A program made the translations under genes and the position numbers. A stretch of DNA of 48,520 nt, from NCBI GenBank assembly GCA_017545185.1, contig JAFWQJ010000021.1:1-48520 (forward strand). Direction: 5' to 3'. Under the pieces are notes generated by a model, which ran no database searches, was not told where the DNA came from, and saw only the letters and a program-made list of their open reading frames with translations. The stretch comes from Oscillospiraceae bacterium. GTDB lineage: Bacteria > Bacillota > Clostridia > Oscillospirales > Ruminococcaceae. This document shows, in pieces, positions 1 to 48,520 of this stretch. How positions within the stretch are numbered: position 1 is the first letter of the stretch; each line of letters starts with the position of its first letter.

Positions 1-42
1 ACATCTCGTCATAATTTTCAATATAAAAGTGAAAAAAGAAAA

Positions 43-76
43 GCACTCTTTTCATTGAGCGGCTGGAAAAGAGTGC
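43..76 (-). terminator. Rho-independent terminator, minus strand
   Basis: Two 11-base arms (GCACTCTTTTC at 43-53 and its exact complement at 66-76) enclose a 12-base loop. Read on the minus strand the hairpin is followed by a T-rich run (positions 42 down to about 25). It would end minus-strand transcripts. No convincing gene lies between it and the tRNA. Confidence 0.6.
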
Positions 77-456
77 CGATACATTATTATCGAATATGAC
101 TGTCTAATCTTATACCTGTATCCATTAAATGTGGTTTCCGATGAAAGCCGTAGAAATCATATATGTACATGATTGAATAAGACATTGCTCTAATATTTCG
201 AATAATAATTGATATCCTGCTTCGGTTGTTCCTCAACCTTATAGTCTCTGCGAATTCCAATTGATAATGAGCTTGCCGCCGTGTTTACAGCTGTTCCGAC
301 GGTATCCGGAAGCAGTACGCCGGGATGACCGTGCTCTGCGTCTGTCACGGCGGGGTGTGCCGCGCTGCGGAGACCTGTTCCGCGATATGATAACAGATGT
401 GTTTTCACAGTTCTTTTGGGAAACTGTGGGCTGAGCGCGTATGAGATATGAAAAAA
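77..456. other. AT-rich non-coding stretch beside tRNA-Arg
   Basis: This 380-bp stretch holds no gene I can support. The first 230 bp or so of the window are clearly richer in A and T than the rest. Short open frames near 190-530 have no recognisable motif, no good ribosome binding site and a composition unlike the neighbouring genes. Its place just past the 3' end of a tRNA gene would suit an integration scar, but no repeat of the tRNA 3' end is visible here. Confidence 0.4.
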
Positions 457-483
457 CCGGAACTGACAATATGTCAATTCCGG
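457..483 (-). terminator. Second terminator downstream of tRNA-Arg
   Basis: A near-perfect hairpin (outer arms CCGGAA/TTCCGG, inner arms TGACA/TGTCA, loop ATA) is followed on the minus strand by TTTTTT. It lies 14 bp beyond the first tRNA terminator, so the two form a tandem pair. Confidence 0.65.
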
Positions 484-497
484 CTGCTGTTACAAAA

Positions 498-525
498 ATC
501 CCGGCGAAGTCACCCTCGCCGGGAT
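498..525 (-). terminator. Terminator of tRNA-Arg
   Basis: Perfect 10-base arms (ATCCCGGCGA/TCGCCGGGAT) with an 8-base loop are followed on the minus strand by TTTTG. It starts 4 bases past the tRNA 3' end. Confidence 0.8.
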
Positions 526-529
526 CCAG

Positions 530-603
530 CACCCCAAACCGGAATCGAACCGATGGCCTAACGCTTAGGAGGCGTTCGCTCTATCCTACTGAGCTATTGG
601 GGC
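530..603 (-). tRNA. tRNA-Arg, anticodon CCU (reads AGG)
   Basis: The minus strand folds as a complete cloverleaf. The acceptor stem is GCCCCAA against TTGGGGT (a G-U pair at 1:72) with G as discriminator base. The D arm has GCTC...GAGC. The anticodon stem AACGC/GCGTT holds the loop CTCCTAA, so the anticodon is CCT. The variable region is AGGCC and the T arm is ATCGG-TTCGATT-CCGGT. The 3' CCA is not encoded (the genome reads CTG after the discriminator), so it must be added by the CCA-adding enzyme. The gene has its own promoter at 617-645 and tandem terminators. Confidence 0.95.
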
Positions 604-616
604 AAATCACCTATAT

Positions 617-645
617 ATTATAGCACATTCGCCGGCGCAGGTCAA
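617..645 (-). promoter_or_regulatory. Promoter of tRNA-Arg
   Basis: On the minus strand TTGACC (640-645), a 17-bp spacer and TATAAT (617-622) form a sigma-A-type promoter. The -10 box ends 13 bp before the tRNA 5' end. The -35 box lies in the loop of the hairpin at 627-657. Confidence 0.85.
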
Positions 646-657
646 GCACCGGCGAAT
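627..657 (+). terminator. Hairpin with T-tract on the plus strand, after the GT2 gene
   Basis: ATTCGCCGG (627-635) pairs with CCGGCGAAT (649-657), with GC/GC continuing inward, and is followed on the plus strand by ATTTTTTC. As a terminator it would stop plus-strand (antisense) transcription. On the minus strand it is a hairpin after the GT2 stop codon but has no T-tail. The tRNA -35 box sits in its loop. Confidence 0.55.
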
Positions 658-670
658 ATTTTTTCAAAAG

Positions 671-1642
671 TCATTCTTCCGCATCGGTATCGTTGATGAA
701 ATCGGCGATGATATACCGCGGACGCGCCTTGACCTCCGCATAGATCTTGCCGACATACTCACCGATGATGCCGAGGCCGAGCAGCTGCAGGCCGCCGATC
801 AGCCAGATCGAGCACATGGTACTGGACCAGCCAAGCTCGGAGTGTCCTGCGATCTTGACGATGAACGCCCAGATAAACGCAATGACGCTGAGGATCGACA
901 TGACCACGCCGACCGTCGTAATGAGCTTCAGCGGCTTGGTGCTGAACGAGGTGATGCCGTTGATCGCAAAGGCGAGCATCTTTTTCAGCGGATACTTGCT
1001 TTCGCCGGCGAAACGCTCTGCGCGCTCGTAGTAGACGCTGCAGCTCTGGAAGCCGATCAGCGGCACCATGCCGCGCAGGAACAGATTTACCTCTTTGAAG
1101 TTGGCGAGCTCCGCGAGGACGCGCTTGCTCATGAGGCGGAAATCCGCGTGGTTATAGACCACATCGGCACCCATGACCTTCATGAACTTGTAGAAGCCCT
1201 CTGCGGTGAAGCGCTTGAAGAAGGTATCGGTATCTCTGGCGCTGCGAACGCCGTAGACGACCTGATTGCCCTCGTAGTATTTCTCGACCATTGCGTCGAT
1301 CGTGTTGATATCGTCCTGCAGGTCGGCGTCCATGGTGATCGCCATATCGCAGAGCTCTTTGACGGTCATCAGACCCGCGAGCACGGCGTTCTGGTGCCCC
1401 GCATTATGCGCGAGGTTGACGCCGGAGAAGAACGCGGGATCTTCCTGATGCAGCTCCTGAATGATCTGCCATGTTTTATCCTTGGAGCCGTCGTTGACAA
1501 ACACAACGCGGCTCTTTTCGGAGATCAGCTCCCGTTCGATCAGCGACTGGTACTTTTCCTTCAGACGCTTTGCGGTCTCATGCAGGACCTCCTCCTCGTT
1601 ATAACAGGGGACGACCATATAGAGGATTTCCGGTGTACTCAT
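671..1642 (-). CDS. Membrane glycosyltransferase family 2 (GtrB/DPM1-like)
   Basis: This 323-residue protein probably transfers a sugar from a nucleotide donor to undecaprenyl phosphate at the inner face of the membrane. Visible motifs are the N-terminal VVPCYNEEEV (about 10-19), VNDGSKD (49-55), the metal-binding DADLQDD (105-111) and ADFRLMSK further on. Two membrane segments follow, at about 237-260 and 276-300, the usual layout and length for the GtrB/YkcC-like group. Its ATG overlaps the stop of the upstream polytopic protein by 4 bp (ATGA), so the two are translationally coupled. In three-component glycosylation systems a GtrB homologue loads the lipid carrier and a polytopic partner uses it, which this gene order fits. 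The sugar and the final acceptor cannot be read from the sequence. Confidence 0.88.
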   Translation of the reverse strand: MSTPEILYMVVPCYNEEEVLHETAKRLKEKYQSLIERELISEKSRVVFVNDGSKDKTWQIIQELHQEDPAFFSGVNLAHNAGHQNAVLAGLMTVKELCDMAITMDADLQDDINTIDAMVEKYYEGNQVVYGVRSARDTDTFFKRFTAEGFYKFMKVMGADVVYNHADFRLMSKRVLAELANFKEVNLFLRGMVPLIGFQSCSVYYERAERFAGESKYPLKKMLAFAINGITSFSTKPLKLITTVGVVMSILSVIAFIWAFIVKIAGHSELGWSSTMCSIWLIGGLQLLGLGIIGEYVGKIYAEVKARPRYIIADFINDTDAEE

Positions 1643-3456
1643 TTCTTTGCTCCTTCTTTCCTGTTTGTCTGATCCTTTCCGGACTGCACCGGTGTATCGT
1701 CAGTGTCCGCCGGATCTTCGGCGGTTTCCTGCTCCGTGCCGGAAGGCTCCGCTGCTTCGCCGGATGCTTCCGGTGCTGCTTCTTCGGGCTCTGTCCCCGC
1801 ATCAGCAGAAGCCTCCGCAGCCGTCTCCGGAACGGCAGGATATTTTGCCGCGCAGAGCTTTCCGAGCAGGCTGTCCGGCCGGATGCGCGCCGCGGCGAAA
1901 TCATAGAAGCAGACCGCGCCGAACGCAGCGTATCCGCTCATGAGAATGAAATACGGGATGATATACTGTGCCTTGCCCTCAGAGATCAGCTGATAGAAGA
2001 ATCCGCCGAGGAACACCACGGGCAGCATGGAGAACAGGAACTGCTTTTTCTTCAGCAGATACAGCGTGCTGAGGAAGAAGCAGAAGAACACGAGCTGCGC
2101 ATAGCAGTCGATATACCGCTTGACGGGGCGCTCGCCCTCATAGCAGACCCAGTGCGCAAAGGCGTTTTTGTCCTTATACTGGTAGCGCACGGTATTGTTC
2201 CAGATGCTCTGATAGGTGGTCTCATTCCACTGGGAGACGATCTTGCGGTAGAAGAAATCGTTGGTATACTGCGGATTTTCGCGGAAGTATCTGAGCCGTT
2301 CCTTGATGAGCTCCGTGGAGCGTCTGCCGGCTTCCTCCGCGTCGAAACCGCTTTGCTCAAAGTTTGAAACGGTAATATAGATATTGTACCAGCCGGGTGC
2401 CAAGTCCGTTTCGCTCAGACCCATTGCGATCCACGAGGAATAGGGGATCGAATCACCGAACTCGAAGTCCGTGCGCTTTTCGTAGATCCGCTTGACGGCC
2501 GGCTGCACGCACATACTGAGGATCACAGTGCCTGCCAGAAACAGAACATCCATGAGGTATTTTTTCCGTGCGGGGATCTTGACGATCCAGACCAGCGCCA
2601 GCGCGATCAGCCAGATCAGATAATTCGATTTCAGCATGATCGCAAGTGCGATGCTGAGCGCTGCGCCGATGCAGCAGAGCGGTTTGCTGTCGATCAGCCA
2701 TTTCAGCTCCAGATAGACCGCCAGCAGCGCAAAGGCCATGCCGGGGAACAGTCCGTAGGTGAAGGCGCAGTCAATGACCGGCGCCGCGCTGAGTGCCAGC
2801 AGCACCGTCGTGACGAGATCGACGCGGTGATCCCTGAACAGCTTTGCGCCGATCGAGAGCAGCAGCACATTGATCATCGCGAGGAAAAATGCGTTCAGCA
2901 CCTCCAGCGCCATGACCGTATCCGGATGCTTGAACAGACTGATAAACCGGAACACGCCCTCATTGAACAGCACATAGCCGAGCTGGAACGGATAATTCTT
3001 GAAATACTGCCCGCTGATCAGTCTGTCGAAGTTGCCCTGTGCGCATTCCAGCGCCGCAGAGGTCACGGTGAAGGAATCCTCCGAAGGGCAGGTCTGCGAG
3101 GAAAGCACCCAGACCGTTCCGAGCAGGAACGTCCACACGAACAGTACGATCTGCAGCGTGCGGAGCGGGATTTTCCTGACCTTCGCGGTCAGCAGGAACA
3201 GCAGCAGCATCCCCAGACCGAGCACGATCAGGTTCAGAATGAAATTGTCATTGTAGTAGATGACGGATTCCAGCCGTTCCTTGATATCCCAGACAACATT
3301 GTAAACACCCTCGCCTTCCCTGACGACCTCCACGGCTGTCGTATGCAGCAGGCTGACTGCCGAGAGGAAAAACGCAATCAGCGCCGAAAGGATGCCTACG
3401 ACCCAGAGCGCTGCTTTTTCCGTCAGTGCAGCGAATCGGTTTTCTTTCTTTTCCAT
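1639..3456 (-). CDS. Polytopic membrane protein, probable GT-C-type glycosyltransferase
   Basis: The 605-residue protein has about ten or more hydrophobic segments, starting at about 14-36 (LWVVGILSALIAFF) and 75-95. A large outer loop follows the third segment and contains SEDSF and YPFQLGYVLFNEGVFR. Acidic residues in the first long loop are typical of GT-C enzymes, which use polyprenyl-phosphate sugars outside the membrane. The C-terminal 80 residues are a Pro/Glu/Ala-rich, probably cytoplasmic tail. The start has a clear AGGAGAA site. The gene lies 15 bp after an LRR gene and overlaps the GtrB-like gene by 4 bp, so these four genes probably form one transcript that decorates an envelope polymer or protein. 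The GT-C assignment rests on topology and context, not on a diagnostic motif. Confidence 0.7.
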   Translation of the reverse strand: MEKKENRFAALTEKAALWVVGILSALIAFFLSAVSLLHTTAVEVVREGEGVYNVVWDIKERLESVIYYNDNFILNLIVLGLGMLLLFLLTAKVRKIPLRTLQIVLFVWTFLLGTVWVLSSQTCPSEDSFTVTSAALECAQGNFDRLISGQYFKNYPFQLGYVLFNEGVFRFISLFKHPDTVMALEVLNAFFLAMINVLLLSIGAKLFRDHRVDLVTTVLLALSAAPVIDCAFTYGLFPGMAFALLAVYLELKWLIDSKPLCCIGAALSIALAIMLKSNYLIWLIALALVWIVKIPARKKYLMDVLFLAGTVILSMCVQPAVKRIYEKRTDFEFGDSIPYSSWIAMGLSETDLAPGWYNIYITVSNFEQSGFDAEEAGRRSTELIKERLRYFRENPQYTNDFFYRKIVSQWNETTYQSIWNNTVRYQYKDKNAFAHWVCYEGERPVKRYIDCYAQLVFFCFFLSTLYLLKKKQFLFSMLPVVFLGGFFYQLISEGKAQYIIPYFILMSGYAAFGAVCFYDFAAARIRPDSLLGKLCAAKYPAVPETAAEASADAGTEPEEAAPEASGEAAEPSGTEQETAEDPADTDDTPVQSGKDQTNRKEGAKK

Positions 3457-3471
3457 AGAATGGTTCTCCTG

Positions 3472-5070
3472 TTATTCTTGATCCGGCTCTGTCTCTGCCC
3501 CGGTGTCCTCTGCATCGTCCTCTGTATCATCCTCCGCATCATCCTCCGCGGAGAAGCCGTAGCTTCTGTCGTAGGGATCGCCGTCATCCTCATCGAGGAT
3601 GCTGGTGTAGTTCGGATCGCTGATCTTTTCCGGCGCGGACGCTCCCTTTGCGGCATCCGCAGCGTTCACGGACTTCTTTTTGCCGAGGATCAGGCTGCCT
3701 GCGATGATCAGAACGGCAGCAGCGACGGCGAGCACGCAGATCAGCACTGTGGGGTCGATGCCGTGCTGCCGGAAGGTGACGCCGGATTCCGCTGCATATT
3801 TCTTGGCGGCGGAAGCGGGTCTGCCGTGCAGCACAAAGGTCGGATCCAGTGTGGGCTCTGCGCCCTCCTCCTCGGAGCTGACCGCATAGCCGAATGCCTT
3901 TTCACCGATCTCCGTGACGGATTTCGGGACGGAGACCTCCCGCAGATTGCTGCAGCCGCAGAATGCATAGCCGTCGATCGACGTCACGGCTTCCGGGATC
4001 GTGACCCCGGTCAGGCCGGTGCAGAAAAACGCATAGCTGCCGATCGAGGTGATGTTCTCCGGGATCGTGACCGAGGAGAGGTTCGCACAGTGCGCAAACA
4101 GGCTCGGCGGCAGCGACGTCAGGCGGAACGGCAGATTGATTTTGTTCAGCATCCGGCAGTCGGCAAAGGCGCCGTCCCCGATCTCCGTCAGGGAATCCGG
4201 CAGCCGGACCTCCTCCAGCGCAAGTGCGCCGGAAAACGCATAGGGCATGATCTGCTCGATGCCGTTTGCGACAGTTGCCGAGCGCTCCTCGCAGCCTGCG
4301 GGATACAGCACCAGCGCCTTGCCGTCCTTCGTGACGAGCCAGCCCTGATCGTTCGTGCGGTAAACAGGGTTTGCGGGATCGACCTTGATCTCGTCCAGAC
4401 CCATGCAGGAGAGCACCGAATACATACCGAAGTCTGTGAGCGATGCCGGGAGCGAGAGCGTTTTCAGCGACATGCAGTTGACAAAGCTCATTTCGCTGAT
4501 GTGCACAAGGCCGTCCGGCAGTGTGATCTCGCTCAGACCGATATCGTAGTAAAATGCATAGGGCGGCAATGTATCAAGCCCGCGCGGCAGACGGATGCTC
4601 TCCAGCGCGTAGCAGTTGGAAAACACATATTCGTCGAGTGTTTTGACGGAATCCGGCAGCTCCAGCGATTCCAGCGCCATGCAGTAATAAAACGCACCCG
4701 CACCGATCGCCGTGACGGAATCCGGAATGCTGACGGATTCCAGCGCCGCACACTGACTGAATGCGCCGCTGCCGATCTCGGTCAGGCCGGGCTCGATCGT
4801 GACCTCCTTCAGAGACGCACAGCCGCTCAGTGCATTGTCCGCAATGCGGAGCACTTTTTTGCCGTCCTTCGTCTCCGCGGGGATCGTCAGCTTTTCGGCG
4901 GCACTGTCCGCGCCGCTGACCGCAACGCCGCCCGCAGCAATCGTATAGGTGATGCTGCCCTCGGTGAAGCTGCTCTCCGCATCCGCAGAAACAGACAGGC
5001 CGGTCATGCAGCTGCCGGCCAGCAGCAGGCTCCCGCCGATGCCGGTCAGACAGCGAATCAGCTTATTCAT
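3472..5070 (-). CDS. Membrane-anchored BspA-type leucine-rich-repeat protein
   Basis: This 532-residue surface protein has a signal peptide (1-30), then about a dozen BspA-like (LRR_5) repeats of the form LTEIGSGAFSQCAALESVSI. A membrane anchor (about 437-460, VLICVLAVAAAVLIIAG) is followed by KKK and a very acidic tail. This predicts LRRs outside and the tail inside. I chose the internal ATG at 5070 (MNKLIRCL) because it begins the signal peptide. The frame upstream is Arg-rich and lies inside the preceding gene. The ATG overlaps the previous stop by 8 bp (ATGAATAA), so translation is coupled. Its partner is a paralogue of the same layout. BspA-like repeats are known in adhesins, but the ligand is unknown. 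Confidence 0.85.
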   Translation of the reverse strand: MNKLIRCLTGIGGSLLLAGSCMTGLSVSADAESSFTEGSITYTIAAGGVAVSGADSAAEKLTIPAETKDGKKVLRIADNALSGCASLKEVTIEPGLTEIGSGAFSQCAALESVSIPDSVTAIGAGAFYYCMALESLELPDSVKTLDEYVFSNCYALESIRLPRGLDTLPPYAFYYDIGLSEITLPDGLVHISEMSFVNCMSLKTLSLPASLTDFGMYSVLSCMGLDEIKVDPANPVYRTNDQGWLVTKDGKALVLYPAGCEERSATVANGIEQIMPYAFSGALALEEVRLPDSLTEIGDGAFADCRMLNKINLPFRLTSLPPSLFAHCANLSSVTIPENITSIGSYAFFCTGLTGVTIPEAVTSIDGYAFCGCSNLREVSVPKSVTEIGEKAFGYAVSSEEEGAEPTLDPTFVLHGRPASAAKKYAAESGVTFRQHGIDPTVLICVLAVAAAVLIIAGSLILGKKKSVNAADAAKGASAPEKISDPNYTSILDEDDGDPYDRSYGFSAEDDAEDDTEDDAEDTGAETEPDQE

Positions 5071-6364
5071 CGCCGGTTTCCTCCTCAGACGCGTCCTCCT
5101 CCGGCTCAGCCGCTTCTGCATCGGCGGCTTCCGGTTCTTCTGCTTCGGCTTTCTCCGGTTTGGTCTGACCGGCAGCTTTCGCAGAATCCTGCTTCTGTTC
5201 CGGCGCCTTTTTGTTTTTGCCGGTGATGAATACGAACACCGCAATGGCGAGCAGCAGCAAAATACAGACAATGATGCCGATCACACGGACTGCGCTGTTC
5301 TTCTTCTCGGTCGCTTCGATCTCTTCTGCGGAAGCGCCGGTGTTCACGAAATTGAAGGCTCTGTTCTCGCCGCCGCTTCTTGCATACTGCTCCGCACCGG
5401 TGCCGAGCTCGCCGCCGATGATGAAATCCGTATTCATCTGCAGCTCGCCGTTTTCATCCAGCGTATAGCCGAATGCCTTTTCCCCGATCTCCTCGACGGA
5501 CTTCGGGAGCAGAATCTCAGCCAGATTTGTCTGCGCGAATGCCTGCCTGCCGATGGTTGTAACGGTCTCCGGCAGCGTGACCTCCGAAAGCGCGGTTGCG
5601 GCAAATGTCGCAAAGCCGATGCTTTGCAGCTTCGCCGGCAGCTGCACCGATGCCAGATTGCTGCAGCTGTTGAACACGAAATCCGCAAGCTCCGTCACGC
5701 CGTCCGGGATCACCACGGATTTCAGTCCGGGGCAGTCCGAAAACGCCGCAATGCCGATGCTTTTCAGGGAATCCGGCAGCGAAAGCGAAGTCATGGATTC
5801 ACAGCAGGCAAAGGCGACATTGCCGACGCCCGTGATGCCCTCCGGAATGACGACATCCGTCGGCATCTTGCCGAGCGGATAACGCTCCAGAACCGTGCCT
5901 CCTCCGCTGTACAGAACGCCGTCCTTCACCTCAAAGACCGGATTGCCGCTCTCCACACGGTATTCCGTCAGCTTCTGGCAGTTGACGAAGGCGTAATCCC
6001 CGAGCGAGGTCAGCGTGGCCGGAAGCGTCACCGTCTGCAGGTAATCCGCATCGACAAACGCATTCTTGCCGAGCTGCACGACTGCCAGACCGTCCAGCTC
6101 CGACGGGATCTCCAGATCGGTCACTCTGCTGTTGAAGCTTTCGATACAGGCAGCCTGTTCACCGCTGTCATCGGCAGCTTCCAGCTTGGTGTAGGTATAG
6201 TCTCCGCTTTCATAGGTCGGAGGCGTGTCGTCGTCGCCGTCCTGAAGGATATATTCGTCATCCTCCAGCTCGATCTCTGCGGCAGCCGGCAGTGCTGCGG
6301 CTGCAAATCCAAGCAGTGCCGCGCAGAACAGTGCACCGCTGCGATAAATTTTCTGAAGCTTCAT
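5063..6364 (-). CDS. Membrane-anchored BspA-type leucine-rich-repeat protein
   Basis: The 433-residue protein has a signal peptide (1-29, ending ALPAAAE) and a short acidic linker. About eight LRR_5 repeats follow between about 85 and 300 (for example VTELADFVFNSCSNLASVQL). A membrane segment lies at about 359-381 (VIGIIVCILLLLAIAVFVF), followed by a Lys-rich stop-transfer stretch and a Glu/Ala-rich tail of 50 residues. It is the upstream partner of the similar LRR gene and is translationally coupled to it. The ribosome binding site is a strong GGGAGGGAG. The glmS terminator lies just upstream and no clear promoter is visible between the two, so expression may depend on read-through from glmS. 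The role is probably adhesion or surface recognition. Confidence 0.85.
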   Translation of the reverse strand: MKLQKIYRSGALFCAALLGFAAAALPAAAEIELEDDEYILQDGDDDTPPTYESGDYTYTKLEAADDSGEQAACIESFNSRVTDLEIPSELDGLAVVQLGKNAFVDADYLQTVTLPATLTSLGDYAFVNCQKLTEYRVESGNPVFEVKDGVLYSGGGTVLERYPLGKMPTDVVIPEGITGVGNVAFACCESMTSLSLPDSLKSIGIAAFSDCPGLKSVVIPDGVTELADFVFNSCSNLASVQLPAKLQSIGFATFAATALSEVTLPETVTTIGRQAFAQTNLAEILLPKSVEEIGEKAFGYTLDENGELQMNTDFIIGGELGTGAEQYARSGGENRAFNFVNTGASAEEIEATEKKNSAVRVIGIIVCILLLLAIAVFVFITGKNKKAPEQKQDSAKAAGQTKPEKAEAEEPEAADAEAAEPEEDASEEETGDE

Positions 6365-6399
6365 CTTCAGATCTCCCTCCCGAATGAAAATGCATAAAA

Positions 6400-6436
6400 G
6401 GGCGAAAACGGGGCAAGCGTCCCCTGTTTCCGCCCC
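6400..6436 (-). terminator. Terminator of glmS
   Basis: On the minus strand GGGCGGAAACAGGGG pairs with CCCCGTTTTCGCCC around a 7-base loop and is followed by TTTTATGCATTTT. It lies between the glmS stop and the LRR gene. Confidence 0.75.
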
Positions 6437-6473
6437 GGCGGTACTTGCAGTGCGTGAATGTCAGAACCTGCTG

Positions 6474-8300
6474 TTATTCGACCGTGACCGATTTCGCAAG
6501 GTTTCGCGGCTTGTCCACATCGTTTCCGCGGAGCACTGCCGTATAATAGGCAATGAGCTGCAGCGGGACAACGGCCGGCATCGGCATCAGCTGATCGTCC
6601 GCTGTTTCCGGCAGGCGGAAGCAGTGATCCGCGATATCTGCCTCCGGCTGATAGGAATCTCCGCAGACAAGGATCGTCACAGCCCCTCTTGCCTTGACCT
6701 CCTTGATATTGGAGACGGTCTTTTCATGCAGCGCCTTCTGGGTATCGACGGCGATGACCGGCATTCCCGGATAGATCAGGGAGATCGTGCCGTGCTTTAA
6801 TTCCCCGGCTGCGTAGGCTTCGCTGTGGATATAGCTGATCTCCTTCAGCTTCAGCGAGCCCTCCATGGAAAGTGCATAGTCAAGACCTCTGCCGATATAG
6901 AGCAGGGACTCTGCCTTCAGCAGCGATCCGGCAATTTCTTTCAGCGCATCCTTCCGTGCAAGGATCTCCGTGATGACCGCAGGCATTTCCAGAAGCTGTG
7001 CGGTCAGGCGGCGGCAGGTCTCCTCTGTGATCGTTCCTCTGGAGAGTGCGAGCTCGAATGCGAACAGATACATCACGGCGATCTGTACCATATAGGCCTT
7101 GGTCGATGCGACCGCGATCTCGGGGCCTGCGTGCGTATAGATCAGCATGTCCGCTTCGCGTGCGATCGAGGAGCCCTTTGCGTTCACGACGGCCAGCGTC
7201 TTTGCGCCGAGCTGCTTGGCAAGGCGCATCGCCGCAAGGCTGTCGGCGGTCTCGCCGGACTGTGAGATAATGATGATGAGGTCACCCGCACCGATCAGCG
7301 GGCTCCGGTACCGGAACTCGGATGCAATGTCCACGATGACCGGCACGCCGGCCAGCTTCTCAATGACATTCTTGCCGACCATGCCCGCGTGCATCGCGGT
7401 GCCGCAGGCGACAATATAAATATTGCGGAAATCCCGGATATTCTCCTTTGTGATGCCGCATTCGCTCAGATCGGGCAGGCCGTTCGCAACGCGCGGCAGA
7501 ACCGTCCTGCGGATCGCTTCGGGCTGCTCATGGATCTCCTTGAGCATGAAGTGCTCATAGCCCTGCTTTTCGGCGGCGTCCATGTCCCAGTCTGCGGTCA
7601 TGAGCTGCTTTTCAAGCGGATTGGACTGCATGTCGAAAAAGCGGATGCCGTTCCGGTCGAGCACCGCGATCTCGTCATGCTCCAGAAGATAGTAGTTCTT
7701 GGTGTATTTCAGAATTGCGGGAACGTCCGACGCGATGAAGCTTTCGCCCTCGCCTGCGCCGACGATCAGCGGGCTTTCGCGGCGGACGGCATAGACCGTA
7801 TCCGGGAAATCGCTGAACAGGATGCCGAGCGCAAAGCTGCCCCTGATCTGCTCCATGGTTTTGGCGATCGCTGCGAGCGGATCGCCTGCATAGTTCTGAT
7901 CGAGCAGCTGCGCTGCGACCTCTGTGTCGGTATCGGAAACAAAGGAACGGCCGGCTTCCGTGAGACGCTGCTTCAGTTCCCTGAAGTTTTCGATGATGCC
8001 GTTGTGCACCAGCGTGACATATCTGCCGCCGCGGTGCGGGTGCGAGTTGAGATCGGAGGGCTCACCGTGGGTCGCCCAGCGGGTATGCCCGATGCCGGCG
8101 TTCCCCTGCGGGATGCCGGTATGCTTCATTTGTTCGGAGAGATCTGCAAGGCGTCCCTTGGATTTCCGCATCCGGATCTGCCCCTGTTCAAAGACGGCGA
8201 TCCCGGCTGAATCATAGCCGCGGTATTCCAGCTTGGAGAGCGCGTCGATCAGAACCTCCGCGCAGCTTCGTCTGCCGACGTAGCCGACAATTCCACACAT
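6474..8300 (-). CDS. glmS: Glutamine-fructose-6-phosphate aminotransferase (isomerizing)
   Basis: GlmS makes glucosamine-6-phosphate from fructose-6-phosphate and glutamine, the first step towards UDP-GlcNAc for peptidoglycan. At 608 residues it has the usual length. The N-terminal glutaminase domain begins MCGIVGYVG, with the catalytic Cys2 exposed after Met removal. Two SIS sugar isomerase domains follow (for example SQSGETADSLAA). The C-terminus KPRNLAKSVTVE is the family signature. The gene has its own promoter at 8357-8385, a GAAAGGA ribosome binding site and a terminator at 6400-6436. Its predicted leader is only about 50 nt, too short for the glmS ribozyme that controls this gene in many Firmicutes. 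Confidence 0.97.
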   Translation of the reverse strand: MCGIVGYVGRRSCAEVLIDALSKLEYRGYDSAGIAVFEQGQIRMRKSKGRLADLSEQMKHTGIPQGNAGIGHTRWATHGEPSDLNSHPHRGGRYVTLVHNGIIENFRELKQRLTEAGRSFVSDTDTEVAAQLLDQNYAGDPLAAIAKTMEQIRGSFALGILFSDFPDTVYAVRRESPLIVGAGEGESFIASDVPAILKYTKNYYLLEHDEIAVLDRNGIRFFDMQSNPLEKQLMTADWDMDAAEKQGYEHFMLKEIHEQPEAIRRTVLPRVANGLPDLSECGITKENIRDFRNIYIVACGTAMHAGMVGKNVIEKLAGVPVIVDIASEFRYRSPLIGAGDLIIIISQSGETADSLAAMRLAKQLGAKTLAVVNAKGSSIAREADMLIYTHAGPEIAVASTKAYMVQIAVMYLFAFELALSRGTITEETCRRLTAQLLEMPAVITEILARKDALKEIAGSLLKAESLLYIGRGLDYALSMEGSLKLKEISYIHSEAYAAGELKHGTISLIYPGMPVIAVDTQKALHEKTVSNIKEVKARGAVTILVCGDSYQPEADIADHCFRLPETADDQLMPMPAVVPLQLIAYYTAVLRGNDVDKPRNLAKSVTVE

Positions 8301-8356
8301 ATTTTTCGTAATCCTTTCAGTTGTCTTGCACGGTATCCGTCCGGATACACAAAGCT

Positions 8357-8385
8357 ATTATAGCATATCTCTATCTAAAAAGCAA
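8357..8385 (-). promoter_or_regulatory. Promoter of glmS
   Basis: TTGCTT (8380-8385), a 17-bp spacer and TATAAT (8357-8362) on the minus strand. The predicted start near 8350 leaves a leader of about 50 nt. Confidence 0.8.
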
Positions 8386-8423
8386 GCGGAAATCCCGTTT
8401 TCCGCGCAGAACGCCGTCCGGCA

Positions 8424-9677
8424 TTACTCCGCCGTGATCCTCCGGCATTCCATATAGAAGCGCTTGTCCGCCGCATGGCCCATGGAGAAGGTCTTTCTGG
8501 GCAGAGCACCGTCCTTGATGACGGTCGGGAACAGCTCGGATTTCTGCATATCCGGCAGAAGGATGCCGAGGCTGTTTTCGTCGGCTGCCAGCTTCTCGAC
8601 AACGTCCGCACCGTGGATGTAGTCGATCTTGCCGCCGTTCTCCTTCAGCCATTTGTCAAGGAACATCTGCACGCTGCCGACGGTCAGGTTCGAGGTCGGG
8701 CGGTGGATGTAGAACACCATTTTTCTGCCGCGGCAGACAACGGTAAAGGACTGCGCCGCGAGCTCATCGGAGCGCAGATCGAGTGCTGCGGTCATGTCCT
8801 CCAGCAGCTTCTTCGGGTCGATCTGATTGAGGATGCGGTGGATCGCCTCAAACTGCAGCGCCGGGCTGTGCAGATTGACCAGCTCGACCAGTGCATAGCG
8901 CATCGGGCAGTTTTCGGTATCCGCGCCGGGATTTGCAGCCTTCCATTCCTCATAGAACGCCTTTGCGGTCGCGAGGGAGTGGTTGCCGTCGCCCATTGCA
9001 TAAACAAGCGGATTTGCCTCGCCGGAATCGGTGCCGAGTGCGGTCAGCGCCGCAAGGATGCGGGTCTGCTCCTCTGCGGGAACGAGCCAGCCTCTGATCG
9101 AGCCGCCGCCCTGCATCAGCTTGGTATCATAGAGCTTTTCCATGCTGTCGGTTTTCGCCTCGAGCGGCTCAATGACGGTCTTTTTCACATCGTCCAGCAG
9201 GATCATGATGTGCGGGAGCTCCAGCGCAGCGCCTCTGCGGATGCGGACACGCGGCGGGATGCGCTCCGGCACGGTCGCCTCAGTCGCACGCACCGGCGAA
9301 ACGGAACCCTTGTTGTAATCATACTGTTCAAGGTCGATCTTGCCGATCAGACCGGCACGCATTTTGCCGTCGCTCTGGATGCGCTCGATGTAGACCATTG
9401 CATTTTTGTACTCCGCAAAAACGCCGCTCTGCAGATAATCCCGCATGGACTGCTGGATCTTTGCGATGCGCTCGGTGACGTCTGCATCCTCAAGATAGAC
9501 CTCCGGCAAAATCAGGCGGAGCGTCGAGGGCTTGTCGCCTGCCAGACGGTCGGTCTCTGCCCAGTAGGCGGGCTCGCCGGTGTACTGGTCACATGCGCAG
9601 ACGGCCCATGCCTCCGACATGCTGTTCTGATTCGGCAGCAGAATGTCCGCTGCGCTGAATGCGGTGCTCTGGTTCAT
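8424..9677 (-). CDS. DUF1015 family protein
   Basis: This 417-residue soluble protein belongs to the DUF1015 family: N-terminal AADILLPNQ, CDQYTGEPAYW near residue 35, and the conserved YAMGDGNHSLATAKA in the middle. The family is widespread and often sits near amino-acid or cofactor genes. Its biochemical role is not established. I chose the ATG at 9677 because AAAGGA lies 8 bases upstream; the frame can be opened 39 bp further upstream but without a ribosome binding site. The gene lies upstream of glmS, which has its own promoter, and diverges from the Nudix gene. I see no clear promoter for it in the 100 bp between them. Confidence 0.85.
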   Translation of the reverse strand: MNQSTAFSAADILLPNQNSMSEAWAVCACDQYTGEPAYWAETDRLAGDKPSTLRLILPEVYLEDADVTERIAKIQQSMRDYLQSGVFAEYKNAMVYIERIQSDGKMRAGLIGKIDLEQYDYNKGSVSPVRATEATVPERIPPRVRIRRGAALELPHIMILLDDVKKTVIEPLEAKTDSMEKLYDTKLMQGGGSIRGWLVPAEEQTRILAALTALGTDSGEANPLVYAMGDGNHSLATAKAFYEEWKAANPGADTENCPMRYALVELVNLHSPALQFEAIHRILNQIDPKKLLEDMTAALDLRSDELAAQSFTVVCRGRKMVFYIHRPTSNLTVGSVQMFLDKWLKENGGKIDYIHGADVVEKLAADENSLGILLPDMQKSELFPTVIKDGALPRKTFSMGHAADKRFYMECRRITAE

Positions 9678-9771
9678 AATAATTATCCTTTCTGATTGAA
9701 AATGCTGCTGCTCCAAAAAGACGGAGCTGCTGAAAAATTCACTCCCGAAGGAGAAAATCCGTCAAAAGGTG

Positions 9772-9800
9772 TTTACAAATGAATCGGTTTGTGGTATAAT
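9772..9800 (+). promoter_or_regulatory. Promoter of the Nudix hydrolase gene
   Basis: TTTACA (9772-9777), 17 bp and TATAAT (9795-9800), about 48 bp before the start codon. Confidence 0.82.
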
Positions 9801-9848
9801 AAGGGTAACAACTACCCGTTGCAAAACCAAAATGAAAGGAACCTTGGT

Positions 9849-10271
9849 ATGCTGCATGAAAAATCGTGCGGCGCGATTGTTTATCGGCGGTTTCACGGAA
9901 ACATCGAGATCCTGCTGATCAAACATGTCAACAGCGGCCACTGGTCGTTTCCCAAGGGGCATGTGGAGGGTGATGAGACGGAGCTGGAAACCGCTCGGCG
10001 CGAAATCAAGGAGGAAACCGGACTGGATGTCATTTTAGATCAAACATTTCGGGAAACTGTGTCCTATTCGCCGCGGCGGGATACACAGAAGATCGTCGTC
10101 TATTTTCTTGCGCTGGCGCGGAATTACGATTTCGTGCCGCAGGAGGAGGAAATCGCAGAAATCCGCTGGGTGGACATTGTCCGTGCCGCCCGAATGCTTA
10201 CTTACGAAAACGATAAGACCATTGTCAACAAAGCACGCGCTGCGATCAAACAGCACAGTCACATGATGTGA
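9849..10271 (+). CDS. Nudix hydrolase (Ap4A hydrolase-like)
   Basis: The 140-residue protein carries a full Nudix box beginning GHVEGDETELETARREIKEE and ending TGLDV, which matches GX5EX7REUXEEXGU. It therefore hydrolyses a nucleoside diphosphate linked to another group. Overall length and the N-terminal GAIVYRR...LLIKHVNSGHWSFPKG resemble bacterial diadenosine tetraphosphate hydrolases, but substrate is not fixed by the motif. Start chosen at 9849 because AAAGGA lies 8 bases upstream. It is a single-gene unit with its own promoter and terminator. Confidence 0.93.
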   Translation: MLHEKSCGAIVYRRFHGNIEILLIKHVNSGHWSFPKGHVEGDETELETARREIKEETGLDVILDQTFRETVSYSPRRDTQKIVVYFLALARNYDFVPQEEEIAEIRWVDIVRAARMLTYENDKTIVNKARAAIKQHSHMM

Positions 10272-10278
10272 CATGAGG

Positions 10279-10311
10279 GGGAGAGCTTTCCGGCTCTCCC
10301 TCTTTTGTTTT
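10279..10311 (+). terminator. Terminator of the Nudix gene
   Basis: GGGAGAGC/GCTCTCCC stem with a 6-base loop, followed by TCTTTTGTTTTTG. Confidence 0.85.
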
Positions 10312-10432
10312 TGTTCACAAAGCGCGCCTTCATGGCAGTGGACGGTGAATCGTGAATAACGGCGGTTCTTCTTTTACTATTCACTTTTCACTATAATAAA
10401 GATTACCGGTATGCTGTCGGAAAGCTTCAGCA

Positions 10433-10525
10433 TTGGGAGCAGTGACCGAACAGAAGCCGCGTTCAGCGGCGTGTACCGCGAAAACTGGGAGAACTTCGCG
10501 CACTGCGAATCCCTCCGGGATTCGC
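10433..10525 (+). repeat. Dispersed intergenic repeat, copy 1
   Basis: It begins ATTGGGAGCAG and contains CAGAAGCCGC (10451-10460), GCGGCGTGTACCGCG and AAAACTGGGAGA, then a short CTCCGGGA-type palindrome. It matches copy 2 at 10789-10924 over its first 65 bp and is related to copies at 33790-33895, 46283-46396 and 46483-46570. Confidence 0.7.
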
Positions 10526-10527
10526 CT

Positions 10528-10556
10528 GGGGACGCCCTCTCTTACAGGGCGTCCCC
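10528..10556. terminator. Perfect hairpin, possible bidirectional terminator
   Basis: GGGGACGCCCT and AGGGCGTCCCC form an 11-bp perfect stem with a 7-base loop. There is no long T-tract on either side, so it may be a repeat-borne hairpin rather than a true terminator. Confidence 0.45.
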
Positions 10557-10705
10557 CTTCCAAACACGCTCCCCCGGAGCGTTTTTGAAATTCCCCCTTG
10601 CGGTGCGCCTGACGATAGGGGTGTTTCGCGCTCTGCGGAGCGCGACGAGGGCTCCGCCCCTCGACCCCGCAAGCTTTTGAAAAAGCTTGACCAAAACTTT
10701 TGATA
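10557..10705 (-). repeat. Palindrome-rich repeat element of the clostridial extragenic type
   Basis: Read on the minus strand it starts AAAAGTTTTGGTCAAGC, then TTTTTCAAAAGCTTGCGGGG, GAGGGGCGGAGCCCTCG, GCGCTCCGCAGAGCGC and AACGCTCCGGGGGAGCGT. It is therefore a chain of small hairpins. From memory, blocks with this opening recur between genes in Ruminococcaceae and relatives and are often miscalled as short proteins. Only one copy is present here, so the family assignment rests on recall, not on comparison within the window. Confidence 0.5.
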
Positions 10706-10788
10706 TGACTGCGTACTTTCGGCAAAGTGCACGACCGGTTACGTTCCTTATATCCACATAACGGGGTCTGGGGACAGTACCGCTCCAT

Positions 10789-10924
10789 ATTGGGAGAAGC
10801 AGACTTGCAGAAGCCGCCCCGCGGCGTGTACCGCGAAAACTGGGAGAGGTTCGCTCAATGTCCCCGGAGGGAAATGCCAGCGCGGGCTCCGCGCCCGGAG
10901 GGAATCGCCGGCGGGCGCTGCCCG
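10789..10924 (+). repeat. Dispersed intergenic repeat, copy 2
   Basis: Starts ATTGGGAGAAGCAG, shares CAGAAGCCGC...GCGGCGTGTACCGCG...AAAACTGGGAGA with copy 1, and continues with CGGAGGGAAATGCC, CGCGGGCTCCGCGCC and GCGGGCGCTGCCCGC. It runs up to the rluB stop codon at 10925. Confidence 0.7.
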
Positions 10925-11653
10925 CTACTTCCCAATCGCGTTGCGGAGGGCGCGGAGTTCTTCGGTGGTCAGGTCGCGCCATTCGCCGGGCTTCAGCATT
11001 CCAAGCTTGACCGGCCCGATCGAGATCCTGCGCAGACGCGCCACTTCCAGCCCGACGGCATCGCACATGCGGCGCACCTCGCGCTTTTTGCCCTCGTGGA
11101 TCGTCACGAGCAGCACGACGCGGTTCGGCTCCGTCACCTGCGTGACGATATTCGCCGGTGCGGTCTTGAATCCGTCGTCCAGCGTCACGCCCGCAGACAT
11201 TTTCGTCAGCTGCTCCTCCGAGACCGGCGGACGCACCGTCACGCGGTAGGTCTTGGCGACCTCTCTGGACGGATGCATGATGCCGTTTGCGAATGCGCCG
11301 TCATTGGTGAACAGCAGCAAGCCCTCGGAATTGCGGTCAAGCCGCCCGACCGGATACACACGCGTATCAATGCCGTCCAGCAGGTCAGTGACGCAGCGGC
11401 GTCCCTGCTCATCGGAAAGCGTCGTGACATAGCCGCGCGGCTTGTTCATCATGATATAGCGGAATTCCTTTTTCTTCGGGATATAGACAGCCTCGCCGCT
11501 GACGGTCAGACGGTCGGTCGGGAGCGCCTTGTCCCCCAGCTGCACCGGATGCCCGTTGCATTTGACCTTGCCCGCCGAGATCAGTGCCTCGGCCTTGCGG
11601 CGGGAGCAGTAGCCCGCATCCGAAAGAAGCTTTTGTACTCTGATTTTTTCCAT
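10925..11653 (-). CDS. rluB: Pseudouridine synthase, RluB/RsuA family
   Basis: The 242-residue enzyme isomerises a uridine in 23S rRNA to pseudouridine. It has an N-terminal S4 RNA-binding domain (about 3-50, RVQKLLSDAGYCSRRKAEAL) and the catalytic domain with YPVGRLDRNSEGLL, in which D106 of GRLD is the catalytic aspartate. It ends soon after the core, so it is a compact form. GGAG lies 5 bases before the ATG. It is the last gene of the ytfI-ytfJ-rluB unit, a gene order common in Clostridia. RluB is the usual name for this context, but the target base cannot be proved from sequence. Confidence 0.92.
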   Translation of the reverse strand: MEKIRVQKLLSDAGYCSRRKAEALISAGKVKCNGHPVQLGDKALPTDRLTVSGEAVYIPKKKEFRYIMMNKPRGYVTTLSDEQGRRCVTDLLDGIDTRVYPVGRLDRNSEGLLLFTNDGAFANGIMHPSREVAKTYRVTVRPPVSEEQLTKMSAGVTLDDGFKTAPANIVTQVTEPNRVVLLVTIHEGKKREVRRMCDAVGLEVARLRRISIGPVKLGMLKPGEWRDLTTEELRALRNAIGK

Positions 11654-11695
11654 TTTGTCTCCGTTCTTCGGGAAATTGAGATTGCCGTGCCGACC

Positions 11696-12109
11696 TTATT
11701 CGATGACCTCGGTCTTGCCCTCGTTCTTGGCCTGTCTGCCCGCGAGGAACCCGGTGACCTTGTCCATGACGTCCGGCACCATGTTGATGAGTGCGTTCGG
11801 CGTGGAAGCATTGACGGAAAGCTGCAGCAGCTTGACGTCATTCGGCATAATGACAAGGAATGCGATCGGCGTGATCGTCACGCCTGCGCCGCCGCCGCCG
11901 CCGAACATATCCTTTGCGACCTTCGTCGGCAGATCGGAGCCGCCCGACGCAAAGCCGAAGGATACCTTCGAGATCGGAATGACGGTCGTGTCATTGCCGC
12001 ACTGGATCGGCTGCCCGACGATCGTGTTGGCATCGACCATGCCGCGGATCTCGTCCATTGTGACGCGCATGGTCTCGTGGACCGGATGCTCATTGCTGCG
12101 TTCGCTCAT
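11696..12109 (-). CDS. ytfJ: GerW/YtfJ family sporulation protein
   Basis: A 137-residue soluble protein of the YtfJ/GerW family. Conserved parts are the N-terminal MDEIRGMVDANTIVGQPI, VIPISKVSFGFASGGSD, the Gly run GGGGGAG and the hydrophobic VTITPIAFLVI. In Bacillus subtilis YtfJ is a spore protein needed for normal germination, but homologues occur in many Clostridia that sporulate rarely or not at all. The ribosome binding site is AGGAGG, 8 bases before the ATG. It sits between ytfI-like and rluB genes, 42-51 bp from each, and shares their promoter. Confidence 0.92.
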   Translation of the reverse strand: MSERSNEHPVHETMRVTMDEIRGMVDANTIVGQPIQCGNDTTVIPISKVSFGFASGGSDLPTKVAKDMFGGGGGAGVTITPIAFLVIMPNDVKLLQLSVNASTPNALINMVPDVMDKVTGFLAGRQAKNEGKTEVIE

Positions 12110-12160
12110 TGTGAATACCTCCTGAATATCAATTTCGGAATCATAGCCGTACTTTGTGAT

Positions 12161-13165
12161 TTATGCCTCGGCGGGGAGCGGCGCGGTTTCCTTCTCGCGC
12201 AGCTTTGCCTCTTTATCCTCTCTGCGGAACCGGCGGATCGTCCGCCACAGGAATTTGCCGCCGAGGATCAGTGCCATCAGAAGCGCAGCCAGCGGAGATA
12301 CCCGCAGCTCGCCAGAGGCACGGAATGTGATCGAATCATTGTAAAAATCCGCAAGGATGCGGCATTCGTCCGCCTGAAAATCGACCCAGCACTGAAGCTG
12401 TCCGATGAAATTGAACACCGCCGCCGAAATCGCGCCGTAGCGTTCGGCGGTTTTGGCGGCATCGTCCGTGCCGATCGCGGCATAGAGTTTGATATGCCGG
12501 AAATGCAGATGCTTCGTCAGAAAACGCAGCGTGGGCGAGAGCGCCGCACAGGCGTCCTTTGCAAGCGCGAGCGCATCGGAGACGGAATGCGGTTTCAGCC
12601 GCTCAATGAATCCGCGGATGCCGCGCTTTTTCTTTTTCGGCGTATCTTCGCTGCTTTCGGGTTCTTCTGTATCCTCGCTGTCCGCCTGTTCCTCTGCGGC
12701 AGCCTGTTCGGCTTTCTTCGCTTCCTTTTTCCGGCGGCGTTCCTCGCGCTTTTCGCGCTTCTCACGTTTTTTCCGCTCCTTCGGGGATTCCTCCGCAAGG
12801 AACGGGTCATCGTCCGCCGGCTCCGCGGTGACTGTTTCCGGCTTCGGGACTGCCTCCGCAGCAGCGGGCTTCGGTTTTTCGTCCGCAGGCGGATGTGCCG
12901 GTTCTTCCGGTGCGGGCTCCTGCTGACCGGGCGGAGCCTCCGGCATCTGCTCCGGGGAAGGCGTTTCGCCTGCGGGAACATCCTCCGGTTTCGGCGGGGT
13001 CACGGGCGGGGCTTTTTCCTCGGATTCCTTACGAAAGAGCCGGAACCATGCGTAGTACACGGAAACGCCCCATTTGCCCTCCGCGAAGAAGCCCTTGACG
13101 CGCACAGGCAGCAGCAGAATGACAGCAAGCACAAAGAGAATGGTCAGCAAAATCGTCCAGCCCAA
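12161..13165 (-). CDS. ytfI: DUF2953 membrane protein (YtfI-like)
   Basis: This 334-residue protein starts with one membrane segment (3-22, WTILLTILFVLAVILLLPV), followed by a short beta-rich piece (VKGFFAEGKWGVSVYYAWFRLF). A long low-complexity linker rich in Pro, Glu, Lys and Arg spans about 50-190. The DUF2953 region follows (SVSDALALAKDACAALSPTLRFLTKHLHFRHIKLYAAIGTDDAAKTA), ending with a second hydrophobic piece near 300. The start codon is TTG, supported by AAAGGCGGTG 7-8 bases upstream. The linker is much longer than in Bacillus YtfI. As in Bacillus it precedes ytfJ. Function is unknown; the pairing suggests a shared role. Confidence 0.85.
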   Translation of the reverse strand: MGWTILLTILFVLAVILLLPVRVKGFFAEGKWGVSVYYAWFRLFRKESEEKAPPVTPPKPEDVPAGETPSPEQMPEAPPGQQEPAPEEPAHPPADEKPKPAAAEAVPKPETVTAEPADDDPFLAEESPKERKKREKREKREERRRKKEAKKAEQAAAEEQADSEDTEEPESSEDTPKKKKRGIRGFIERLKPHSVSDALALAKDACAALSPTLRFLTKHLHFRHIKLYAAIGTDDAAKTAERYGAISAAVFNFIGQLQCWVDFQADECRILADFYNDSITFRASGELRVSPLAALLMALILGGKFLWRTIRRFRREDKEAKLREKETAPLPAEA

Positions 13166-13210
13166 GCCTGTTCACCGCCTTTCGGATCCGTCCTGAAAAT
13201 ATACAGATTT

Positions 13211-13239
13211 ATTATATCACAATTTACGGAAAAATTCAA
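13211..13239 (-). promoter_or_regulatory. Promoter of ytfI-ytfJ-rluB
   Basis: TTGAAT (13234-13239), a 17-bp spacer and TATAAT (13211-13216) on the minus strand, with an upstream TG before the -10 (TGTGATATAAT). The -35 half lies in a 45-bp direct repeat whose second copy is at 13310-13354. Confidence 0.78.
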
Positions 13240-13354
13240 TGGGTACAATTCATAAAATTACGGCAGAACGCTTCATGGGCGTTAAAACGGCGGCGGGCAC
13301 TGCCCGCTAACACAATTTCGGAAAAATTCAATGGGTACAATTCATAAAATTGCG
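13218..13354. repeat. Direct repeat pair covering a promoter -35 region
   Basis: About 45 bp at 13218-13263 (CACAATTTACGG, AAAAATTCAATGGGTACAAT, TCATAAAATTACGG) recur at 13310-13354 with only three or four differences, 92 bp apart. The first copy carries the -35 box of the ytfI promoter. The second keeps the -35 sequence but lacks the -10 box. The DNA between them contains GGCGGGCACTGCCCGC, as in the dispersed repeat. Confidence 0.75.
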
Positions 13355-13395
13355 GAAGGATGCTCCTGTGAGATATCACGCGGCATCTCCCGAAA

Positions 13396-13428
13396 AAAAG
13401 GACGCCGACCGATCGTCAGCGTCCTTTT
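13396..13428. terminator. GGACGC-family hairpin, terminator of the xyloglucanase gene
   Basis: AAAAGGACGCCGAC, a 5-base loop and GTCAGCGTCCTTTT, with one mismatch. On the minus strand it ends in a T-run (CCTTTTTTT). Member 1 of a family of at least six in this window. Confidence 0.85.
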
Positions 13429-13459
13429 GTGATTCACAGTATTGCTTTTGGCAGCCGTT

Positions 13460-16132
13460 TTACTTCCCTGCGAGATCGGCAGCCGTGATTTGCTTGGCGA
13501 TGTAGCGCAGGATCATCGTTGCGTCCTCCGCACGGACATAGCCGTCATGCGTGACGTCCGCAGCCTTCTTGCCGCTGTCGGTGATCACCGCGCCGGTGTC
13601 CTCGACCGCGAATCTGCTGATGAGCACGCAGTCCGAAACATCGACCTTTGTATCACTGTTCGCGTCGCCCCAGATGATATCCGTGTCCGGTACGGCAGTC
13701 GTCGTATTGACCGGAGCCGCCGTGGTCTTTGCAGGGGTCGTGCCCGGTGCCGCGCTGCTGTTCGTGACCTCGCCGTAGACGATGCCGCAGCCGACCGTAG
13801 ACATATACACCTTGCCGAACTGGCTCATGTCACCGACGAGGAAATTGCCGTTGCCGGTGCCGCCGTAGAGATGCTCCGTGTTGATGCAGACCCATGTCTT
13901 GCCCGCATCGGTCGAGCGGTAAATGCCCTCGGGGTCGCTTTCCAGCGGCTTGCCGTACATATACAGCGTGTTGACGCCGCCGGTCTTTTCCGGCGCGCCG
14001 TAGCCGACGGTCTTGCAGTAGCTGACGCCGTCGATCTTCTCCACGGTGACCTTGCCGCTCCTGACGGATGCATGATACAGGCCGTACCAGCCGCCGCCGA
14101 GGATCAGCTCGCCCTTGCCGAGATATGCGATGCGTCCGGCACTGTCGCACTGGTCGTACATGCAGACGTCGGTCGAGGTGAAGGTCTTGCCGCCGTCGGT
14201 GCTGACGCAGAACTTATACTGCGCATCTTCAGCGGTCGGCGCATCCTTGGAATAATGCCACGAGGAGTTGAAATAGGTCGCGTAGGCATAAACGGTGTTC
14301 GGGTCATCCGGCTCGATCAGCAGCATGGTCGGCTTGGAGCCGTACTGCGACGGGATGCCCGCGCACTTGTTCCATGTGCCGCCGAAATCGTCGCTGTAGG
14401 AGACATCGCCGCTGTCCTTGCTTGTGTTGAAGATGCGGTATTTTCCGCTGCCGATCTGCGCGATCGCAGCCTTGCCGCCCTTTGCAGCGGGGGTCATGCC
14501 CTTCCATGTCTTGCCGCGGTCAAGCGTATAATACGCAGCAGCGGTGTTGTTGGTATCGCCCTCTGCGATGCGCACCCAGACATCCGTATTCTGCGGGCAG
14601 ACCGCGATCGCGGAGGTGCTGCCCATGTTCGGCTGATACTGCTCGCCGACGACGTCCACGGCGGTATGCCGGAAGCCGTCGTAGTCACCGATCGCGGAGA
14701 GGTTCAGGCCGTCCGGCGTGGAAGCGAAGTCCAGTGCCACGACCTCCTCGATGCCGTTCGGGTGGAAGGTGAACTTCGGGATCTTCTCGGAATCGGTGCT
14801 CCAGAGGTTCTCGCAGATAAAGACGCCGTTGCCGGAGGTGATGAACATTCTGTCCGGGTTGCGCGGGTCGGTGACGACCGTGCCCGACCAGTGGATCGCC
14901 TTTTCACGGATCCACGAGAAGCCGCCGTCCTGCAGATACTCCGCGACGAGCGGGCCGCCCCAGCCGTTCTGCTTGCCGGGCGTAATGTTCTCCCATGTTT
15001 TGCCGCCGTCCAGCGAGCGGTAATACTGGTCGCCCCAGCAGGCACCGTGCTCATCGGTCCATGCTTCCCAGAGCTGATCCTCCCACTTGCCGCAGGTACC
15101 CGCGATCAGATGATCGGGGTTTGCGGGATCCGCCCAGACGGAGCCGAAGCCGCGCGTGCTTTCGAGCAGCTGCGTGACCTTGCCGGTTTTCGGCGAATAG
15201 CGGTATGCGCCGCCGGATGCGCCGTTGAATGCGAGCCCCGCGATATAGGAGATCAGCAGGTCGCCGTTCGCATCAAGATTGATGCGGGACGGGAATACGT
15301 CCGTCGGCAGGTCTGCGGACAGCGCCGAGAACTTGTCGTCACTGACATTTGCCGCGTGAACATTGACAACGCCCTTCGCGGAGGTCGCCACATAGACCTT
15401 TCCGCCGGAGACCGCGATCGCCGCGACGCCGTTCTGGTTGTTGTAGGCATCGTCCGTGACGGAGCGCGCGATGTTCTCCGTCCATGTCGGCCACTTGGTC
15501 GTCTTGCCGAACAGCCCGAGTGCGTCGTAGCTTTCGACAGGCTTCCAAGTCTCGCCGCCGTCGGTCGATTTGATCAGTGCGGATTTTCCGCAGGCAACGT
15601 CGCCGCCGGCATAGATGATCTTCGGATTGTCCGGATCGACGGCGATGGATTCGCCGCACTGTCTGCCGTCGCCGTTGCCCATGACCTTGATCTCATCCGA
15701 GATGTCGAACTCGCGGAAGGTCTTGCCGCCGTCGGTCGTCTTGAACACCACGGTTTTCTCATTGGAAAAATACGCGCATCCGCAGAGAAAATAGACCGTG
15801 TTGTCGTCGGTCGGGTCAATTGCCATTGCATCCACCGAGAGCAGACCGCGGTCTGCGTCATTGATGAATCCGAGCAGCTGGACCCATTCTTCCTTGTCGT
15901 AGTCGTACTTGTAGGCGCCGCCGACGTCTGTCCGTGCATACATGACCTGCTTTCCGGTCACAATACCGGAGACGAATCCGCCGCCGCCGATGCGAAGTGT
16001 TCCCCATGTCATAGCATTAGAAAGGTCTGCGGTCGCAGCCGTCACATGCAGCACGGAATACGGTACAGATGTTCCGAGCAGCGCAAGTGCCGACAGCAGC
16101 GCAAGACTGTGTCTCAGTTTGTTGGCTTTCAT
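13460..16132 (-). CDS. Cellulosomal xyloglucanase, GH74 with type I dockerin
   Basis: The 890-residue secreted enzyme cuts the beta-1,4-glucan backbone of xyloglucan. It has a signal peptide (1-32). A seven-bladed-propeller GH74 domain covers about 35-760, with many sialidase-like turns (S/T-x-DGGKTW, for example RSLDGGKTWENI and STDAGKTWVCI). The two usual catalytic aspartates are visible in YARTDVGGAYKYD near the N-terminus and in IGDYDGFRH near the middle. A Thr/Pro/Ala linker leads to a C-terminal dockerin (about 815-890) with two calcium loops, DANSDTKVDVSD and DVTHDGYVRAED. Start chosen at 16132 because AGGGGG lies upstream and the signal peptide begins there. The gene is monocistronic with its own promoter, a 5' stem-loop and a terminator. 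The dockerin implies attachment to a scaffoldin encoded elsewhere. Confidence 0.95.
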   Translation of the reverse strand: MKANKLRHSLALLSALALLGTSVPYSVLHVTAATADLSNAMTWGTLRIGGGGFVSGIVTGKQVMYARTDVGGAYKYDYDKEEWVQLLGFINDADRGLLSVDAMAIDPTDDNTVYFLCGCAYFSNEKTVVFKTTDGGKTFREFDISDEIKVMGNGDGRQCGESIAVDPDNPKIIYAGGDVACGKSALIKSTDGGETWKPVESYDALGLFGKTTKWPTWTENIARSVTDDAYNNQNGVAAIAVSGGKVYVATSAKGVVNVHAANVSDDKFSALSADLPTDVFPSRINLDANGDLLISYIAGLAFNGASGGAYRYSPKTGKVTQLLESTRGFGSVWADPANPDHLIAGTCGKWEDQLWEAWTDEHGACWGDQYYRSLDGGKTWENITPGKQNGWGGPLVAEYLQDGGFSWIREKAIHWSGTVVTDPRNPDRMFITSGNGVFICENLWSTDSEKIPKFTFHPNGIEEVVALDFASTPDGLNLSAIGDYDGFRHTAVDVVGEQYQPNMGSTSAIAVCPQNTDVWVRIAEGDTNNTAAAYYTLDRGKTWKGMTPAAKGGKAAIAQIGSGKYRIFNTSKDSGDVSYSDDFGGTWNKCAGIPSQYGSKPTMLLIEPDDPNTVYAYATYFNSSWHYSKDAPTAEDAQYKFCVSTDGGKTFTSTDVCMYDQCDSAGRIAYLGKGELILGGGWYGLYHASVRSGKVTVEKIDGVSYCKTVGYGAPEKTGGVNTLYMYGKPLESDPEGIYRSTDAGKTWVCINTEHLYGGTGNGNFLVGDMSQFGKVYMSTVGCGIVYGEVTNSSAAPGTTPAKTTAAPVNTTTAVPDTDIIWGDANSDTKVDVSDCVLISRFAVEDTGAVITDSGKKAADVTHDGYVRAEDATMILRYIAKQITAADLAGK

Positions 16133-16172
16133 ATTCGGTTGCCCCCTAAATATATCGTAATTTACCCGTAAC

Positions 16173-16198
16173 GGACGCAGCTCTCCGTTTCTGCGTCC
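16173..16198 (-). promoter_or_regulatory. Stem-loop at the 5' end of the xyloglucanase mRNA
   Basis: GGACGCAG and CTGCGTCC form a perfect 8-bp stem with a 10-base loop. Its first base lies 6 bp after the -10 box, so the transcript would start with the hairpin. It could protect the 5' end of the RNA or be an operator. Confidence 0.6.
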
Positions 16199-16204
16199 AT
16201 TCGT

Positions 16205-16233
16205 ATTATAACACAGCAAAAACCGGAATACAA
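16205..16233 (-). promoter_or_regulatory. Promoter of the xyloglucanase gene
   Basis: TTGTAT (16228-16233), 17 bp and TATAAT (16205-16210) on the minus strand. It lies about 95 bp from the divergent htrA promoter. Confidence 0.8.
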
Positions 16234-16326
16234 TGTCAGATTCCGCCCGCTGCATGTAGTATTCTCACATATTTTCCCCCAATGTGAAGAATGTGTTTCC
16301 GTACCTTTAACGTCCTTTTTTGGCAG

Positions 16327-16359
16327 TTTTCATACGGTTTTCACATTGCAGGGTATAAT
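16327..16359 (+). promoter_or_regulatory. htrA promoter with two TTTTCAYA octamers
   Basis: TATAAT at 16354-16359 has no good -35 box at 17 bp. Instead two octamers stand upstream in direct repeat with an 11-bp period: TTTTCATA (16327-16334) and TTTTCACA (16338-16345). Tandem octamers of this form were described at the Bacillus subtilis htrA and htrB promoters, which are activated by the CssRS secretion-stress system. Confidence 0.65.
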
Positions 16360-16433
16360 TAAGTCATAGGGCAAAGGAAATACGGGCTGCGCAGAAACCC
16401 GCGGCCGTGCAATATGAGAAAGAGGTGCTCAGA

Positions 16434-18017
16434 ATGTTTGAACATGATGATAACAAGTTCGATTTCGGCAGGACGCAGGAAATTGAAAACGATCCGGTCG
16501 AAAGACTGATGCGGCAGCCGGAGGAGACGGCACAGTCCGTCAGCGGCAGCTATTATTCCCCGAGAAGCGGCGAATCCGGCGGCGGATATATCCCCCCGAC
16601 CGGCGGTTATTCCGACGGCAGCGAGCCGCCGAAGAAGAAGCCGCACAAGGGTCTGAAGGCGCTGGCACTGTTCGCGGGCGTCGCGTTCGTCGCTTATGCT
16701 TCGATCCAGTGCTATCAGTATGCGACCGAGAACCCGTCGATCCGTTCCTTCCTCGGCCGGCAGAACAGCGCAGTCTCCGAGGACGCGGATGCCCGTCCGG
16801 ATTCCGATGCGGACAGCAGCGCGAAGGAGAATGCGGATGCCTCCGATACCTCCTCCTCGAAGGCGGAGCCGATGAGCTTCTTTGAGCTGACCGCACGCAA
16901 GGACGCAATGACCATTCCGGAGATCGTCAAAAAGGTGACCCCGGCAACAGTCGGCGTTTCCTCGACCTTCCTGCTCGAGGGACGGCAGCAGATGACCTAC
17001 GATCCGTTCAGCTTCTTCGGCTTCGGCTTCGGTACCCAGCAGCAGCAGGCGCCTGACCGCGAGCTCACGGGAACCGGCACCGGCATCATCATGCGGGACA
17101 ACAAGGACGGTTCCTATTATATCATTACGAACGCGCATGTCATTTACGATTCCAGCGAAGAATACAACATGGGTCTTGCGAAGAAGGTGCAGGTCGTTCT
17201 GAATTCCGACTGCTACCCGAACGCTTCCGAAAGCGGCATCGAGGCAGAGGTCAAGGGCTACGACGTTGCAGAGGATATCGCCGTTCTGAAGGTCAAGACC
17301 GATGAAAAGCTGACGGTCGCTGAATTCGGCGACAGCAACGATCTGGAGGTCGGTGAATTTGTCGTCGCGATCGGCAACCCGCTCGGATTCGAGCTGTTCG
17401 GTTCCGTCACGACCGGTATCGTCTCCGCACTTGACCGTGAGGTCACGATCAACGACCAGTCCATGCGCCTGATCCAGACCGATACCGCGATCAACGCCGG
17501 CAACTCCGGCGGCCCGCTGATCAACTGCTACGGCCAGGTCATCGGCATCAACTCCTCGAAGATCAGCAGCAATTACTACAGCAATGAGGCTTCCGTCGAA
17601 GGTCTGTGTTTCGCGATCCCGATGACCCACGCACAGAAGGTCATCAACGACCTCATCAATTACGGTTATGTCACCGGTCCGCAGATCGGCATTACGCAGG
17701 CAGAGGATGTGGACGAGTCCATTGCACAGCGCTTCGGCCTGCCGGTCGGCGTGTATGTCAAGGGCATTGAAAAGGGCAGCGCAGCGGATAGAGCAGGCCT
17801 GCAGGTCGGCGATATCATCACCGCGATCGACGATGTGACCGTCAAGGATACCAAGGAGCTTGCAGCAGAGAAGGATAAGCATGATGCAGGCGATACGGTC
17901 ACGCTGACCGTCATCCGACAGGGTGAGGAGCTGGAGATCCCGGTCACGCTGACCATGAATGCGCCGGCAGGCGGCGCTGCGGAACAGGCAGCAGATCAGG
18001 AAGAAACCGAAAACTGA
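16434..18017 (+). CDS. htrA: Membrane-anchored HtrA/DegP-like serine protease
   Basis: This 527-residue quality-control protease degrades misfolded exported proteins outside the membrane. A 72-residue cytoplasmic N-terminal region precedes one membrane segment (about 73-92, GLKALALFAGVAFVAYAS) and an Asp/Ser-rich linker. The trypsin-like domain has the triad H235 (ITNAHVIYD), D281 (VAEDIAVLKV) and S358 (NAGNSGGPL). One PDZ domain follows (about 415-505), with GSAADRAGLQVGDIITAIDD. The start at 16434 is preceded by AAAGAGGTG. Single PDZ and N-terminal anchor are the usual Firmicutes layout. The gene is divergent from the xyloglucanase gene, and its promoter carries possible stress-response octamers. 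Confidence 0.96.
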   Translation: MFEHDDNKFDFGRTQEIENDPVERLMRQPEETAQSVSGSYYSPRSGESGGGYIPPTGGYSDGSEPPKKKPHKGLKALALFAGVAFVAYASIQCYQYATENPSIRSFLGRQNSAVSEDADARPDSDADSSAKENADASDTSSSKAEPMSFFELTARKDAMTIPEIVKKVTPATVGVSSTFLLEGRQQMTYDPFSFFGFGFGTQQQQAPDRELTGTGTGIIMRDNKDGSYYIITNAHVIYDSSEEYNMGLAKKVQVVLNSDCYPNASESGIEAEVKGYDVAEDIAVLKVKTDEKLTVAEFGDSNDLEVGEFVVAIGNPLGFELFGSVTTGIVSALDREVTINDQSMRLIQTDTAINAGNSGGPLINCYGQVIGINSSKISSNYYSNEASVEGLCFAIPMTHAQKVINDLINYGYVTGPQIGITQAEDVDESIAQRFGLPVGVYVKGIEKGSAADRAGLQVGDIITAIDDVTVKDTKELAAEKDKHDAGDTVTLTVIRQGEELEIPVTLTMNAPAGGAAEQAADQEETEN

Positions 18018-18044
18018 CAGATATCCTTTCTGAGGCAATATGGA

Positions 18045-18080
18045 GCAGACGTCCCGTGCAGAAATGTGCGGGGCGTCTGC
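18045..18080 (+). terminator. Hairpin after htrA, probable terminator
   Basis: GCAGACGTCCCGTGCA and TGTGCGGGGCGTCTGC pair almost fully around GAAA. The T-rich run (TTGTATTTTTTG) comes only about 12 bases later, so termination may be partial. Confidence 0.6.
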
Positions 18081-18125
18081 TTATGTACAGATTGTATTTT
18101 TTGTCCTAAATTGTCATAATGACGC

Positions 18126-18154
18126 TTGACAAACTGCCCGGAATATGGTAGACT
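18126..18154 (+). promoter_or_regulatory. Promoter of the TetR-family gene
   Basis: TTGACA (18126-18131), 17 bp and TAGACT (18149-18154). The -35 box is perfect and the -10 box weak. Confidence 0.7.
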
Positions 18155-18167
18155 TATTTTATAAGGC

Positions 18168-18186
18168 ATGATAGCCGGACTATCAT
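18168..18186 (+). promoter_or_regulatory. Probable TetR operator
   Basis: ATGATAG and CTATCAT form perfect 7-bp arms around CCGGA. The site lies just after the predicted transcription start and 43 bp before the GTG start codon. Size and place suit autorepression by the TetR-family protein encoded next. Confidence 0.65.
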
Positions 18187-18228
18187 CTCTGAGATGCAGT
18201 CTATCAATTATCACGGGAGGTTTGTCAG

Positions 18229-18888
18229 GTGGAAAAACAACATACACAACACGAAAGTCTCAAAACAAAACGAATCGGCCGGGCTGTGGAGATCAGCGCG
18301 GATATGTTTCTGAAACGCGGTATCGAAACGGTGAAAATGACAGACATCGCGGATGCCTGCGGCGTCGGCGTTGCAACGCTGTACCGCTACTTCGGAACCA
18401 AGACTGCGATCACGATCGCAGCCATGACCTACCTCTGGACGGATCTGAAGGAAAAGTTCCGCGGCATTTTCGAGTCACATGCTTTTCTCAGCCAGACCGG
18501 CTGCAAGCGGATCCACGATCTGATGAAGATGTATCTGCAGCTGTTTGACAAGCATCCGGATTTCATGCGGCTGCTCGGGGAATTTGATCTGATGCTGATC
18601 CGCGAGGAGGTGCCGAAGGCTGCGCTTTACGATTATGAGCGTTCGGTCATCAATTTTTTCCCGATCGTTGCGGCGTCCTATGAGGCGGGCGTCAAGGACG
18701 GCACGGTGCGCAGCGATATTGATTTCAAGCTGTTTTATCTGACGTTCGCGCATTCGATGATGGAGCTCTGCAAGAAGATCCTGCGCGGCGATCTGCTTCC
18801 CTCGGACGATTTTGCGGAGGGCAAGACCGAGCTGAACATGCTCATCGACATGGCCATGTCGTATCTGAAAACACCGGAGGCTGACTGA
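18229..18888 (+). CDS. TetR/AcrR family transcriptional regulator
   Basis: The 219-residue protein has an N-terminal TetR helix-turn-helix domain (about 14-62), with AVEISADMFLKRGIETVKMT, then IADACGVGVATLYRYFGTKT as recognition region. The rest is a helical ligand-binding domain without a recognisable subfamily. The start codon is GTG, with GGGAGG 8 bases upstream. It has its own promoter, a perfect inverted repeat in the leader and a perfect 14-bp terminator stem 4 bp past the stop. It probably represses itself. No transporter or enzyme is transcribed with it, so its target and ligand are unknown. Confidence 0.93.
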   Translation: MEKQHTQHESLKTKRIGRAVEISADMFLKRGIETVKMTDIADACGVGVATLYRYFGTKTAITIAAMTYLWTDLKEKFRGIFESHAFLSQTGCKRIHDLMKMYLQLFDKHPDFMRLLGEFDLMLIREEVPKAALYDYERSVINFFPIVAASYEAGVKDGTVRSDIDFKLFYLTFAHSMMELCKKILRGDLLPSDDFAEGKTELNMLIDMAMSYLKTPEAD

Positions 18889-18892
18889 ATGA

Positions 18893-18926
18893 AAAAGGAC
18901 GCTGATCGTCGTATCAGCGTCCTTTT
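18893..18926. terminator. GGACGC-family hairpin between tetR-like gene and plsY
   Basis: A perfect 14-bp stem, AAAAGGACGCTGAT and ATCAGCGTCCTTTT, with loop CGTCGT and T-runs on both strands. It serves as a bidirectional terminator for the convergent genes. It starts 5 bp after the tetR-like stop codon. Confidence 0.92.
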
Positions 18927-18954
18927 GATTTTTCTGCTTTCTTCCGCGTGTATG

Positions 18955-19614
18955 TCATTTTCCGGGCGTGCTCTGCGCATCGTCCCCGGCGGGATCTTCC
19001 GGCTTGTTCCTGATGAGCTTCTTTCCGAGCGGGATCTCCGTGCCGTTCCGGATGCGTTCGATATTGGGAATATGCTTGATAACGATGACCGCACTGACCG
19101 CCGCGATTGCGGCAGATTCCAGCAGATCACCCGTGCGCACGAAATGCCAGACCGGTATCAGCACCGCACAGGCGAGCGTCGCCAGCGCGATGTAGCGCGT
19201 CGTGAACAGCAGGATCGCCAGCACCGCAATGCATGCCAGAAACATGCGCCAGTCCACTGCCAGCGAAAAGCCCAGCAGCGAGGCAAAACCCTTGCCGCCC
19301 CGGAACTGCATCCAGAACGGGAACATGTGCCCGAGGATGACTGCGATGCCGGTCAGCACGGGAACATGCGTGCATTCCGCCGGAAGCGGGATCACATGCA
19401 GCAGCAGGAAAACCGGCAGAAACGCTTTCAGGATATCCGCCAGTGCAGTCGCTGCCGCCGCGCCCTTGCCCATGGTCACCAGCGCGTTTGATGCGCCCGC
19501 ATTGCCGGAGCCCTTCTTCCGGATGTCAAAGCCCTTGCATCTTGCGATGATCGCCGCCGTATTCAGATTGCCGATCAGATACCCCGCGGGTATCCAGAGC
19601 CAGTGTAAACTCAT
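18955..19614 (-). CDS. plsY: Glycerol-3-phosphate acyltransferase (acyl-phosphate)
   Basis: PlsY acylates glycerol-3-phosphate from acyl-phosphate, the first step of membrane phospholipid synthesis. The 219-residue protein has about five hydrophobic segments and all three family motifs: GSGNAGASN (about 36-44), GHMFPFWMQFRGGKG (about 94-108) and KHIPNIERIRNGTE near residue 184. A short hydrophilic tail follows. Its ATG overlaps the stop of the upstream c-di-GMP-type gene by 4 bp (ATGA), so it is translated in coupling with that protein. This is an unexpected link between lipid synthesis and a signalling protein. Confidence 0.95.
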   Translation of the reverse strand: MSLHWLWIPAGYLIGNLNTAAIIARCKGFDIRKKGSGNAGASNALVTMGKGAAAATALADILKAFLPVFLLLHVIPLPAECTHVPVLTGIAVILGHMFPFWMQFRGGKGFASLLGFSLAVDWRMFLACIAVLAILLFTTRYIALATLACAVLIPVWHFVRTGDLLESAAIAAVSAVIVIKHIPNIERIRNGTEIPLGKKLIRNKPEDPAGDDAQSTPGK

Positions 19615-22600
19615 TGGTTGATTGCCACCTTACTTTCTCCGCCTGTATGGACACAGTGCGACGGATCCGCCGCAAAATGCATTGCCTTGGCACTCTGGAT
19701 CGTCACATCGAGATCGGAGTCGATCACGAGCAGATCGGCGTCCGCCTCATAGCTGCCGAAGTCCATGGCGCGCATCCCCTCTGCGCGGATCTCTGCCTTG
19801 CAGTGCCGCAGGCTGATCTTCGGCGCGGAATCGCCCGAGCCCGCGATCAGCACATTCTGACCCGTCAGCTCCGCCGTGATCATCGAATCGCGCAGGAAGA
19901 TCTCTCCGCCGCCGGTGTGCGAGCCGATGCAGCTCACCGACGTACCCGAGCCGCGGAACGACAGGCTCGCCGTATTGCAGCGGACATTGGCAAAGCCCTC
20001 GTCCGTGCCGATCGCGGCGCAGTTTGCCATTCGCAGCGTGAAGTCCGCCTCACAGCCGGAAAGCGAGATCTCCGCGGTGCCGTCCAGCGTGCCGATGCCG
20101 ACACCGGTCTTGCCGCTCATCTCCACGAACAGCTTGGTGCCGAGCACGGAGATCTTCTGCCCCTTGCCGATGCCGGAGCCGATGCCGACGCACTGGTTGC
20201 CGTTTGTGATGATGTTCAGGCAGCCTGCCAGATCAATGCTGATGTCGCCGCAGGCAAAATCGGGGTCGTTGCCGATGACAAAGGTCTTGGTATCGTCCGC
20301 GCGGATGCTGAGATTGCCCTGACCCGTCAGGTGCAGGGAGCTCGATTCCGGCACAAGGATGCCGCCGGTATCCATGCGGTTGTCGCCGACGCATTCCAGC
20401 GTCACATGTGAATTTTTGCCGAGCGTCACGGCCGGCGAGACGATCTGCTGCGGTGCACTGAAGCGCGCCGTCCGCAGGATGATGTGACAGTCCGTATTGT
20501 CGCGGACCTTGATGTGGATGCCGCTTGCCTCGTTGAAATCACCGATGATCTCAAGCTCCGGCTGCGACACGAACAGGTCTGTATAATGCTCCGCTTCCAG
20601 CCGCGGCAGGTGCACGATCTCCTCGCCGGAGAGCATGTAGGTCTTCTGCATGATCTGCTTGGCGGCACTCGCGCTGAACTTGACGATCATCGCGGCAATG
20701 CGCTCCGGGATCGCGTCCAGCGGCGCGGCGTTCGGCACGGAGGTGAAATTGCCCTGAATGAGGTCTGCACCGAAGCGGATGACCGCACGCAGCTCCTCTG
20801 CCGTCTCGACGCCCTCTGCCAGCGCCATAAAGCCGTTGGCATGAGCAAATTCAATGATATTGGTGACGAAATGCTGCTTCTTCGGCTCCTCGTGGATGTT
20901 CGCGATCAGGCCGCGGTCGATCTTGACGTAATTCGGAGAATATTTCAGCAGATTCGTCACATTGGAATAACCGGTGCCGTAATCGTCAACGGCGATGTCC
21001 ATGCCGTGCTTCTGGCACCGCTGCTGGATCATCTGCAGTTCCTCGCCCTCGGTCTCCGCCTGCTCGGTGAACTCAACGACAAGCTGCGGGAGCAGATCGC
21101 CGTATTTTTCGCAGAGCTTCGTGAAATCCGTGTCATTGAGGAAATGCCCCGGGATACTGTTGATAAAGATGCGCCGCCCCTGGAATTTATCGCGGGAGGC
21201 ATCCGCATATTTCAGCACATTGTTATAGGTCAGCCACTCGATCTCATAGAGCCGCTTGGTCGCGGTCGCATGGGTCAGCAGCGCCAGCGGAGAGACCTTC
21301 AGGCCGCCGCTCGTGCGCATCAGCGCTTCGTAAGCGACGATCTGGCCGTTCTTTGCGCTGACGATCGGCTGGAAGAAATAGCTCAGCAGATTTTCGCTGA
21401 TGATGCGGTCCATCTGGACAGCATCCGCCTGTGAGACGACCGGCTTTTCCACGGCGCGGTTATGCATCCGCTGCTCGTCCTTGAGCGAGACGGCCTCATT
21501 CAGCAGCGACTCCAGCGATGTATGCTCCGTGACCTCTGCGGAGACCCTGCCGACGGAAATTTCCAGCGTATAGCTCTTGCCGGAAACCTGATTGTAGCTG
21601 ATCATGCGGCGCCGGAGCACGCTGATGAGTGCATCCGCCGTATTCATGCGGGTATCGGAATGGAACAGCGAGATCAGGAACTCGTCGCCGCTGATGCGCG
21701 CAGCGAGTGCGTCGCTGTCGATACTGTCGGTAATGGCATTTGCAAGGCTCAGCAGCGCCTGATCGCCCTCGTTCCGGCCGAAGATGCTGTTGATCTGCCG
21801 CAGGCGGTTCAGTCCGATCACGATCATGATGAGACGTTCGCCTGTATGGTTCTCCCCGTGGATGCGCTCGCCGAGCATCTTCATGACGCCGTGCAGATTG
21901 AGCATACCGGTCAGGGAGTCACGGATCCTTGCGGCCATGAGCTTCTCGTTCATTGCCTGCAGGCGGGAGGTCGAAAGGCTGCAGCCGATCGCATTGCCCG
22001 CGGTATGGATGAATTTCGGCAGGCGGAAGCTTTCCTCGTCGATATTGCTGCCGCAGAAGGCATAGTAGCCGTAGACCTCACCCAGCATATAAACGGAATT
22101 GACATAAACGGCCTTGCCGTCCGCGATGACCGCCGCCAGATCGGGGATCAGCTTGGAGCGCGGGATGATCGCGAACTGTTTTTCCGCGCGCTTGTGCATC
22201 ACCGTGCTCATCAGCTCGGAGGGATCCGCGAACTGCTGCAGACTGCTGTCGGTCAGCTCCGCACAGAGCGAATCGCGCAGGCAGAGGAACGAATCCTCCG
22301 GGATATAAGTGGACATGACGTCCAGATAGTCAATGACATTCGGAGACTTGCGCGCCAGCATATCGCCGAGCAGCCAGTGCTCCTCCGATTCCTGATAGAT
22401 GCATGCCTGCAGCTGATGATACAGACCGCGGAGCGCTTCGTTCTGGTCGCGGTGCTCGGTCACGCGGCAGCCGCAGGATTCGGAGATCCGAAGGACCGGC
22501 TCTATGCGGGTCTTTTCGTCCACCTCCGCACCGCTGAGGATCAGCTCCGCGGTGTCAAAGGTCGCCGCACAGAGCTTCTGATAATCCTTGAGACAGGTCG

Positions 22601-23330
22601 TCAGGCGCGGGGAATGGAAATGCTCCTTGATGATGCCGTCCGAGCCGGTGACGATGACATCCTCCGGCACGCGCAGACCGTGCCTGCGGAGCACGGAGCA
22701 GACCGCGATCGCCATTTCGTCATTGACGCAGACGATCGCCTCGGGCGTATCGTAGGCCAGAAAGCGCTCTGCCGCATCGGTCGCGGGACCGTCCCAGTAA
22801 TTGCCGTAATCAAGGCGCTTTTCGTCGAACGGGATGCCGTATTTGCGCAGCGCCTCGCTGTAGGCCATGACCATGCACTCGGAGCCGTAATGCCCGCGGA
22901 TGCCGCTCATCAGATTAACGCGCTTACAGTGATGATCGCCGAAAATATGATCCAGCAGCTTCCCGAATGCCTGATAGGAATAGGAATATACCGACGGGAC
23001 ACCGTCCATGCAGCCGTCATAGCTGAGCAGCGGGATATGATGCTCCTTCGCCAGTGCAGTTATCATATCCGATACAATGCCGCGGTCGATCGTCTCGTGC
23101 ATGACGACGATCATGTCCACGATCTGGAACGGGATCAGGTCGAACACGCTGGCGCTGCTGACCTCCGGGATCGTCCGGGGCTGCAGATTGGTATCCAGCC
23201 CGGAATTGAATACGAGCACGCCGTAGCCGCGGGCGTGTGCCTCGTGGACAAACGCCTTAACACTTTCCAGTATCTCCGGATTCTGGATCCGGGATGTGCA
23301 GAGCGCAAACAGCAGCCGGTCATTCAGCAT
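19611..23330 (-). CDS. Sugar-sensor, GGDEF, EAL and beta-helix fusion protein
   Basis: The 1239-residue protein has no signal peptide or membrane segment, so it should be cytoplasmic. Order of parts: LacI-type periplasmic-binding fold without helix-turn-helix (about 5-285); linker region (290-460); GGDEF domain (about 465-625); EAL domain (about 635-885); repeat domain (about 905-1239). The GGDEF domain has SGDEF at 547-550 and GLN where the metal-binding D-x-D normally lies (506-508), so cyclase activity is doubtful. The EAL domain keeps its ligands: YEALMR, INSIPG, VEFTE, DDYGTGYSN, KIDRGLI and AEGVET. It should hydrolyse c-di-GMP. The tail is about seven repeats of roughly 28 residues, each starting with an IG[S/T]-like turn and then a short beta strand, like a right-handed beta-helix. 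The start has GGGGGG upstream. Coupled to plsY downstream. Confidence 0.85.
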   Translation of the reverse strand: MLNDRLLFALCTSRIQNPEILESVKAFVHEAHARGYGVLVFNSGLDTNLQPRTIPEVSSASVFDLIPFQIVDMIVVMHETIDRGIVSDMITALAKEHHIPLLSYDGCMDGVPSVYSYSYQAFGKLLDHIFGDHHCKRVNLMSGIRGHYGSECMVMAYSEALRKYGIPFDEKRLDYGNYWDGPATDAAERFLAYDTPEAIVCVNDEMAIAVCSVLRRHGLRVPEDVIVTGSDGIIKEHFHSPRLTTCLKDYQKLCAATFDTAELILSGAEVDEKTRIEPVLRISESCGCRVTEHRDQNEALRGLYHQLQACIYQESEEHWLLGDMLARKSPNVIDYLDVMSTYIPEDSFLCLRDSLCAELTDSSLQQFADPSELMSTVMHKRAEKQFAIIPRSKLIPDLAAVIADGKAVYVNSVYMLGEVYGYYAFCGSNIDEESFRLPKFIHTAGNAIGCSLSTSRLQAMNEKLMAARIRDSLTGMLNLHGVMKMLGERIHGENHTGERLIMIVIGLNRLRQINSIFGRNEGDQALLSLANAITDSIDSDALAARISGDEFLISLFHSDTRMNTADALISVLRRRMISYNQVSGKSYTLEISVGRVSAEVTEHTSLESLLNEAVSLKDEQRMHNRAVEKPVVSQADAVQMDRIISENLLSYFFQPIVSAKNGQIVAYEALMRTSGGLKVSPLALLTHATATKRLYEIEWLTYNNVLKYADASRDKFQGRRIFINSIPGHFLNDTDFTKLCEKYGDLLPQLVVEFTEQAETEGEELQMIQQRCQKHGMDIAVDDYGTGYSNVTNLLKYSPNYVKIDRGLIANIHEEPKKQHFVTNIIEFAHANGFMALAEGVETAEELRAVIRFGADLIQGNFTSVPNAAPLDAIPERIAAMIVKFSASAAKQIMQKTYMLSGEEIVHLPRLEAEHYTDLFVSQPELEIIGDFNEASGIHIKVRDNTDCHIILRTARFSAPQQIVSPAVTLGKNSHVTLECVGDNRMDTGGILVPESSSLHLTGQGNLSIRADDTKTFVIGNDPDFACGDISIDLAGCLNIITNGNQCVGIGSGIGKGQKISVLGTKLFVEMSGKTGVGIGTLDGTAEISLSGCEADFTLRMANCAAIGTDEGFANVRCNTASLSFRGSGTSVSCIGSHTGGGEIFLRDSMITAELTGQNVLIAGSGDSAPKISLRHCKAEIRAEGMRAMDFGSYEADADLLVIDSDLDVTIQSAKAMHFAADPSHCVHTGGESKVAINQ

Positions 23331-23392
23331 CAGGTATCCCCCCTTTCTCCTATATGTATGGAAACTGTGCTTACATACGGATAGTTATATTT

Positions 23393-23421
23393 ATTTTAGC
23401 ATAGTCCCTCGGATTTGTCAA
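23393..23421 (-). promoter_or_regulatory. Promoter of the GGDEF/EAL gene and plsY
   Basis: TTGACA (23416-23421), 17 bp and TAAAAT (23393-23398) on the minus strand. Confidence 0.85.
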
Positions 23422-23557
23422 TGGGAAAATCGTGATTCTTGCCGAAAATCGCGCAGATTTTTGATATGCTTCTGTGATTTCGTCGTTTTGCACGATGCAG
23501 GTCTCCGAAACTGCCGGATTTATGCACGGATTTTGTTCATAAATCAGCCACAAATCG

Positions 23558-23586
23558 TTGACAATTCCAACTTTTTGTGCTACAAT
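23558..23586 (+). promoter_or_regulatory. Promoter of the CpsB/YwqE-like gene
   Basis: TTGACA (23558-23563), 17 bp and TACAAT (23581-23586). The divergent GGDEF/EAL promoter is about 136 bp away. Confidence 0.85.
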
Positions 23587-23638
23587 AAAAAAAAGGTAGA
23601 ATGTTGACATGCCGCGCGGAGGGGAGGCGCAGTGCATT

Positions 23639-24361
23639 ATGAATTATTATGTGGATATCCATGCGAATCTTCTGCCGGGGCTGGCGGGTCTCGGCGGCGG
23701 AACGCTGACCGGGAAGGAAGCGGAAGAAAGGCTCGCCGTGTTTCAGGAGAGCAACATCAAGCTTGCGGTCGCCGCGCCGTATTACGATCCGGAGCAGCGC
23801 ACGCCTGAGACATTTGTCGCGCAGCGGGATGAGAAGATCGCCGCACTGGAGCAATGCGGCGTGCCCGTGCGGATCGTCGGCGGTGCCGTGCTGCCGTTTT
23901 CCTACTGCATGGAATCGCCGCGGCAGCTGAAGCCGTTTACGATCGGTTCCTCCGGGTATTTCCTGATCGACCTGCCGGATGCGCCTGTCACGGCGGAGCT
24001 CTGCGAGCAGCTGACCCGCCTGCGGATCGTCAGCGGTCTCTGCCCGATCGCGGCGGATGTGGACAGATACTTCGCTTCATGGTCGCCGGAGGACTGGATC
24101 GCGCTGAAGCAGACCGGGATCCTGCTGCAGATGTCCGTGAACGGCCTGCTCTGTCAGGAGCACCGGAAGCTTGCAATCTATCTGCTGGCCAATCAGTACG
24201 CGCACCTGATCGCGACCGGCTCGCGTGCGATCACAGAGACGCTTTCCTTCGCAGAGGCCATGCGCATCGTGCAGCGCAGCCTGCCGGCGCAGTATTACCG
24301 CAGAGTGAAAAACAATGCAGGCATGCTGCTTTCCGATGCAGAGCCCTCTGCATTCCATTGA
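23639..24361 (+). CDS. Degenerate CpsB/YwqE-like PHP protein, probably inactive
   Basis: The 240-residue protein follows the whole length of CpsB/YwqE, the PHP-fold tyrosine phosphatases that control capsule polymerisation. The metal ligands are mostly lost. The family DIHxHxLPxxDDG reads DIHANLLPGLAGLGG, so the second His is Asn10 and the Asp pair is gone. TPHH becomes APYY (46-49), the E of the PGQE-type turn becomes Val84, AHPER becomes ADVDR (139-143) and ASDAH becomes ATGSR (192-196). The fold core and C-terminal NNAGMLL match. It was probably an enzyme and may now bind a partner or phosphopeptide. Start chosen at 23639, where GGAGGGGAGG lies upstream. It has its own promoter and terminator and diverges from the EAL gene. 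Confidence 0.75.
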   Translation: MNYYVDIHANLLPGLAGLGGGTLTGKEAEERLAVFQESNIKLAVAAPYYDPEQRTPETFVAQRDEKIAALEQCGVPVRIVGGAVLPFSYCMESPRQLKPFTIGSSGYFLIDLPDAPVTAELCEQLTRLRIVSGLCPIAADVDRYFASWSPEDWIALKQTGILLQMSVNGLLCQEHRKLAIYLLANQYAHLIATGSRAITETLSFAEAMRIVQRSLPAQYYRRVKNNAGMLLSDAEPSAFH

Positions 24362-24367
24362 ACGATC

Positions 24368-24401
24368 CGATCCCTTTGCTGCGGCAGAGGGATCGTTTTT
24401 T
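24368..24401 (+). terminator. Terminator of the CpsB/YwqE-like gene
   Basis: CGATCCCT and AGGGATCG form the stem, followed by TTTTTT. It lies 7 bp after the stop codon. Confidence 0.85.
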
Positions 24402-24410
24402 GCAGACAAA

Positions 24411-24438
24411 TGCCCCCGGATGCATACATCCGGGGGCA
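24411..24438 (-). terminator. Terminator of the LRR-dockerin gene
   Basis: TGCCCCCGGATG, loop of 4, CATCCGGGGGCA: a perfect 12-bp stem. On the minus strand it is followed by TTTGTCTGC, so it closes the minus-strand LRR gene. Confidence 0.75.
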
Positions 24439-24466
24439 TTCTATATGGTTTCTTTTGCGGAACAGA

Positions 24467-27400
24467 TCAGGTTTCCTCAACAGGGAACGCCATGATGCGC
24501 TTGGCAATGAACATCAGAATGACTGTGACATCCTGAATGTCCGTATTGCCGTCGCCGTTGACGTCGCCGTTGATGACGCCGATGTCCTTGATCGTCGCAG
24601 TGACATCGCCGACTGCAAACCGTGCGACCAGAACCGCGTCAGAGACGTCAATGCTGTTGTCGCCGTTCGCGTCGCCGGGCTTATAGCCGGGACGTTCCTT
24701 CGGATCCTGCGGGGTCTGCGGGGTTTCGGGCGTCTCTGTCTTTTCCGTGACGGTCAGCTTTGCAGCGCCGGATGTCACTCTGCCGCTGTGGCCGCCGTCC
24801 GTGATGACGCAGCGGTACAGGTAGCCGTCCTTTTCCGGAGAGGCTTCAACGGTCAGCTTGTTGGTGCCGTCGGAATCCACAGCCATCCAGTTTTCGCCGC
24901 CGTCCCAGGAATACATCCAGTGGTAATCAAGCTCGTATTTGCCTGCTGCGTACACGGCAAATACTGCCGTTTTGCCGTCCTCGGCCGTTGCGTCCTTCGG
25001 GTCGGAGAGAATTGCAACAAGGCGGCCCTTGCGCACGATGTCCAGCAGCGGCTGGTTGCCGTTTTCAACAATGTCAACCTTGTCCCAGTCGGAATCCTCA
25101 CCGATCAGGTAGGCCTCTGCGAGGGCTGCACAGCCGCTGAAGGCGCCTCTTTCGACCGTTTCCAGCTCAGAGGAGAAGGTGACGGACTTGATAAAGGCCA
25201 GACCGTTGAAATAGTTTTCGGGAATGACAGTGCCGCCTGTGACAACCACTTCATTCAATACCTTTGACACGTTGCTGTTGTATGCACCGAACAAGTCCCT
25301 GAACACCCAGTTGACTTTCTTGGTTCCGAGATTGAATGCCGGGATCGTCAGCTTTTCCAGTGCACTGCATTCGCTGAACCAGCAGCTGCTCTCTGCATCC
25401 GCACATTTGACATTCGCACCGAAATACGCTTCCTTCAGTGCAGTGCAGTTCTGGAACGCATAGGAATAAACCGACGTTTCCTGAATGCCGGGAACACAAA
25501 CAGAGGTGATCTTATAGCAATCCTTAAAGCTCTGATGTCCGATCAATGTGACCGATTCCGGAATCTGCAGATCGCCGAACTCTGCCGCGGTGCATCCGTT
25601 GAATGCACCGGCACCGATCGTTGTCAATGTCTCCGGGAGAGGTGCGGAACGCAGATTTGTACAGCCTGCAAATGCACTGTTGCCGATCTCCGTAATATTA
25701 TCCGGATACGTTACATTCTTCAGCTGGGAAAGTCCTGAAAAGTAATACGGCGGAATGACGGTGCCGCTGAGAACGGTTACATCTGTCAGCACCTTCGGAA
25801 CATCGCTGTTATAAGCGCCGAACAAATCTCTAAAGACCCAATCGATCTTCTTGGTTCCGACATTGAATGCCGGGATCGTCAGCTTTTCCAGTGCACTGCA
25901 TTCGCTGAACCAGCAGCTGCTCTCTGTGTCCGCGCATTTGACATTCGCACCGAAATACGCTTCCTTCATTGCAGTGCAGTCCTGGAACGCATAGGAATAA
26001 ACCGACGTTTCCTGAATGCCGGGAACATAAACCGAGGTGATCTTGAGACACTCCTTGAAGCACTGATGTCCGATCAGCGTGACCGATTCCGGAATCCGCA
26101 GATCGCCGAAGGCTGCCGTGATGCATCCGTTGAATGCACCGGCATCGATCTTTGTCAGTGTTTCCGGGAGAGGCGCGGAACGCAGATTTGTACAGCCTGA
26201 AAATGCACTGTTGCCGATCTCCGTAATATTATCCGGATACGTTACATTCTTCAGCTGGGAAAGTCCTGAAAAGTAATTCGGCGGAATGACGGTGCCGCTG
26301 AGAACGGTTACATCTGTCAGCACCTTCGGAACATCGCTGTTATAAGCGCCGAACAAATCTATAAGAACCCAGCTGACCTTCTTGGTTCCGACATTAAACG
26401 CCGGGATCGTCAGCTTTTCCAGTGCACTGCATCCGCTGAACCAGCAGCTGCTCTCTGCATCCGCGCATTTGACGTTCGTATTCAGATATGCTTCCTTCAT
26501 TGCAGTACAGTTCTGGAATGCATAGGAATAAATCGATGTCACATTTTTGCCGGGAACAGAAACCGAGGTGATCTTGGTGCAGTCTTTAAATGTCTGAAAT
26601 CCGATCGTCGTGACCGATTCCGGAATCTGCAGATCGCCGAATTCTGCCGCGCTGCATCCGTTGAATGCGCCGTTACCGATCGTTGTCAGTGTTTCCGGCA
26701 GCTTGAATGTCTGCGTGGTATCCGTCTCACCGCCGTAGCGCAGCCACTTCAGGCTTTCACAGCTGCTGAATGCAGAATCGCCGATTGCAGTAAGGCGTGC
26801 CGGCATGTAAACGACCTCAAGATTCTTCGAGCCCGAGAACAGCTTGTTCGCAATGTTGTTGATGTACAGACCGTCCGACGGATCCTGATCCATGAACACG
26901 ATCTCAAGGATCTGCTTGCGGACTTCAGCCGGGATCGACACATTTGGATCCATGTCGCCGTAGCCGTAAACCAGGAACGAGCCGTCATTGTTGAACATGC
27001 CGGAGATATGCTCGCCCAGATCATAGGTTTGATTCTTTTTGTTGAGCAGCTCTGCCGACGGGATCTTGTCGGAATAATCAAAGACAAACGGCTCCGTGAT
27101 ATTCGGCTCCGTCACAGTCGTGATCGCCTTGCCGGTCTGAATGTCGCCGTTATCATAGGTCGGCTTGCCGGTGCCGGTCTGCGGCCATGTGAGTATGACC
27201 GGGATATCCACCGTCGTTTCGTCGATTTTGAACGACTTGCTGGTCTTCCTGTCAGAGCCGACAGAAACGGTATAGGTGTAAGCCGAGCTGCGCGGCATTG
27301 CGTAAAGCACCAGCTTGTCGCTCGTGACATCAAAGTCCGTTCCGTCCACATTCACCTTGATGCCCAGCTGCGGAATGTTCGCAGGCGCATTTCCGAGATA

Positions 27401-29356
27401 GAAATTGAACGTGACCCGGAAAGCCTTGTGCGGGCATTCGGTTTCCTGCCCGTCCTCCGCCTTCACAAAGTTGAACTTTATGCCCTTGTATACGCCGCTG
27501 CTGTTCTGAGACAGATACATGTCATAGACAGGCAGCTTATGGCCGAGAACCGAATCAAATTCCTTTTCGTATTCCTTAGAGACCTTCAGCTTATCTGCGC
27601 CGATCTTGTTCAGCATCTTTCCGAAGCCGCTCTTGGAATCCTTGATATCGAAGCCCGCAGAGACCTCTGCGCCGATCACGAGCTTCAGCTCCAGATGGAT
27701 CTTCAGGCACTTCTCGTCACAGTGGATCGTATCCGAGGATGCGGCCGGATCCGGCAGGAACACGCTGTTGCCGGTCTTTTTCAGCGTTTCAAATGTACCG
27801 TTTTCCGCCTCGACGGACGCGGTACCCTTCAGGCCGCCGGTGACCGAAGCCGTCAGCAGACCCTTCAGTGCCTTGATCTCGACACCGATCTTGACCTCCA
27901 GGGAGAATTCCACCTGTGCCTCAAATTTCTTCAGGATCGGATTGGTATCAAACATAATAAATTCCAGTCCGTCCTTGGAATCGAAGACAAAGCCCTTCGT
28001 GAACTGCAGACCGACTTCAAGCTCAACCACACCGTCGAGATCAATCTCAACATCACCGATGAAGTTGACGTCCACAGCACCGTTCGTGTAGATCGGGAGC
28101 TCGATCAGATGATCCTTCTTCTTGTCGTCCTCTTCCTCTTTTTCCTCTTTGTCGGTCTCCGCCTTCACATTGATCGTGACCTTGGTCTCTGTTACAAGAA
28201 ACAGGTTCAGATAATGGAACTTCTTGTAAACATTCCATTTGGTCGTGACCTCATAATTCAAAGACGGCGTGATCTTGATCGGAGCTTTGCCAAGCTGGAA
28301 CTCCGTGGAACAAGAGTTCTTTTTGGTATACTCCGAGAGTTCTGCATCCGGATCCACAGCCTTCAGTCTGTCGTTCAGCTCATCCTCATTGCTGATCACC
28401 TGCGCATTGACGCTGTGATACGGAGCCCCGTAATACTCGCCTTCGACCGTCTGCTCGGTCTCGGATTCGATCTTGATAAAATCGAACATGTCGTCGATCT
28501 CGCCGGTACCGGTGATTGTTGCGGTGTCGCCGTCGATCACGATTTCCTGAATGTCGGTCGAGATGATGTCATTCTCCGTCGGCTGGATGTAGAAATACTG
28601 CCCCTTTTCCAGCGAGCGGATGCTCTCGTCGATGTGATCGAACACGTAAATGTTCTGATCGTAGTCCGCGGAAACGAGGACATTGCTTTCCTCAGTCGTC
28701 TCCGCACGGACGGTGTCCTCGGAGAGCACGATGAAGTTGGTCGTCTCGTCCTCGTCGAGGTTGACGACCTGCTCCGGTGCAAAGTCCGAAGCCTCCGTCT
28801 GAATGATCTCCTGCATCTCGCGGTTATAGGTCTTGATCTCAAACGCCTTGCAAAGCGGCAGACCCGCTCTGCCGATGAGCTGCACGCTGACCGTGAAGTA
28901 TTCCGGCAGCTGTGCGGGATCCGCGCTGAATGTACTGTGTACATATTCGCCCGCCGGCACACCGTAGTCAACGGTATACACATTCGCAGGGCTGTCCTCA
29001 TCAATGAACGATGCGCGCAGCGTCGCAGCCTCGCTCTGCGTCGAAGTCACCTGAACGATGCCGGTCTCCCGGTCAAAATCCAGATTCGTTACCGCATAGA
29101 CCGCATCTGCTGCCGCGGCCTTCAGCGGCTGTGCTGTGGGCTTTGCCTCTGCAGCCTGTTCCGTACCCTGCCTTGCCAGATACCTTGCCAGGGAATTGGA
29201 ACCTGTCAGTCCCATTTCCTCCTGCACGCCTGTCGATGCGGCCGGCAGCTGCTCCTCCTCCTGCGCCGTGTTCCTGCTGCTGAACGGAGCATCGTACAGC
29301 AGTGTTGTAGCGCACATGACTGCGCTCAGAACACCGGCAATCGTTTTCTTTACCAT
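24467..29356 (-). CDS. Giant secreted LRR protein with type I dockerin
   Basis: This 1629-residue secreted protein has a signal peptide (about 1-28, VKKTIAGVLSAVMCATTLL). A long beta-rich N-terminal half (to about 840) is shared with the paralogue at 29561-33697 and begins YAVTNLDFDRETG. BspA-type LRRs span about 850-1440. Three near-identical 177-residue units (DNA 25109-26701) lie within them. An Ig-like domain follows (about 1445-1540, with YHWMYSWDGGENW), then a dockerin (about 1560-1625) with loops DANGDNSIDVSD and DVNGDGNTDIQD. I chose the ATG at 29356 because AGGAGAG precedes it and the signal peptide starts there. The dockerin implies cellulosome attachment. No catalytic domain is visible, so binding or adhesion is the likely role. 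Confidence 0.88.
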   Translation of the reverse strand: MVKKTIAGVLSAVMCATTLLYDAPFSSRNTAQEEEQLPAASTGVQEEMGLTGSNSLARYLARQGTEQAAEAKPTAQPLKAAAADAVYAVTNLDFDRETGIVQVTSTQSEAATLRASFIDEDSPANVYTVDYGVPAGEYVHSTFSADPAQLPEYFTVSVQLIGRAGLPLCKAFEIKTYNREMQEIIQTEASDFAPEQVVNLDEDETTNFIVLSEDTVRAETTEESNVLVSADYDQNIYVFDHIDESIRSLEKGQYFYIQPTENDIISTDIQEIVIDGDTATITGTGEIDDMFDFIKIESETEQTVEGEYYGAPYHSVNAQVISNEDELNDRLKAVDPDAELSEYTKKNSCSTEFQLGKAPIKITPSLNYEVTTKWNVYKKFHYLNLFLVTETKVTINVKAETDKEEKEEEDDKKKDHLIELPIYTNGAVDVNFIGDVEIDLDGVVELEVGLQFTKGFVFDSKDGLEFIMFDTNPILKKFEAQVEFSLEVKIGVEIKALKGLLTASVTGGLKGTASVEAENGTFETLKKTGNSVFLPDPAASSDTIHCDEKCLKIHLELKLVIGAEVSAGFDIKDSKSGFGKMLNKIGADKLKVSKEYEKEFDSVLGHKLPVYDMYLSQNSSGVYKGIKFNFVKAEDGQETECPHKAFRVTFNFYLGNAPANIPQLGIKVNVDGTDFDVTSDKLVLYAMPRSSAYTYTVSVGSDRKTSKSFKIDETTVDIPVILTWPQTGTGKPTYDNGDIQTGKAITTVTEPNITEPFVFDYSDKIPSAELLNKKNQTYDLGEHISGMFNNDGSFLVYGYGDMDPNVSIPAEVRKQILEIVFMDQDPSDGLYINNIANKLFSGSKNLEVVYMPARLTAIGDSAFSSCESLKWLRYGGETDTTQTFKLPETLTTIGNGAFNGCSAAEFGDLQIPESVTTIGFQTFKDCTKITSVSVPGKNVTSIYSYAFQNCTAMKEAYLNTNVKCADAESSCWFSGCSALEKLTIPAFNVGTKKVSWVLIDLFGAYNSDVPKVLTDVTVLSGTVIPPNYFSGLSQLKNVTYPDNITEIGNSAFSGCTNLRSAPLPETLTKIDAGAFNGCITAAFGDLRIPESVTLIGHQCFKECLKITSVYVPGIQETSVYSYAFQDCTAMKEAYFGANVKCADTESSCWFSECSALEKLTIPAFNVGTKKIDWVFRDLFGAYNSDVPKVLTDVTVLSGTVIPPYYFSGLSQLKNVTYPDNITEIGNSAFAGCTNLRSAPLPETLTTIGAGAFNGCTAAEFGDLQIPESVTLIGHQSFKDCYKITSVCVPGIQETSVYSYAFQNCTALKEAYFGANVKCADAESSCWFSECSALEKLTIPAFNLGTKKVNWVFRDLFGAYNSNVSKVLNEVVVTGGTVIPENYFNGLAFIKSVTFSSELETVERGAFSGCAALAEAYLIGEDSDWDKVDIVENGNQPLLDIVRKGRLVAILSDPKDATAEDGKTAVFAVYAAGKYELDYHWMYSWDGGENWMAVDSDGTNKLTVEASPEKDGYLYRCVITDGGHSGRVTSGAAKLTVTEKTETPETPQTPQDPKERPGYKPGDANGDNSIDVSDAVLVARFAVGDVTATIKDIGVINGDVNGDGNTDIQDVTVILMFIAKRIMAFPVEET
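25109..26701 (-). repeat. Three tandem 531-bp coding repeats
   Basis: Units at about 26171-26701, 25640-26170 and 25109-25639 encode 177-residue LRR blocks, each opening LPETLT and containing NVKCADAESSCWF and ALEKLTIPAFN. Long stretches are identical at DNA level, for example around AAGTCCTGAAAAGTAAT, seen at 25730 and 26261. This shows recent duplication or gene conversion. Confidence 0.9.
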
Positions 29357-29379
29357 AGCTGTCTCTCCTAAATGATATT

Positions 29380-29406
29380 TTGCAATATTTTGTTGTAATA
29401 TTGCAA
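29380..29406 (-). promoter_or_regulatory. Inverted repeat at the transcription start of the LRR-dockerin gene
   Basis: TTGCAATATT and AATATTGCAA are perfect 10-bp arms with a 7-base loop. The repeat begins 7 bp after the -10 box. The paralogous gene has a related repeat (CTGCAATATT...AATTATTGCAG) at the same distance. Confidence 0.72.
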
Positions 29407-29413
29407 TGCGTAA

Positions 29414-29442
29414 ATTATAGCACGGAACCTTCATTTTGTCAA
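29414..29442 (-). promoter_or_regulatory. Promoter of the 1629-residue LRR-dockerin gene
   Basis: TTGACA (29437-29442), 17 bp and TATAAT (29414-29419) on the minus strand. Both boxes are perfect. Confidence 0.92.
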
Positions 29443-29489
29443 GTATCCTGCGTAAAAACAATCTGTAAAGCTTTTGTGAACAAAAAAAT

Positions 29490-29530
29490 CCCCCCGGCGG
29501 CGGAAAACCGAAGGCTTACCGCGCCGGGAG
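29490..29530 (-). terminator. Terminator of the second LRR-dockerin gene
   Basis: On the minus strand CTCCCGGCGCGG pairs with CCGCCGCCGGGG and is followed by ATTTTTTTG. It separates the two paralogous genes. Confidence 0.75.
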
Positions 29531-29560
29531 ATATTGTTAAATATCAGAGATTGCTAAAAA

Positions 29561-32500
29561 TCATTCTGTCTCGTTCACGGGAAACACCGATATCCGCTTT
29601 GCAATAAACTGCAGGATCAGCGTGATATCCTCGAGGTCTGCCGTGCCGTCGCCGTTGACGTCCGCATTGATGACACCGAGATCCGTGATCTTCGCATCGG
29701 AATCGCCGACGGCAAACCGCGCGATCAGGACAGCGTCGCTGACGTCGATCATTCCGTCACCGTTCGCATCGCCGGGGTGATAGCCGTCCGGATGCTGCCG
29801 CCGCACCAGACGCAGCAGCGGCTCGTTGCCGGTCTCCCGGATATCCACATGATCCCAGTTGTTTGTGCGCGTACCGTACAGGCGCGCCTCCGCGAGTGCT
29901 TCGCAGCCGTTGAAGGCGTTTTCCTCCACGCACTTCGTGTCTCTGGAAACGGTCACGGATTCCAGCGTATTCATACCTGCAAAGAACCAGCCCGGCACCG
30001 TATCACCGGAAAGAACCGTCACCTTTTTCAGGGTTTCGGGAATGTATCCGTTGACGCGGAAGCTTGAAAATACCTGATACATCCCCGCATCCGGCGACAG
30101 GGTGAAATATGCGCTGATGCCGGGCGGCTGCAGGTCGGTTTCCGCGACACTGTAAAACGGGATCGTCAGCTCCGCGATCTGTCCGCAGCCGGAGAACACA
30201 AATGGCTGAACCGTCTGCACGCCGCTGCCGAGCTCTGCCTTCCGGAGATTCGCGCAGTTGCCGAACGCGCTCATGCCGATCGTTGTCGTGCCGCTGCCCG
30301 GGACATTCAGTGCGGTGATCCCCGCGCAGCCGGAGAATGCATTTGCACCGATCTGACTGACCGTTTCCGGAACTGTCAGCTCACCGAACGGAATCGTCTT
30401 GCAGCCGGAAAAAGCGTCCTTTCTGATCTCCGTCAGATTCTGCGGGAGCGTAAATGTATCGAGATTCACGCAGCCCTTGAAAGCCTGCCTTCCGATGACG
30501 GCAGTATCCGCCGGGAGATTCAGCGTGCGCAGCGAGGTCATGCCTGCAAAGAAGTCTTCCGGGACCTCCGTGCCGCCGGTGACCGTGACGGTCGTCAGCG
30601 TCTCCGGGACATAGCCGTTCACGTGCCAGCTCGAAAAGACCTTATACATCCCGTCAACAGGGGTGCTGCTGAAAAATGCGCTGATACCGCCGGGCATACT
30701 GTCGGTATGTGTAACGGAGTAGAACGGAACGGTCAGCGCCTCCACATGATTGCTGCCGCCGAAGGTATAGGCATCCACCGTTCTGACGCCGCTGCCGATC
30801 ACGGCCTTCCTCAGATTCGTGCAGCTGCCGAACGCGCTCATGCCGATTGCTGTCTGACCGTTTCCGGGCACATCCAGTGCAGTGATGCCGTTGCATCCGC
30901 CGAACGCATAAGCACCGACCGAAAGCACGCTCTGCGGAACGGTCAGCTCTCCGAACACAGCGGCACTGCATCCGCTGAATGCGGATTCCCCGACCGATTC
31001 CAGCGTTTCCGGCAGAACAAAGGTCTCTGTTTTGTCGTTTTCGCCGCCGTAGCGCAGATATTTCAGGTTCGTGCAGTTTTTGAACGCATTGCTGCCGATC
31101 TGTTTCAGACGCTGCGGCATGTAGACCTTTTCCAGCGCCTTCGCGTTCATGAACAGGCCGGATGCGATATCATTGATATAAAGTCCGCTGTCCGGATCCA
31201 GATCCTCAAAAATGACCGTGCGGATCTCTGCGCGGATGCTCTCCGGCACAGATGCGTTCCCGTACATATCGCCGTATCCGATCACGTTGAATGTTCCGTC
31301 ATTGCTGAACATGCCGGAGATATTTTCGCCGAGGTCGTAATACTGCGAAACAGGCGTGATCATGTACTTTGCGGGATACCTGTCGGAATAGTCAAAGACC
31401 GGTTCCGGCTCTTCCGTGACGGCTGTGGTCGTTGTTGTCAGAGAAGGCCCTGCAACCGGCTTTCCGGTGCTGCAGACGATCTCCGTGGAACCGTCGTCGT
31501 TTTGCTGCCATGTGATATTGTCGTAGAGATCGACAACGGCATCCGTGACCGTAAAGCTGCCCTTTGCTTTTTCCTCGCCGTTGATCAGAATCTGATACTC
31601 ATAATTCTGATTTTTCCTGCGCGGGACTGCATACAGCACAAGCTCGCTGTCCGGACTGACATCAAGCTGATAGACTGCACCGCCGACCTTCAGCCGCGCT
31701 TCTGACGGTACATCCGCCGGCACATTGGTAAAGCTGACATGGAATGTCGTTTTATAGGCCTTCATCGGGCATTCGATCTTTGATTCGTCGCCGTTTGACG
31801 GCATCTTCATCAGATAGAAGTGCAGTCCTTTGTAATCGCCGCCGGAATTATAGGAGCAGTATGCCGCATAATGCGGGAGCGGGTGACCGAACAGGCTGTC
31901 AATTTCCTTCCGGATCACATACTCAAATTTCAGCTTATCCTTCAGCTTTTCAAAGATATTCTTGGGGTCTTCAAAACGGAAGCCGATTTCGATCTTTGCC
32001 TGAACCAGCAGCTTGATTGAAAGCTCCTCCTTCAGACAGGTCTCGCAGGCATGAACCGTATCCGCACCGCCGCTGTCCGGCACTGCAAAGATATTCCTGC
32101 CTTCGGTCGGACAGGTTGAGATATCGTCTGTGCTGACAGATGCTTCCCCGCAGATGCCGCCCGCAACAGAAGCCGTCAGTATATCACCCAGCGCGCTGAC
32201 CTCCGCACCGACCCGCAGTTCAAGTCCGAGGGTGCCCTTCATTTCAAACTTGACCAGCTTCAGGTCTGTATCAAAGCTGATGGAATCGAACCCGCTGTCG
32301 GAATCGTATGTAAAGCCTTTGGTAAACTTCTTCCCAAACGCAATGTCCAACTCCGCTTCGATTTTCAACTCGACGTCCACAAACGCATAAATGTTGATCG
32401 CACCGTCTGAAAACAGCGGGAATTTCACCAGATGCTCATCATTCCCGACCGCATCCATCCCGGGTTCTGTTCCGGGCTCCGTCCCGTCGTTGTTATCGGG

Positions 32501-33697
32501 ATCCTTTTTGTCGTTCAGCTTCACATTCAATCCGCCTGAAATTGTCGTTTCCGCCACAAAAAAGATGTTTATGTAGCTGAAACACTTATAACAGTTCCAT
32601 TTGGCGGTCGTTTCAATCGTTAAGTTCGGTGTCAGCTTAAAGGTCTTCTTCTTGGACAGGATCTCTTTGCTCACCGTGAATGAGCTGTCAAGCTCCGTGA
32701 ATTTGGTATTCGGATCCAGCGCCCGGAGCTCCTCTTCCTTCTGTTCCAGCTCATTCTCGCTGCCGATGCCCTGTACACGGATGCTCCGGTAGCTGCGTGC
32801 GCTTTCGGAATCCGCAGCGGTCTGCGCCGTATCAATCTCCATCTTGATGAAATCGAACATGTCGCCGATCTCACCGGAGCCGGTGATCGTTGCCGTGTCT
32901 CCGTCGATCACGATCTCCTGAACATTCGTGGAAATGATGTCGGTATCCGTCGGCTGGATGTAGAAATACTGACCCTGTTCCAGTGTGCGGATGCGCTCGT
33001 CGATGTTGCCGAACACATAGATATTCTGATCGTAGTCCGCAGAAACGAGGGTGTTGCTGACTGCCGTCGTCTCCGCTCTGACCGTGTCACCGGAGAGCAC
33101 GATGAAGTTTGTCGTCTCATCATCATCGAAATTGACGACCTGCTCCGGCTCGAAATCCGAGACATCTTTTTCGAGGATCTCCTGCATTTCCCGGGTAAAG
33201 CGGTTCAGCACGAACGGCTGACCGACCGGCAGGCCGATCCGGTTGACAAGCTGCGCCCGGACCGTGAAGTATTCCGGCAGCAGCGCGGGATCCGCGGAAC
33301 CGAAGGACTCAGAATATTCTCCTGTCCTGACCGGGATCTCCGTCTTGTAAATGTTCGCAGGATGATCCTGATCCGCGAACGAAACGAGCAGCGAGCAGTC
33401 CTCACTCTGCGAGGATACGGCGCGGATCAGACCTGTTTCACGGTCGAATTCAAGATTCGTCACGGCGAAAAGGCACTCCGCGGCTTCCGCCTTCAGAGGC
33501 TTCGGCTGCTGCTGATTTCCCTGCTGCGCCAGATAGCGCGCAAGGGAGTTGCTGCCGCGCAGACCGGGTTCCGTACTGTCCGGTGCGGCGGCCGGGGGCT
33601 GTTCCTGTACATCATGTCTGCTGAATTGCGCATCGGAAAGAAGCGCGGATGCACACAGAACTGCACTGACCATACATGCGATGGTTTTTTTGAACAA
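29561..33697 (-). CDS. Giant secreted LRR protein with type I dockerin (paralogue)
   Basis: The 1378-residue protein has the same layout as its downstream paralogue: signal peptide, long beta-rich N-terminal half (opening LFAVTNLEFDRETG), BspA-type LRRs (about 850-1280) in two diverged large units, and a dockerin (about 1310-1375) with DANGDGMIDVSD and DVNGDGTADLED. It lacks the Ig-like domain and the third LRR unit. The start is best taken as TTG at 33697: AGGAG lies 8 bases upstream, and translation then begins MFKKTIACMVSAVLC, which aligns with MVKKTIAGVLSAVMC of the paralogue. The GTG at 33706 overlaps the ribosome binding site. It has its own promoter with a 5' inverted repeat, and a terminator. 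Probable cellulosomal binding or structural protein. Confidence 0.87.
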   Translation of the reverse strand: MFKKTIACMVSAVLCASALLSDAQFSRHDVQEQPPAAAPDSTEPGLRGSNSLARYLAQQGNQQQPKPLKAEAAECLFAVTNLEFDRETGLIRAVSSQSEDCSLLVSFADQDHPANIYKTEIPVRTGEYSESFGSADPALLPEYFTVRAQLVNRIGLPVGQPFVLNRFTREMQEILEKDVSDFEPEQVVNFDDDETTNFIVLSGDTVRAETTAVSNTLVSADYDQNIYVFGNIDERIRTLEQGQYFYIQPTDTDIISTNVQEIVIDGDTATITGSGEIGDMFDFIKMEIDTAQTAADSESARSYRSIRVQGIGSENELEQKEEELRALDPNTKFTELDSSFTVSKEILSKKKTFKLTPNLTIETTAKWNCYKCFSYINIFFVAETTISGGLNVKLNDKKDPDNNDGTEPGTEPGMDAVGNDEHLVKFPLFSDGAINIYAFVDVELKIEAELDIAFGKKFTKGFTYDSDSGFDSISFDTDLKLVKFEMKGTLGLELRVGAEVSALGDILTASVAGGICGEASVSTDDISTCPTEGRNIFAVPDSGGADTVHACETCLKEELSIKLLVQAKIEIGFRFEDPKNIFEKLKDKLKFEYVIRKEIDSLFGHPLPHYAAYCSYNSGGDYKGLHFYLMKMPSNGDESKIECPMKAYKTTFHVSFTNVPADVPSEARLKVGGAVYQLDVSPDSELVLYAVPRRKNQNYEYQILINGEEKAKGSFTVTDAVVDLYDNITWQQNDDGSTEIVCSTGKPVAGPSLTTTTTAVTEEPEPVFDYSDRYPAKYMITPVSQYYDLGENISGMFSNDGTFNVIGYGDMYGNASVPESIRAEIRTVIFEDLDPDSGLYINDIASGLFMNAKALEKVYMPQRLKQIGSNAFKNCTNLKYLRYGGENDKTETFVLPETLESVGESAFSGCSAAVFGELTVPQSVLSVGAYAFGGCNGITALDVPGNGQTAIGMSAFGSCTNLRKAVIGSGVRTVDAYTFGGSNHVEALTVPFYSVTHTDSMPGGISAFFSSTPVDGMYKVFSSWHVNGYVPETLTTVTVTGGTEVPEDFFAGMTSLRTLNLPADTAVIGRQAFKGCVNLDTFTLPQNLTEIRKDAFSGCKTIPFGELTVPETVSQIGANAFSGCAGITALNVPGSGTTTIGMSAFGNCANLRKAELGSGVQTVQPFVFSGCGQIAELTIPFYSVAETDLQPPGISAYFTLSPDAGMYQVFSSFRVNGYIPETLKKVTVLSGDTVPGWFFAGMNTLESVTVSRDTKCVEENAFNGCEALAEARLYGTRTNNWDHVDIRETGNEPLLRLVRRQHPDGYHPGDANGDGMIDVSDAVLIARFAVGDSDAKITDLGVINADVNGDGTADLEDITLILQFIAKRISVFPVNETE

Positions 33698-33726
33698 TGC
33701 GGTCACTCCTTTTGGAATATTATGTT

Positions 33727-33753
33727 CTGCAATATTCCCCCGAATTATTGCAG
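33727..33753 (-). promoter_or_regulatory. Inverted repeat at the transcription start of the LRR-dockerin paralogue
   Basis: CTGCAATA and TATTGCAG are perfect arms, extended by one imperfect step, with a GC-rich loop. The repeat begins 7 bp after the -10 box, exactly as in the paralogue, and shares TGCAATA with it. Confidence 0.72.
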
Positions 33754-33760
33754 CAAGTAT

Positions 33761-33789
33761 ATTATATCATTTGCTAATCAATCTGTCAA
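33761..33789 (-). promoter_or_regulatory. Promoter of the 1378-residue LRR-dockerin gene
   Basis: TTGACA (33784-33789), 17 bp and TATAAT (33761-33766) on the minus strand. Both boxes are perfect. Confidence 0.92.
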
Positions 33790-33895
33790 GAGCATTCCCG
33801 CGGGCAGCACCCGCCGGCATTTCCCTTCGGGCGCGGTTGGCGGAGGACTCCCGGCAGTCTGGAACGCACGCCGCTGAACGAGGTTTTTGTCAGTT
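33790..33895 (-). repeat. Dispersed intergenic repeat, copy 3 (reverse)
   Basis: Read on the minus strand it has GTTCAGCGGCGTGCG, CAGACTGCCGGGAG, CCTCCGCCAACC, CGAAGGGAAATGCC and GGCGGGTGCTGCCCGC. These blocks match the order in copies 1, 2 and 46483-46570. It abuts the -35 box of the LRR-dockerin promoter and lies 39 bp from a GGACGC hairpin. Confidence 0.65.
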
Positions 33896-33933
33896 CACTG
33901 TTCCGGCGCTGAAGCGTGCCGGAAGAATAAACC

Positions 33934-33963
33934 AAAAGGACGCCGGTTTTCATCAGCGTCCTC
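33934..33963. terminator. GGACGC-family hairpin, terminator of the metallopeptidase gene
   Basis: AAAAGGACGCCGG, loop TTTTCAT, CAGCGTCCTCT: stem with minor mismatches. On the minus strand it lies after the peptidase stop at 33991 and ends CCTTTTGG. Confidence 0.7.
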
Positions 33964-33990
33964 TGTTTTTTTATAATGGCCGGTGCCGGC

Positions 33991-35463
33991 TTATGCGGCG
34001 ATCCCGTCTGCGACATCAAACAGCGTGAGCCTGCGGCTTCCGGCTGCGGGGCTTTCCAGCCTGCTGCAAAAGGCCTCCGGATTCCGTTCATTGAACAGAA
34101 AATCATAGGTATTGAGCGCGTGCAGTGTGCCGGGCGAGCACTGCCAGACCCGCTGTCCGTTTTCCGACCTGTAGCCGTACCGCCGCTCGACCGCATAGGC
34201 GACATTCAGCGTCACCTGCTGCTCTGCCGGATTGCTTCCGCCCGGGAACTGCACACGGATCGTTTTCGGGTGCTTTCCGGCGTAGTCGTAATTGAAATAC
34301 TGCCTTGTCGTATAGTTCTGATACATGGTCTTGGGCTTGAGCATAAACGTCACTCTGCTGATATCGACCTGCTCCGGATCGGAGATGCAGAGCGTATACA
34401 GCCGCAGCCAGCATTCATCATAATAACAGTTGTTTTCGAGATCGTCCGCAAAGGCGCGGTCCTGTTCGATCGCGGGGTTCCACGGGCTCAGGCCGGAGCC
34501 GAGCGCAAAGACCATGCCGAGCCGGGCGAAGAACATGTCTTTGCCCTTTCCGCCGGCTGTGTCTGTCAGCGAAAGGAACCGGCTGCTGCGTTCCGTGCGC
34601 ATGTCGCGGCAGGCGTACTGCAATGCGGTAGAGGTGATATACGAGGCTCTGTCCGAATGCAGCCGGCCGCCGGCGCTCTGCCGCAGAACCGGCGGAAAGG
34701 TCATGCCGATGCGGTTCAGGGTGCGCACCGTGCAAAGCAGACGGATATTGGTAAAGACCTCGTCGCTGGTCAGGAACACGCTCTTTTTCTCATTGACATA
34801 GGCGTGAGAGGCCTCATGCAGCATTCCCCAAGGCATATAGGGCTTGTCAAAGGCTGCGACCGCGTCCTCCAGCTCGTCGGATTCATACCGGCCGAGGGAA
34901 TTGACACCGGCCACGGAATAGCTCCAGTTGCTGTCGATGACCGGCTCACCGCGGATCGTGTCATACTTGCCGCCGGATTCGGTCGCGTCCAGCACCGTGA
35001 CAAGATACTGCTGCGAAACGCCGGTGATCTCCCGCTCCGTGTTGAGAAACTGCAGGAACGGCTCCATCCAGTCCGTGAGCGTCTCATCGGAAGCGGTGTC
35101 CAGCCCGGGACGGCGCGCCGGGTCATAAAGCAGGACTGCGTTTTCGGAGTAGCCGATCCCGTTTTCAAGCTGCTCGGTATAGATGATCTTGAAATTGCAG
35201 TACAGGCCGCTGCTGTCGGTGACCTCGTAGCCGAAGCGCCCCTTCAGCGCCGCCTTGACGCGGGAGCCTTCGGGCAGCATGGAATAGCAGTCTGCACGCA
35301 TGACGGAAAAATCGCAGCTTGCCGGGAAAAACCGTTCTGCTGCCGACGCCGTGAAGCAGCCGCTGCCGTCATCCGCAGGCTGCCTCCGGAGCGCCGCGGT
35401 ACAGGTAAAGGCGGCCGCAAGTGCTGCGGCGAGCGCGGCGAAACGCGTGGGAAACCGTTTCAT
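33991..35463 (-). CDS. Secreted zinc metallopeptidase, possibly M60-like
   Basis: The 490-residue protein has a signal peptide (about 1-25, FAALAAALAAAFTCTA) and an HExxH zinc site, H216-E217-A-S-H220 in WGMLHEASHAYV. A possible third ligand is E235 in TSDEVFTNIRLL. This HExxH...E arrangement and the EVxxN context resemble the M60/enhancin-like gluzincins, which cut mucin-type glycoproteins, but the usual HNxQ after the second His is missing. The C-terminal third looks beta-rich. The start has AAGGAGAAG. It is a single-gene unit with its own promoter at 35589-35617 and a leader of about 118 nt. The family call is an inference; a metal-dependent protease is better supported. Confidence 0.6.
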   Translation of the reverse strand: MKRFPTRFAALAAALAAAFTCTAALRRQPADDGSGCFTASAAERFFPASCDFSVMRADCYSMLPEGSRVKAALKGRFGYEVTDSSGLYCNFKIIYTEQLENGIGYSENAVLLYDPARRPGLDTASDETLTDWMEPFLQFLNTEREITGVSQQYLVTVLDATESGGKYDTIRGEPVIDSNWSYSVAGVNSLGRYESDELEDAVAAFDKPYMPWGMLHEASHAYVNEKKSVFLTSDEVFTNIRLLCTVRTLNRIGMTFPPVLRQSAGGRLHSDRASYITSTALQYACRDMRTERSSRFLSLTDTAGGKGKDMFFARLGMVFALGSGLSPWNPAIEQDRAFADDLENNCYYDECWLRLYTLCISDPEQVDISRVTFMLKPKTMYQNYTTRQYFNYDYAGKHPKTIRVQFPGGSNPAEQQVTLNVAYAVERRYGYRSENGQRVWQCSPGTLHALNTYDFLFNERNPEAFCSRLESPAAGSRRLTLFDVADGIAA

Positions 35464-35588
35464 TTGCTCTTCTCCTTATTATCATAATACTGCCGGGAGC
35501 AGCCGGCATTTCCTGATGATGACCGGAGACGGAATGAATACTGCGATGTATAAATGTGATGATATTGCAAAAACCGATCCCGTTTCCA

Positions 35589-35617
35589 ATCATAGCACAA
35601 TGTTGTTTTGCTGTCAA
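35589..35617 (-). promoter_or_regulatory. Promoter of the metallopeptidase gene
   Basis: TTGACA (35612-35617), 17 bp and TATGAT (35589-35594) on the minus strand. Confidence 0.82.
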
Positions 35618-35629
35618 TATTGTCCATGA

Positions 35630-35930
35630 TTTTCGGCGTTCTTAACAAAATCTTGCATGACAGACCGCCGATCGGACATGACAGCTTGCTGCGAATGTAG
35701 CATAACAGCAGGTCCGGGGCGAAAGACGGCGCCTTTCATCCGGAAACGGGAAACGCCCCCAATTTATACATTTCCCGCAAAAAAGCCGGTTCCGGCCGCC
35801 GCAGCCCACAATTTCAGTTTTCGCAGATGAACATGAAAAATAAGGGTATTCTTGCAGTTTTTGTGAAATAATGCTATTCCGGGCGTACAACTTCGGTGCG
35901 CTTTTTGTCTCCCTTCGCAGCCGGCAGGAC
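35630..35930. other. Non-coding stretch upstream of the metallopeptidase promoter
   Basis: About 300 bp with no gene I accept. A frame at 35642-35980 on the minus strand starts inside the terminator hairpin, has no ribosome binding site and encodes a Cys/Arg-rich protein with no motif. Nothing else recognisable is seen. Confidence 0.4.
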
Positions 35931-35932
35931 GC

Positions 35933-35968
35933 AAAAAGGACGCCGATTTCAGCATCAGCGTCCTTTTT
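35933..35968. terminator. GGACGC-family hairpin, terminator of the PepSY gene
   Basis: AAAAAGGACGCCGAT, loop TTCAGC, ATCAGCGTCCTTTTT: a 15-bp stem with one mismatch and T-runs on both strands, 23 bp after the stop on the minus strand. Confidence 0.9.
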
Positions 35969-35990
35969 TCTGTGTATCACAGGTGCATAT

Positions 35991-37622
35991 TTACTTCGTC
36001 CATGCGCGGTATTTGACGATTGCGCCGGTCTCGGTGTTCACGGAAATCTCATAGGTGTAATCCGGCGTTTCAAACGCCAGCTCGTAGACATACGCGCCGT
36101 TGCTCCGCTCGATTTTCGCTTTTGTATACTCTGCCGGCTGATCCTTCGTCAGTCCCGCCATGGCCTCCGCGCGGTTCTTGGCCTCGATCACGCCGACCGC
36201 ATTTGTCATGTCCGCCGAAACAGGCCGCACATCCACGGTATTGACCGCGCCGTTCTCCGCATTCAGCTCCGTCAGATACTGCGTGCCGTCGTCCAGCGTG
36301 AACGCGATCAGATACACGCCGCCGTCCTGCTTGACCTTCGTGAACACGACCTGCGATGCATCTGCGACGCCTGCGCGGTTCAGCGCCTGCTGCTTCGCGT
36401 ATTCCGGCGGGATGATGTTCGTGTATTCCTCCCTGACCGGCTCCTCCGCGGAATACTTCATCAGCATCCCGCTCATCGCATCAAATTCCATTTCATAGAC
36501 CGTGCCGTTTGCGTCGAGCAGCTCATATTTATAGTATCCGCCTTCGCCGCTGCTGCCGAGCTTCTCCTTGAGATAGAGCGCATCGGTCAGGCCCGTACAG
36601 CGCAGCGCTGCCTGCCGCATCTCCGCAGCGGGCACCCATTTTGCCGTATTCGGGAGCTTTTCGGCGGGCAGCTCCCGCTTTGCGAGCAGCTCACCGGTCT
36701 TGGCGTTCAGCGCATATTCCGTCAGCTTTTTGTTTGCACCGCAGACGGTCACCTCACAGCGCGGCGGCAGCTCCTCCGGCTTCAGCTTGGTGCTCAGGAA
36801 CAGCAGCTCCGCTTCCGGCGCGCCTGCGTATTCCGCAGCCTTTTTCTGCGCCGCCGCAATCGTCAGATACTCCTGAAAGCGCCTGATCTCCTCCGGCTCA
36901 TATTCCGCATGTGCAGGCGGCTCCTGCATCTGTGCGGGCTTCGGGCTGCGGAGCGCGAAGAACAGCAGTCCGCCGAACGCGAGCAGCATACAGACAAGCC
37001 CCAGCACGATCCCCCAGAGCGGGAGCGCGACGGTCTTGCCGCCGTGCTCCGGCCTTGTGATCCGGCGGATCTCTCCGGCAATGGGCTGGGTGTCCTGCTC
37101 CGCGGGTGCAGTGTTTTCGGTGACCGATGCCGCCGCGAGCAGCGCCTCGGTATCGGAATCATGCCACGGCAAATGCTGCAGAGACGCCCGGAGCGTCTCC
37201 GTCTGCGGCGGCTCCCCGCTGCACATGAATTTCAGCTGCCTTACAGCCTTTTCGGTCTTTTTGGCGAGCTCCTCCGGACTGATGCCGCGTGCGGATGCCG
37301 CATCCTCAGGCGAAATATCGCAGAGGGAGAGCGCCAGATAGCACCGGCTTCCCGGCGGGAGCTTCAGCAGCGGACGCAGCGGCTCCAGTGCGGGATCGTC
37401 CGGAAAATCCTGCTCGTCCATGCCCTCGGGCGCACGGGTCTGACAAAGCCGCAGCAGACGCGGGAGCACTTCGTCCTCCCAAGCATCCGGCGATTGCTTC
37501 CTGACTGCCGCGATGGTTTCCGTGACGGCAGCCCTGCCGCCGGAAAGTGACCCGAGATACAGCGCCGCCAGCGGGAAAAGCCGCTGTGCGCACGATATCA
37601 GTGCCGCATTCTGATCTGTCAT
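35991..37622 (-). CDS. Sigma-factor-like N-terminus fused to membrane segment and PepSY domains
   Basis: The 543-residue protein has a cytoplasmic N-terminal part, one membrane segment (about 199-223, ALPLWGIVLGLVCMLLAFGG) and a large outer part with several PepSY-like repeats (for example YALNAKTGELLAK, YEMEFDAMSGMLMKY and YEISVNTETGAIVKYRA). PepSY domains occur in protease inhibitors and in proteins that act at the cell wall. Residues about 85-133 (LPPGSRCYLALSL, then ISPEDAASARGISPEELAKK) read like region 4 of an ECF sigma factor. Residues 1-62 could be a worn region 2. The start at 37622 follows AAGGGTGGTG. It has its own promoter and terminator. The sigma-like part may now only bind a partner. 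Function unknown. Confidence 0.72.
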   Translation of the reverse strand: MTDQNAALISCAQRLFPLAALYLGSLSGGRAAVTETIAAVRKQSPDAWEDEVLPRLLRLCQTRAPEGMDEQDFPDDPALEPLRPLLKLPPGSRCYLALSLCDISPEDAASARGISPEELAKKTEKAVRQLKFMCSGEPPQTETLRASLQHLPWHDSDTEALLAAASVTENTAPAEQDTQPIAGEIRRITRPEHGGKTVALPLWGIVLGLVCMLLAFGGLLFFALRSPKPAQMQEPPAHAEYEPEEIRRFQEYLTIAAAQKKAAEYAGAPEAELLFLSTKLKPEELPPRCEVTVCGANKKLTEYALNAKTGELLAKRELPAEKLPNTAKWVPAAEMRQAALRCTGLTDALYLKEKLGSSGEGGYYKYELLDANGTVYEMEFDAMSGMLMKYSAEEPVREEYTNIIPPEYAKQQALNRAGVADASQVVFTKVKQDGGVYLIAFTLDDGTQYLTELNAENGAVNTVDVRPVSADMTNAVGVIEAKNRAEAMAGLTKDQPAEYTKAKIERSNGAYVYELAFETPDYTYEISVNTETGAIVKYRAWTK

Positions 37623-37658
37623 ATCCGCACCACCCTTCGATCCGTTGTTTCTGATTTT

Positions 37659-37687
37659 ATTATATCGGAAAACAGGGCAGTTGTCAA
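37659..37687 (-). promoter_or_regulatory. Promoter of the PepSY gene
   Basis: TTGACA (37682-37687), 17 bp and TATAAT (37659-37664) on the minus strand. Both boxes are perfect. Confidence 0.92.
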
Positions 37688-37724
37688 GTGCACGGAGCGC
37701 CGCATTTCGCAAAGCGAAAGAAAT

Positions 37725-37750
37725 GGACGCCGATTGCTGCATCAGCGTCC
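37725..37750. terminator. GGACGC-family hairpin, terminator after gltX
   Basis: GGACGCCGAT, loop TGCTGC, ATCAGCGTCC: a 10-bp stem with one mismatch, followed on the minus strand by ATTTCTTTC. It ends the zinc ribbon-TPM-gltX unit. Confidence 0.75.
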
Positions 37751-37827
37751 GTTTGTGTATTCGGTTTTGCGTCCGGCGGGATCCCGGTCAATGCCCGTGC
37801 GGGATCGGCGCCGGGAAAAGCGGGCGC

Positions 37828-39465
37828 TCAGCCCCGGTATTCCGTCAGCCGGCGGCGGGTCTCCTCCTCGCCGAGCACATGGCTGATCTCCCAGAGGTCG
37901 GGCGCGTTCTGTCTGCCGGTCACGGCGACGCGCATCAGGTTCGTCACATCGACGATGCTGCCCGGATACAGCTCCGGATTCTTCTTGTACTTCTTCGGCT
38001 GCACCGCAAATCCGAGATCGTCGGTCAGCTGCCGCACCTTTGCGAACCATTCCTCCTGCGTATCCGTAAAGTCCAGCGTATCGAGATACCGCGTCAGGAT
38101 CTCCTGCCTGTATTCCGCCGTGATGTTCTCCGGACAGCCGTCCTCACGGACAAATGTTTCCGGATCGTAGAACGAGAGGAACTTTGCGGCATCCTTCCAG
38201 TTTCCGTAGTCCTTTCGCGGCTTGTCGCCGCCTCTGCCGACATTGATCGCGGCCTTGTAGAAGTCCGCCTTCTGCTTCATGCGCTCAGCCAGTGCCGCGT
38301 CGTAGGTCTCCGCCCATGTCAGCAGCCCGTCATAGACCGCATCGGCCGACTGGCGGGAGAGGTATTCCTTCGCAATGTTATCCAGCTTTTCCAGATCGAA
38401 CAGTGCGCCGGAGGTGCTCATCTTTTCCAGAGAGAACGTAAATTCGCGGGAATTTGCGTCCGGGTTTGCGAGATGCCACTCCTCGAAGTTGCTGTTCAGA
38501 ACAGTCAGCAGATACAGCATGACCGCCTCCTGCGGGAAGCCCGCCTCGCGGTAATAGCTGAGGGCAAGCTCGGGGTCCTTGCGCTTGGAGAGCTTGCGCT
38601 TGGATGCGCCGTCCATTTTCATCAGCGTTGCGGTATGGCAGTAGACCGGGCGCGCCCAGCCGAGGATATCAAAGAGCTGTACATGGATCGGCAGCGTTGC
38701 CAGCCAGCTTTCGTCGCGGATGACATGGGTCGTCCGCATGAAGTGGTCGTCGCATACATGCGCGAAATGATAGGTCGGGATGCCGTCGGATTTCAGCAGC
38801 ACGAAGTCGGTGTAGTTCTCCTGCACCCTGACCTCGCCGCGGATGCCGTCCTGCACGGCGACGGTGTTTGCCGGATCGCCCTCGGAGCGGAAGCGCAGCA
38901 CCCATTCGGTGCCCTTGCTGAGCTCCGCTTCGATATCTTCGATCGGACGGTCGCGCCAGACCGCGTATTTGCCGTAGTAGCCGTAATTTTCCTTGGCTGC
39001 TTCCTGCGCCTCGTGCATCGCCTTCAGGTCGTCCTCGGTGCAGAAGCAGGGATATGCAAGGCCGCGCTCGACCAGAGACTTCGCGACGGTCTGATAGAGC
39101 TCCTTGCGCTGCCGCTGCCGGTAGGGGCCGTATGCGCCGGTCTCGCCGTCCACGGTCGCGCCCTCGTCAAAGTGTACGCCGTAGAAGTTCATTGCGTCGA
39201 TGACCGCCTCGACTGCGCCCTCGACCTCGCGCTTCTGGTCGGTGTCCTCAATGCGCAGATAGAACACGCCGCCGGTCTGATGCGCCAGCCGCTCGCCGAT
39301 CGCGTTGTAGAGATTGCCGAGATGCACAAAGCCGGTCGGGCTCGGTGCAATGCGCGTGACGACTGCGCCCTCCGGCAGATCGCGGGGCGGATATTTCGCC
39401 TCATAATCCGCGATCGTTTTGGTGATATCCGGGAACAGCAGTGCTGCAAGTGCCTGATAATCCAT
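37828..39465 (-). CDS. gltX: Glutamate-tRNA ligase
   Basis: GluRS charges tRNA-Glu (and possibly tRNA-Gln) with glutamate. The 545-residue class I synthetase has its HIGH motif as APSPTGFVHLGN (about 41-52) and the KMSKS loop as KRKLSKRKD (about 292-300). RIEDTDQKREVEGAVEAV and the anticodon-binding helices at the C-terminus are also typical. AAAGGAAA precedes the ATG. It is the last gene after the zinc ribbon and TPM genes, 32 bp from the latter, and likely shares their promoter at 41591-41619. Confidence 0.96.
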   Translation of the reverse strand: MDYQALAALLFPDITKTIADYEAKYPPRDLPEGAVVTRIAPSPTGFVHLGNLYNAIGERLAHQTGGVFYLRIEDTDQKREVEGAVEAVIDAMNFYGVHFDEGATVDGETGAYGPYRQRQRKELYQTVAKSLVERGLAYPCFCTEDDLKAMHEAQEAAKENYGYYGKYAVWRDRPIEDIEAELSKGTEWVLRFRSEGDPANTVAVQDGIRGEVRVQENYTDFVLLKSDGIPTYHFAHVCDDHFMRTTHVIRDESWLATLPIHVQLFDILGWARPVYCHTATLMKMDGASKRKLSKRKDPELALSYYREAGFPQEAVMLYLLTVLNSNFEEWHLANPDANSREFTFSLEKMSTSGALFDLEKLDNIAKEYLSRQSADAVYDGLLTWAETYDAALAERMKQKADFYKAAINVGRGGDKPRKDYGNWKDAAKFLSFYDPETFVREDGCPENITAEYRQEILTRYLDTLDFTDTQEEWFAKVRQLTDDLGFAVQPKKYKKNPELYPGSIVDVTNLMRVAVTGRQNAPDLWEISHVLGEEETRRRLTEYRG

Positions 39466-39497
39466 AATTCGTTTCCTTTCCGTGAATCAGTGTATCT

Positions 39498-40445
39498 TCA
39501 GAACGATCTTCCGCCGCCGCTGTGCGAGTGTCCGCCGGAGGAGGAATGCGAAGAACCGCCGCTGAAGCCGCCGCCGCCGCTGCTGCGGTCGGTGTCGATA
39601 CGCGTTTTTGTGGTGTGCGTCCGGATGAACATATCATCCCGCTGATAGAAGGTCGTTTCCCTGTCGCTGATGTAATTGGACGCGGACAGAGACTTGGTGA
39701 ACTTATAGCGGCTCTTGATGACTGCAAAGGAGATCAGCGCCGTCAGTGCCGCGCAGATCGCGCCGACGATCAGGCCGACGCCGTAATTGAGTTTGTAGGA
39801 AAGGGGCAGCGTTTTGCTGCTGACAAGCTTTCCGTTCTTTTCATAATAGTAGAGCCCTTTGGAATAATCTCTGGTAAACGCATTTTTCGGCGCGCCCTGC
39901 TTTGCATACGTTTTGACGTCCTCGCAGAAAGCTTTGACCGCACCGTAAAGATCGCCCACCTGACCGCGCGGCATGTAGCTGACGATATGATCCATCATCT
40001 GCTCACAGCGGCAGAACCGGTTTCCGTTTTCTTCGTAGTATAAGAGCTGTCCCATGCCGCTTGTGGAGATATAGAGGTAGCGTCCCGAATCGCTGGCAGG
40101 CATATCCAAATTCAGGACCAGCAGGACACCGTCTGTATCAACATCCTTCTGCGGATTGAACAACTCGTCATAGCTGTCATCCGCAAAGCTCATGCAGGTT
40201 CCCGTTGACATCTCGGAACCGCTGCCGTTCAGAACATAGACTGCGACATACAGGTCAGCTTCATCGCTGGCTGCGCGGATCAAATTGTTCAGTTCGGCCT
40301 GCTCATCCGCATCGAACACGCCGTCCGGGTCATAAAGCTTACAGTTTTTGATGCAGTCCTCAAACTGCCGCTCCGCAGAGACCGGCAGGAGCGGGAGCAA
40401 AAACAGGCAGACTGCTGCAAGCAGAGAAAAAATACGTCTTTTCAT
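39498..40445 (-). CDS. TPM-domain membrane protein (YgcG-like)
   Basis: The 315-residue protein has a signal peptide (1-24). A TPM domain follows (about 30-180, with LYDPDGVFDADEQAELNNLI and DTDGVLLVLNL), then a membrane segment (about 232-255). The tail is rich in Gly, Ser and His (GGGFSGGSSHSSSGGHSHSGGG). This is the usual YgcG form. TPM-domain proteins are linked to photosystem repair in plants and to unknown envelope tasks in bacteria. Its ATG overlaps the stop of the upstream zinc ribbon gene by one base (TAATG), so the two are coupled. That pairing suggests a complex at the membrane. Confidence 0.88.
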   Translation of the reverse strand: MKRRIFSLLAAVCLFLLPLLPVSAERQFEDCIKNCKLYDPDGVFDADEQAELNNLIRAASDEADLYVAVYVLNGSGSEMSTGTCMSFADDSYDELFNPQKDVDTDGVLLVLNLDMPASDSGRYLYISTSGMGQLLYYEENGNRFCRCEQMMDHIVSYMPRGQVGDLYGAVKAFCEDVKTYAKQGAPKNAFTRDYSKGLYYYEKNGKLVSSKTLPLSYKLNYGVGLIVGAICAALTALISFAVIKSRYKFTKSLSASNYISDRETTFYQRDDMFIRTHTTKTRIDTDRSSGGGGFSGGSSHSSSGGHSHSGGGRSF

Positions 40446-41536
40446 TATCCCGTCAAACCTCCTTGTCCAAGCAGACCGCCCACAAAGAACCCGATGAGGC
40501 CGATGACCAGCGCAAGCCCTGCACAGAACAGTGCGACGCGTGACTTGCTCAGCGGCGGTTCGCCGACGAATTTGCCGGTCTGGCCGTTCAGCGCAAATTC
40601 GTAGACCTTGTCACCGTATTTGTAGGTCATGAACCAGACGGGCAGCAGCATGTACTCCCATTTCGTGCCCATGACGCGGATATCCGCTCTGGTCACGGAG
40701 ACCGTGGAATAATTGGTCATGGAGCTGCGCAGGAGCTGGTCGCTGGCCTGCACGGCGCGCTGCTGGATGCGCGGGAACATCTTTGCCATGTCCATGTCGT
40801 ATTTTTCCGCGAAAAAGCCGCTTAAATACTGCATGGCGAACGGCTTGACCGCCTTGTAGTCAAACGGCTCGACCGCTTCCATGAGATCGTCGTCAATATG
40901 GCTGGCGCCGTCCGCGGGCAGACCGCGCAGCACGACCTTTGCCTTTCGTGCAACGGCGTATTCTCTTGTTTCGGTATACTGATAATTGCCGGATGTCCAT
41001 GTGCGGATCTTTTTGCCGAGGGCGTCCATTTCGCCGTTGATGTCCACATCCGTCACCCAGAACGGAACATACAGTCCGGTGATCTTCTCCTGCTGGGCGG
41101 TACTGAAAAAGTCCTTCGGAATGAACCAGTGCTTTTTGACGAATTCTCCGAAATGACGCAGTGCCGCCTCACGGTCAAGCTGGAAGGGGAGCACGTAGGA
41201 AGGGCGGAAATCGCCGGACACGCGTCCCTGCAGGATCACGGGATTGTGGCAGTAGTAACAGAAGGTTGCTGCGGTGTTATCGTCTGCCATGATCTGTGCG
41301 CCGCAGCTGTTGCAGGTATAGACCGAGGTCTGCTCTGCGAATTCGTTATCGACCGCGACTTCCTCCTGCGGTCGGTTGGCTGACTGCTGTTCCAGTGCTG
41401 CCGCAATGGACTTCATCTCCTCCTCTGTAAAGCTGCTGAGGCAGTATTCACAGTTGAAGCGCTGATCCTTCGCGGAGAACTTCAGATCCGCAGCACAGTT
41501 CGGGCATTTGTAAGCAAGAGACTCCGTTTGTGCCAT
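40445..41536 (-). CDS. Double zinc-ribbon membrane protein
   Basis: The 363-residue protein has two N-terminal zinc ribbons. The first is C11-x2-C14...C29-x2-C32 (CPNC, CEYC) and the second C75-x2-C78...C93-x2-C96 (CNSC, CYYC). A middle domain with VPFWVTDVDINGEM and a C-terminal membrane segment (about 336-356) follow. This is the form often called a TFIIB-type zinc ribbon protein. AAAAGGAG precedes the ATG. It is first in a three-gene unit with the TPM protein and gltX, and is coupled to the former. It may be an adaptor that holds the TPM protein. The function is not established. Confidence 0.82.
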   Translation of the reverse strand: MAQTESLAYKCPNCAADLKFSAKDQRFNCEYCLSSFTEEEMKSIAAALEQQSANRPQEEVAVDNEFAEQTSVYTCNSCGAQIMADDNTAATFCYYCHNPVILQGRVSGDFRPSYVLPFQLDREAALRHFGEFVKKHWFIPKDFFSTAQQEKITGLYVPFWVTDVDINGEMDALGKKIRTWTSGNYQYTETREYAVARKAKVVLRGLPADGASHIDDDLMEAVEPFDYKAVKPFAMQYLSGFFAEKYDMDMAKMFPRIQQRAVQASDQLLRSSMTNYSTVSVTRADIRVMGTKWEYMLLPVWFMTYKYGDKVYEFALNGQTGKFVGEPPLSKSRVALFCAGLALVIGLIGFFVGGLLGQGGLTG

Positions 41537-41590
41537 AGCTGTTCACTCCTTTTCTGTCGTTTCCAAATAGATTGAAGGGCGGGCGCCTAT

Positions 41591-41619
41591 ATTATACCAT
41601 ATTATCGGGTAAAAAGCAA
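41591..41619 (-). promoter_or_regulatory. Promoter of the zinc ribbon-TPM-gltX unit
   Basis: TTGCTT (41614-41619), 17 bp and TATAAT (41591-41596) on the minus strand. Confidence 0.8.
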
Positions 41620-41718
41620 GCTGAGCGCGGGATATTTTATGTTCCGGCTCCCTTTCCGGAGAACTTCAGGAATTGCCCGCGGGGGCTCCCCGCTGTTTCA
41701 ATGGGAGAGCCGCAAAAA

Positions 41719-41737
41719 GATTCATACTGTATGAATC
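41719..41737. promoter_or_regulatory. Perfect 19-bp palindrome, candidate operator
   Basis: GATTCATAC, one base, GTATGAATC. It lies in the divergent region, 34 bp upstream of the panT -35 box and 100 bp upstream of the zinc ribbon promoter. Its shape suits a dimeric regulator. Confidence 0.55.
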
Positions 41738-41771
41738 ACGAAGCTGAATGGTTACAATACGGAATCAACCC

Positions 41772-41800
41772 TTTACTTTTCCGACTTTCCGTGCTATAAT
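41772..41800 (+). promoter_or_regulatory. Promoter of the pantothenate uptake and coaX unit
   Basis: TTTACT (41772-41777), 17 bp and TATAAT (41795-41800). The leader is about 48 nt and has a small hairpin, CCCCGCAAGGGG. Confidence 0.82.
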
Positions 41801-41854
41801 AAAAACACTGTATTGTATCCCCGCAAGGGGAATGATAACAAGGAGGATACGCAA

Positions 41855-42487
41855 ATGAACAAGAACAAAACCAAGACCATTGTGATTCTCGGCCTGATGA
41901 CAGCGCTGCTGCTGCTGTTCTCATTCACCCCGATCGGCACCATTCCGGTCGGCCCGCTGTCGATCACCCTCAACATCATCCCGATCGCGATTGCAGCGAT
42001 TGCCTTAGGACCGGTAGGCGGCCTCGTCATCGGATCCGTATTCGGCATTCTGAGCTTTCTGCAGTGCTTCGGCATCGGCATCCCGAGCGGCATGGGCGCG
42101 ACTCTCGTCTCGATCAATCCGCTGCTGGCATTCATTCAGCGGTTCGTCCCGCGTGCGCTGGACGGCCTGCTCATCGGCCAGATCCATAAAGGTCTTTCCA
42201 AGAAGATCGGCGGCGGCAAGGCAAGCTTTATCACCGGCTTCTGCTCCGCGTTCTTCAATACCGCCTTCTTCATGAGCGCACTTGTGCTGCTGTTCGGCAA
42301 GACTGACTATGTGCAGGGGCTCTACGAGAAGTTCGGCAAGAGCTATACCCTCGGCGGCACGCTCGCATTTATCTGCGTATTCGTCGGCATCAATGCGGTC
42401 GTGGAAATGATCACCTCGACGATCATCAGCGGCGGCGTCGGTGCGGCGCTTTACGGCTCACACATCCTGCCGATTGAAAAAGACTGA
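41855..42487 (+). CDS. panT: ECF transporter S component, probable pantothenate (PanT-like)
   Basis: The 210-residue membrane protein has about six hydrophobic segments. Its N-terminus carries the typical S-component helix (ILGLMTALLLLFSFTPIG, then PLSITLNIIPIAIAAIALGP). S components bind a vitamin and join the shared EcfAAT energy module, which is not encoded here. The gene lies 14 bp before coaX on the same transcript. This supports pantothenate as substrate, because coaX uses pantothenate. AGGAGG stands 8 bases before the ATG at 41855; an earlier in-frame ATG lacks such a site. The substrate is inferred from context; the transporter class is clear. Confidence 0.85.
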   Translation: MNKNKTKTIVILGLMTALLLLFSFTPIGTIPVGPLSITLNIIPIAIAAIALGPVGGLVIGSVFGILSFLQCFGIGIPSGMGATLVSINPLLAFIQRFVPRALDGLLIGQIHKGLSKKIGGGKASFITGFCSAFFNTAFFMSALVLLFGKTDYVQGLYEKFGKSYTLGGTLAFICVFVGINAVVEMITSTIISGGVGAALYGSHILPIEKD

Positions 42488-42501
42488 ACGGAGTACGAAA
42501 C

Positions 42502-43269
42502 ATGGTTTTAGCGGTCGATATCGGCAATACAAATGTGGTCGTGGGCTGTTTTGAGGGGGACCGCATCCTCTTTACGGAGCGGCTCGCAACCGAACCTCTT
42601 TCCACGGAGCTGGAATATACGGTGCTGATCAAAACAGTGCTGGAGCTGAACGGTATGTCGGCATCCGGCTGCTGCGGCTGCATCATTTCGTCGGTCGTCC
42701 CGCCGGTAACACAGACCGTCCGTTCGGCAGTCCTGCGCATGACCGGCAGGGAACCGCTGATCGTCGGCGCGGGCGTCAAAACCGGACTGAAAATCCTGAT
42801 CGACAATCCTGCCGCGCTCGGCAGCGACCGTGTGGCGGATGCCGTTGCGGCGGCGCATTATTATCCGCGCCCGGTCATCATCGTGGACATGGGCACCGCT
42901 ACAACGATCTCCGTTGTGGATGCGGACTGCCGCTTTCTCGGCGGACTCATCATCCCCGGCGTGCGCGTCTCGCTGGATTCGCTGTCCAGCCGTGCGGCGC
43001 AGCTCCCGGCGATCAGTCTGGAGCCGGCCAAACATGTGATCGGCACGAACACCGTGGACTGCATGAAAAGCGGCATCATTTACAGCACCGCCTCGGCGGT
43101 TGACGGCGTGATCGAACGCGTCGAGGAGGAGCTCGGCGTCAGATGCACCGCCGTTGCAACCGGCGGTAATTCCGGAAAGATCATCCCGTTCTGCAGGCGG
43201 GAGATCATTCAGGACGATCAGCTTCTGCTCAAAGGGCTGATGCTGATCTATCAGAAGAATCGAAAATAA
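42502..43269 (+). CDS. coaX: Type III pantothenate kinase
   Basis: CoaX phosphorylates pantothenate, the first step to coenzyme A. The 255-residue protein has the ASKHA-fold phosphate motif DIGNTNVVVG (6-15), GSDRVADAVAA (about 107-117), VDMGTATTISVVD (about 128-140) and the GGLIIPGV motif. The length is normal. It is transcribed with the PanT-like gene. Type III kinases are not inhibited by coenzyme A, so uptake may be the control point. Confidence 0.96.
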   Translation: MVLAVDIGNTNVVVGCFEGDRILFTERLATEPLSTELEYTVLIKTVLELNGMSASGCCGCIISSVVPPVTQTVRSAVLRMTGREPLIVGAGVKTGLKILIDNPAALGSDRVADAVAAAHYYPRPVIIVDMGTATTISVVDADCRFLGGLIIPGVRVSLDSLSSRAAQLPAISLEPAKHVIGTNTVDCMKSGIIYSTASAVDGVIERVEEELGVRCTAVATGGNSGKIIPFCRREIIQDDQLLLKGLMLIYQKNRK

Positions 43270-43286
43270 CAATACAGTACAGCGTC

Positions 43287-43331
43287 CGCTGCATCCCTGA
43301 CTGCTCTGTCAGAGATGCGGCGGCGTTTTTG
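43287..43331 (+). terminator. Terminator of coaX
   Basis: CGCTGCATCCCTGAC and GTCAGAGATGCGGCG pair around a 6-base loop with two mismatches, followed by GCGTTTTTG. Confidence 0.75.
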
Positions 43332-43427
43332 TTGACAGGGCGGCGCCGGATGTACCTTGACAAGCCGGAGGAATGCTGCCGCATCATTCAGGATCATCCG
43401 GCAGCGGAATGATTCCCGCAGCTGAAT

Positions 43428-43464
43428 AAAGCCCCGAAGCGAGCCTTCACTGCTTCGGGGCTTT
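43428..43464. terminator. Bidirectional terminator
   Basis: AAAGCCCCGAAGC and GCTTCGGGGCTTT form a perfect 13-bp stem with an 11-base loop. T-runs exist on both strands. It closes the C1q-like gene on the minus strand. Confidence 0.85.
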
Positions 43465-43494
43465 GTGTTTTATGCGGGCATCCGCCCTTTCCGG

Positions 43495-44037
43495 TTATCC
43501 GATCTCTGTGACGGTCAGCGAAGCCGCGAACGCAGCCGGAGCCGTCCCCGCGACCGGAATGCCGATCGCCGCGCCGGAGGCATTGACCAGCACCCATGCG
43601 CTGCCCGCCGGAAGCGCCGCGGCCGCGGTTCCGCTCAGGAGCGCGCCGTTTTCCGCAGCCTCTGCCGGAACGCCCGAAAGCCCGAGCACGGTCTGCCCGT
43701 CCAGTGACTGCAGCACGATCACCGGCGCAGCACCGTCCGCAGATGCCGCCAGCACATGCCAGTCAAAGCGGTAAACACCCGCCTCACTGACCGAGACGGC
43801 ACGGTTGGCCGGGTCATAGCTCAGGCCGTTTCCGATCTGCCGGACAACGCCGTTCAGCGGAATCGCCGCACCGTTCGCGAGTGCCGTCTGCGCAGTGGAA
43901 AGCCGGATCTGGATCGCATCCGGCTCCGTGCGCGGGAGCGGCTGAACCGGACGCGGCGGGAACGGCTGCGTGATGCCGGGCGGGAATCCGCAGCAGCTCG
44001 CCCTGCCGAGGCTCGCATCAATCATCATATTCCTCAC
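43495..44037 (-). CDS. C1q/TNF-like (BclA-type) surface protein
   Basis: The 180-residue protein has no signal peptide. A Pro-rich piece (PPGITQPFPPRPVQPLPR, about 19-36) precedes a beta-sandwich of about 135 residues. Phrases such as AIPLNGVVRQIGNGLSYD and VSEAGVYRFDWHV match the C1q/TNF-like fold found at the end of collagen-like and exosporium proteins (BclA type). The start may be GTG at 44037 or the ATG three codons later. Neither has a strong ribosome binding site; GAGTGAGGA lies across them. The upstream region has CATACAATG at 44076-44084, with ACC about 16 bp upstream. This resembles a late sporulation (sigma-K) promoter, but weakly. It is a single-gene unit. A spore or surface role is an inference. 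Confidence 0.7.
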   Translation of the reverse strand: MRNMMIDASLGRASCCGFPPGITQPFPPRPVQPLPRTEPDAIQIRLSTAQTALANGAAIPLNGVVRQIGNGLSYDPANRAVSVSEAGVYRFDWHVLAASADGAAPVIVLQSLDGQTVLGLSGVPAEAAENGALLSGTAAAALPAGSAWVLVNASGAAIGIPVAGTAPAAFAASLTVTEIG

Positions 44038-44055
44038 TCATTTCTCTCTGGATTC

Positions 44056-44084
44056 CAGACGGAACGTCTGTGGTACATTGTATG
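44056..44084 (-). promoter_or_regulatory. Possible promoter and leader hairpin of the C1q-like gene
   Basis: On the minus strand CATACAATG (44076-44084) could be a -10 box, with GCACC 16 bp upstream in place of a normal -35. A perfect hairpin CAGACG-GAA-CGTCTG (44056-44070) starts 6 bp after TACAAT. The pattern fits a sigma-K-like promoter only loosely. Confidence 0.3.
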
Positions 44085-44222
44085 CATGAGCGGGGATGAA
44101 GGTGCGGCGGGGAAACAAAAGGACACGGATCGCAGCATCCGCTCCGCGCATCTCCCGGAAGCGGAACTGCGCATTTGTCTGACACATCACATGAAAATTC
44201 TGTGAAATGCGGCATTTTCAGC

Positions 44223-44251
44223 TTGTATTCAGCGAAATATTATAATATAAT
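44223..44251 (+). promoter_or_regulatory. Promoter of the two-component system
   Basis: TTGTAT (44223-44228), 17 bp and TATAAT (44246-44251). A second TATAAT overlaps at 44241-44246. Confidence 0.78.
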
Positions 44252-44318
44252 GATAACAGACACTGCCGGCTGCGGCAGATGTTCCCAAACAAAGAAAACA
44301 GAAATGGGGGGAAGTGCA

Positions 44319-44996
44319 TTGAAGATCCTGATTATTGAGGACGAAAAAGTGCTTGCGGATTCGCTGAAGCGGATGCTTGAATCCAAGGGCTTTGAAGCGG
44401 AAGCTGTTTACGACGGCGACAGCGGCGAGCAGTATGCAATGCTGAACATCTACGATCTCATCATTCTGGATATCATGCTGCCGAAGAAAAACGGTTATCA
44501 GGTCGCAAAGGCGATCCGCGCGCAGCATAATTCCGCGCCGATCCTGATGCTGACCGCAAGGTCGGATATCGAGGATAAGGTGCAGGGGCTGAATGCCGGT
44601 GCGGACTACTACCTCACCAAGCCGTTCGATGCGAGAGAGCTGTTCGCCTGCGTCAATGCGCTGCTCCGGCGGCAGGGCTCGCAGGTCAATGAGCTTGTTT
44701 TCGGGAATACCAGACTGGACATGGAATCCGCCTCGCTGATCTGCGGAGAGAACAGCGTGCGCCTTTCCGCAAGAGAATACGAGGTCATGCGGATGCTGAT
44801 GGTCTCCGGCACGAACCATACGTCCAAGGAGGCGCTGCTGACAAAGGTCTGGGGCTATGACTCCAACGCGGTCGAAAACCATGTGGAGGTCTATGTCGGA
44901 TTCCTGCGGAAAAAGCTGGTGAGCATCGGCTCCGATGTGCGCATTGAAGCAGTGCGGCGGCTCGGCTATCATCTGGAGTGTGAGACGCCATGCTGA
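44319..44996 (+). CDS. OmpR/PhoB-family response regulator
   Basis: The 225-residue regulator has a receiver domain with the phosphorylated D51 (LIILDIMLPKKNG), T79 (LMLTARS) and K101 (YLTKPFD). A winged-helix DNA-binding domain follows (about 125-222, with LSAREYEVMRMLM and ENHVEVYVGFLRKKL). I start it at TTG 44319, which has GGGGGGAAG 6 bases upstream and gives the usual LKILIIEDE opening. The ATG at 44304 has no ribosome binding site. It overlaps the histidine kinase gene by 7 bp. What it controls is not visible. Confidence 0.93.
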   Translation: MKILIIEDEKVLADSLKRMLESKGFEAEAVYDGDSGEQYAMLNIYDLIILDIMLPKKNGYQVAKAIRAQHNSAPILMLTARSDIEDKVQGLNAGADYYLTKPFDARELFACVNALLRRQGSQVNELVFGNTRLDMESASLICGENSVRLSAREYEVMRMLMVSGTNHTSKEALLTKVWGYDSNAVENHVEVYVGFLRKKLVSIGSDVRIEAVRRLGYHLECETPC

Positions 44997-46282
44997 AACG
45001 TCTGCGCATCAAATTCGTGTTCGTTATTATGGGAATCGTCACGCTGCTGTTCGCCGGGATCTTCGGGACCGTGATGCATCTGACGAGACAGAATTTAGAG
45101 CGGGAAAGCATCCGGATGATGCGGACGCTGACATTCCGCCCGCCCGACGACGCCCCCATCATGCGCCGGCCGGACAATCAGCCGGACAACAAACCGGATA
45201 ACAAACCGGACGGCAGACGCGGCAGTCAGCCGGAGAGCATACCGGAGGATATGCTGTTCGGGCAGCGCGGCGGGATCCGCCTGCCGTATTTTACCGTTGA
45301 GATCGGGGCGGACGGCACGCTCACACAGACCGGCGGCGAGGCGTTCGGCCTGACCGGCGCGGATGATCTGTCGGAGATCGTCCAAACGGCAGAGGCGAGC
45401 GCGGAACAGAGCGGCGTGGTGCCGGGCTATGATCTCCGGTTTATGAAATCGGAGGGCCGCGGTGAAAAAAGCATCGTATTTGCGGATATTTCCAGCGAAA
45501 AGGCGATGATCCGCAGTCTGATGCGCAGCTGCATCCTCATCGGCGGAATCGCGTATGCGGTGCTGTTCGTCATCAGTCTGCTGCTGGCAAAATGGGTCAC
45601 GAAGCCCGTGGAGCGCGCATGGAATGAGCAGAAGCAGTTTGTCGCGGATGCTTCTCATGAGCTGAAAACGCCGCTGACTGTCATCATGACGAATGCGGAG
45701 ATGCTCACCGACAAAAGCTATACGGAAACCGACAAGGAACAGTTCACGGACAACATTCTTTCGACGTCCAAGCGGATGCGCGGGCTGGTCGAAAGCCTGC
45801 TGGAGCTTGCCAGACTGGACAGCGGAAAAGCACAGCAGACGTTTTCCGATGTGGATCTCAGCCGGCTCATCAATGACAGCATTCTGCCGTTTGAGCCGCT
45901 CTTTTACGAGAACGGCACCGAGCTGGAAACGGATGTGGAAGCCGGCATCACGGTCACCGGAGACAGGGAGCGTCTGCGGCAGGTCGTCACGATCCTGCTG
46001 GACAATGCGCTCAAATACTGCGATGCGGCAGGCAAAGTCACCGTGCGGCTGAAGCGGCAGTCTGCGGGCTGTCTGCTGACGGTCTCGAATCCCGGCGCGC
46101 CGCTCTCAAAGGACGAGTGCCGGAATATTTTTCAGCGGTTTTACCGGGTCGATCCCTCCAGAAACGACGGCAAAAGCTACGGTCTCGGGCTGTCGATCGC
46201 GGAGAGCATCGTGAACGAGCACGGCGGGCGCATCTGGGCGGAAAGCGAAAACGGCTGCAATACCTTTTCGGTGGTGCTGTAA
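44990..46282 (+). CDS. Sensor histidine kinase
   Basis: The 430-residue membrane kinase has segments at about 8-31 and 174-198 that enclose a 140-residue outer domain. That domain opens with a Pro/Asp/Asn/Lys tandem (PDNQPDNKPDNKPDG) and continues with FTVEIGADGTLTQTGG. After a very short linker comes the H-box FVADASHELKTPLTVI with the phosphorylated H223. The ATPase domain follows with LLDNALKYCD, FQRFYRVD and YGLGLSIAESIVNEHGGRI. The usual HAMP domain seems shortened. It is translated in overlap with the response regulator and is its partner. The signal is unknown. Confidence 0.94.
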   Translation: MLKRLRIKFVFVIMGIVTLLFAGIFGTVMHLTRQNLERESIRMMRTLTFRPPDDAPIMRRPDNQPDNKPDNKPDGRRGSQPESIPEDMLFGQRGGIRLPYFTVEIGADGTLTQTGGEAFGLTGADDLSEIVQTAEASAEQSGVVPGYDLRFMKSEGRGEKSIVFADISSEKAMIRSLMRSCILIGGIAYAVLFVISLLLAKWVTKPVERAWNEQKQFVADASHELKTPLTVIMTNAEMLTDKSYTETDKEQFTDNILSTSKRMRGLVESLLELARLDSGKAQQTFSDVDLSRLINDSILPFEPLFYENGTELETDVEAGITVTGDRERLRQVVTILLDNALKYCDAAGKVTVRLKRQSAGCLLTVSNPGAPLSKDECRNIFQRFYRVDPSRNDGKSYGLGLSIAESIVNEHGGRIWAESENGCNTFSVVL

Positions 46283-46396
46283 AAAGGGATCGCTCCTTCG
46301 CGGAGCCCGCGCAGGCGATTCCCTCCGGGAACGGGAAGCAAAGCTCTCCCCGGCAGCAAAACGCATGCCGCTAAAGCGAAGGGTTGCTTCTCCCAT
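46283..46396 (-). repeat. Dispersed intergenic repeat, copy 4 (reverse)
   Basis: Read on the minus strand: ATGGGAGAAGCAACC, GCTTTAGCGGCATGCGTT, TGCCGGGGAGAGCTTTGC, CCGGAGGGAATCGCCTGC, GCGGGCTCCGCG. The order matches copies 1 and 2. It begins just after the kinase stop codon. Confidence 0.62.
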
Positions 46397-46419
46397 GCGA
46401 AAGCGCAATTGAAAAACTG

Positions 46420-46451
46420 AAAGGACGCTGATGCAGAAATCGGCGTCCTTT
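46420..46451. terminator. GGACGC-family hairpin between kinase and anti-sigma genes
   Basis: AAAGGACGCTGAT, loop GCAGAA, ATCGGCGTCCTTT: a 13-bp stem with one mismatch and a T-run on the plus strand. It lies between two oppositely oriented copies of the dispersed repeat. Confidence 0.85.
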
Positions 46452-46482
46452 TTCATGATTTTTGTTTCCGACGAGCATTATT

Positions 46483-46570
46483 ATTGGGAGAAGAAAAGCC
46501 AAAGAAGCCGCGCCAGCGGCGTGTCGTTCAGACTGTTGGGAGAGCTTCGCCAACCTCCTCCGGAGGAAAA
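46483..46570 (+). repeat. Dispersed intergenic repeat, copy 5, entering a gene end
   Basis: ATTGGGAGAAGAAAAGCC, GAAGCCGCGCCAGCGGCG, TCAGACTGTTGGGAGAGC, TTCGCCAACC, CTCCGGAGG. It resembles copies 1-4. It overlaps the last 14 or so codons of the anti-sigma gene on the other strand (46528-46570). Confidence 0.65.
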
Positions 46571-47358
46571 CGGCTGTCGGCCCTGCCGACCGGGATCTTC
46601 TCCCCGACGGCCAGCGTTGCCTTGCCGTCCGGGGATGCATCCGCTAAGGCAGCAAGGTCGGTCAGCTGATATCCAAAATTGCCGTCCCTGCAGCAGATCA
46701 TGACCGTGCTGCCCTCGTCAGCTACTCCGCAGAAGCTTCTTTGTGCCCAGCGGCTCTTGTGAAACATCGAAGAATCCAGCGCGAGCGGCGGCATCAGAAC
46801 CGAATAGAATGTGCAATGCGAGGTGCTTGCCCGGAACTGCTCCGGCGTATCCGAATCGTCCCGGATATTGCCGCTTTCACCGTCAGCCCGGACGGACAGA
46901 CAGTCACAGTGCACCGTGACGTGGACCTCCTCATACAGCCTTCCGGCATCCGGCTCCTGCATGGCCGCCGCGGCCTCCCCGTAGGTATCAAACCGTCTGA
47001 GCCGGTGGTGCAGACGCTCCGGATTGTAAACGACCCAGTTCGTTTTGACCTCCATGGTGATCTGATCGGAGCGCAGCTTCGTGCCCATAATGCAGAAACG
47101 GAAAAACAGGACGTAAAACAGCACCGAGAACGCCGCAGCGGCCAGTGCAAGGATCCGGCTGCGTGTTCTGACTGTTTTCAGCGGGCGGATATCCTCCGGC
47201 GCGGCGATCGCAGGCTGCTGCTGCGCCTGCATTTCCGCAAAGAGCGCGGCGCATTCTTCGCACTGTTCCAGATGCGCGCGGATCTCCGCAGCCGTTTCCT
47301 CACCGGTGAGCTGCTCCGCATAGAGCGGCAGCAGATCCTTTGCAATACAGCATTTCAC
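46528..47358 (-). CDS. Anti-sigma factor with zinc-finger (zf-HC2) domain
   Basis: The 276-residue membrane protein should hold the ECF sigma factor inactive. The N-terminal zinc-binding domain has Cys3/Cys4, H29, C33 and C36 (RAHLEQCEECAALF). A membrane segment (about 68-90, RILALAAAAFSVLFYVLFFRF) leads to an outer sensor domain of about 180 residues without a known motif. The start is GTG at 47358, overlapping the sigma stop as GTGA, with AAAGGAGA upstream. The C-terminal residues (SRFPPEEVGEALPTV) are encoded by DNA of the dispersed repeat family, so the natural end may once have been different. Confidence 0.87.
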   Translation of the reverse strand: MKCCIAKDLLPLYAEQLTGEETAAEIRAHLEQCEECAALFAEMQAQQQPAIAAPEDIRPLKTVRTRSRILALAAAAFSVLFYVLFFRFCIMGTKLRSDQITMEVKTNWVVYNPERLHHRLRRFDTYGEAAAAMQEPDAGRLYEEVHVTVHCDCLSVRADGESGNIRDDSDTPEQFRASTSHCTFYSVLMPPLALDSSMFHKSRWAQRSFCGVADEGSTVMICCRDGNFGYQLTDLAALADASPDGKATLAVGEKIPVGRADSRFPPEEVGEALPTV

Positions 47359-47840
47359 AGGTCATCGTCTCCTTTCAGCTTTTGTCTGGCGCGGTAATAG
47401 CTGACACGCGCCCAGTTTTCGGATTTCCCGAAGATCTCGCCGATCGTGCGGAACGAAAGCTCCGCGGCAGCCCGCAGCAGAATCAGCTCCTTGTCCTGCT
47501 CCGGCAGCGCATGGAGCTGCTGCAGCACCGCTACGGAGATCGCACGGCTTTCTGCGGATGCGTCCGGCGGGGGCGCGGGGTCGGGCTCGGCGGCGTTTTC
47601 CGCAGCGGACGGATGATATTTCCGGCGGCGCAGCTCTGCCTTCCAGAGATTCCGCGCAATGCCGCAAAGCCACGTAAATACGCTTGAATCGCCGCGGAAT
47701 TTCGGCAGCTGCCGGATCGCCTGATAAAAGGTCTCCTGCGTCAGCTCCTCGGCCGTTTCCGGCTCATTGCAGAGCGTCATCAGATACAGATACAGCTTTT
47801 TGCCGTATTCGCGGTAATACTGTTCGATGTCGGCAGCCAT
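47355..47840 (-). CDS. ECF-family RNA polymerase sigma factor
   Basis: The 161-residue sigma factor has region 2 (about 8-75, with ELTQETFYQAIRQLPKFRGD and VFTWLCGIARNLWKAELRRR). A Pro/Ala linker leads to region 4 (about 105-157, LPEQDKELILLRAAAELSFR then IGEIFGKSENWARVSYYRAR). The start is ATG 47840, preceded by GAGGTGAG. The frame can be opened further upstream without a ribosome binding site. The gene overlaps the anti-sigma gene by 4 bp. Possible self-control: TGTAACGAAC at about 47884-47893 on the minus strand resembles an ECF -35 box, but no clear -10 box follows. Confidence 0.93.
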   Translation of the reverse strand: MAADIEQYYREYGKKLYLYLMTLCNEPETAEELTQETFYQAIRQLPKFRGDSSVFTWLCGIARNLWKAELRRRKYHPSAAENAAEPDPAPPPDASAESRAISVAVLQQLHALPEQDKELILLRAAAELSFRTIGEIFGKSENWARVSYYRARQKLKGDDDL

Positions 47841-47936
47841 GCGCTCACCTCGCTTTCTGTATATTGGTTGCATGAAAAGCCCGTTCGTTACAATCATAGC
47901 ATAAAAGTCAAATAAACCGCGTCATATAGTAAAGAA

Positions 47937-47967
47937 CCATCTCCGCCGAAAAAGCCGGCGGGGATGG
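47937..47967. terminator. Hairpin between the sigma gene and the IS66 remnant
   Basis: CCATCTCCGCCG pairs with CGGCGGGGATGG around a loop containing AAAAA. On the minus strand TTCTTTACT follows. It may end transcription of the IS66 remnant. Confidence 0.5.
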
Positions 47968-47971
47968 CAGT

Positions 47972-48415
47972 TTATAGAACAAAAGGAAGAAGTATCGTCC
48001 CGGCAGGCTGCGAGAACAGGTCAGTCAGATATCGTTCAGCATCCAGTCCGTTCGCCTGTGCAGTTGCAGCGATGGAATACAGTGCCGCACTGCATTTCGC
48101 TCCGTTCGCTATATTGCTGAACAGCCAGTTCTTACGCCCGACTGCAAACGGCCGGATTGCATTCTCAGCGCGATTGTTGTCAATCGGTACATTGCCGTCT
48201 TCCAGAAATGTGTATAGATACGGCTTTTTATGCAGCGCATAGTTTACTGCTTTTGAGAGATTGCCTTTTCCGCTGACCGGTACCGTTTCAAGCCACGCAA
48301 AAAGCTCGTCCAGCAAAGGCTTGATCTTTGCGAGACGCTCTTGGTATCGTTCTTCTGCCGGCAAGTCTTTCAGCAGGCTCTCTTCACGGTAGATCCGCAA
48401 GCTGCGTAATGTCAT
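47972..48415 (-). pseudogene. IS66-family transposase, C-terminal remnant
   Basis: The 147 residues match the C-terminal end of IS66 transposases: LPAEERYQERLAKIKPLLDE, FAWLETVPVSGKGNLSKAVN, YALHKKPYLYTFLEDGNVPI, DNNRAENAIRPFAVGRKNWL and the tail SIAATAQANGLDAERYLTDL. The E of NRAEN is the last residue of the DDE triad. The first 300 or so residues, with both catalytic Asp residues, are absent. The frame upstream meets a stop about 50 bp before the ATG, and no transposase sequence is seen in the remaining 100 bp. It cannot be active alone. The window edge prevents a check for further pieces. Confidence 0.85.
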
Positions 48416-48520
48416 TAAGCTAACAATAATATGAAGAAAACAGGAGTATGTTCAAGAGACAGCGGCATACTCGTGTTCAATTTAGGATTAGAAAGGCACG
48501 ACAAACAGACAGACCAAAAG

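Follow-up and report, generated by a model that had tools for sequence, protein, structure and literature searches.

What would a bacterial signalling protein do with a beta-helix attached behind its catalytic domain, and how widely is such an arrangement found? The question is raised by a gene of an Oscillospiraceae bacterium, located in the window (the whole stretch of 48,520 nucleotides analysed here), which encodes a LacI-type binding fold, a GGDEF domain, an EAL domain and a long C-terminal tail in a single protein. To our knowledge, few studies have dealt with cyclic di-GMP (c-di-GMP) signalling in the Ruminococcaceae of gut and rumen, and a conserved, unnamed domain on an active-looking EAL would provide a handle on it. 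In public annotation such proteins may go under the bare name 'EAL domain-containing protein'.

Domain architecture and condition of the signalling domains

The features of the locus are collected in Table 1. Pfam places Peripla_BP_3 at residues 137-281, GGDEF at 470-613 and EAL at 642-865 of the protein, with no match beyond residue 866. AlphaFold2 models of residues 1-640 (pLDDT 84.7) and 440-1239 (pLDDT 86.1, pTM 0.48) contain, in order, the binding fold, an alpha/beta domain, a long helix, GGDEF, EAL, a helix at 876-891 and the strands of the tail. An earlier note on this DNA had described four parts in a row, and all four were recovered by Pfam and the models together, but its list had passed over the alpha/beta domain at about residues 293-455. 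That domain gave no convincing PDB profile match (best E 0.053), and calling it GAF-like would be a guess from its strand order only. Read by eye, the 1239 residues contain neither a signal peptide nor a membrane helix, from which we infer a cytosolic protein. The third-position GC of the gene is 0.80.

Table 1. Positions of features in the window
Feature	Position	Strand	Remarks
plsY (glycerol-3-phosphate acyltransferase)	18955..19614	-	PF02660, E 4e-45
Whole gene: binding fold, alpha/beta domain, GGDEF, EAL, beta-helix tail	19611..23330	-	1239 aa, ATG start
Tail, predicted beta-helix, residues 897-1239, 28-residue coils	19614..20642	-	Model and turn spacing
Helix 876-891 linking EAL and tail	20658..20705	-	AlphaFold2 model
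EAL phosphodiesterase domain, residues 642-866	20733..21407	-	Nine ligand/catalytic residues intact
GGDEF domain, residues 470-613	21492..21923	-	Metal site lost
SGDEF, residues 547-551	21678..21692	-	First residue G in 26/29 copies, S in 3
G506 codon, replaces metal Asp of D-x-D	21813..21815	-	G in 29/29
Alpha/beta domain, residues 293-455, long helix at its end	21966..22454	-	AlphaFold2 model
LacI-type binding fold, residues 1-288	22467..23330	-	No helix-turn-helix
M153 codon, aligned with the conserved Arg of LacI-type sensors	22872..22874	-	Alignment to ancestral LacI structure 9nt3
Likely ribosome-binding site, purine-rich	23341..23350	-	By-eye reading, ahead of ATG
Divergent CpsB/CapC-type gene, upstream	23609..24361	+	PF19567, E 5e-13

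The gene was found in 29 of the 30 genomes of the genus, its own included (28 whole, one interrupted by contig ends), and the sole genome without it is 88 per cent complete. The residue counts and identities given for the genus come from an alignment of these 29 copies. Near copies, at 25 loci, belong to metagenome assemblies of Ruminococcus sp., Oscillospiraceae and other Clostridia, many of them labelled rumen, omasum, rectum, horse faeces or pig. Mean identity to the protein of the window is highest in the EAL domain (0.775), followed by GGDEF (0.71), the binding fold (0.658), the tail (0.627) and the alpha/beta domain (0.59); the tail is thus conserved about as much as the sensor part.

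The EAL domain scores 163.9 bits in Pfam (cut-off 31.3). Nine residues (E668, N724, E753, E756, D782, D783, K803, E839 and Q859), which we take from RocR to be its ligand and catalytic residues, are intact in the aligned columns of all 49 tail-bearing proteins, that is, the 29 genus copies and the 20 other EAL-tail proteins described below. The intact ligands claimed previously are hence confirmed well beyond the single protein, and they point to an active c-di-GMP phosphodiesterase. The same genome carries four EAL domains.

The GGDEF domain is in a different condition. The D-x-D site reads G506-L507-N508, and the metal aspartate is missing from every genus copy. The earlier note had called the domain dead and listed two features, the lost aspartate, which stands, and an SGDEF motif. 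By itself the motif is a local variant and no sign of death, most of the copies reading GGDEF at this point; elsewhere, domains with SGDEF can be active. Within the same signature, E550 is replaced by V in one of the 29 copies. The RxxD inhibitory site is absent, with position 538 mostly D and 541 A, V, I or M. N514 and D523, presumably equivalent by PleD numbering to its guanine contacts, are retained in 29/29. Judged from these residues, cyclase activity is very unlikely and GTP binding is possible. A lost metal aspartate next to retained guanine contacts would match the pattern of GTP-sensing degenerate GGDEF domains such as FimX, which offer a precedent for control by GTP (PMC8846402).

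A LacI-type periplasmic-binding fold at the N-terminus is supported by Pfam and by structure comparison of the model. It starts without a DNA-binding domain, as had been proposed, since Pfam finds no helix-turn-helix and the first strand of the fold already lies at residues 7-12. It differs from LacI/CcpA effector-binding domains in this absence and in its ligand Arg: the column of M153, which we take to be that of the conserved Arg used on sugar by LacI-type sensors (LacI R197), holds M in 27 copies, V in one, L in one and Arg in none. In six of six paralogues, comprising four GGDEF proteins from this genome (L002-L005) and two EAL-tail systems (L065 and L041), the column holds Arg. D204 is retained in 28/29 copies and D231 in 26/29, suggesting that the fold may still bind some small molecule; with M, V or L in the Arg column of all 29 copies, the label 'sugar' for that ligand goes beyond the evidence. 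The four same-genome paralogues are themselves LacI-fold plus GGDEF proteins, of which L003-L005 retain D-x-D and GGDE while L002 lacks the first Asp and the signature.

The tail and its secreted relatives

The tail had been described as about 330 residues of IG[S/T] repeats. In the model its strands extend from about residue 897 as far as 1237, apart from a single short helix (908-913), and pLDDT averaged per ten residues is 70-92 over 900-969 and 91-97 over 970-1239; at the pTM of this model, its placement relative to the EAL is not predicted. GIG[ST]-like turns at residues 1078, 1106, 1134, 1162 and 1190 follow each other in 28-residue steps, and across the 49 tails 28 is the commonest turn spacing (73 cases), ahead of 31 (42) and 29 (25). 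The previous description was therefore right about the turns and, at a tail length of about 340 residues, close in size, but slightly generous about the repeats, as residues 897-1016 lack the motif. A loose turn pattern occurs nine times (5.1 in shuffles; nine reached by 125/2000), and a narrower one, missing the G before IG, five times (0.8 in shuffles; five reached by 3/5000). Since the count depends on the pattern chosen, spacing and conservation carry more weight. Values of dN/dS of 0.02-0.30 in seven comparisons, rough figures with dS near 1 in several, suggest that the more than 330 residues of the tail are under purifying selection in the genus.

The tail is thus predicted to be a separate beta-helix domain, in line with the earlier note; the prediction comes without a fold match. 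Fold-search lists, obtained with models of overlapping parts of the whole protein, were filled by its GGDEF-EAL and LacI parts, and a few weak rows for viral right-handed beta-helices were not taken as evidence. NCBIfam gave no match to residues 888-1239 at E 5. Pfam searches of 21 tails returned scattered sub-significant rows only, from eight families at E 10; Beta_helix_3 was reached by none of the 21, Cthe_2159 was not matched, and bactofilin was not among the families, although weak matches may be filtered. Bactofilins are cytosolic beta-helix proteins and have that much in common with the predicted tail. Against the PDB by sequence, rows were at chance level for a single tail and likewise for a broader tail profile (A6). 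Nothing on the domain was found in the open-access papers searched. The tail is a conserved domain without a name in Pfam or NCBIfam and, as far as searched, undescribed.

Outside EAL enzymes, the tail has relatives among secreted-type proteins of the order. In a test of 12 sequences, a narrower tail profile (A3) matched four of six such proteins over the first half of the tail (L059, 4e-16; L060, 1e-14; L062, 1e-10; L061, 2e-8) and none of six shuffled copies. The tails and these proteins share a GDN...GI.VP...L.I.G.G.L stretch and GIG turns, and Beta_helix_3 was detected in 5/5 scanned secreted-type proteins at E 0.01 or better, above the cut-off in two. The secreted GIGGG beta-helix proteins have a leader by eye in L059, L060 and L062 (the others are cut) and carry SLH (L060) or carboxypeptidase-regulatory/SpaA-like (L059) domains, whereas the tail studied here has no leader and is fused to an EAL domain. 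It would appear to be a fold related to secreted beta-helix proteins that sits inside a signalling enzyme, which is unusual.

This kinship bears on the first interpretation of the protein, a phosphodiesterase that responds to sugar and whose tail adds a binding function, taken here as that of a carbohydrate-binding module. Its phosphodiesterase half agrees with the intact EAL residues and its sensor half with the clear LacI-type fold; one secreted relative has a sub-threshold match to the carbohydrate-binding family Cthe_2159 (E 0.034), and A3 touched 4peu, which we take to be Cthe_2159, at E 0.43. The 4peu match disappeared with A6, which also matched only 3/6 secreted-type proteins, and even A3 left L063 and L064 without a match. 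Sugar binding by the secreted relatives is itself putative, and the 'sugar-responsive' part is weakened further by the replacement of the ligand Arg throughout the genus. We consider this interpretation unlikely.

Distribution of EAL-tail proteins

The earlier note knew of no other protein with this tail on a GGDEF-EAL core. The tail is not unique: besides 28 further copies in the genus there are 20 other EAL-tail proteins, 14 of them with a GGDEF domain or a remnant of one ahead of the EAL. Among 295 genomes of the order, 18 matched A3 at E 1e-5: 12 strongly (E 3e-55 or better), each from the family of the window, and six weakly. Pfam EAL was present in 10/10 scanned of the strong matches, and the remaining two (L057 and L058) show EAL motifs and are, by reading, close to a scanned one. 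The six weak matches had no EAL within the available stretch (five of the six were scanned with Pfam); three have leaders by eye and the others are cut. The class (391 genomes) likewise gave 18 matches, 13 strong, which added two families, and five weak; the new strong matches show EAL motifs in 11/11 and Pfam EAL in 7/7 scanned. Only three matches were obtained from 398 genomes of the phylum, all already seen in the narrower searches. Around one of the added families, A6 matched 32 of 118 genomes, 30 of them strongly and all 30 in one genus, the presence of EAL having been checked solely in those previously seen.

The EAL-tail combination is recurrent, not singular, and occurs in three families of the class with five N-terminal arrangements: a binding fold and GGDEF (L119, L123, L124 and L125), a binding fold without GGDEF (L120, L121, L122 and L130), a GGDEF remnant without a binding fold (L126-L129 and L067-L070), a membrane start, by eye, followed by a GGDEF remnant (L071 and L072), and a short start only (L065 and L040). 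Pfam GGDEF is above cut-off in 7/20 non-genus proteins (L119, L123-L126, L070 and L072), and seven further remnants were recognised by alignment. The domain is missing from 6/20 and its signature is lost in 13/20; L125 alone keeps the signature, but without the second guanine contact. These alignments suggest that the GGDEF domains of the lineage have mostly decayed or gone, and that input domains vary while the EAL-tail unit stays.

About 90 bases upstream of L065, on the same strand, a separate gene encodes a binding fold and a GGDEF domain with intact D-x-D and GGDE. This gene pair is a split counterpart of the fusion in the window. A GGDEF-coding sequence also lies upstream of L040, its frame interrupted in that assembly. 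The result is a natural series (fusion with a dead GGDEF, its decay or deletion, membrane-bound forms, separation from an intact cyclase gene) that allows comparative tests of the GGDEF domain and the tail.

In a tree of the EAL domains only, the 49 tail-bearing sequences fall on one side of a branch (support 97/85) from five tail-less ones, whose own branches are long. All 49 tail-bearing proteins, and 0/5 of the tail-less, are matched by the tail profile. Distances between EAL domains agree with those between tails (Mantel 0.84; 0/999 permutations), as plain shared descent would also predict, and the identity of tails from other genera to that of the window is only 19-26 per cent.

Gene neighbourhood and possible function

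The stop codon of the gene overlaps the start codon of plsY by 4 bases. This overlap is found at 23 of the 29 genus loci; three others have gaps of 5-14 bases and one a gap of 277, so that plsY is present at 27/29 loci and lies outside the available stretch at the remaining two. None of the 18 flanks of EAL-tail genes outside the genus was found to hold plsY, so the coupling is confined to this genus. The divergent CpsB/CapC-type gene occurs at 15/29 genus loci, some being too short to tell. Other EAL-tail genes are flanked by ribosomal, DHH, DUF4236, LytR-CpsA-Psr or BTAD genes, and given such mixed flanks we do not claim that, plsY apart, these genes are linked to lipid synthesis. Fatty-acid synthesis genes lie beside L072 (accA and acpP) and near L125 (fabH), in two other genera, too few cases to judge. 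One Lactiplantibacillus paper (PMC13297897) reportedly names plsY, c-di-GMP and a phosphodiesterase together.

The genome, about 95 per cent complete, contains related GGDEF proteins and gave no match to PilZ, a domain matched in 5/14 control genomes. One MshEN domain (L143, C91:24926-25183), presumably with the c-di-GMP-binding motif, belongs to a type IV pilus ATPase of the PilB type and is the only candidate c-di-GMP effector found, which makes type IV pili the plainest candidate output. Such an output would fit gut bacteria that adhere to fibre. Searches for c-di-GMP riboswitches gave no match, but no control matched either.

The reading that we prefer, at a probability of roughly 45%, is that of an active c-di-GMP phosphodiesterase with the GGDEF domain as a GTP-binding regulator and a tail that docks or assembles the enzyme on a partner. 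The EAL domain would be tuned by a small molecule bound in the N-terminal fold and by GTP bound in the dead GGDEF domain. The tail would not be a catalyst but a rigid surface holding the enzyme on its partner, which might be a protein, a glycan precursor or another copy of the same enzyme; c-di-GMP would thereby be removed at one place, by an enzyme made together with PlsY. The domains, the intact EAL residues, the lost GGDEF metal site, the conserved tail and the plsY overlap are read from the sequence; the activity, the effect of GTP, the docking role and any link to envelope synthesis are inferences. In favour of this reading are the constancy of the EAL residues in every tail-bearing protein and the top identity of that domain, the retention of N514 and D523 beside the lost metal aspartate, the conservation and low dN/dS of the tail, the way the tail follows the EAL while input domains vary, and the frequent 4-base overlap; against it are the lack of a solved relative of the tail by sequence, the placement of the tail relative to the EAL, which the model does not predict, the long branches of the five tail-less EALs, shared descent as another source of the EAL-tail distance agreement, and the flanks outside the genus, in which plsY was not found. 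PA0861, FimX and CC3396 are GGDEF-EAL phosphodiesterases whose GGDEF is regulatory or degenerate; the present protein differs from them in its LacI-type input instead of PAS and in the beta-helix after the EAL.

Alternatively, the protein could be a trigger enzyme, its EAL reading c-di-GMP and its beta-helix serving as an output that grips or releases a target until hydrolysis resets it, as in PdeR of E. coli. The tail lies behind the EAL in 49/49 proteins whatever the N-terminal part, the intact cyclase paired with L065 is encoded by an adjoining gene, L126 and L127 have a BTAD transcription regulator upstream on the same strand, and the missing PilZ match points the same way. The MshEN domain would nevertheless be a possible ordinary effector, and the riboswitch searches count for little without a matching control. 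PdeR and PdeL resemble the protein in their active EAL with a possible output role but differ in architecture, and trigger phosphodiesterases work through direct and specific contact with a macromolecular target (PMC5052742). Overall we regard a trigger enzyme as improbable.

A still more doubtful extension would make EAL plus beta-helix a signalling module of Clostridia in its own right, in which a fold related to secreted proteins moved to the cytosol and became a c-di-GMP-gated output behind an active EAL, with GGDEF domains decaying in a host without a PilZ match, and in which translational coupling to PlsY in this genus would tie c-di-GMP to the supply of membrane lipid.

That the tail merely stabilises or dimerises the enzyme, with no particular partner, is the least probable explanation: EAL enzymes often function as dimers, the low identity of tails outside the genus to that of the window would suit it, and the tail profile matched only to position 282-319 of 379 in some genomes (G1118, G1165, G1167 and G581), which suggests shorter tails, but more than 330 residues under purifying selection, in a domain found in three families, seem a costly way to that end.

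Beyond our preferred reading of a docked phosphodiesterase, several neighbouring genes deserve mention. BTAD-type regulators are encoded directly upstream of the EAL-tail gene at L126:5214-6401 and L127:4999-6207. A DHH-family phosphoesterase (L120:7300-8775) begins about 9 bases after an EAL-tail gene stop; enzymes of this family can degrade the pGpG product. The gene directly upstream of the EAL-tail gene has a DUF4236-like start in L119, L124 and L125 (by Pfam in L119 only). In the window itself, two adjacent large genes on the reverse strand (24467-29461 and 29564-33706) have similar starts; in the first, Pfam finds BspA-type leucine-rich repeats and, at borderline score, a dockerin, which points to surface proteins of the cellulosome type.
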